DNA from: a virus
IMG/VR virus record: IMGVR_UViG_3300025417_000066
Span: 1 to 29,031 of that record
Reading direction: 5' to 3' (one strand)
Length of the DNA: 29,031 nt
Positions 1 through 29,031 of the stretch are shown here, piece by piece. The notes under the pieces were generated by a model. That model was not told where the DNA came from, did no database searches, and saw nothing but the letters and a program-made list of their open reading frames with translations. Each line of letters starts with the position of its first letter. Within the stretch, counting starts at the first letter, position 1. Both the position numbers and the translations under genes were made by a program.

Positions 1-1
1 A

Positions 2-148
2 GATGCAACCCCAATAGCACCGACATCTAATAATATAAACTATAACTATGGAGGTATAACAATTACTATCTCTGGAGCTGGAAAAGACGCTAAGCAATTA
101 GCTCAAGACCTTAAAAGTGAAATTGCTAAGAAGACAGCGAGTAAATAA
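2..148 (+). CDS. Tail tape-measure protein, C-terminal end (partial)
   Basis: The window opens inside a gene whose last 48 codons are visible, ending in a TAA that overlaps the next ATG (TAATG). The visible tail reads as a short beta-rich stretch (GGITITISGAG) followed by a Lys/Ala-rich helix (KDAKQLAQDLKSEIAKK). That pattern is common at the very end of phage tape-measure proteins, which set tail length and fill the tail lumen. Its position directly before the baseplate genes fits this. The catalytic or coiled-coil body of the protein lies outside the window, so the call rests on the C-terminal pattern and gene order only. Confidence 0.55.
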   Translation, partial: DATPIAPTSNNINYNYGGITITISGAGKDAKQLAQDLKSEIAKKTASK

Positions 149-1284
149 TGCCACCAACTAAATCATCTTTAACTACCAAAAAAGGTGCAATATCTCCTAT
201 ACAAACTACGTTTAACACCACTGGTGGTAACCCTTTTGGTCATTTTTTTAGAACTCTTGTTTCAGATGTAGTTAACTTTGTTACAGCAACCCCTAAAAAT
301 ATAAACGGAACAAAAGCTGTAGCTGTTGTAAGAGGTACTGGACAGGGCATTGTAAACGGAACTCAAACACAAAAAACCCCTGTTAATGTTAAAAAACATA
401 CAACAAATACGGACCCTAATAGTAAAAACACGGTAGTTCCGGCTAATAACACACCCACTAACATTAAATTTAATTTAGCTCCGCACAACTGGAGCCTACC
501 AATCAACCAAAATTTAATGAATGTAAGCTCAACATATCAAGATCAGAGTATGCGTAGAGCTAGAATGTGGTGCTATGTTGGAGCTGACTCTTCTAGTTAT
601 ACAGATTTAACAGGAATAGGTTCTTCTAGTCAAACCGGAGTAGTCACTGGAGGAACTGGAGCTGCTTCTACTTTAGACACACAATGGGGCTTTCAATTTT
701 TATGGAACCCAACTCAAATCTCAACCTCTGTGCAACGAAATGCTAATTTAGTTCCACAAGCTATGGACGCGTTTATTGGTAGAGGAGTTCCTCTTTTTCC
801 TGGAACAGAAGCTATATCTTTTGTGGCTGTTATTAATAGGGTAAATGATTTTGCGTGTTTTAAAGCATTTAAGTTAAATACTGGGCCGCTACCTGGAAAT
901 CTTGATGATATTACTTTGGACACCGCTGTTTATAATTATTATTCAAGGTCCGCTGGCGCTGTACAGTCGTTAAACCAACTTATAAATGAGTTAATGAACA
1001 GGGGTACCATGGCGGACATAGAATACATTTTTAAAATGGTTAATGGGGATGGGACTTTAGGAGCTGCTTGGAGAAATGCACTTGGAAGAAAAACAGCTGA
1101 TATTAATTTCTTAGCACCAACACCGGTTGCAGTACAATTTGGTCCAAATGCTGACAGCCTTTCTTACGTAGGATGGATAGAAAGCATTTCGGTATCTCAT
1201 CAAATGTTTACTGAAGACATGATTCCAATTCACTCTGAAGTAACTATTAATATGTCTGCCTACTCTCAGAGCTCGCTTAAGTAA
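148..1284 (+). CDS. CIS-tube-like tail/baseplate adaptor protein
   Basis: A 378-residue protein between the tape measure and a LysM protein. The first ~110 residues are Thr/Asn/Pro/Lys-rich and look disordered. The remainder is a beta-rich body. The end (about residues 325-375) reads PVAVQFGP...YVGWIESISVSHQMF...MIPIHSEVTINMSAY. This matches the shape of the conserved C-terminal half of CIS-tube proteins (Afp7-like), where a segment around FxGxxxSxSVTYxxF is followed by PxxAxVxxxF. Those proteins link tail tube to baseplate hub in contractile injection systems. In many such systems this domain is fused to LysM; here LysM is the next gene. Family assignment is by eye, so moderate. Confidence 0.55.
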   Translation: MPPTKSSLTTKKGAISPIQTTFNTTGGNPFGHFFRTLVSDVVNFVTATPKNINGTKAVAVVRGTGQGIVNGTQTQKTPVNVKKHTTNTDPNSKNTVVPANNTPTNIKFNLAPHNWSLPINQNLMNVSSTYQDQSMRRARMWCYVGADSSSYTDLTGIGSSSQTGVVTGGTGAASTLDTQWGFQFLWNPTQISTSVQRNANLVPQAMDAFIGRGVPLFPGTEAISFVAVINRVNDFACFKAFKLNTGPLPGNLDDITLDTAVYNYYSRSAGAVQSLNQLINELMNRGTMADIEYIFKMVNGDGTLGAAWRNALGRKTADINFLAPTPVAVQFGPNADSLSYVGWIESISVSHQMFTEDMIPIHSEVTINMSAYSQSSLK

Positions 1285-1296
1285 GGAGCAACTACT

Positions 1297-1575
1297 ATGA
1301 CAATTTATACTGGATCTAGATATGAGTACTCTACCGTTGACTTTGTATCTAAAACCACTAATGGACCGGATAACCCTATTGTTTTTTACTCTACCCACAA
1401 TATTAACCCGCTAAATTATTATGAACATTCATATGTTGCTGGTGAAAGACTGGACCAAATCTCAACTAAATACTACAAGACTCCGTTTCTATGGTGGTTA
1501 ATAGCCGAGGTTAACCCTAAAGTAGACTTTACAAACATACCCGCAGGCACAGTACTTAGGATAGCTAATGTTTAA
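1297..1575 (+). CDS. LysM-domain baseplate protein (gp53/tail X-like)
   Basis: A 92-residue protein that is largely one LysM module (about residues 43-92). It carries the hallmarks VAGERLDQISTKYY, LWWLIAEVNP and the closing IPAGTVLRI. In contractile-tailed phages a short LysM protein of this kind sits at the baseplate hub-wedge interface (T4 gp53, P2 gpX analogues). It is more likely structural than cell-wall-lytic. An AAGGAG (1283-1288) overlapping the upstream stop lies 8 nt before the ATG. The gene overlaps the next one by 8 nt. Confidence 0.8.
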   Translation: MTIYTGSRYEYSTVDFVSKTTNGPDNPIVFYSTHNINPLNYYEHSYVAGERLDQISTKYYKTPFLWWLIAEVNPKVDFTNIPAGTVLRIANV

Positions 1576-2911
1576 TTACATTACTGTTTCTTTTCCTAAT
1601 ACCACTTTGCCCCCGGCACGCGTTTATGACTTAAGCTTAAAGCAAAATAGGTACCAACACGAAGTTGCAACCATCCAATTTCGTGACTGGGGCGTTGACT
1701 ACGACAACGTAAGCTCCGGATCGCCAATATCCTTTACCATTAATAATGGATTAGAGTCCAAAGTTTTTATTGGCTACATAGATCACGTAACTACACAAAA
1801 TGAACCTGGGTCCAACATAACTGAGGTAGTAGCTATAAGCGCCTCATACGTGTTTAAGAACGAGTCTCAAAAAGTGTATAAAGGGTTGTCAGCGGATGCA
1901 ATTATTCAACAGATTGCAGCTAAGCACAGCTTCTCTTGTTACGCCATTCCGCACCCAAGAGTGTACCCACAAGTGTCTCAAGCTGGTCACACTGACTGGG
2001 AGTTTTGCGTTAGATTGGCAAAGCAGAGCGGTTACTCTCTAAGAACAGAGGGTACAGAGATCTACTTCCAACCTATGATGTACGACTACACGCAGCGCAG
2101 GTCACAGGCAAAGAAGTTCACAATGCGAAGCCAAGCTAACCCAAGCGGGTCTAACTTGTACTCTTTTTACCCAGTAATTGGCGAGAGTATTGACCACGAT
2201 GGAGACAAAAAAGCTGCCATCTCTGTATCAGGCGTTGATCTAAACACGTCTTTACCTGTAGCCATAGTAAATCAGAAAAGAAATAAGAACACTAGGCTCA
2301 ATAGCAAAGCAGAGTTCTTTGATAAATTCCATACTCATGTGGTTGCGCTTGACTCTCAAGTAGCTAATCATGAGGCTAAAGCTGCGGATGATAGAGCCGT
2401 ATTTCCTTATAGAGCTGTGGCTGAGGTAATAGGTGACCCTTCTTTGCGACCAGATTTACCTGTGTACCTTGACGGACTCGGCAATAACTACTCAGGGTAT
2501 TGGGTTATCTTAGGAACAGAGCACCTGATTGTAGAAGAATCTAGAAATGTGTTTAAATACACAACAATGCTTCATCTAGGCACAGACTCTCTTGGACCTG
2601 CGGTTAAATGGACAGATGGTGCTTTAATTAGTTCTCCTGATTACGCCCCTTCTAGAACAATTATTCCTGGGGTTCGCCAGACAAATAAACCACCTACTTC
2701 AGCTTTAAGAAGAACATCTATTGCGTACTCTCCGGCCGCTAATGGTCAGTTTAGTGCGGCAAAGAATAAACCACTTCCTTTGGTAAACAAACAACCTATT
2801 AAAGGACCAAAGTGGACGGCCTCTAAGCCGGCAGTGCAATCAGTTACTCAACCAAATACAAGCTCTGCTTCTTACACTAAACGTTTACTTACAAAGGTGC
2901 CTAAGCCATGA
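1568..2911 (+). CDS. Baseplate hub protein (gpD / gp27-like)
   Basis: A 447-residue protein of the phage late-control gpD/VgrG-N/gp27 family, which forms the trimeric hub joining tail tube to spike. Visible signs are an N-terminal barrel with a short strand-rich segment ending FIGYIDHV, the SADAIIQQIAAKH helix, and the diagnostic HTDWEFCVRLAKQSGY motif (about residues 138-153) followed by YFQP. The last ~100 residues are Pro/Ser/Thr/Lys-rich and look like an unstructured tail, which is longer than usual for the family. It overlaps both neighbours by 4-8 nt, so it is translated together with the LysM and spike proteins. Confidence 0.85.
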   Translation: MFNYITVSFPNTTLPPARVYDLSLKQNRYQHEVATIQFRDWGVDYDNVSSGSPISFTINNGLESKVFIGYIDHVTTQNEPGSNITEVVAISASYVFKNESQKVYKGLSADAIIQQIAAKHSFSCYAIPHPRVYPQVSQAGHTDWEFCVRLAKQSGYSLRTEGTEIYFQPMMYDYTQRRSQAKKFTMRSQANPSGSNLYSFYPVIGESIDHDGDKKAAISVSGVDLNTSLPVAIVNQKRNKNTRLNSKAEFFDKFHTHVVALDSQVANHEAKAADDRAVFPYRAVAEVIGDPSLRPDLPVYLDGLGNNYSGYWVILGTEHLIVEESRNVFKYTTMLHLGTDSLGPAVKWTDGALISSPDYAPSRTIIPGVRQTNKPPTSALRRTSIAYSPAANGQFSAAKNKPLPLVNKQPIKGPKWTASKPAVQSVTQPNTSSASYTKRLLTKVPKP

Positions 2912-3399
2912 CAGATGAAGACAAGCGTTTTTATGGAATATATCAAGGGCTCTGTACCAATAACGAAGACCCAGATAAGCTTTATAAAATTAAACTACAG
3001 GTGCCTCAAATACTTGGTGCAGAAGAGACTGATTGGGCTCTTCCATGCTTACCAGTCACATCTGATGCCGAACACCTTGACCATAAAGCGCATACGGCCG
3101 CTCAAGTAGCAGCTTTATTGACAACATCCTCTACCTCTGTAAGTGGCTCGGATCCACAGGGGGGATCTGTATCTATAACTATCCCCGCTTTAACCGTTGT
3201 GGCTAAGAGTGGCGCTGGTACATTAGCTCACCCACATGTGACAAGCACAGACCCGCTAGACACAGATGGATCAGAAATTGGGCTAACCGCCGCTGAGCAT
3301 ACATATCACCGTAAGGTTCCAAATGTCGGTCAAAAAGTTTGGGTCATGTTTATAGCCGGAGACCCTAACTTTCCAGTATGGATGGGAGTACAACTATGA
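2908..3399 (+). CDS. OB-fold baseplate spike protein (gp5/gpV-like), short
   Basis: A 163-residue protein. The N-terminus (RFYGIYQGLCTNNEDPDKLYKIKLQVPQI) is the standard opening of the gp5/gpV OB-fold of the membrane-piercing spike. The C-terminus (VPNVGQKVWVMFIAGDPNFPVWMGVQL) is its closing strand pair. Between about residues 60 and 125 lies a Ser/Thr/His-rich insertion with no obvious family match. No beta-helix repeats follow the OB domain, so the needle must be very short or be supplied by another protein. No lysozyme domain is present. It is ATGA-coupled to the hub gene. Confidence 0.8.
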   Translation: MTDEDKRFYGIYQGLCTNNEDPDKLYKIKLQVPQILGAEETDWALPCLPVTSDAEHLDHKAHTAAQVAALLTTSSTSVSGSDPQGGSVSITIPALTVVAKSGAGTLAHPHVTSTDPLDTDGSEIGLTAAEHTYHRKVPNVGQKVWVMFIAGDPNFPVWMGVQL

Positions 3400-3803
3400 G
3401 TAAAGCTATGGCTTTGCCGTTTTCGTTTGATAGCAATGGGGCGGTCAATAACACCCAAGACCCTAAAAAAATACTGCAAGACCGAATTGTGTTAATAGTA
3501 ATGACCTATTTAGGTGAGCGTGTTAACCGACCTAACTTTGGCTCTAACATAAAAGCAATCTCTTTTGAGAACATGACAGAGGCAACTCAACTTATAAAAC
3601 AAGAGGTAGCTGTGGTCTTTAATAAGTGGTTACCATACTTGAACTTTATTAACGCCACACCAAAGGTAGATCCCGTAGATAACATCTTGTCTATATCCAT
3701 CACATATAACTACGGGATGAACGCAAACCCTGAGACCGTAAGTCTTAAAACTGCTATTATTAGTCAATCTGGAGATGTAATTACGGAGGTATCAAATGGC
3801 TAG
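3396..3803 (+). CDS. Baseplate wedge protein (gp25/gpW-like)
   Basis: A 135-residue GPW/gp25-family protein, the sheath-docking wedge subunit of contractile baseplates. Visible family features are LPFSFDSNGAV near the start, ILQDRIVLIVMTYLGERVNRPNFGSNI (the conserved RP-x-FGS segment), and a helix ending EVAVVFNKWLPYL before the final strands. The ATG at 3396 is chosen because it has GGGAG (3383-3387) 8 nt upstream and forms an ATGA overlap with the preceding stop; an in-frame earlier start at 3378 lacks both. The gene overlaps baseplate J by 8 nt. Confidence 0.88.
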   Translation: MSKAMALPFSFDSNGAVNNTQDPKKILQDRIVLIVMTYLGERVNRPNFGSNIKAISFENMTEATQLIKQEVAVVFNKWLPYLNFINATPKVDPVDNILSISITYNYGMNANPETVSLKTAIISQSGDVITEVSNG

Positions 3804-5565
3804 TAACAATTACGTTCCCTCAGTAGATTACACCTCAAGGGACTATGCGGCAATCCTTACGGATATGACCAACCTCATCCCTATATTCTCTCCAACCTGG
3901 ACTAATCGCGACCCTGCTGATTTTGGTATGACCCTACTAGAGCTCTTTGCTTATATGGGAGATATCCTCAATTACTACATTGACAGAACGGCTAATGAGG
4001 CCCTCATTACCAGCGCAACCCAGCGTCAAACAGTTCTACAGATTGCCAACCTTATTGGGTACACCCCTACAAATAGCACGGCTTCTACCGTAACCCTTAC
4101 CTTCCAAAACTCAACAGCCTCTCCTATTACCCTACCTGCCCTTACACAAGTTGCAACCTCGTTAGTATCTAATGGAACTACCACCCAAGTAGTCTTTGAA
4201 ACTAACTCAGCCCTAACCGTACCCGCAAAATCAGGTGCGACTAACGGCTCAGCTACTGTTGTGGCTACTCAAGGTCAAACAGTATCTAACGAGATTATCG
4301 GCATATCTGATGGAACACCTAGCCAAACATACGCGCTGGCTAACACTAGCGTTATTAATGGCACAGTAAATGTCACTATCAACGGCGTCGCCTATCAGTC
4401 AGTGCAGTACTTAATTGACTCTAATGGTTATGACCCGGTATTTTCAACAAATACTGACGCTGATGGCATTACCTACGTTACCTTTGGAGACAGCGTTAGC
4501 GGAAGAGTGCCACCTAACGGAGCACAGATCTACGCCACCTATCGAGTTGGCGGAGGTGTTATTGGCAACGTAGCTTCTAATACAATTAAGTACGTTATCA
4601 ATGTTCCTTCTGGAAGTATACCCGCAGGTCTTACGGTATCTAACCAAGACATCTCTGTTTCTGGAGATGGAGCCGCTACTGGCGGAGCAGATGCTGAAAG
4701 CACAGACTCAATTAGAATCAACGCCCCTAAAAGCATTAGAGCAATTAACAGAGCGGTTTCTTTAAGTGACTACTCTTATATCGCTGTTCAGGTTTCTGGA
4801 GTAGCCAAAGCAATTGCTACAGCTGATGTCTATACATCAGTTACTTTGTACCTTGCTCCTGCAGGTGATCCAGGGGTTGCAGCAGACAACGTAACGCCAA
4901 CATCTGTCTTTAACAATCTAACCACAAATGTATTGTCTTCATTAATAGACAAAGCCCCTGCTAACACCACTATTACGTTCCAACCACCAAAGTATGTTGG
5001 GGCTTACTTAGTAGTAAACATTACAGTGGCGCCTCAATATAAGCAGTCATCAGTTGTAAGCAACGTAACTTCTGCAATCAATAACCTCTTTTATATTGAT
5101 AACGTCATCTTTAATGACACTATTGCGGTGTCAGATGTTTACCAAACCATCTCATCTGTAGATGGCGTGGCGTATCAGCAGATACAAAAGTTGGTTAGAG
5201 CAGACCAAGATCAAACTTTTACTATTACAAATAAAGCCTTAACTAGCAACGTGGCCACTCTTACTACATCTGTAACCCATAATTTATCCGTGGGTCAGAC
5301 TGTATCTGTGACTAGCGTTGACTCTACTTTTAACGGCACATTTGTGGTTACTGCAACTACGTCTAATACCTTCTCTTACACATTGGTAGCTAACAACGTC
5401 TCTTCAACCTCAGCAACAGGTTCAGTAACCGCGCTTGTAGTTAAAGACATTGTTTGCGGAACTAATGAGATACCAACGCTGTATGAACTTGGAACTACCG
5501 CCAGCCCTTCAGCTACGGGTGTAGGCAGCGTTATTATTAACGCCACTGGAGGAATCCTGAACTAA
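3796..5565 (+). CDS. Baseplate J-like protein (gp6/gpJ family)
   Basis: A 589-residue baseplate wedge protein. The N-terminus (VDYTSRDYAAILTDM, then DPADFGMTLLELFAYMGDILNYYID and RQTVLQIANLIGY) is the classic baseplate J opening. The middle (DAESTDSIRINAPKSIRAINRAVSLSDYSYIAVQVSGVAKA) is the conserved J core. Residues ~474-550 form an extra strand-rich module (SNVATL...LSVGQTVSVTSV...NGTFVV...SNTFSYTL) that recurs twice in the next gene. An SD-like GGAGG precedes the ATG. The TAATG junction couples it to the gpI-like gene. Confidence 0.9.
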   Translation: MASNNYVPSVDYTSRDYAAILTDMTNLIPIFSPTWTNRDPADFGMTLLELFAYMGDILNYYIDRTANEALITSATQRQTVLQIANLIGYTPTNSTASTVTLTFQNSTASPITLPALTQVATSLVSNGTTTQVVFETNSALTVPAKSGATNGSATVVATQGQTVSNEIIGISDGTPSQTYALANTSVINGTVNVTINGVAYQSVQYLIDSNGYDPVFSTNTDADGITYVTFGDSVSGRVPPNGAQIYATYRVGGGVIGNVASNTIKYVINVPSGSIPAGLTVSNQDISVSGDGAATGGADAESTDSIRINAPKSIRAINRAVSLSDYSYIAVQVSGVAKAIATADVYTSVTLYLAPAGDPGVAADNVTPTSVFNNLTTNVLSSLIDKAPANTTITFQPPKYVGAYLVVNITVAPQYKQSSVVSNVTSAINNLFYIDNVIFNDTIAVSDVYQTISSVDGVAYQQIQKLVRADQDQTFTITNKALTSNVATLTTSVTHNLSVGQTVSVTSVDSTFNGTFVVTATTSNTFSYTLVANNVSSTSATGSVTALVVKDIVCGTNEIPTLYELGTTASPSATGVGSVIINATGGILN

Positions 5566-8105
5566 TGTCACGCTACGGTATTAGTTACTATGGTCTTGAC
5601 TACTATGGTACAGATAACCCAATTAAGTTTGATGCCACCCCTTTTACGGCAAAACCTGCTGGTCATGGGCGCATTTTACTTAACTGGACCGACCCAACTG
5701 GAAACTGGTCTAAGCTTGCAATTGTAAGAAACAATTACGGCTATCCAGTAAATCCGTGGGACGGAACTAACGTTCTTACTGTGTATAACGGCAATGACCC
5801 GGTGTTTTACATTGACTCTTCTGGCTTAGTTGAAGGTAATTATTACTACTACACCATCTTTGTTTATAGCCTTATTCAATACTCATGGGTTAATGCGGGT
5901 AATGCTTTTGCGCTATCTGTTAAAGACTATGGCAACACAGATAAGATGTATGACTACCTACCATCTATCTACAAGATTACACAACCTTATCAAGCAACAA
6001 CAGACACTTGGGATAACCCAGATCTGTATTCTTTCTTAAGTAACTTTGGTTTTGAGCTAGACTACACACAAAATATGACGTCTTTACTAACCAGCCGCTA
6101 TAACCCATCAACAGTTAATGGTACCCTTGTGCCCTCACTAATGAATCAGTTTGGCCTTACCTACGAACCGGCTTTAGGACTTCAACAAAACCGTAAGCTA
6201 CTTCGTGATGGGGTGACTCTTACTAAACAAAAGGGCTCCAAAGAAGGTCTAGTAGGATTTATTAAAGACTTTACTGGGTGGGGAGTTCCTGTACCTATCT
6301 CTGGCACACCTAACCCAAGCACTAATGGAATTGTGGTTGGCCACAATATGATGCTTGACTACAACGACTCTTCATTTGTAGAAAGTGTTGGTCACTGGCA
6401 ATCACTAGATGGCAGCGCTGATCTAGATAGACTTGCTATTTATAACATCCAAACTATCTCTGTTAGCTCTGGAACAGCTACCTTAGTTATTGGCGCTAAT
6501 AACTACGACGTAGGAAACTCAGTTGTAATTCAAGGCTTACCATACCCACTATTTAACTCTACAACCCCAGTGGTATTGACCGCAGTAGATCAATCTAACA
6601 GCATTAGCTTCTCTACAAGCTCTCCTGACTTTACAACCGTAACGGGCTATAACGCATCAACTCAAGCCTATGGAACAGTTGCTCCGTACCCAGCTCCTTG
6701 GGTTGAACCGACTGCACCAACTCTATTTCCAAATAAAGCTAATGCAATATTGGCACTCTATAACACGTCCTCTAGTACACAAACTGTTACCTCTTACTGT
6801 GGTGATGATGACCCTATTAATAAGGGTATCCCTGTTACAGCAGCCACTAGTTATACGTTTAGTATTTATGCCGCAAAAGGCGCAGGAGCAACTGCTAGAA
6901 ATGTAACCGCAGCAATCAAATGGTTTAATCGTTTTGGTGTTTATATCAGCACATCAACTGGATCAGCTGTATCAGATAACACAGCACAGTTCTCCGGTTC
7001 TGTTCGTCCTTATGTATCAGCAAGTGCGCCTACTGGGGCGTACTACGCATGCCCAGGGGTATCTATTGCCTCAGTAGGCGGCACTGCAACTAATGAGCAC
7101 CATTACTTTGATGCAGCCCAGTTTGAAGCAGCTTCTAGCGCAACTAGCTTTGATGAGGCTCGTCAACTCCACTTAACCCTCAGAGCTAATCGCATTAATG
7201 AGTTAATCAACCCTCATTTTGCCTCACCAATAACTCCTTGGAATGTAACTGGCGCTTCTACTACAGCAGTTTCACAGTTTGCTGAGCCAGGTGTAGAAAC
7301 GTTCTCCGTTACTACTGCCAGCATCGTATCTAATGTAGCAACAGTGACTTTAAATAACCCACACAGTTATCAAGTAGGTCAGGTGGTAGTTATCTCTGGA
7401 GTAACTGGCACTGATGCTAGTAACTATAACGGCTCTAGAACAATTACCGGAGTAGGCCTTAATACGTTTACTTACTCGGTAACTGCATCTAACTCTACAG
7501 TAACAAGCGGAACAGTTTATAGAGTAGGTAATGGACTACAACTAACAGCTACAGCAAACAACACAGCCGTGCTTTCATCTTGGGATGGATCTACAACATC
7601 TCAGTTGATGGGTATCTATTACCCAAACACCTCTTATACATTCAGCATCTATGTGCAACCTGCAACAACTTCTGAATCATTTACACCAAAGATTTCTTGG
7701 TACGACGCTACTCATACAATTATCAGCACTTCATCTGGCTCAACATTTAATGCTAATTCGGCTGCATGGACTAGGCCATTTGTAACAGCAACTGCGCCAG
7801 CAACAACAGCGTATGCAGCTGTTGAATTAGATTGGACTACGGCTGCAACAGGAGACGTAGTTATAGTTGACGAAGCTTTATTTGAGAACACTGGTCAAGT
7901 ATTAGAGTACTTTGACGGCTCCAACGGTTCAGGAACTGTATATGACCTATTCTGGGAGGGCGGACAGGGTAACGCAAATGCTGCCCGTAGTCACTACTAC
8001 AAGAACAGATTTGCTGTGCAAACCCGTTTATTTGGTGCTGTCTTAAACGCGCAGCTTCCTATGGGAAGCACTGCCGCAGTTTATATTGCTCAACCGCAAA
8101 CCTGA
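5565..8105 (+). CDS. gpI-like baseplate protein fused to adhesin modules; candidate receptor-binding protein
   Basis: An 846-residue composite. In order: a fibronectin-III-like domain (~20-120, with ILLNWTDPTGNWSKLAIVRN); a tail-protein-I core (~125-245, with YDYLPSIYKI, LVPSLMNQFGLTYEP and LTKQKGSKEGLVGFIKDFTGWGV); a strand-rich module (~290-368); a jelly-roll region; a second module (~578-655, SNVATVTLNNPHSYQVGQVVVISGV); and a final carbohydrate-binding-like jelly roll (~660-800, with YYPNTSYTFSIYVQP and ENTGQVLEYFDGS). gpI proteins attach fibres at the wedge tip. No separate fibre gene follows before replication genes begin, so the fused modules may bind the host surface directly. The gpI core is firm; the receptor role is inferred. 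Confidence 0.75.
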   Translation: MSRYGISYYGLDYYGTDNPIKFDATPFTAKPAGHGRILLNWTDPTGNWSKLAIVRNNYGYPVNPWDGTNVLTVYNGNDPVFYIDSSGLVEGNYYYYTIFVYSLIQYSWVNAGNAFALSVKDYGNTDKMYDYLPSIYKITQPYQATTDTWDNPDLYSFLSNFGFELDYTQNMTSLLTSRYNPSTVNGTLVPSLMNQFGLTYEPALGLQQNRKLLRDGVTLTKQKGSKEGLVGFIKDFTGWGVPVPISGTPNPSTNGIVVGHNMMLDYNDSSFVESVGHWQSLDGSADLDRLAIYNIQTISVSSGTATLVIGANNYDVGNSVVIQGLPYPLFNSTTPVVLTAVDQSNSISFSTSSPDFTTVTGYNASTQAYGTVAPYPAPWVEPTAPTLFPNKANAILALYNTSSSTQTVTSYCGDDDPINKGIPVTAATSYTFSIYAAKGAGATARNVTAAIKWFNRFGVYISTSTGSAVSDNTAQFSGSVRPYVSASAPTGAYYACPGVSIASVGGTATNEHHYFDAAQFEAASSATSFDEARQLHLTLRANRINELINPHFASPITPWNVTGASTTAVSQFAEPGVETFSVTTASIVSNVATVTLNNPHSYQVGQVVVISGVTGTDASNYNGSRTITGVGLNTFTYSVTASNSTVTSGTVYRVGNGLQLTATANNTAVLSSWDGSTTSQLMGIYYPNTSYTFSIYVQPATTSESFTPKISWYDATHTIISTSSGSTFNANSAAWTRPFVTATAPATTAYAAVELDWTTAATGDVVIVDEALFENTGQVLEYFDGSNGSGTVYDLFWEGGQGNANAARSHYYKNRFAVQTRLFGAVLNAQLPMGSTAAVYIAQPQT

Positions 8106-8116
8106 TGTGCTAGCGT

Positions 8117-8140
8117 AGGCCCCCTAAGTCAGGGGGTCCT
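8117..8140 (+). promoter_or_regulatory. Hairpin sequestering the SD of the 8141 gene
   Basis: AGG-CCCCCT (8117-8125) pairs with AGGGGG-T-CCT (8131-8140) around a 5-nt loop, with one bulged T. The hairpin ends exactly at the ATG. Its 3' arm is the only SD-like sequence (AGGGGG, 8131-8136), so the folded RNA would hide the ribosome site. There is no T run after it, which argues against a terminator. It lies at the junction of tail and replication modules. Confidence 0.5.
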
Positions 8141-8794
8141 ATGGACAAATACTACGTAATAGTTGCCGGTGATGGACAGACCAGCCGCGCAAATGTAGAA
8201 GCACTAATTGAAGACTATGTATACGGGCACGGACAAGAAGTTACCTTTGTATTCCCGTATGAGAAGCGCCCAAGTCAAGGACAGATCTTTGCTGCGCAAC
8301 TTGCTAAAGACAAGAGCAAAGACATACTGCTCTTTTGCAGAGAAGACGCTAACTACGAGGGCATACCCTCTTCATCGGTAAGCCACTCCGACACTCCGTT
8401 TGATACTGCGTGCACTAAATTAAAGGGCACCAACGTCATAGCCTTTATATTGGTAGACGATGAGGATCAAGGCACCAATAACCTCTTAAGCATTTTTGAC
8501 AAGCATAAGGTGCCCTCTTTTGATCTGACCGAGGGCTTGATGCCAATTAAGTTCAACCCAGGCGCGTCTGAGGTTATATTGAACCCGTCTATTCCTGAGC
8601 TGGAAGAGTTCTTTAAGCCAGAGGAGGACGTCGAAGAGGACCTTGAGGACTTTGACGACGAAGACCTAGAGGATGAGGAGCTGGCTGAGGACTTTTATCT
8701 AGGTGTCCAAGCTTTAGCTAAAATGATCGCCAGAGAGGTGGCAGCCGAACTCCTGAAGGCCACAGAAACGCCCAAGAAGGGGTCTAGGAAGTGA
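8141..8794 (+). CDS. Unknown protein with acidic tail, at module boundary
   Basis: A 217-residue protein I do not recognise. The first ~140 residues alternate hydrophobic strands and helices (YYVIVAGDG, VTFVFPYEK, DILLFCRED, VIAFILVDD), suggesting a Rossmann-like alpha/beta fold without a visible nucleotide-binding motif. Residues ~155-185 are a dense Glu/Asp tract, then an amphipathic helix (VQALAKMIAREVAAELL) and a basic Lys/Arg end. Long acidic tails occur in DNA-mimicking or DNA-binding-protein-interacting factors, but that is only a possibility. The gene is first after the baseplate genes, sits behind an SD-masking hairpin, and is GTGA-coupled to the initiator gene. Confidence 0.75.
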   Translation: MDKYYVIVAGDGQTSRANVEALIEDYVYGHGQEVTFVFPYEKRPSQGQIFAAQLAKDKSKDILLFCREDANYEGIPSSSVSHSDTPFDTACTKLKGTNVIAFILVDDEDQGTNNLLSIFDKHKVPSFDLTEGLMPIKFNPGASEVILNPSIPELEEFFKPEEDVEEDLEDFDDEDLEDEELAEDFYLGVQALAKMIAREVAAELLKATETPKKGSRK

Positions 8795-9612
8795 TTTCAG
8801 CCCGTGCCCTAGGGGTCTACATGTATCTACAAGAATCAGAGGCTAATATCAGCGCTGAGAACCTTGCTCGGATTTTTTCAGAGGGTCGCAAAACCATGCT
8901 GGCTGTCCTAAAGGAGCTCCGAGAGGCTGGCTACATTAAAACCACTCGGGAGGTTATCAACGGCAAGTACATTACCGTTTCGCGGCTAACCGATGGGAGT
9001 CCCAAATCGGCACTTCTGATACAGCAGTCACAGCTGTATAGCAATTTAGTACTAAATACTAATACATTTATAAGTAAAAAAATAGGGTTTGGCGAAGCCA
9101 AACGGGGAGAAGAAGCGATGAATGATGAATGGAACTCATTAGGTCAAATAGAGCAAGACCCCGAGGAGATGGCCGAGCTCAAGCGCCGAGATAAAGAACG
9201 CCGTGACCGCGAGTACCGCGAGGCTCGCAACGCTAAGGCTGAAAAGGCTATGGCCGCCAATATCAATCGCGATCCAAACCATTGGTCCATAGACAACGCA
9301 GTCTTTGAGTTTGCCAACCGCATGGTCAGGTGGGACATAACTCCGTGGGAGGGTTCTCGAGCGGTATTTAAAACGGCATACGCAAAAGCGCGAAAGAGCT
9401 ATGGCACTACAGGCGATGTTGAGGTCAAGATGATGGACATCTTCTTTGGTCGGCTAGATCATGAGAAGAAGGTTAAGGACTCTGATATGGTCTGGCGGTT
9501 GTTCCTTAAGAACTTTGGTAGCCTGCAAATAGCGGCTCAGCAAAGTACAAGCGCCCCAGAAGAAGTAACCAAAGCTAAAGATGTATCTAAGCAACAGTTG
9601 GAGAGGTTTTAG
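8791..9612 (+). CDS. Winged-helix replication initiator-like protein
   Basis: A 273-residue protein with a GTG start in a GTGA overlap. Residues ~5-70 form a winged helix (YMYLQE...ISAENLARIFSEGRKTMLAVLKELREAGYI...YITVSRL), a typical initiator or transcription-factor DNA-binding fold. Residues ~80-150 are a charged linker encoded by an unusually AT-rich stretch and then an Arg/Glu-rich helix. The C-terminal ~100 residues (FANRMVRWDITPWEGSRAVFKTAYAKARK) form a second helical domain. It lies directly upstream of a DnaC-like loader, the same order as lambda O-P or DnaD/DnaC pairs, so a role in origin binding is likely. A transcription regulator is the alternative. Confidence 0.65.
   Translation: MISARALGVYMYLQESEANISAENLARIFSEGRKTMLAVLKELREAGYIKTTREVINGKYITVSRLTDGSPKSALLIQQSQLYSNLVLNTNTFISKKIGFGEAKRGEEAMNDEWNSLGQIEQDPEEMAELKRRDKERRDREYREARNAKAEKAMAANINRDPNHWSIDNAVFEFANRMVRWDITPWEGSRAVFKTAYAKARKSYGTTGDVEVKMMDIFFGRLDHEKKVKDSDMVWRLFLKNFGSLQIAAQQSTSAPEEVTKAKDVSKQQLERF
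9043..9103. other. Candidate replication origin: AT-rich tract plus GCGAAGC hairpin
   Basis: Inside the initiator gene. Positions 9043-9084 are almost entirely A/T (5 G/C in 42). They contain two tandem heptamers, TACTAAA and TACTAAT (9050-9063). Immediately after comes a perfect inverted repeat, GTTTGGC (9087-9093) and GCCAAAC (9097-9103), separated by GAA. The core GCGAAGC is a sequence known to form an exceptionally stable DNA mini-hairpin, a class noted at some phage origins. An origin within the initiator gene has the lambda O precedent. The location is inferred, not shown. Confidence 0.4.
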
Positions 9613-10295
9613 TGTTCAAACTTGACGACTTAAAGATACGACGTAAAGCCTGGGTTAAAGCCGCAAATATAAATCCAAATCGTCTTGGTTGGTTACTAGA
9701 TGATTGCACTGTCATACATGCAGATGACCGTAAGAAGATTGATGTTTGGATGGATGCTTTAGAGCGCGGAGACATTATTCGTTCTGCTGGTAACTCTAGG
9801 TGCGGTAAAGGATTACTTCTTTGGGGAGAGCCTGGCCACGGTAAGACCACACTAGCGCTCTCTATTATCCAAGAGATAATGACTCGTTTTCCTATTGAAG
9901 CTTTTGATGTTAAAGAGGGTCGTGTACTTATTCGTCCTTGTTACTTCATTACTTTTAACGACATACTCAACCTTAAAGGTGAGTTAATGGATGAAGCTGA
10001 CGATGAAACTCAGATTTTATATCAAGGTATATTGGGTGACTGCCCAAATGACTCTTACAATATACGTGTACTGATTATTGATGACCTTGGTAAAGAGCAC
10101 GCTTCTTTATCTGGTTGGCAGAAAAGTATGTTGCATCATGTGTTGCGCACACGCTTTAACAATGGATTGCCTACTATTGTTACTACAAACATTTCGTTAG
10201 ACAATTGGGGTTACGTATACGGTGATGCTACCGAGAGTTTTGCTCACGAGTCGTTCCTGTACTTACCTATTGAAACATCGGATCTAAGAAAGTGA
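9612..10295 (+). CDS. DnaC-like AAA+ helicase loader
   Basis: A 227-residue P-loop ATPase. Walker A is GEPGHGKT (about residues 73-80) and Walker B is VLIIDDLGKE (about 153-162), followed by a sensor-like VTTNIS. The size and the ~70-residue N-terminal helical part with Cys fit DnaC/IstB-type loaders, which place the DnaB ring on single-stranded DNA. The DnaB-like helicase is three genes downstream, and the putative initiator is directly upstream. The GTG start overlaps the upstream stop (TAGTG). An ATPase of the DnaA type is less likely given the size. Confidence 0.82.
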   Translation: MFKLDDLKIRRKAWVKAANINPNRLGWLLDDCTVIHADDRKKIDVWMDALERGDIIRSAGNSRCGKGLLLWGEPGHGKTTLALSIIQEIMTRFPIEAFDVKEGRVLIRPCYFITFNDILNLKGELMDEADDETQILYQGILGDCPNDSYNIRVLIIDDLGKEHASLSGWQKSMLHHVLRTRFNNGLPTIVTTNISLDNWGYVYGDATESFAHESFLYLPIETSDLRK

Positions 10296-10597
10296 GTAGA
10301 GCAATGACCACCAAGCTTATTCAGGTGTTTTTGAGTCAGACTCAAACGCCTGGGCCAGGTATCTATGAAGTATCTGGAGATGAGCAAGGTAACCTGTTCT
10401 GTACCTGCCCCGGTTTTAGAGGCCGCAGTACTTGCAAGCACTCACGCTTTGTTAAGTCTCGCATTGATAGCAACAACGGAACTTACCCATTAGAGATCTC
10501 AAGCCGCGCCACCGAAGAGGACGCCGCTAAAGCCAAGAAGTCAAGCAAAGACTTTAGAGAGTTTGTTATCAAGTACGGAAGGATTGAGGTCTACTAA
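10292..10597 (+). CDS. SWIM zinc-finger-like small protein
   Basis: A 101-residue protein. About residues 32-45 read FCTCPGFRGRSTCKH, a C-x-C-x8-C-x-H arrangement that fits the SWIM zinc-binding motif used for DNA or protein contacts. The C-terminal half is Lys/Ser/Glu-rich and helical. The GTG at 10292 makes the usual GTGA overlap; an ATG at 10304 (MTTKLIQVF) is an alternative start giving a protein four residues shorter. Lying between helicase loader and helicase, it may be an accessory replication or recombination factor; SWIM proteins in other systems act in recombination. The specific role is unknown. Confidence 0.65.
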   Translation: MSRAMTTKLIQVFLSQTQTPGPGIYEVSGDEQGNLFCTCPGFRGRSTCKHSRFVKSRIDSNNGTYPLEISSRATEEDAAKAKKSSKDFREFVIKYGRIEVY

Positions 10598-11005
10598 ATG
10601 AAGAACGGGGACATCAGTAATGAGCTCCCCAAGAGAATACTCGTTACAACAGACGCGTTTTCAATTGTGGAATCTAGTATTACAAAACGGTTTAAAATAA
10701 TACCTAAGGTACATAGAGAGCTAAAGCTACGTAAAGACATCCTTAGTAAGTTTTATTTGTACACCACGCGCAAAGGGGTCACCCTTGAGCTGATTTCATA
10801 TGAGATTAACTCAGAGGACCTTGAAGAGTTGATGCTTACTTTAGATGCGATGGGTACTAACCCATTTCGCTACTCAAGAGCCTATGACTCTATAGAGGCT
10901 GTGATGCAAGACTTGCCATACAGACCTGAAGTTCTTGGCGTTATAGATCAACCAAAAAATCTGCTACGGTACGGTCACTGGGGAATGGACTTTAACTATC
11001 TATGA
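10598..11005 (+). CDS. Unknown 135-residue protein in replication operon
   Basis: Not recognised. The ATG directly follows the upstream stop with no spacer, and the end overlaps the helicase start by 4 nt, so translation is coupled on both sides. The protein is mixed charge with alternating predicted strands and helices. It has a conserved-looking aromatic end (VIDQPKNLLRYGHWGMDFNYL). No zinc, P-loop or membrane motif is visible. Its position directly before the DnaB-like helicase suggests a replisome accessory, but nothing in the sequence shows that. Confidence 0.7.
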   Translation: MKNGDISNELPKRILVTTDAFSIVESSITKRFKIIPKVHRELKLRKDILSKFYLYTTRKGVTLELISYEINSEDLEELMLTLDAMGTNPFRYSRAYDSIEAVMQDLPYRPEVLGVIDQPKNLLRYGHWGMDFNYL

Positions 11006-12234
11006 ACAATGAAGCTTATCTAATAAGCAAGATCATTACTGAAAAGAGTATTGGTTACGCCCTTGAGCGCGGAATTACTGAAGAGTGGTTTGCTGACACT
11101 GAAGAAAAGAATCTTTATAGGTTCTTACAGCATCACTACACTGAATACCAAGAGTGCCCTAGCTTAGAGATCATCCAGTCTAACTTTAGAAACTACACTC
11201 CCCCAGTAGTTGAAGACCACATTGATTACTTCATTAATAAGTTAGTAGAAGGTCGTCGTAAGGCTTTAATTATTAATACGATGATTGATGCTAGTCAGTC
11301 ACTTGAATCTAAGAAGCTTAATGCGCATGAAGACGCGCTTATTAAATTACAACAAGGCTTTGCTCTACTAGAGCAGTCTGGTCTTGGTTCTACTAACGAC
11401 CTTGAAATTAGAAAGGCTGCTAAGTCTGCTATGGAAGAGTACATAAACCGTAAGAACAGTCCAGGGTTACTAGGTCTACCTACCGGCTTTCCAACTATGG
11501 ATGCTTCTACCTCAGGCCTACAACCAGGTCAGCTAGTAGTTATTGTTGCACCCCCTAAGACAGGTAAGTCAACGCTTGCTTTGCAGATAGCTATTAACTG
11601 TCACCTTAATGGTCACAAGCCTATGTTCATGTCATTTGAGATGAGCAACAACGAGCAGAAGACTCGTTACTACGCTATGCGTGCTCGCATCTCTCACAAA
11701 CGACTTATGACAGGAACCCTTACCGCTGAAGAAGAGCAGCGTTATGAGCGTATTGTTACTAGCATTCAAGATATGAATGATGACTTCTGGTTTACAGACT
11801 CCTCTAGCGGTTTAACCGTAAGTGCCGTTGCCAGCAAGATTCAAGGAAAGAACCCAGATATTGTCTTTATTGATGGAACCTACCTTATGTTTGATGAGGT
11901 AACTGGTGAGTCCAATACTCCACAAGCAATTACGCAGATCACTCGCAACCTTAAGCGCTTAGCCATGAAGATTAACAAGCCTGTTGTTATCTCTACTCAG
12001 GCTCTTGCATGGAAGATGAAAAAAGGTCAGGTTAGCGCGGACTCTATCGGTTACTCCTCATCTTTCCACCAAGATGCTGACGTTATCTTTGGTCTTCAGC
12101 GCGAGGATGAGAACGTAGATGACACCCGATTGCTTCGTGTTATTGCCAGCCGTAACTCAGGCCTTAGTGAGGTGTCACTAATGTGGGATTGGAACACTGG
12201 CGCTTTTAGAGAGATGGATAACAACGACCTATGA
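11002..12234 (+). CDS. dnaB: DnaB-like replicative DNA helicase
   Basis: A 410-residue RecA-fold hexameric helicase that unwinds the fork 5' to 3'. Residues ~1-140 form the helical N-terminal collar. The core opens LPTGFPTMDASTSGLQPGQLVVIVAPPKTGKST, with Walker A APPKTGKST at about 184-192. It is followed by FMSFEMSNNEQ (the conserved E), Walker B PDIVFIDGTYLMF (about 286-298), STQALAWK, and the terminal SRNSGLSEVSLMWDWNTGAFRE, which corresponds to the arginine-finger/R-N-G region of DnaB. No intein is present. It is ATGA-coupled to primase. Confidence 0.92.
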   Translation: MNNEAYLISKIITEKSIGYALERGITEEWFADTEEKNLYRFLQHHYTEYQECPSLEIIQSNFRNYTPPVVEDHIDYFINKLVEGRRKALIINTMIDASQSLESKKLNAHEDALIKLQQGFALLEQSGLGSTNDLEIRKAAKSAMEEYINRKNSPGLLGLPTGFPTMDASTSGLQPGQLVVIVAPPKTGKSTLALQIAINCHLNGHKPMFMSFEMSNNEQKTRYYAMRARISHKRLMTGTLTAEEEQRYERIVTSIQDMNDDFWFTDSSSGLTVSAVASKIQGKNPDIVFIDGTYLMFDEVTGESNTPQAITQITRNLKRLAMKINKPVVISTQALAWKMKKGQVSADSIGYSSSFHQDADVIFGLQREDENVDDTRLLRVIASRNSGLSEVSLMWDWNTGAFREMDNNDL

Positions 12235-13157
12235 CAGTAGAAGAGATGCAGGAAACTCTTGCCGACCTTGGCATTAAGGTCATTGGAACTCGTGGTTGGG
12301 AAGTGCAAGGGGAATGCCCAGCACATGAGGAACGAACAGGGCATCCAGATCGTAACCCCTCTTGGTATATCAACGCGGACTCTGGCGCTCACATATGCTT
12401 TTCATGCGGGTTTAAGGGAAATCTTTATTCACTAGTTGCCTATGTACGAGGTGTTCCGTTAGATCAGGCTACCGACTGGGCAAACACTAACCTGAACTTA
12501 GTAGCTCGTCTTATGCGCTTAACCGAACCCGAGAAAGCGCAAGCAGAAGAGACAGTAAGAGTTACTGAATCAATGCTCAGCGCTTTTGTAGATGTGCCGG
12601 CTGAAGCTTTGCAAGCAAGAGGTCTCACACGTGAAGCCGCTAATCTATACGGTATTCGTTGGGACAGACATAACGGTAACTGGATTATTCCTGTGCGACA
12701 TGTGTATGGTACTTTACTAGGCTGGCAAGAAAAAGGATTTAGTACACGATATTTTAACAATCACCCAAAAGGTATGAAAAAGGGCAAAGCACTTTTTGGT
12801 TATCAACAGTACAAATCGGGTGACATGATTGTTGTTGAGTCTCCATTAGACGTTGTACGGTTAGCCTCAATAGGTATACCAGGCGGAGTTGCTACTTTTG
12901 GCTGCTCAATCACTATTGAACAGCTAAGCGCAATACGTGGAGCTGACCGCATAATCTTTGCTTTAGACAATGATGAGGCTGGCAGAGTAGCCTCTAGAGA
13001 TATGATTATTCGCTGCCGAGAGTTAAAAGCTGAAGCATGGTTCTTTAACTATAAGGACACTGACGTTAAAGATGTTGGCGCTATGAGTCGAGCAGAAGTA
13101 GTATCCGGTTTACAGAACGCACAGCACATGATTCGTGGAGAGAAGGCTATTGCATGA
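12231..13157 (+). CDS. DNA primase (CHC2 zinc finger + Toprim)
   Basis: A 308-residue primase that makes RNA primers for lagging-strand synthesis. A zinc-binding domain is formed by C29-P-A-H32 and C56-F-S-C59, matching the CHC2 finger of DnaG-type primases. The Toprim core shows VVESPLDVVRLASIG (about 200-214) and FALDNDEAGRVASRDM (about 241-256), which supply the acidic metal ligands. It is shorter than cellular DnaG and lacks the C-terminal helicase-binding domain. The coupled helicase is a separate gene, unlike the fused T7 gp4. ATGA overlaps join it to both neighbours. Confidence 0.9.
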   Translation: MTVEEMQETLADLGIKVIGTRGWEVQGECPAHEERTGHPDRNPSWYINADSGAHICFSCGFKGNLYSLVAYVRGVPLDQATDWANTNLNLVARLMRLTEPEKAQAEETVRVTESMLSAFVDVPAEALQARGLTREAANLYGIRWDRHNGNWIIPVRHVYGTLLGWQEKGFSTRYFNNHPKGMKKGKALFGYQQYKSGDMIVVESPLDVVRLASIGIPGGVATFGCSITIEQLSAIRGADRIIFALDNDEAGRVASRDMIIRCRELKAEAWFFNYKDTDVKDVGAMSRAEVVSGLQNAQHMIRGEKAIA

Positions 13158-13702
13158 TTATCGGTCTAACAGGTTACGCTAGAAGTGGTAAAGACTCAGT
13201 AGCAAAAGTTCTTGTAGATCATTACGGATTTATCCGCTTGGCATTTGCTGACCCAATTCGAGACCTTCTTTTAGAAGTAAACCCAATCCTTGATAAAGGT
13301 AATCGTCTTAGTTCATTAGTAGATGAGTATGGCTGGGATATAGCTAAAGCTCAACCAGAAGTTAGAAGACTTTTACAGACTCTGGGAGTAGGTGCCCGTA
13401 AGGTATTTGGAGAAACCCATTGGATAGATCAGACTCTAAAGCATATTCCACCAGTGGCTTATTACTTAAATAATTTTGTTATAACAGATGTTCGTTTTAA
13501 AAATGAAGCAGATGCCATTAAAAATAACGTACATGTTTCAAGTCATATTTGGCGCGTAGAGCGCCCAGGTGTAGGCGCTATTAACAATCATATATCTGAG
13601 TCTGAAATGTCGACATTTACTGTAGACCAGATCTTTACTAATAACGGTACTATTGAGGACCTTGAACTAATGATCAAGACTTGGATGAACGGCTTAAAGT
13701 GA
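13154..13702 (+). CDS. Deoxynucleoside monophosphate kinase
   Basis: A 182-residue P-loop kinase. The N-terminus MIIGLTGYARSGKDSVAKVLVDHYGF carries the GxxxxGKD/S P-loop typical of T4 gp1-like dNMP kinases. FADPIRDLLLEVNP follows, then RRLLQTLGVGARKVFGETHWIDQ (the LQ.xG.R segment seen in this family), the strand FVITDVRFKNEADAI, and a C-terminal VDQIFTNNGTIEDLE. These enzymes phosphorylate dNMPs to dNDPs to feed phage DNA synthesis, and the TDVRF motif is characteristic. It is ATGA-coupled to primase and GTGA-coupled to the HNH gene. Confidence 0.85.
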   Translation: MIIGLTGYARSGKDSVAKVLVDHYGFIRLAFADPIRDLLLEVNPILDKGNRLSSLVDEYGWDIAKAQPEVRRLLQTLGVGARKVFGETHWIDQTLKHIPPVAYYLNNFVITDVRFKNEADAIKNNVHVSSHIWRVERPGVGAINNHISESEMSTFTVDQIFTNNGTIEDLELMIKTWMNGLK

Positions 13703-14028
13703 GCCCTTACATTGATAAAGATGTAATGAAGAAATACCAAAGAAACTGGATGCGCAATCGTCGTCAACTTTGGGTAGATTCTCACGGCCCCTGCGCACAC
13801 TGCGGCGGTTCTGATAGACTTCAGGTAGACCATATTGACCCATCTAAAAAGACCATGAACCCCGCAAAACTTTGGTCCATGTCTGATAAAAATAACAAAA
13901 AAATAGCGGAACTTGAAAACTGTCAAGTGCTTTGTCACGCTTGCCACTGGAAAAAGACTCTAAAAGAAAGAAGGGAGCGTAAAGAATCAAATGACTTTTA
14001 CGGGGACTCTCCTTCCATACCAACCTGA
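13699..14028 (+). CDS. HNH endonuclease
   Basis: A 109-residue HNH protein. Zinc-binding pairs are C-A-H-C near residue 33 and C-H-A-C near residue 85. LQVDHIDP supplies the catalytic His pair and ENCQVLCHACH the Asn and metal-binding His. The GTG at 13699 (GTGA overlap with the kinase stop) is preferred over a TTG at 13681. It overlaps the following helicase by 38 nt. Small free-standing HNH genes in replication operons are often homing endonucleases, but this one is translationally coupled on both sides and may be a resident enzyme. Target unknown. Confidence 0.82.
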   Translation: MSPYIDKDVMKKYQRNWMRNRRQLWVDSHGPCAHCGGSDRLQVDHIDPSKKTMNPAKLWSMSDKNNKKIAELENCQVLCHACHWKKTLKERRERKESNDFYGDSPSIPT

Positions 14029-15580
14029 GGCAGTAGACCGCATGTGCGACCGCTCTAGCATGCTGGTTGCCTATGACTTGGGTTTGGGTAAGACTGTTAT
14101 TACCATAGCCGCTATAGAACGCTTGATGGATGAGCGGAAAATAGATGAGCCAGGCCTTATCATTTGCTTATCCTCACTTAAATACCAGTGGGCTAACCAG
14201 ATTGAGAAGTTTACAGATGGCACTTCACGCGCTTTGGTCATTGATGGCACCCCGTCTAAAAGAGAAGCCCAATACGAAGAGGCTTATGATTGGCGTAACT
14301 CTGGGGTTGATTACATTGTTCTTAACTATGAACAAGTGGTCAACGATTGGAAGTTCGTCGAAAGACTTCCTAGAGGATTTGTAGTACTAGACGAGGCTAC
14401 GGCCATTAAATCGTTTAAGTCTAAGCGATCTAAGCAGGTTAAGAAGTTAATTCAGACCCCCTATCGCTTTGCTCTTACGGGCACTCCTATTGAAAATGGT
14501 AAGCCTGAAGAGCTGTACTCCATCATGCAATTTGTTGACCCTTCTGTTCTTGGTCGCTTTGACATCTTTGACTCAGCTTTTATTGTAAGAAATAGCTGGG
14601 GCGGCGTTGATTACTATAGAAACTTATCCACCCTACACACCACTATGAAAGCCGCCTCTGTTCGTAAAGCTCAGAAAGATCCAGATGTAGCTCCTTACCT
14701 TCCAGAGACCATTCATCAAGACCCAATCAAGATTAGCTTTGATCGTAAAACAAGCAAGCTTTACTCCAAGATTGTAAATGACCTTTTGTTTGACTTAGAA
14801 GAGGCTCAGACTTTATTTGGGGCGTCCTTTAATGTCTTTTCTCATTACGGCTTAGAGTCTTCACGAGGAGGCCCTGAAGATGAGATGCGTGGCAAGATCA
14901 TGTCTAAGATTGGTTGCCTAAAGATGCTCTGCTCTCACCCAGACCTGCTCCGTACTAGCTCTAGTAAGTTTGAGTTGATGAATGGAGAAGGCTCTGCATA
15001 CGCAAATGAGCTGGTTATTGGAGGTGCCCTTGAGGGTGTTACTAGCTCACCTAAGCTTGACTACCTAGTTCAGTATGTAAAAGACTTTCTAGAGCAGAAT
15101 GACGAGAATAAGGTAGTTATCTTTGCTACCTATGTAGACATGCTGGACATGATTGCTGACGCTTTGGGCCGAGAACAATGCCGCCTTTATTCAGGCAAGT
15201 TAGACGCTAAGACTAAAGAGACTAACAAGATTGCTTTTAATACAGACCCCGCTGTGCGTGTTCTTATATCTAGTGACGCTGGTGGTTATGGGGTGGATCT
15301 ACCTGCCGCTAATCTATTGATTAACTATGACCTGCCATGGAGCTCAGGCACAGCCGTCCAACGCAATGGTCGTATCAAGCGCGCCTCTAGTCTGTGGCCT
15401 TCTATTGTTATTACTGACATCATTGCTACAGGCTCTATTGAGCAGCGCCAATGGGAAGTTTTACAGCAGAAGAACGCCTTAGCCAATGCTGTTATTGATG
15501 GTGAGGGCATAACTGAGGACGGCGGAGTAGAAATGAGCGCTGGTAGCTTAAAGCAGTTCTTACAGAGTTCTATTGTATAA
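13991..15580 (+). CDS. SNF2-like SF2 helicase/ATPase
   Basis: A 529-residue superfamily 2 ATPase. Motifs in order: Q-like LLPYQPEAVDRM; motif I AYDLGLGKTVITI (about 28-40); VDYIVLNYEQV; motif II VVLDEATAIK (about 130-139); motif III ALTGTPIENGKPEELYSIMQFVDP (a SNF2 signature); then the second RecA lobe with KVVIFATYVDMLD, SSDAGGYGVDLPAANLLINYDLPWS and motif VI QRNGRIKRASS. It is a DNA translocase likely used in fork remodelling or recombination. The start overlaps the HNH gene. It has no nuclease domain. Confidence 0.9.
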   Translation: MTFTGTLLPYQPEAVDRMCDRSSMLVAYDLGLGKTVITIAAIERLMDERKIDEPGLIICLSSLKYQWANQIEKFTDGTSRALVIDGTPSKREAQYEEAYDWRNSGVDYIVLNYEQVVNDWKFVERLPRGFVVLDEATAIKSFKSKRSKQVKKLIQTPYRFALTGTPIENGKPEELYSIMQFVDPSVLGRFDIFDSAFIVRNSWGGVDYYRNLSTLHTTMKAASVRKAQKDPDVAPYLPETIHQDPIKISFDRKTSKLYSKIVNDLLFDLEEAQTLFGASFNVFSHYGLESSRGGPEDEMRGKIMSKIGCLKMLCSHPDLLRTSSSKFELMNGEGSAYANELVIGGALEGVTSSPKLDYLVQYVKDFLEQNDENKVVIFATYVDMLDMIADALGREQCRLYSGKLDAKTKETNKIAFNTDPAVRVLISSDAGGYGVDLPAANLLINYDLPWSSGTAVQRNGRIKRASSLWPSIVITDIIATGSIEQRQWEVLQQKNALANAVIDGEGITEDGGVEMSAGSLKQFLQSSIV

Positions 15581-15587
15581 TTGATGA

Positions 15588-15752
15588 ATGCCTAACGCAC
15601 CTAAGACACCAACCCGTACCATCCGCGTCTCGGATGATATTTGGCTTGCCGTTCAGAAGAAGGCCGCTAAAGAGGGCGTTACAGTTACTAGCATTATTAT
15701 CAAGGCGTTAGAAAGCTACATCAAGGTTGACAAGTCTCTAGAAGATAACTAA
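15588..15752 (+). CDS. Ribbon-helix-helix (Arc/CopG-like) DNA-binding protein
   Basis: A 54-residue protein, MPNAPKTPTRTIRVSDDIW... to ...SYIKVDKSLEDN. The pattern TRTIRVSDDIW (strand), then LAVQKKAAKEG (helix), VTVTSIIIKALESYI (helix) is the Arc/CopG/MetJ ribbon-helix-helix fold, which binds DNA as a dimer through the N-terminal strand. It starts 7 nt after the SNF2 stop. An earlier ATG at 15584 reads through only three codons. It probably represses a promoter or operon, possibly its own; no operator could be assigned. It is followed at once by an SD-masking hairpin for the next gene. Confidence 0.75.
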   Translation: MPNAPKTPTRTIRVSDDIWLAVQKKAAKEGVTVTSIIIKALESYIKVDKSLEDN

Positions 15753-15756
15753 TGTG

Positions 15757-15773
15757 GTGCCCCTAGGGGGTAC
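15757..15773 (+). promoter_or_regulatory. Hairpin over the SD of the 15776 gene
   Basis: GTGCCC (15757-15762) can pair with GGGTAC (15768-15773), including one G-T wobble, around a 5-nt loop. The arms centre on the palindrome CCCCTAGGGG. The AGGGGG (15765-15770), 5 nt before the ATG, is the only SD and lies in the structure. It resembles the hairpin before 8141 in composition and placement. Confidence 0.4.
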
Positions 15774-15775
15774 TA

Positions 15776-16180
15776 ATGAATATAGAAGAGTTAAAGAAAA
15801 ACGCTCGTCAGTTTCTAGCATTAAAGACTGAGATGGGCATGCTGGCAGATCGCCAAAGCGAACTTAAGAGTCGCATGACTCAAGACATAGACACTCTTGA
15901 ACCTGATGATAAAGGCCATAGGGTTATATCTTTTGAGGACGCCATTATGGGCAATATAAAGGTCACTAAGCAGCGCCGTGTATCCAAGAACTTAGACATG
16001 AACGTTGCAGAGCAAATCCTCACCGATAAAGGTATAAAGAACACCTGTATCAAGATGGTTCCTGTGCTAGATGAGGCCGCAATTATGGCCGCCTTTTACG
16101 AAGGTTACCTAACTGAATCTGACATTGACACAATGTTTCCTGCAAAGGAGACCTTTGCGTTTATTGTAGAGAATAAATGA
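15776..16180 (+). CDS. Unknown 134-residue protein with N-terminal coiled coil
   Basis: Not recognised. The first ~45 residues are helical and charged with a heptad-like pattern (IEELKKNARQFLALKTEMGMLADRQSELKSRM), suggesting a coiled coil. The rest is a compact alpha/beta part with VISFEDAIMGNIKVTKQRRVSKNLDMNVAEQIL and an aromatic end (AKETFAFIVENK). It sits between a ribbon-helix-helix regulator and a MerR-like protein, behind an SD-masking hairpin, and is ATGA-coupled to the downstream gene. A role in phage regulation or replication is plausible but unproven. Confidence 0.72.
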   Translation: MNIEELKKNARQFLALKTEMGMLADRQSELKSRMTQDIDTLEPDDKGHRVISFEDAIMGNIKVTKQRRVSKNLDMNVAEQILTDKGIKNTCIKMVPVLDEAAIMAAFYEGYLTESDIDTMFPAKETFAFIVENK

Positions 16181-16650
16181 CAGACGACTTTATTGATCAG
16201 GCTTTTGCTGACCTTGATGAGTACTACCCAGGCAGTAAAAAGAAGCGCAAGGCAATAGCCAAGAAAGACCCAGAGATTGTTGTGTCTAAGAACTGGGACT
16301 CTAATCCAACTAAGCGCACGCTTCCTAATGGTAAAGACGTTGAGTTGTTTCTTATTGGGTCTCTAGCCTCTGCCTTAGGCAGGCCTATCATTACAATTCG
16401 TACATGGATTAAAGAGGGTTACCTACCCTCAGCGCCCTACAGACTTCCCGTTAAAAAAGACATTAATGGGAAAGACCATCAAGGACGTAGGCTCTACTCT
16501 CGAGCCATGATTGAAGCGGTCATTGAGCGCTTTGACAAGGCTGGAATCTTAGAGACAAAACGTATAGACTGGTCTCAACATCAGCACCTCAGTAATGAGA
16601 TCGCTGAAGCGTGGAGTAACATCCGGGCTGATGAAACAAAATCAAACTAA
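16177..16650 (+). CDS. MerR-like helix-turn-helix protein
   Basis: A 157-residue protein. About residues 55-95 read VELFLIGSLASALGRPIITIRTWIKEGYLPSAPYRLP, the pattern of a MerR/excisionase winged helix: a first helix, then the recognition helix TIRTWIKEGYLP, then a wing. The GRRLYSRAMIEAVIERFDKAGIL that follows matches the second half of such domains. The N-terminus is basic (PGSKKKRKAIAKK). It probably binds DNA as a regulator or a replication or terminase-type adaptor. The start is set by the ATGA overlap with the upstream stop. Confidence 0.72.
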   Translation: MTDDFIDQAFADLDEYYPGSKKKRKAIAKKDPEIVVSKNWDSNPTKRTLPNGKDVELFLIGSLASALGRPIITIRTWIKEGYLPSAPYRLPVKKDINGKDHQGRRLYSRAMIEAVIERFDKAGILETKRIDWSQHQHLSNEIAEAWSNIRADETKSN

Positions 16651-16663
16651 CAAAGGAAAAACA

Positions 16664-17326
16664 ATGTCAGTAAATCGCACAGAAGAATATCTACCAGCCA
16701 CTGACGAGTTCAGTGCATCTGCAATCAATGACCGCCCAGCGCAGTCAACCTCAACAGCAATCCAATCAGGTTGGGAAGCTGGAGAAAAGATCACACCTGT
16801 ATCACAGGGATACGCCAAAGACTTTAAGTTTACCGATGGCGGCTTCCAGGTAGTTAAGTTCCTTGATCAAGACGGTCCGTTCGCTGTCTACAAGCAACAC
16901 TTCCTTACCAACAAAGAAGGACAGAAGTCCTACATCTCCCTTGGGTCTAATGATCCTCTCTGCATCAAGCTTGGTAGCAAGCCAGAAGAGAAGCGTGCTT
17001 TCTCTATTGTCAACCTATCTGCTGAGGGCGGACCGCAACGTCAGATGCTTATTGCATCTCCACGTTTGTGGAAGGCACTACATGCAGCACACTTCTCCCC
17101 ACAAGGTCCATTGACCCGTAACTATTGGGCAGTAAGTCGCACAGGTAAGCAACAGACAACTGCTTATCACATTAACCCAGTAAAGGGCCGTGACTTGATG
17201 GAAGACTGGCAGATTGACGAGGCTGCTTCAGACGCTTTCGTTGCATCAGTTCAGCCGTATACACGCGCTGACATCAAGACACCTACTTGGGATGAGCTAG
17301 AGGCTATCGCAGACTCTTTGCTCTAA
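16664..17326 (+). CDS. Candidate phage ssDNA-binding protein
   Basis: A 220-residue protein with a strong SD (AAAGGAA, 16652-16658) 5 nt before ATG 16664; a longer in-frame start inside the previous gene is less likely. Residues ~50-170 are strand-rich (FKFTDGGFQVVKFLDQDGPFAVYKQHFL, KSYISLGSNDPLCIKLGSKPEEKRAFSIVNLS), which suits an OB-like fold. The C-terminus ends in a short acidic helix (PTWDELEAIADSLL), as in T4 gp32 and T7 gp2.5 types. It lies directly before DNA polymerase, and good translation signals suit an abundant protein. Family identity is inferred, not established. Confidence 0.5.
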   Translation: MSVNRTEEYLPATDEFSASAINDRPAQSTSTAIQSGWEAGEKITPVSQGYAKDFKFTDGGFQVVKFLDQDGPFAVYKQHFLTNKEGQKSYISLGSNDPLCIKLGSKPEEKRAFSIVNLSAEGGPQRQMLIASPRLWKALHAAHFSPQGPLTRNYWAVSRTGKQQTTAYHINPVKGRDLMEDWQIDEAASDAFVASVQPYTRADIKTPTWDELEAIADSLL

Positions 17327-17339
17327 AACACACATAGCT

Positions 17340-17376
17340 GTTAGAGGCCGATGACCCCCTTCCATCGGTCTCTAAC
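17340..17376 (+). promoter_or_regulatory. Long hairpin in the DNA polymerase leader
   Basis: Positions 17340-17353 and 17363-17376 form 14 consecutive pairs (one G-T), with a 9-nt loop ACCCCCTTC. The loop CCCCT (17356-17360) is complementary to the polymerase SD AGGGG (17382-17386). It sits in the 67-nt gap between the ssDNA-binding candidate and polymerase. It may be an attenuator, an RNA-processing signal or an autoregulatory operator; only a weak TTTAT follows, so it is a poor terminator. Confidence 0.5.
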
Positions 17377-17393
17377 TTTATAGGGGACACAAT

Positions 17394-19379
17394 TTGAATA
17401 TTATTACGACTAAAGAGCAACTGGATGAGATGGTTGCTTATTACCTCAAGCAAGATGCTTTTGCTTTTGACGTAGAAACTGTTGGACAACATAGAGGCAT
17501 ACCCGCAGTAAACGAAGTTCTCTGGATATCTTTTGCTACACGTGGCCGTGGAGATGTTATTCCTATGGGTCATCCCAACGGTGATTTCTTAGAAGCAATT
17601 AGGCCTTTAACAGGTCAAGGACAAAAGCGCGTAGATGCTGGTTTGGAAGCCCGTGACTATGACTACTCGCGTGATAAAAAGAAGCACGTAAAGAAGTTTG
17701 GTCCAGCCCCAAAACAGCTCTTTCCTGCTGAAGTATTTAAAGCATTAGAGCCTTTAATGTTTAACGAGAACATACTTACTATTGGTCACAACCTTATCTT
17801 TGACCTATGTTCTGTAGCTAAACACTATGACGGAGTAATTCCTGTAGGCCCGTACTTTGACACGCTTATCGGTTCATTTTTATACGATAGTCGTAACAGC
17901 GGAAAGCTTGGCTTAGACGACTGTTTACAAAGAGACTTAGGCTTTAGCATGGAGAAAGGCATAGGTCATAAGGTTGAAGAGTATTCTTTTGATGAGGTAG
18001 CTAAGTACTCATACCTTGACTCTAAGTACACATTCTTACTTTGGCAGATAGTTGCCGCTAAGATTACCAAATCAGATGTAGAAACTGTAATGGGTCTTGA
18101 GATGGATCTGCTTAAGGTGTTGTGCCAAATGAAACTTACAGGCGCAATTATTGACGTTGAACACCTTAAAGAACTACACGTAAAGCTGGAGGAAGAGGTA
18201 GAGGTAATCAAGTCCAATATCTACTCGATTGCTGGCAAGGTATTTAACCTTAACTCTAACGCTGAAAAGCAAGAGCTTTTGTACGGCCCAGTCTCTGAAG
18301 GCAACAGAGGTCTAAAGCCCACTATTCTTACGGGCAAAGGTGAGAAGACGCCCCCAGATAAGAGAACATATTCAGACTACTCCGTTTCCGCAGAGGCCCT
18401 TGAGGCTCATCCAGACGATGAGTTAGTGGCTGCTATCCTCCAATACGCTGAGATTAATAAGTTACTTAGCACCTATATCGTCCCTTACATTGGCGGTGAG
18501 GTAGTTAAGTCCGTTAACGGTAAAGAGAAGATTGAAGAGCGGGAAAGCCTACTTATCAACGGAAAGATCTACGGAGACTTCAAGCCTTGGGGAACAGAGA
18601 CAGGACGTTTTTCTAGCTCTAACCCCAATTTGCAGAACATACCCGCGCCTAATGACAAGGTGCCTGATAACAAGAACTACGGCAAGATGATTCGTGACCT
18701 CTTCTATGCCCCAGAGGGACATAAATTGGTTGTAGCTGACTACTCACAGATTGAGCCTCGCATTATTGCCTCTATGTCTGGCGACCCAATTATGATTGAC
18801 AACTACAATACTGGCGGAGATATCTACACAACTGTGGGTAAGACTATGGGTGTAGACCGCAAGGCAGGTAAGGTCTTGGTATTGGCTATTGCCTATGGCG
18901 TTGGCCCCGACAAGATCTCTCGTCAGATTGGCTGCACCATACAAGAGGCTAAGCAGCTATTAACTGACTTTGCTGCCAAGTTCCCTTCCGTAGATCTTTA
19001 CAAAGCCAAGGTTATTGGGGTGGCCCGCAATACTGGGTATGTCTCAACCATCTTAAAGCGCCGCCGTTACTTGCCAGATATTAAGTCTAAGGTGCCCGCT
19101 TTTAGGTCTAGCGCTGAGCGTCAGGCTTTTAACACGCGCATTCAAGGGTCCGCTGCCGACATAATTAAACTTGCTATGATTAGGGCCTACGAAAGAGTAC
19201 CCGCCGAGGCAAAGATCATCTTAACCGTACACGATGAAATTGTTACCTTGACCCCAGACCACTTAGTAGATCAAACCTATGCAGCTATACGCGAGGCTAT
19301 GGAAGAGATTAAATTTCTAGACGTTCCACTGATTGCAGACATTAAAGTTGTCCAGCGTTGGGGAGAGGCAAAAGACTAA
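17394..19379 (+). CDS. Family A DNA polymerase with 3'-5' exonuclease domain
   Basis: A 661-residue replicative polymerase of the Pol I/T7 type. N-terminal exonuclease motifs are FAFDVETVG (~22-30), ILTIGHNLIFDLCSV (Exo II) and YSYLDSKYTF (Exo III), so proofreading looks intact. Polymerase motifs are A (LVVADYSQIEPRIIA, ~444-458), B (RKAGKVLVLAIAYGVG, ~489-504) and C (ILTVHDEI, ~608-615), all with the catalytic Asp residues. There is no 5'-nuclease domain. The start is a TTG, with AGGGG 7 nt upstream; no better start exists. It is preceded by a long hairpin and joined to the next gene by TAATG. Confidence 0.95.
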   Translation: MNIITTKEQLDEMVAYYLKQDAFAFDVETVGQHRGIPAVNEVLWISFATRGRGDVIPMGHPNGDFLEAIRPLTGQGQKRVDAGLEARDYDYSRDKKKHVKKFGPAPKQLFPAEVFKALEPLMFNENILTIGHNLIFDLCSVAKHYDGVIPVGPYFDTLIGSFLYDSRNSGKLGLDDCLQRDLGFSMEKGIGHKVEEYSFDEVAKYSYLDSKYTFLLWQIVAAKITKSDVETVMGLEMDLLKVLCQMKLTGAIIDVEHLKELHVKLEEEVEVIKSNIYSIAGKVFNLNSNAEKQELLYGPVSEGNRGLKPTILTGKGEKTPPDKRTYSDYSVSAEALEAHPDDELVAAILQYAEINKLLSTYIVPYIGGEVVKSVNGKEKIEERESLLINGKIYGDFKPWGTETGRFSSSNPNLQNIPAPNDKVPDNKNYGKMIRDLFYAPEGHKLVVADYSQIEPRIIASMSGDPIMIDNYNTGGDIYTTVGKTMGVDRKAGKVLVLAIAYGVGPDKISRQIGCTIQEAKQLLTDFAAKFPSVDLYKAKVIGVARNTGYVSTILKRRRYLPDIKSKVPAFRSSAERQAFNTRIQGSAADIIKLAMIRAYERVPAEAKIILTVHDEIVTLTPDHLVDQTYAAIREAMEEIKFLDVPLIADIKVVQRWGEAKD

Positions 19380-19855
19380 TGGCATGGTGGACAAACGTAT
19401 TTAAAGGCAACTCAGATGATGAGGAGATTAGTACTCAAGAGATTCCTCTGAGTACGGTTTATCGTTGGTATCTATACGACACCGAGTTAGTAGATAACGT
19501 AAATGACCTTGCTGAGATGGTTGGGCTTAGTCGCATAAGTGAAGAAGGGGAGTGCAAAGAGATAGAAGACAGCGAAGACAGAGTAAAATCTGTTGCACCT
19601 TTGTTCCCTTTCTTGGAGTCTATTGCAGATATAAGCGCCAAGTCTTTGGTAGCTCTTCATTTAGCTGAGGCCTTAAGCTCAGATGATATGGAAGACCATG
19701 AGCTAGAACAACATGGCGATGCAATAATGGCTGTTTATAAAGCGGTAGCCCTGTCTACTTTAATGGGCGCCTTTTCAATTGGGCTTCACTTGGGTATGAT
19801 TGAGACGAACACAGTTAACTCTGATGTTCTTGAGTTTGGAGAAATAGATGAGTAA
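19379..19855 (+). CDS. Unknown acidic 158-residue protein
   Basis: Not recognised. ATG 19379 overlaps the polymerase stop (TAATG); an in-frame TTG at 19358 is rejected because it would run back into the polymerase. The protein begins MAWWTNVFKGN, is acidic throughout, and has a long helical, Ala/Leu-rich central region (IADISAKSLVALHLAEALSSDDMEDHELEQHGDAIMAVYKAVALSTLMGAF). No signal peptide, zinc or P-loop motif is seen; the hydrophobic stretch near residue 135 is too short for a clear membrane segment. It sits between polymerase and the RecA region, overlapping the next gene by 8 nt. Confidence 0.7.
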   Translation: MAWWTNVFKGNSDDEEISTQEIPLSTVYRWYLYDTELVDNVNDLAEMVGLSRISEEGECKEIEDSEDRVKSVAPLFPFLESIADISAKSLVALHLAEALSSDDMEDHELEQHGDAIMAVYKAVALSTLMGAFSIGLHLGMIETNTVNSDVLEFGEIDE

Positions 19856-20231
19856 TTCAGACTGGTTTTCACGCAGATTAGGTAACCCAGTTCCTCAGCA
19901 GCCACAGGCGCAGCCTCAGTACGCCGCTCCTCAGCCCGCTACATATGCTCAACCGCAACAGCCACAGTATCCACCTTCACAACAGGCAACCCCTCAAGCA
20001 CCTCGATGTCCGGGATGTGGTAGCGGAAATTACGGCAGTGTTCAAGGCGCAAAGCCTAGGTGCTACGATTGCGGTTACCCACTTCAGCAGTCAGGTAGTG
20101 GCTTAGGTAAAGGGATTATCAATCCTGGTCAATCTTCAGCAGGCCCAGCAACACCAGCACGCCAGATACCTACAGGTACTTTTAATGGCACTAAACCAGC
20201 AATCGGAGCAGACGGAGGATTCTTAGGATGA
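19848..20231 (+). CDS. Gln/Pro-rich zinc-ribbon protein upstream of RecA
   Basis: A 127-residue protein. Residues ~15-52 are Pro/Gln/Ala-rich and certainly disordered. Then comes a zinc ribbon, C-P-G-C...C-Y-D-C (CPGCGSGNYGS...KPRCYDCGYPL, ~54-77), and a Gly/Ser/Pro-rich tail ending GGFLG. It is ATGA-coupled to RecA, so it is probably made in step with the recombinase. Disordered zinc-ribbon proteins of this build can bridge nucleic acids or act as scaffold or mediator proteins. The Pro/Gln tract shares composition with virion proteins too, so function is unknown. Confidence 0.7.
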   Translation: MSNSDWFSRRLGNPVPQQPQAQPQYAAPQPATYAQPQQPQYPPSQQATPQAPRCPGCGSGNYGSVQGAKPRCYDCGYPLQQSGSGLGKGIINPGQSSAGPATPARQIPTGTFNGTKPAIGADGGFLG

Positions 20232-21280
20232 GTACATTAACAGGCGATCTAGCAAAAGTATTTAGTGCTATCAATAAGAAGATGGGTGAGGACACTATTG
20301 TCCTTGGCTCAGATATCACTCAGACTGGTGGGCGTCTTACTTCAGGTTCGCTTGCGGTAGATGTTGCTCTTGGCGGTGGGTGGCCTTCCAATCAGTGGCA
20401 TGAGATTGTTGGAGAAGCAAGCAACGGTAAGACCGCTCTTGCCCTTAAGACTATTGCTGCGAACCAGCAACGCGATCCAGAGTTTACAACTGTATGGGTA
20501 GCGGCAGAGGAGTGGGTTGCAGGTTACGCAGAGATGTGCGGCGTAGATGTTTCCCGCGTATATGTAGTGTCTACAAATATCATGGAGGAAGCGTATGAAG
20601 CGGTTATTCGGATCGTGGAAAGTAAAGCTATTGATTGCATTGTCCTTGACTCACTTCCTGCTCTGGTGCCTGGAGCAGAGGACGAGAAGGAAATGGAAGA
20701 AGCAACAGTAGGGCGCGGAGCGCTTCTTACTAACAAGTTCTTCCGTAAAGTAGGTAAGGCATCTAAGCGCTCACTAATACGCCCAGAACGCCCTTTTATT
20801 GGCTTAATTATTAACCAATGGCGCTCAAAGGTAGGCGTTATGTATGGCGATCCACGCACTACCCCAGGCGGTCTAGGTAAAGATTATGCCTTCTTTACCC
20901 GTATGGAGGTCCGCCGTGATGAATGGATTGAGGCAGGCACTGGTCAGGAAAAGCGCAAGGTAGGCCAGTCAATTAAGGTTAGAGTCATTAAGAACAAGTC
21001 AGCAGCCCCAGGTCAAATAGCTATTGTGGACTTTTACTTCTCTAATGGCGGTGAGCTTGCCGCAGGTGAGTTTGATTTTGCCAAAGAGATTGTAGCCATT
21101 GGTATTTTGAACAAGGTCATTACTAGAGCAGGTGCCTACTATCGGTATGGTGAGTCGCAATGGCAGGGCCAAGATGGTATGCTTCAGGCAATACGGGAAG
21201 ATATTGACCTTCGAGAAGTCCTTGAGCGTGAAGTGTTAGACTCTATTAGAGCAACATCCAAGCGCGCACATGAAGAGTGA
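20228..21280 (+). CDS. recA: RecA-like recombinase
   Basis: A 350-residue strand-exchange ATPase. Walker A is EIVGEASNGKTALALKTI (~60-77; RecA-type GEASNGKT) and Walker B is CIVLDSLPALVPGAE (~138-152). The L1/L2-like region with KFFRKVGKASKRS and FIGLIINQWRSKVGVMYGDPRTTPGG matches the RecA NQxRxKxGVMxG.P..TPGG signature. This fits a bacterial-type RecA better than T4 UvsX. It would pair homologous DNA for repair and recombination-dependent replication. Nuclease genes follow. The final 11 nt overlap the next start. Confidence 0.92.
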   Translation: MSTLTGDLAKVFSAINKKMGEDTIVLGSDITQTGGRLTSGSLAVDVALGGGWPSNQWHEIVGEASNGKTALALKTIAANQQRDPEFTTVWVAAEEWVAGYAEMCGVDVSRVYVVSTNIMEEAYEAVIRIVESKAIDCIVLDSLPALVPGAEDEKEMEEATVGRGALLTNKFFRKVGKASKRSLIRPERPFIGLIINQWRSKVGVMYGDPRTTPGGLGKDYAFFTRMEVRRDEWIEAGTGQEKRKVGQSIKVRVIKNKSAAPGQIAIVDFYFSNGGELAAGEFDFAKEIVAIGILNKVITRAGAYYRYGESQWQGQDGMLQAIREDIDLREVLEREVLDSIRATSKRAHEE

Positions 21281-21650
21281 GGGCTTAAAGAAGTCACAGA
21301 AGCACGAGGCACGACTAGCAGGAGTTCTAGACGGGAAACGCAACGCTGGAAGCGGAGCTTTCTGGAGTCGTAAAGGTGATGTCCGTAGTGCTGATATTCT
21401 TTTAGAACATAAGTACACAGGCAAAGCCTCCTTTACTGTCAAAGCCGCAGTGCTAGAGAAGATTGTTAAGGAAGCAATACTTGAGAGCCGTATGCCTGTT
21501 TTAGGCGTAAGCCTTAATAGTGAAAACTATGTATTGTTAACTGAAGATGACTTTCTGGAAATGCGCCAGAGCTTCCAGGAGCATCAATCTTGTACGATGA
21601 AGACTTTGGACCAGAACCTTGGCGATATAGAGCAAAATGCCGAGGAATGA
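21270..21650 (+). CDS. PD-(D/E)XK nuclease / Hjc-like resolvase candidate
   Basis: A 126-residue protein. The core NAGSGAFWSRKGDVRSADILLEHKYT (~25-50) shows the AD-x(n)-E-x-K motif of PD-(D/E)XK nucleases (Asp, then LLEHK), preceded by a Gly/Ser-rich start and R/K residues as in Holliday junction resolvases of the Hjc type. A helix (VKAAVLEKIVKEAILESRMPVLGVSLNSENYVLL) follows. Its position after RecA supports a recombination nuclease. ATG 21270 overlaps recA; its 3' end is overlapped by the WhiB gene by 61 nt. Resolvase versus other DNA cleavage remains open. Confidence 0.65.
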   Translation: MKSEGLKKSQKHEARLAGVLDGKRNAGSGAFWSRKGDVRSADILLEHKYTGKASFTVKAAVLEKIVKEAILESRMPVLGVSLNSENYVLLTEDDFLEMRQSFQEHQSCTMKTLDQNLGDIEQNAEE

Positions 21651-21907
21651 GTACCAACACTTGGTACCCGCCAAGAGATAAAGACCAATACAAAGACATA
21701 GCTGATATAGCAAAAGCTGTTTGCTACGGCAGAGACGGTCTTCCAGAATGCCCTGTTCGTAAAGAGTGTTTACTTTACGCAGAAAGCATGGACGATACCC
21801 ATGGTATCTGGGGAGGCATGAGTCACCGTGAGCGTAACGCGCTTAAACGTAAAGCAACACGTTCAGGTATGACACTTGAAGAATGGGTACTAGATAAAGA
21901 TCTATGA
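21590..21907 (+). CDS. WhiB-like transcription factor
   Basis: A 105-residue WhiB-family protein, a Fe-S-binding actinobacterial regulator that partners the primary sigma factor. Features are W11-RYRAKC17, CYGRDGLPEC54-PVRKEC60-LLYAE and the signature GIWGG (72-76), then HRERNALKRKATRSG as the basic DNA-binding tail. The four Cys are C17, C45, C54 and C60. The spacing C45-x8-C54 is longer than the usual C-x2-C. The start is the TTG at 21590, not an ATG, because AGGAG (21577-21581) lies 8 nt upstream and the first Cys falls in the N-terminal segment. It overlaps the nuclease gene. It likely redirects host or phage transcription. Confidence 0.88.
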   Translation: MYDEDFGPEPWRYRAKCRGMSTNTWYPPRDKDQYKDIADIAKAVCYGRDGLPECPVRKECLLYAESMDDTHGIWGGMSHRERNALKRKATRSGMTLEEWVLDKDL

Positions 21908-21919
21908 TAAGTTACCTGC

Positions 21920-22750
21920 ATGAGTCAGTTAAAGAAGTTTGTAGACGTGGGTAAAAAGAACACACGTGTACTTGGTTCTCTAGAGCGCCATTTAATGGCT
22001 AAGCCTAAAGACAGATCTCGCAGGACAGACGTTTTACACCCATCAGAGATGGTTGGATCTGACTGGTGTCACCGTGCGTCTTACTTTCAACTGCAGGGCG
22101 AAGAACCCATTAGCACACGTACAAACAGCTTTCGTTTAGCTTCAGTGTTTGCTGAAGGCCATGCCATTCATGCTAAGTGGCAAAGCTGGCTACAAGATAT
22201 GGGCGTATTGTTTGGTAAGTGGTATTGCTATGAATGTGAAGAGTTTTTCTGGGGCGGGTCGGACTGTCACGATGGTCCTCTTGCCTACAGAGAAGTGCCG
22301 TTATTCTACGAGCCTTTGCGAATATACGGACACTCAGATGGTTGGTTAACAGGGCTTGGCGACCCAATGATGCTAGAGATAAAGTCTGTAGGAGTCGGTA
22401 CCCTGCGCTGGGAGGCTCCAGAGCTTTTAATGGATAATGACAATGACTTTGATAAGGCATGGAAAGCTATTAACGCGCCTTTTATGAAGCACATTATGCA
22501 GGTACAGATTTATATGAAGTTAGCAGAGCTTCTTAACTATGAGAACTACCCACAAGAAGCAGTAATTATCTATGAAAATAAGGCTAACCAAGAGGCCAAA
22601 GAGTTTGTAGTAAAGAAGAGCGACTTTGGCATCTCGCATTTATTTGATGCAGCCGCTATGATTGTAAAAGCACTAAAAACTAATACGCCGCCGTCATGTA
22701 ACCTAAGCACAGATGGTTGCGCTAAATGTAAGGGGTATACAAATGATTAA
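21920..22750 (+). CDS. Cas4/RecB-like PD-(D/E)XK nuclease with Fe-S cysteines
   Basis: A 276-residue nuclease. Motifs: GHAIHAKWQ; the metal ligand segment IYGHSDGWLTGLGDPMMLEIKSVG (D...ExK); and HIMQVQIYMKLAELL (the QxxxY motif of RecB/Cas4 nucleases). One Cys (DWCHRASYF, C50) comes before the core and three after it (SCNLSTDGCAKC, C-x6-C-x2-C), a layout that fits a 4Fe-4S clamp as in Cas4/AddB. An internal CYECEEFFWGGSDCHD (~94-110) adds a second Cys cluster. It probably resects or degrades DNA ends. There is no CRISPR array in the window, so it is not part of an adaptation locus here. Confidence 0.8.
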   Translation: MSQLKKFVDVGKKNTRVLGSLERHLMAKPKDRSRRTDVLHPSEMVGSDWCHRASYFQLQGEEPISTRTNSFRLASVFAEGHAIHAKWQSWLQDMGVLFGKWYCYECEEFFWGGSDCHDGPLAYREVPLFYEPLRIYGHSDGWLTGLGDPMMLEIKSVGVGTLRWEAPELLMDNDNDFDKAWKAINAPFMKHIMQVQIYMKLAELLNYENYPQEAVIIYENKANQEAKEFVVKKSDFGISHLFDAAAMIVKALKTNTPPSCNLSTDGCAKCKGYTND

Positions 22751-23219
22751 CATCGTTGCTACAGGTATTAGTGAAGACCTATTAAAAGTATTAGAGAAGC
22801 AGGGTCTACCTGTTAAGCGAAGCCTGGACATTGATATCAAACCTTTTCCAGCAGATATTACTGGCGTTGATGATCAACAGCTTATGGAGATGGCTCGTTC
22901 TTATATGGAGAACTACAATTTCTTATTGACACAGGTAGCCTGTGCTGAGTTGGCGGTCACTGAGGCTGAGAATTACTACAAGCAGGAAGAGGCCAAACTT
23001 CTTATCCAGAAGTCTTCGGATCCAAAGGTAAAAGCTACAACTGTTAAAGCCATGATTCTTACAGACCCAGATATGCAAAGCTTAGCTGCTGATCGTATGC
23101 ACGCTGAGGCTTATCACAAGTTGTTGAAGACCTCTATGGACAACCTTGAGCGCTACTACCAATTGACTAGCCGTGAATTAACCCGTCGAACATCTGTTTT
23201 AAAAGCACGCGGTTACTAA
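22743..23219 (+). CDS. Unknown helical 158-residue protein
   Basis: Not recognised. ATG 22743 has an SD (AGGGG, 22731-22735) 7 nt upstream and overlaps the nuclease stop; an in-frame GTG at 22713 lies further inside the nuclease gene and is less likely. After a short N-terminal alpha/beta part (INIVATGISEDLLKVLEKQGLP), the protein is predominantly long helices (DQQLMEMARSYMENYNFLLTQVACAELAVTEAENYYKQEEAKLL, then a second helical pair), suggesting a coiled-coil dimer. It is TAATG-coupled to the RuvC-like resolvase. A nuclease accessory or structural role are both possible. Confidence 0.72.
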   Translation: MINIVATGISEDLLKVLEKQGLPVKRSLDIDIKPFPADITGVDDQQLMEMARSYMENYNFLLTQVACAELAVTEAENYYKQEEAKLLIQKSSDPKVKATTVKAMILTDPDMQSLAADRMHAEAYHKLLKTSMDNLERYYQLTSRELTRRTSVLKARGY

Positions 23220-23755
23220 TGAAGGTGTTTAGCAAAGGTGCTGTAGATGGCCCGGTCTATTTAGGTATAGACCAGTCATATAGCGGGTTTGCTATTACGG
23301 CATTTAAAGATCAAGACAACTACTACACAGAGGTATACAAGTCTGATAAGCGGGGCATAGAGCGCCTGCGGGATATTCAATCCCACGTTATGAACTGGCT
23401 CCATGAGTTTGACAATATCAAGGACGTTGCCATAGAGGGCTACGCCTTTGGGTCACAGATGGCCAATATGCTTGGCGAACTGGGCGGTATGGTAAAACTA
23501 ACCCTCTTAGAATTTGGGATCTACCCCCTTATAGTCCCGCCCACTAACCTAAAAAAGTACACGTGTGGCAAAGGCACTGGGGTATCCAAGAGCCAGATGC
23601 TCATGTACGCCTATAAAAACTGGGATGCTGAGTTTAACGACGACAACGCCGCAGACTCCTACGCCTTAGCCCACCTAGTATCTGGGACAGGTAAGCGTAC
23701 ATACGAAAAGGAAGTCTATGCTAAACTTCAGGATCCAAAGTTTAGGGAGCGGTAG
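23219..23755 (+). CDS. RuvC-like Holliday junction resolvase
   Basis: A 178-residue RNase H-fold nuclease. The first strand YLGIDQSYSGFAI carries D18. VAIEGYAFGSQMANMLGELGGMVKLTL carries E73 and the following helix, as in RuvC-type resolvases. PPTNLKKYTCGKGTGVSKSQML matches the usual P-x-x-x-K-x-x-x-G.G.A.K region. D142-N-A-A-D146-SYALA supplies the last acidic pair. It would cut recombination junctions during replication or before packaging. It lies downstream of RecA and nuclease genes and overlaps the proteasome-like gene (TAGTG). Confidence 0.85.
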   Translation: MKVFSKGAVDGPVYLGIDQSYSGFAITAFKDQDNYYTEVYKSDKRGIERLRDIQSHVMNWLHEFDNIKDVAIEGYAFGSQMANMLGELGGMVKLTLLEFGIYPLIVPPTNLKKYTCGKGTGVSKSQMLMYAYKNWDAEFNDDNAADSYALAHLVSGTGKRTYEKEVYAKLQDPKFRER

Positions 23756-24303
23756 TGACTACGATAGTAGCCGTACAATACAAAGACCGTTGCGTATTTG
23801 GAGCAGATAACCAAGTAACCGATGGTACTGGCCGCATTTATAGGCATCCCGATATGTCTAAAATTACTGAAAAAGGCCCTTATTTGATTGCTGGCAGCGG
23901 CGAAGTACAGCCGTGTGACGTGGCTCAGCATATTTGGAAGCCGCCAGCCGTTACAGCCTCCGACCGCAAGGACATCCATCATTTTGTTATTACAAAAGTT
24001 ATGTCTTCCTTGCGTGAATGCCTCAAATCTAATGGGTATAACTTTGAAGAAGAAAGAGACAAATCGGACAACGGTCCTAGGTTTAACTTTTTGATTGCAG
24101 TCAACGGCAAAGTTTTTGATATCTCAGATGACCTATCCGTATGCCGTACAGACAGCGGCTTTTATGGGGTAGGAAACGGCGCAGCTTACGCTCTAGGGGC
24201 CTTACATGCGGGCGCTACCATCTTAGATGCCCTAAAGATTGCAGAGTCTTTAGACGCCTATACATCCGGCCCATTTATAGAAGTAGAACAATACGGGGTA
24301 TAA
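23755..24303 (+). CDS. Proteasome beta/HslV-like Ntn (threonine) hydrolase
   Basis: A 182-residue protein starting GTG, MTTIVAVQYKDRCVFGADNQVTDG. Counting from the Thr after Met removal, T1, D17 and K35 line up with the catalytic T1, D17 and K33 of HslV (TTIVxV...GDGQAT...KK). The two-residue shift falls in an insertion before the Lys. YLIAGSGEVQPCDVAQ matches the conserved G-rich segment, and FYGVGNGAAYALGALHAG...ALKIAESLDAYTSGPFIEV (~134-175) matches the GxGxxYAlGAL...ia..D.yt.G block. There is no propeptide, as in HslV. It would form a self-compartmentalised protease ring; no HslU/Mpa ATPase is in the window. The Ser-equivalent position reads Ala, a common variation needing checking. Confidence 0.75.
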   Translation: MTTIVAVQYKDRCVFGADNQVTDGTGRIYRHPDMSKITEKGPYLIAGSGEVQPCDVAQHIWKPPAVTASDRKDIHHFVITKVMSSLRECLKSNGYNFEEERDKSDNGPRFNFLIAVNGKVFDISDDLSVCRTDSGFYGVGNGAAYALGALHAGATILDALKIAESLDAYTSGPFIEVEQYGV

Positions 24304-24305
24304 AG

Positions 24306-24473
24306 ATGCCATCTTATGATTTTAAGTGCGACACCTGTTCTTCAGTTATAGAGGTGCAGCGTTCCTTTGATGAAGAGGGAACCCCCACCTGTATTCCTTG
24401 TAATAAAACAATGACCCGTATGTGGCAGGCAACTCCTGCTCATTTTAAAGGTGGAGGTTGGGGTGGACAATGA
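24306..24473 (+). CDS. FmdB-type zinc-ribbon protein
   Basis: A 55-residue protein: MPSYDFKCDTCSSVIEVQRSF, then CIPCNKTMTRMWQATPAHFKGGGWGG. The C-D-T-C and C-I-P-C pairs form a zinc ribbon, and the MP-x-Y-x-x-x-C start with a late FKGxGW segment is the FmdB family pattern, found in bacterial regulators of unknown specificity. ATG 24306 follows the upstream stop by 2 nt; longer in-frame starts run inside the proteasome-like gene and are rejected. It is ATGA-coupled to the next gene. Confidence 0.82.
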   Translation: MPSYDFKCDTCSSVIEVQRSFDEEGTPTCIPCNKTMTRMWQATPAHFKGGGWGGQ

Positions 24474-24712
24474 GTAAGACACAAAATAAACGACAAGAAC
24501 GCCTTCGTGAAGCCGCTTCTTTTATTTCAGAGCGCCGCGCTATTCAGTTACAGGTGTTAGAACAAAACTATGAGATTGGCGTAAAGCTTTTCTTAGATCA
24601 AAAAGATACGCTTTCACCTGAAGAGGTTGACCAGATAGAAAAGATGATGGCCGAACAAAGAGCGGCATTGGACAAGCTGCATGAGCAAGTCGATCCGCGA
24701 ACTAAAGCCTGA
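24470..24712 (+). CDS. Small charged helical protein, unknown
   Basis: Not recognised. Of 80 residues, almost all are helix-forming and charged (KTQNKRQERLREAASFISERRAIQLQVLEQNYEIGVKLFLDQKD, then SPEEVDQIEKMMAEQRAALDKLHEQVD). This suggests one long coiled coil with a hinge at the DTLSPEE. ATG 24470 overlaps the FmdB stop as ATGA. The gene is overlapped at its 3' end by the next small zinc-ribbon gene. A structural or regulatory coiled coil is possible; no specific function can be given. Confidence 0.68.
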   Translation: MSKTQNKRQERLREAASFISERRAIQLQVLEQNYEIGVKLFLDQKDTLSPEEVDQIEKMMAEQRAALDKLHEQVDPRTKA

Positions 24713-24896
24713 TTACACAGGCACCATGGAGTATGCAGACCAAATCTGCCATGAGTGTCCAAAGTGTGAGTCCAGCATCTGGTTAATTAAAGCCTCCTTT
24801 GATGATTATGAGATAGCCCAATACTTTATTGATATGGAATGCGCTATTTGCGGGACTTATGCAAAAGCCCCTACGCCTTTAGATAGGCCTATGTAA
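24681..24896 (+). CDS. Small zinc-ribbon protein
   Basis: A 71-residue protein with C-x4-C-x2-C...C-x2-C (QICHECPKCESSIW and MECAICGTY, about 23-33 and 53-59), a zinc ribbon. ATG 24681 overlaps the upstream gene by 32 nt; ATG 24726 (MEYADQICHECP) is an alternative start. Neither has a good SD, so translation may depend on coupling. No function is known; it may be a nucleic-acid or protein-binding accessory. Confidence 0.6.
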   Translation: MSKSIRELKPDYTGTMEYADQICHECPKCESSIWLIKASFDDYEIAQYFIDMECAICGTYAKAPTPLDRPM

Positions 24897-24900
24897 GACG

Positions 24901-24929
24901 TTTAACCTTATTTTGTCTAATTTAACCTT
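24901..24929 (+). repeat. 9-bp direct repeats before spoVS (operator candidate)
   Basis: TTTAACCTT occurs at 24901-24909 and again at 24921-24929, exactly 20 bp apart, close to two helical turns. They lie in the 82-nt non-coding gap upstream of the SpoVS-like gene. A regulator binding one face of the DNA is possible. A weak -10-like TACTTT (24932-24937) follows; no convincing -35 is seen. Confidence 0.35.
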
Positions 24930-24978
24930 CATACTTTATGCCACGGGGAATCACTATTTGTAACCCAAGGAGCATAAA

Positions 24979-25251
24979 TTGTCACAAGAACAGGAACCGC
25001 TGCGCGTAGGTGCAGGCAGCAACCCTCAGTCCGTAGCATCAGCTATTGCCCACGCTATTTATGAAAAACATCAGGTGTCTATTCGTGCGGTAGGCGCGGG
25101 AGCAGTCAATCAGGCTGTAAAAGCCATTGCTATTGCTCGCGGTTATACAGCTCCACGAGGAATCAACCTAGTCTGCATCCCAGGATTTGCCAGCATTAAA
25201 GGCGCCACAGGGGACATCAGCGCTATTGTTTTTCAAGTTATAGCCAATTAA
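24979..25251 (+). CDS. spoVS: SpoVS-like protein (Alba-type fold)
   Basis: A 90-residue protein. LRVGAGSNPQSVASAIAHAIYEKHQVSIRAVGAGAVNQAVKAIAIARGYTAPRGINLVCIPGF is a textbook SpoVS match (conserved GAGAVNQAVKAIAIARGY...G.dLVCIP.F). SpoVS acts in Bacillus sporulation and has an Alba-like nucleic-acid-binding fold. The start is TTG at 24979, with AAGGAG (24967-24972) 6 nt upstream; no usable ATG exists. Its own leader, good SD and solitary position suggest separate regulation. In a phage it may influence host nucleoid, dormancy or cell-cycle programmes; that is inference. Confidence 0.92.
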   Translation: MSQEQEPLRVGAGSNPQSVASAIAHAIYEKHQVSIRAVGAGAVNQAVKAIAIARGYTAPRGINLVCIPGFASIKGATGDISAIVFQVIAN

Positions 25252-25313
25252 GCCTGTAATAAGCGCGTAAGTACCGTACATTTATAAGAACAATTCCTCG
25301 GCCAAGGAGAACC

Positions 25314-25643
25314 ATGAAGAATCCATTTAACAACCCAGCACCACTAGCACCAACCAGTGCGGCTACCCCAAATATGAAGGTAGTTAACGCTTCCGCTGCA
25401 CCTTCAGCCAACACTAAGTTGATGCCAAAGAAGAACACGGCAGCTGGCGACCCATACAAGATGGCTAAGCCATCACGCACATTCGTAAAGGCTACATCCG
25501 GGGCCCGTTACGGTGTTCGCGTTAAGTTCCAGAAGGCAGAAGCCCACGAAGCAGGCGCTACACAGGGTAACGGCCGTCTACTTCCCTCAGCTATCAAGCG
25601 TTCTTCGCAGAACTTCAGCGCAGGCATGGGTGACCATAACTAA
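25314..25643 (+). CDS. Small basic, disordered protein, unknown
   Basis: A 109-residue protein rich in Pro, Ala, Asn, Ser and Lys; about residues 1-50 are almost certainly disordered. The C-terminal part (TSGARYGVRVKFQKAEAHEAG...RLLPSAIKRSSQNFSAGMG) is basic with a few aromatic residues. A strong SD (AAGGAG, 25304-25309) lies 4 nt before the ATG, suggesting good expression. A weak promoter-like TACATT (25277-25282) lies in the 62-nt leader. A strong terminator ends the transcript just after the stop. DNA binding or a virion/packaging role is conceivable, but I do not recognise it. Confidence 0.7.
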   Translation: MKNPFNNPAPLAPTSAATPNMKVVNASAAPSANTKLMPKKNTAAGDPYKMAKPSRTFVKATSGARYGVRVKFQKAEAHEAGATQGNGRLLPSAIKRSSQNFSAGMGDHN

Positions 25644-25653
25644 TAGCTAGACA

Positions 25654-25692
25654 AATAGCCCCCGGGACTCTAGTCCGCGGGGGTTATTTTTT
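25654..25692 (+). terminator. Rho-independent terminator after the 25314 gene
   Basis: A GC-rich stem (CCCCCG-GGACT on the left, AGTCC-GCGGGGG on the right, one unpaired base) with a CT loop. It is flanked by pairing AATA/TATT and followed by a TTTTTT run. It closes the transcript upstream of hsp20. Confidence 0.88.
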
Positions 25693-25700
25693 GCTATACT
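25692..25700 (+). promoter_or_regulatory. Extended -10 promoter for hsp20
   Basis: TG-C-TATACT (25692-25700) matches an extended -10 element. It sits immediately after the terminator T run, about 58 nt before the hsp20 ATG. The region where a -35 would lie is the terminator stem and has no -35 match, which suits an extended -10 promoter. Transcription would start near 25707, at the base of a small hairpin. Confidence 0.5.
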
Positions 25701-25705
25701 TAATG

Positions 25706-25726
25706 TAGGACGCCGAACGGGTCCTA
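25706..25726 (+). promoter_or_regulatory. 5'-end hairpin of the hsp20 transcript
   Basis: TAGGAC (25706-25711) and GTCCTA (25721-25726) are perfect inverted repeats around a 9-nt GC-rich loop. If transcription starts near 25707 this stem caps the very 5' end of the mRNA, a placement known to slow RNA decay. It is separate from the SD hairpin downstream. Confidence 0.4.
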
Positions 25727-25733
25727 ACTAAAC

Positions 25734-25754
25734 TATATCGTCTAAGGAGATATA
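25734..25754 (+). promoter_or_regulatory. RNA-thermometer-like hairpin over the hsp20 SD
   Basis: TATATCGTC (25734-25742) pairs with GGAGATATA (25746-25754) around a UAA loop: six pairs (five A-U, one C-G), a G/A mismatch, a U-G wobble and a closing C-G. The right arm contains the SD GGAG (25746-25749), 8 nt before the ATG. A short, A-U-rich, imperfect stem hiding the SD of a small heat-shock gene is the usual build of an RNA thermometer. Confidence 0.5.
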
Positions 25755-25757
25755 ACA

Positions 25758-26264
25758 ATGGCTTCAGGCTACCCAACACGTAGCCCGCATGAAATGTGGG
25801 CAACTAAAGAATCAACAAAGACAGTCACAGTCAAGACCCCAGCTCAGATTGTTACAGAGCTAACCAATCACCTAGTTAACCGAGGAATCGGCTTCAATAT
25901 TCATTCCGCTTTCTTCAATGAACTGGTCAATCAATTCGATACACGATCAACCTATCCTCCGTACGACATCCTTTCAGCCGGAGAGAACAAGTACCTTATC
26001 CGCCTTGCGCTTGCAGGGTTTTCTAAGGAAGATCTGGAGATTACCTTCAAGGATCAGGTCCTTACTATTGAGGGCAAGAAGGATGACGAGTCTACTGATG
26101 AGTACTTCCACAAAGGTATTGCGGCTCGCGCATTTAAGCAGTCCTTCCCACTAGCTGAGTACGTAAAAGTAGAAGGCGCGGAGATGAAAGATGGCATCTT
26201 AACTGTAAAGCTGGAGAGAGAAATTCCAGATGAGTTAAAGCCAAAAACAATTAAGATCAAGTAA
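25758..26264 (+). CDS. hsp20: Hsp20-family small heat-shock protein
   Basis: A 168-residue alpha-crystallin-type chaperone. Residues ~75-160 form the crystallin domain: YDILSAGENKYLIRLALAGFSKEDLEITFKDQVLTIEGKK, then YFHKGIAARAFKQSFPLAEYVKVEGAEMKDGILTVKLERE, with the diagnostic MKDGILTVKL. The end carries an I-K-I (IxI) motif that locks oligomers. The ~70-residue N-terminal arm is of normal length. Small Hsps are known in cyanophages, where they are thought to help fold virion proteins. Here the gene stands alone between two terminators with its own promoter and a structured leader. Confidence 0.93.
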   Translation: MASGYPTRSPHEMWATKESTKTVTVKTPAQIVTELTNHLVNRGIGFNIHSAFFNELVNQFDTRSTYPPYDILSAGENKYLIRLALAGFSKEDLEITFKDQVLTIEGKKDDESTDEYFHKGIAARAFKQSFPLAEYVKVEGAEMKDGILTVKLEREIPDELKPKTIKIK

Positions 26265-26278
26265 TTTACTAAGCATCG

Positions 26279-26305
26279 GCCCCCGTCAAATTGGCGGGGG
26301 TTTTT
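26279..26305 (+). terminator. Rho-independent terminator after hsp20
   Basis: CCCCCGTC (26280-26287) pairs with GGCGGGGG (26293-26300), with one G-T wobble and an AAATT-type loop, followed by TTTTTGCTT. It ends the single-gene hsp20 unit. Confidence 0.88.
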
Positions 26306-26307
26306 GC

Positions 26308-26335
26308 TTGATTTGCGCGCTTTGTGTGTTACGAT
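26308..26335 (+). promoter_or_regulatory. Promoter candidate for the 26371 operon
   Basis: TTGATT (26308-26313) and TACGAT (26330-26335) are 16 bp apart, a fair -35/-10 pair with an actinobacterial-type TAnnnT -10. They lie between the hsp20 terminator and the next SD, where a new promoter is expected. Expected start near 26342. Confidence 0.4.
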
Positions 26336-26370
26336 TATCGCGTTGCAGCTTGACGAACACAAGGAGAGAC

Positions 26371-26604
26371 ATGTTAGAAGTGCTAAACAAGCACCTAGAC
26401 AGGACTTCATTAAGCGGTTGTATAGTGGCCCAGTGGATTTCTACTCTAGGTAAAGACGAACAGAAGTTATTTGAACAGATAAAGATAAACAATTCAACTG
26501 TAAAACTAGCACATCTATTTCAAGATTTACATAAAGATGTTGAGCTTCCATTTAAACTAACCGCCTTCCGCTCCCACCTTAGAGGATATTGCACATGTCG
26601 ATAA
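26371..26604 (+). CDS. Small unknown protein
   Basis: A 77-residue protein, not recognised. ATG 26371 has AAGGAGAG (26361-26368) 2-4 nt upstream; a longer in-frame ATG at 26308 lies in the promoter/terminator region and is rejected. The protein is helical (MLEVLNKHLDRTSLSGCIVAQWISTLGKDEQKLFEQI, then TVKLAHLFQDLHKDVELPFKLTAFRSHLRGYC). It overlaps the phosphoesterase start by 10 nt. The ending FKLTAFRSHLRGYCTC looks like a small fold rather than noise. No function assigned. Confidence 0.7.
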   Translation: MLEVLNKHLDRTSLSGCIVAQWISTLGKDEQKLFEQIKINNSTVKLAHLFQDLHKDVELPFKLTAFRSHLRGYCTCR

Positions 26605-27620
26605 AGACCAGCCTACTTGATGTATTAGAGAACGCAGTTACTACTACTGATACTAGCGGTTGGGCTTGGCCCCCAATCCAGCAAGCAAAACCAACTGTTA
26701 TTAAGCCCGCAGAATATAAAGAGCGTCAAGCAAGTAAGAATGGTTTTAAGTTATTTGTATTTGTTCCAGACCCACAGATCGGTTATCGTAAGTATGAAGA
26801 TGGAACACTAGATCCGTTCCACGATGAAGCAGCAATTGATGTTCACTTCCAGCTTCTTGCTTATTTAGAGAAGCGTTATGGCGTAGATGAAATTGTCCAC
26901 CTTGGAGATTATCTAGACCTACCAACAATGGGTAAGTATGCACAGGAAGAAATGTTTGCGCATACAGTACAGCCAGCCCTTGATTACGGCCACGCGTTAT
27001 TAGCAAAACAACGTGCTACCTGCCCAGATGCAAAGATAACCTTGCTAGAAGGTAACCACGATTGCCGTATGCAGAAGTATGTAACTATGAACGCTATGGC
27101 ATCTAAGGGCATTAAGCGCGCTAACTCGGCCCCTGAAGAGTGGCCAGTCATGACTATTCAATACCTATTACGTTTAGAAGAGTTAGGGATCAACTATGTT
27201 GGCGCGTATCCGGCGGGCGAGTATTGGATTACTCCTTACCTTCGTGCTATTCACGGGACTACCGTTCGTTCTAATGGGTCTACTGCATCTGCTTACGTCA
27301 ATAAGAATCCACACGTTTCTACGGTCTTTGGGCATGCCCATAGGCAGGAACTACAATACAAAACTGTAGCCAATGGGGACGGCCCTATCCGTAGTGTTAG
27401 TGCTAGCCCTGGCTGCCTTTGCCGGGTGGATGGTGCCGTACCTTCTTACGGTTCTGGCCTTAATGACAATGGTCGTCCAGTTAAACATTGGGAGGATTGG
27501 CAGCAAGGAATCATGATCGGCTGGGTGCATGAAGAAGAAGGACACTTCACACTACAGCCTATTCATATCATGGATAAGTGGGCTATTTACGAAGGCAAAG
27601 AGTTTAAGTCTAACCTCTAA
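26595..27620 (+). CDS. Calcineurin-like metallophosphoesterase
   Basis: A 341-residue metal-dependent phosphoesterase. Metal-binding motifs in order: D59-P-Q61 (usually D-x-H; Gln here), VHLGDYLDLPTMGKYA (GDxxD), LLEGNHDCRMQK (GNHD), AIHGTTV (an H-G segment) and VFGHAHRQELQ (GHxH). The ~50-residue N-terminal part is variable. A C-terminal HEEEGHFTLQPIHIMDKWAIYEGKEF closes the domain. Such phage enzymes may act on nucleotides, RNA or DNA ends. ATG 26595 is chosen with AGAGG 9 nt upstream, over an in-frame TTG at 26589. Confidence 0.9.
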   Translation: MSIKTSLLDVLENAVTTTDTSGWAWPPIQQAKPTVIKPAEYKERQASKNGFKLFVFVPDPQIGYRKYEDGTLDPFHDEAAIDVHFQLLAYLEKRYGVDEIVHLGDYLDLPTMGKYAQEEMFAHTVQPALDYGHALLAKQRATCPDAKITLLEGNHDCRMQKYVTMNAMASKGIKRANSAPEEWPVMTIQYLLRLEELGINYVGAYPAGEYWITPYLRAIHGTTVRSNGSTASAYVNKNPHVSTVFGHAHRQELQYKTVANGDGPIRSVSASPGCLCRVDGAVPSYGSGLNDNGRPVKHWEDWQQGIMIGWVHEEEGHFTLQPIHIMDKWAIYEGKEFKSNL

Positions 27621-27643
27621 GTAATTGCGCGTATCCTTGTTGT

Positions 27644-28177
27644 ATGGCCAACCCTTCCCCGCATCAAAACGTACAGAACCTCGGCGCAGGTGGTATGTAT
27701 GGAACTAACACTGTCTATGGCGGTGGTGGTGTCCCTGTTGCACGTAGTGAGTTGGATTTCCTCCGTCTTGGTGTGGGACGTGCGCCCCAAGCGGAGTATC
27801 CAGATGGTTATCTAGGAACAATCCGTACACGCCGTGACGATCGCGGCCGTGATACATCAGATAATGTTCTTAATGCACTCAAGGTACGTGTAGGTCAGCG
27901 CTCATACCAGCGTGGTATCCACCGTGGTGAAAGAATTGATGTTCAAGACTACTACTATCCAGAAGGTCTTGATGCAATGCGCGGAATCCGTCGCCAAATG
28001 AAAGGCGTTAGAGACGGTAATGTAATCCGCGTCCAGCGCGGGGTAGAAAACGCTATGGCGGCTCCCGCGCCTCATCTTCCTAATGATGGTAAAGCCAACA
28101 TGAGGAGTACATCACCACTATCACTAGATAAGCGCCGTGTAGACCAGATGGCTCGTATGAGAACACCTTGGAGATAA
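27644..28177 (+). CDS. Unknown basic 177-residue protein
   Basis: Not recognised. The start (MANPSPHQNVQNLGAGGMYGTNTVYGGGG) is Gly/Asn/Tyr-rich and flexible. The middle is strongly Arg-rich (RTRRDDRGRDTSDNVLNALKVRVGQRSYQRGIHRGERIDVQDYYYPEG), and the end (LDKRRVDQMARMRTPWR) is basic. Nothing SD-like lies in the ~20 nt upstream. The composition suits a virion-internal or nucleic-acid-binding protein. It opens a run of four or five small genes and may mark the beginning of a second structural region. Confidence 0.7.
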   Translation: MANPSPHQNVQNLGAGGMYGTNTVYGGGGVPVARSELDFLRLGVGRAPQAEYPDGYLGTIRTRRDDRGRDTSDNVLNALKVRVGQRSYQRGIHRGERIDVQDYYYPEGLDAMRGIRRQMKGVRDGNVIRVQRGVENAMAAPAPHLPNDGKANMRSTSPLSLDKRRVDQMARMRTPWR

Positions 28178-28178
28178 A

Positions 28179-28409
28179 ATGAATAGAAGCAGCGGACAGT
28201 TCCCTAACTCAGTAATGCACGATACGCAGTCTGTAAAAATTACGCGCCCTGAGTCTCAAGTAGCATTCTCTAAAGAAAAAGCAGTTATGCACCATGACGG
28301 TAGTCACGTAGAAGTTCCAGGCCCAGCCCGCGTTGCAGGCAAAGGTAAAGCATCAGACATTGTTAAAGTATTAGACGCAGTTAAGCAGTCATACGGTAGA
28401 AATGACTAA
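28179..28409 (+). CDS. Small unknown protein
   Basis: A 76-residue protein of unknown function, polar with a central beta-like patch (SVKITRPESQVAFSKEKAVMHHDGSHVEVPG) and a Lys/Val helix (IVKVLDAVKQSYG). GGAG (28170-28173) lies 5 nt before the ATG, overlapping the upstream stop region. It overlaps the next gene by 8 nt. Confidence 0.65.
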   Translation: MNRSSGQFPNSVMHDTQSVKITRPESQVAFSKEKAVMHHDGSHVEVPGPARVAGKGKASDIVKVLDAVKQSYGRND

Positions 28410-28761
28410 ATACGCAGATGGAGTCTACAACCGTAGACCGTGGGTAGCGCCGCCCGAGGCCGCCAATCCCCCGCAAGAATACGTCGGGCCATTTCAATCT
28501 AATCAAGAACGCCTATTAAGTCAATCAATGGCAGCATGGACAATGGGGCGCGAAGAGATCCAAGAATATGTGCGCCCCCCTATGCCACAGATCAAACTAT
28601 TCCCAGCGCGCTTTGGCTATACTGAACACGAAATTACTATTGAAGATATCGCACAGATGCCACGCAAGACCGCTACAACCCAGCGTGTAGAGTCTGACTT
28701 TAGCCAGACCCCTAACACTCAGGAATCAACCAGCACTAACTCGTTAGGACCAACAATATGA
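28402..28761 (+). CDS. Unknown proline-rich protein
   Basis: A 119-residue protein, not recognised. The N-terminus (YNRRPWVAPPEAANPPQEYVGPFQSNQERLL) is Pro/aromatic-rich, the middle (AAWTMGREEIQEYVRPPMPQIKLFPARFGYTEHEITIEDIAQMPR) is more folded, and the C-terminus is Thr/Ser/Asn-rich and disordered. It is coupled to both neighbours by short overlaps. Structural or assembly roles are possible. Confidence 0.65.
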   Translation: MTKYADGVYNRRPWVAPPEAANPPQEYVGPFQSNQERLLSQSMAAWTMGREEIQEYVRPPMPQIKLFPARFGYTEHEITIEDIAQMPRKTATTQRVESDFSQTPNTQESTSTNSLGPTI

Positions 28762-28988
28762 GAGACCCAGGACTATACACAGATAGCACGGGTGAAGGCA
28801 TGGCTGGCGCAGAAGATGTTAGCCTCCAGACTCAGCGCGACCTAAGTAAGACCATTTATAACGGAGATAAGGCCTGTAAAGCCTGTGGTACGCGTATTGA
28901 CCCCGTACAATCATTGTTGAATCAAGAGCACTGCCCATCCTGCTCCCGTAGAATGAAGCAGTCACACGTGAAAGGCGGCATGGCATGA
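28758..28988 (+). CDS. Small zinc-ribbon protein
   Basis: A 76-residue protein with KACKACGTRIDPVQSLLNQEHCPSCSRRM (about 39-67), a C-x2-C...C-x2-C zinc ribbon, after a polar N-terminus. The basic end (RRMKQSHVKGG) suggests nucleic-acid contact. It is ATGA-coupled on both sides. Function unknown. Confidence 0.7.
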   Translation: MRDPGLYTDSTGEGMAGAEDVSLQTQRDLSKTIYNGDKACKACGTRIDPVQSLLNQEHCPSCSRRMKQSHVKGGMA

Positions 28989-29031
28989 CCGTTAATAAGT
29001 TTCGTTCTGAGAACGCTTCTATGGAAGAAGG
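28985..29031 (+). CDS. Start of an unidentified gene (partial)
   Basis: Only 15 codons are visible (MTVNKFRSENASMEE...), starting in an ATGA overlap with the zinc-ribbon gene. Too short to identify; the reading frame is open to the window edge. Confidence 0.55.
   Translation, partial: MTVNKFRSENASMEE

Follow-up and report, generated by a model that had tools for sequence, protein, structure and literature searches.

The hsp20 gene of this virus is probably controlled by a short, two-hairpin RNA thermometer of ROSE-like type in its leader, and the leader of this viral lineage appears to be a variant of a design common to phage chaperone genes. The window, by which we mean the whole 29,031-nucleotide stretch that was analysed, is a 29 kb virus record (IMG/VR IMGVR_UViG_3300025417_000066) that carries phage baseplate, DnaB-like helicase, DNA polymerase and UvsX-like recombinase genes and has relatives on contigs of up to 88-98 kb. 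Folding and comparative alignment show that the predicted structure of the hsp20 leader can comprise two hairpins (termed H1 and H2), that H2 can pair the Shine-Dalgarno (SD) sequence and that covarying stems flank each bulged G. As judged from leader sequences, the same design recurs before hsp20, dnaK and groES of diverse phages and only rarely before other genes. Cyanophage core genes include hsp20, whose role for the phage is treated as unsettled in the accessible text of one study (PMC7674155); a conserved ROSE-like leader would offer a direct and testable answer to the question of when phages make their chaperones.

The window's hsp20 leader, about 51 nt long, folds as two hairpins with one bulged G each (Table 1). 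In both, a single unpaired G in the 5' arm separates the lower from the upper stem, which is capped by a small loop; the two share the core Y-G(bulge)-C...G-G. The whole leader folds at -13.7 kcal/mol (z = -2.43), a stability matched by 6 of 200 shuffles, and the H2 region (25731-25757) at -4.8 kcal/mol (z = -3.06), with 2 of 200 shuffles equally stable. A sequence-only reading of this DNA had proposed a 21-nt stem over the hsp20 SD, and a stem was indeed found exactly at 25734-25754, with the SD masked and the pairing conserved. The G/A mismatch, U-G wobble and UAA loop which that reading ascribed to the stem can form, but the best fold instead has the bulged G25740 and a UAAG loop; since the core is invariant within the lineage, covariation is equally compatible with both registers. 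While the SD hairpin had been recognised, the bulged G and the second hairpin at 25706-25726 had been overlooked. The SD ends 8 nt before the ATG (25758), and the computed unpaired probabilities along AAGGAG at 25 C are, base by base, 1.0, 1.0, 0.86, 0.06, 0.22 and 0.00; the low-temperature fold is thus as first proposed, with the GAG of the SD predicted to be closed. The hsp20 AUG lies outside both hairpins, and its pairing varies with the length of coding sequence included in the fold. A sequence search with H1 as the pattern returned seven contigs, five from the window's lineage and two unrelated, and was uninformative. Elsewhere in the window, a bulged-G hairpin (GCUC-G-CUU-AAGU-AAG-GAGC, 1272-1296) stands before a 92-aa gene (1297-1575); it is absent in three relatives and was set aside as probably due to chance.

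Table 1. Positions of the hsp20 gene, its leader elements and flanking signals in the window, and of groES genes with an SD hairpin on viral contigs
Feature	Position	Strand	Basis
Intrinsic-terminator-like hairpin and T-run, between hsp20 and the upstream gene	25654..25690	+	fold energy
Extended -10, TG-C-TATACT	25692..25700	+	sequence; putative promoter role
Hairpin H1, at predicted mRNA 5' end: UAGGAC - bulged G25712 - CC - GAAC - GG - GUCCUA	25706..25726	+	fold
Hairpin H2, ROSE-like, SD-masking: UAUAUC - bulged G25740 - UC - UAAG - GA - GAUAUA	25734..25754	+	fold, covariation
Shine-Dalgarno AAGGAG, AAG in H2 loop, GAG paired	25744..25749	+	fold
hsp20, small heat-shock protein, 168 aa	25758..26264	+	PF00011 67.9 bits; phrog_432 Hsp20 129.2 bits
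Intrinsic terminator 3' of hsp20	26278..26302	+	consensus scan
groES (Cpn10) with SD hairpin, viral contigs	L216:476-763, L155:4431-4718, L201:4450-4737

Terminators had been described on both sides of the gene, and both were recovered: downstream at 26278-26302 and upstream as a hairpin and T-run at 25654-25688, which folds at -24.4 kcal/mol (z = -4.80), a value equalled by 0 of 200 shuffles. The consensus terminator scan gave no + strand entry for the upstream hairpin (25654-25690). The gene had also been credited with its own extended -10 promoter; the element TG-C-TATACT is present in the sequence, but a generic -35/-10 scan of 25560-26380 returned neither a promoter nor a -35 element. In the related loci L002-L005 the -10 hexamer is TATAAT, and 6 of 17 hsp20 leaders of the lineage have the extended -10 pattern, compared to 1 of 373 other lineage genes. 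Judged from the position of the -10 alone, transcription would start at approximately 25707.

To sample the window's lineage, the neighbouring gene (26589-27620) was used as bait, yielding 68 related loci, 42 of which have hsp20 nearby; these provide 28 distinct leaders over 87 nt. Thirty lineage leaders (the window, L002-L005 and 25 others) were scored by a structure-only rule. Both hairpins were found in all 30, which are not 30 independent cases because they hold just 8 distinct forms of H2 and 19 of H1, compared to 1 of 197 other SD-bearing genes at the same loci; for the G-bulge H2 on its own, the counts were 30/30 and 14/197. Several H2 stem variants are altered in both arms (UAUAUC/GAUAUA, AGUUAUC/GAUAAUU, AGUUC/GAACU, AGUCUC/GAGAUU and UAAUCAU/GUGAUUA).

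Covariation was counted within structure-consistent stretches of alignment (A3 and A5), as two others, A6 with 15 leaders and A4 with 18, placed H1 or the two bulge registers wrongly. For H2, the 12 distinct rows of A3, which exclude the long-loop variant L110, have 85% of cells paired, with all misses in the two outermost pairs. The H2 covariation score was 0.282, whereas shuffled alignments scored 0.079 and slid pairings no higher than 0.045, and 5 of 10 pairs show changes on both sides (2.6 in shuffles, with 15 of 500 shuffles as high). The H2 core GUCUAAGGAG is invariant in the lineage and therefore gives no covariation evidence. For H1, A5 comprises 17 leaders from the lineage and other phages, all of 19 nt and with an upper stem of 2 bp, a choice that leaves out leaders with longer upper stems. 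All 119 of 119 cells in this set are paired, 32 cells are changed on both sides compared to 7.8 in shuffled alignments, and the covariation score is 0.838 (0.219 shuffled, at most 0.181 slid); counted by pair, both-side changes number 4, which is not above the 3.5 of the shuffles. Homologous leaders had been named at the outset as the place to look for conserved pairing, and there the pairing is kept: on the evidence of these alignments, compensatory changes maintain the H2 pairing over the SD.

Beyond the lineage, the phage Hsp20 proteins compared are 28-50% identical to that of the window. Under a strict rule, H2 was found in 28 and both hairpins in 27 of 35 non-lineage phage hsp20 leaders, with the 5 leaders that lack an SD by rule scored as misses; among control genes at non-lineage loci the counts were 6/144 and 2/144, and one of those two is a phage dnaK. 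A looser rule raised H2 to 30/35 by adding L054 and L067, and by eye L059, L063 and L065 also carry it, which would make 33/35 and leave L041 and L061 without. In L082, L084 and L066 the H1 taken by the strict rule is a chance hairpin, and looser scoring recovers the conserved one. In L064 the H1 is doubtful, and L037 has none by rule. Leaders of the same plan are present in S-CRM01, P-SSM2, P-SSM3, HTVC008M, HTVC115P, Mosig, Melnitz-3, C48C1 and Phosso and, by eye, in Atu_ph07. Since these initial named phages ranked highest in the hit list, a spread sample was added that consisted of 14 records taken at even steps down the 507-record ranking, 11 of which were newly read (P-SSM5 and a second ACG-2014d record were left out, and Melnitz-3 had already been counted). 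With the rule relaxed to 5 pairs, both hairpins were found in 10 of the 11 newly read phages, Salicola phage SCTP-2 being the exception. Among the hsp20 leaders examined, the element is absent from those of Vibrio phage PWH3a-P1, contig L041 and Salicola phage SCTP-2.

Several features of these loci were observed alongside. In phage S-SSM4 (NC_020875, locus L242), an SD and a ROSE-like hairpin precede an ATG upstream of the annotated hsp20 GTG, and the annotated start is probably wrong. In Prochlorococcus phage P-SSM2, a manA RNA motif (RF01745, 181.6 bits, L066:330-527) lies approximately 450 nt upstream of hsp20. On contig L033, the gene after hsp20 (L033:6476-6784) is ClpS-like by eye and has a weak ROSE_3 match (14.4 bits) just 5' of it, and in Atu_ph07 and Phosso an annotated ClpS or Clp adaptor gene lies two genes beyond hsp20 (also L059 and L068).

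The gene neighbourhoods bear on a different reading, in which the hairpins are an operator for some other phage or host RNA-binding protein (e.g. a RegA-like repressor) that times the chaperone, with neither temperature nor Hsp20 involved. The tandem arrangement, with its invariant bulged G and G-C core, does resemble a protein-recognition unit, and a regA-like gene is directly upstream of hsp20 in eight named phages that were read. However, the element also stands before hsp20 where the neighbour is not regA, RegA binds unstructured start regions, and the nearest known architecture is that of a bacterial chaperone thermometer. We consider an operator of this kind very unlikely.

One of the control matches, on viral contig L033, was identified as dnaK (PF00012, 857 bits), directly upstream of hsp20. 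Full-length DnaK genes were found on this and other viral contigs (L033:3979-5899 and loci L139-L218), and on several of these hsp20 or groES follows dnaK. We sampled the best 80 of 593 confirmed dnaK relatives and used 78 of these 80 loci, L193 and L206 being without a start. Of the 62 distinct dnaK leaders from these best 80 of 593, 41 have a G-bulge and 21 an A-bulge SD hairpin, and none has neither. In many leaders of the same sample, H2 is preceded by a third hairpin of the GGGCAUAGUGCCC type; those with an A bulge (e.g. L161, L175, L188 and L201) read UCUUACUU...AAGGAGA, often with the third hairpin. At the adjacent dnaK and hsp20 of L033 (L033:5922-5979 and L033:3979-4036), the H1 sequences differ while the H2 sequences are nearly the same, and this comparison suggests that each gene maintains its hairpin pair independently. 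For groES, an SD hairpin is present in 3 of 3 genes, with a G bulge in two and an A bulge in one, and is not an independent rate because the genes were noticed among matches. As to the contigs themselves, of 23 dnaK contigs tested, three (278, 364 and 383 kb) gave a terminase match and the other 20 gave none, in a search that also matches in 11 of 14 control genomes; among nine neighbouring proteins on L033, four have a PHROG match, three of them to families of unknown function. The phage identity of the dnaK contigs rests mainly on their membership of the IMG/VR collection.

To compare gene classes, leaders were pooled into a set of 1017 distinct sequences, with an SD required by rule, leaders collapsed on their last 45 nt and hsp20 removed from the controls; all dnaK counts in this set refer to the best 80 of 593 relatives. 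The G-bulge H2 is present in 77/100 hsp20, 40/63 dnaK, 2/3 groES and 43/851 other leaders, and when either a G or an A bulge is allowed, these numbers become 98/100, 61/63, 3/3 and 99/851. By comparison, shuffled hsp20 leaders with the SD kept yielded the G-bulge H2 in 42 of 1000 and both hairpins in 2 of 1000 cases. An exact U(U/C)GCU string no more than 45 nt from the start was found in 51/100 hsp20, 40/63 dnaK and 42/854 other leaders, groES being included in the last group. ATAAATA, the core of T4 late promoters, occurs within 130 nt of the start in 60/63 dnaK leaders (best 80 of 593), 27/83 non-lineage hsp20 leaders and 31/478 other genes of the same phages.

Conceivably, H1 and H2 are general mRNA-end structures, serving 5' protection or ribosome standby with no regulation, and the SD pairs weakly by happenstance. 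In line with this, the median cost of opening the SD at 25 C is 3.13 kcal/mol for hsp20, close to the 2.73 kcal/mol of other genes, and lower, 0.57 kcal/mol, for dnaK (best 80 of 593). Against this, both hairpins together are gene-specific, being present in 76/100 hsp20, 26/63 dnaK (best 80 of 593) and 2/3 groES leaders of the pooled set but in only 3/851 others, and the SD pairing is upheld by compensatory changes. We accordingly give little credence to this explanation.

For the window, opening GGAG is computed to cost 6.58 kcal/mol at 25 C and 4.11 kcal/mol at 42 C, and the computed probability that it is fully open rises from about 1.5e-5 to 0.0014, which is a large relative but a small absolute change. 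The same calculation is nearly temperature-flat for the known E. coli ibpA thermometer, and because that element is flat and chaperone leaders are not set apart by their opening costs, folding energies do not decide function. In Melnitz-3, the SD is computed to be open at every temperature.

Under the thermometer reading, the ribosome site would be masked in H2 at the normal host temperature, and on warming H2 would open at the weak point around the bulged G, such that ribosomes could bind and the chaperone would be synthesised on demand; the temperature response is the presumed step of this scheme. Transcription would be set by the promoter just upstream, the extended -10 in the window and ATAAATA elsewhere, and H1 would probably act as a folding insulator or 5'-end protector, possibly as a second binding site.

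The main rival scheme makes melting secondary and the chaperone itself the sensor. Phage Hsp20 would bind its own ROSE-like leader and repress translation, which would be released when heat-damaged or phage proteins draw Hsp20 off, and dnaK and groES could be tied to the same sensor. The accessible text of one report describes such autorepression by E. coli IbpA through its own 5' UTR, with R93 essential and an aromatic residue needed at position 34 (PMC10474464). The window is like that system in having a small heat-shock gene, a ROSE-type leader as the putative control site and an equivalent of R93 (R124), and 98 of 101 aligned phage Hsp20 rows have Arg at this position; a YPPY stretch aligned with IbpA Y34 is retained in the window and its relatives, and one type of SD hairpin stands before hsp20, dnaK and groES. 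Unlike IbpA, which according to the same text needs positive charge at 97 and 98 (PMC10474464), the window's Hsp20 has uncharged Gln and Ser there, and Arg or Lys occupies these sites in 73 and 19 of 101 phage Hsp20 rows, respectively. Moreover, the conservation of R93 may be simple inheritance, because the residue is described as common in alpha- and gamma-proteobacterial IbpAs (PMC10474464, accessible text). On our analysis, titration of this kind is unlikely as the principal mechanism, and direct melting of H2 is preferred.

More tentatively, hsp20, dnaK and groES could form a shared phage proteostasis regulon under ROSE-like SD hairpins, in which the mRNA would read heat or aggregation and Hsp20 might serve as a sensor in trans; we regard this as possible but doubtful. 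Such a regulon would span T4-like cyanophages, pelagiphages, a methylophage, jumbo phages and large dnaK-bearing phages, and the idea takes note of the tandem bulged-G hairpins of the same core in most hsp20 leaders examined. A conserved ROSE-like leader would widen ROSE-type regulation beyond small heat-shock genes to include dnaK and groES. It also suggests that warming can alter phage infection via viral RNA, beyond host physiology alone. The many natural variants could also serve to dissect how the bulged G acts.

In a scan of 13 bacterial loci no donor of the element was found. The alphaproteobacterial loci L221-L224 have leaders with UUGCUU. The hsp20 leader of a 4.8 kb contig binned as Bacteroidetes (L220, JAHEGS010000121) closely resembles its counterparts on viral contigs, e.g. 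L019, and the contig is likely phage DNA in a bacterial bin.

Our search of the open-access literature found no ROSE-type thermometer and no chaperone-gene thermometer in a phage; the ROSE-G paper (PMC12857270) does not mention phage, and the phage Hsp20 papers checked do not mention 'thermometer'. Phage RNA thermometers as such are already known, and the initial statement that no phage-borne one had been described is incorrect: lambda cIII, SPbeta blyA and Caudoviricetes sigma70 are on record (PMC11182007). As in the reading proposed for the window, each is a phage mRNA leader that controls translation by temperature. In the accessible text of that source, blyA and sigma70 are of the fourU type and cIII works by alternative mRNA structures, and none of the three stands before a chaperone gene or is described as ROSE type (PMC11182007). 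The sequence-only reading had named hsp17, ROSE and fourU elements together as models; the ROSE architecture fits the window, but fourU does not, as the anti-SD arm of H2, UAUAUCGUC, is without four U.

The Rfam models for ROSE elements of bacterial small heat-shock genes include RF00435, ROSE_2 (RF01832) and ROSE_3 (RF02523). E. coli K-12 ibpA, with the SD hairpin CUC-G-CUG-AUUU-CAG-GAG, scores 100.4 bits with ROSE_2 (gathering 65), and the SD hairpin of cyanophage P-SSM2 reads CUC-G-CUU-AUUU-AAG-GAG. In the window, the best ROSE_3 match falls on the hsp20 leader at 23.7 bits (gathering 43; E = 0.015 for 701 bases). A gathering-level Rfam search of eight loci gave no match, and none of 22 records, nor any other phage leader scanned, reached a ROSE gathering score. 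At E <= 1, ROSE_3 matches the hsp20 leader in 8 of 22 records and lies elsewhere in two more, and such sub-threshold matches are weak evidence because 6 of 14 control genomes match too. Sub-threshold ROSE matches on the hsp20 or dnaK leader were found in 2 of 15 phage sources and 6 of 9 dnaK sources, the best at 38.6 bits, and in 0 of 8 cyanophage loci was there a ROSE match at E <= 5.

In the accessible text of the ROSE literature, U(U/C)GCU pairs with the SD, with a predicted bulged G, in leaders of two to four hairpins (PMC11342760, PMC3669281, PMC11182007). The full U(U/C)GCU is present in 16 of 24 distinct H2 hairpins of non-lineage phages and GCU in 20 of 24, whereas the H2 core of the window is UCGUC(U). 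In other respects the window is as in ROSE, with a single bulged G in the SD stem, the SD in the 3'-proximal of two hairpins and a small heat-shock gene behind the leader. A close arrangement is the two-hairpin ROSE-like form of Pseudomonas ibpA, contained in 61-62 nt (PMC3669281); it and the phage leaders have two hairpins, a UTR of approximately 60 nt and the SD in hairpin II. The phage H1 has an invariant bulged-G core of its own, G-CC...GG-G (17 leaders), and no such core is described for Pseudomonas ibpA in the accessible text of that source (PMC3669281), while ROSE_3, like the phage H1, has an unpaired G in the first hairpin too. ROSE_2 and ROSE_3 and the phage elements have in common an hsp20-family leader, an SD in the last hairpin and a bulged G opposite the SD; unlike ROSE, the phage elements are phage-borne, stand also before dnaK and groES, fall below the Rfam cut-offs in every source scanned and, in a subset of the dnaK leaders (best 80 of 593), have a bulged A. 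Taken together, the sequence comparisons indicate that the phage group probably works like ROSE and is of that kind, and that the window's lineage is a ROSE-like variant, filed outside the ROSE family because of its UCGUC core, its bulge at a different place relative to the SD and its sub-cut-off score.
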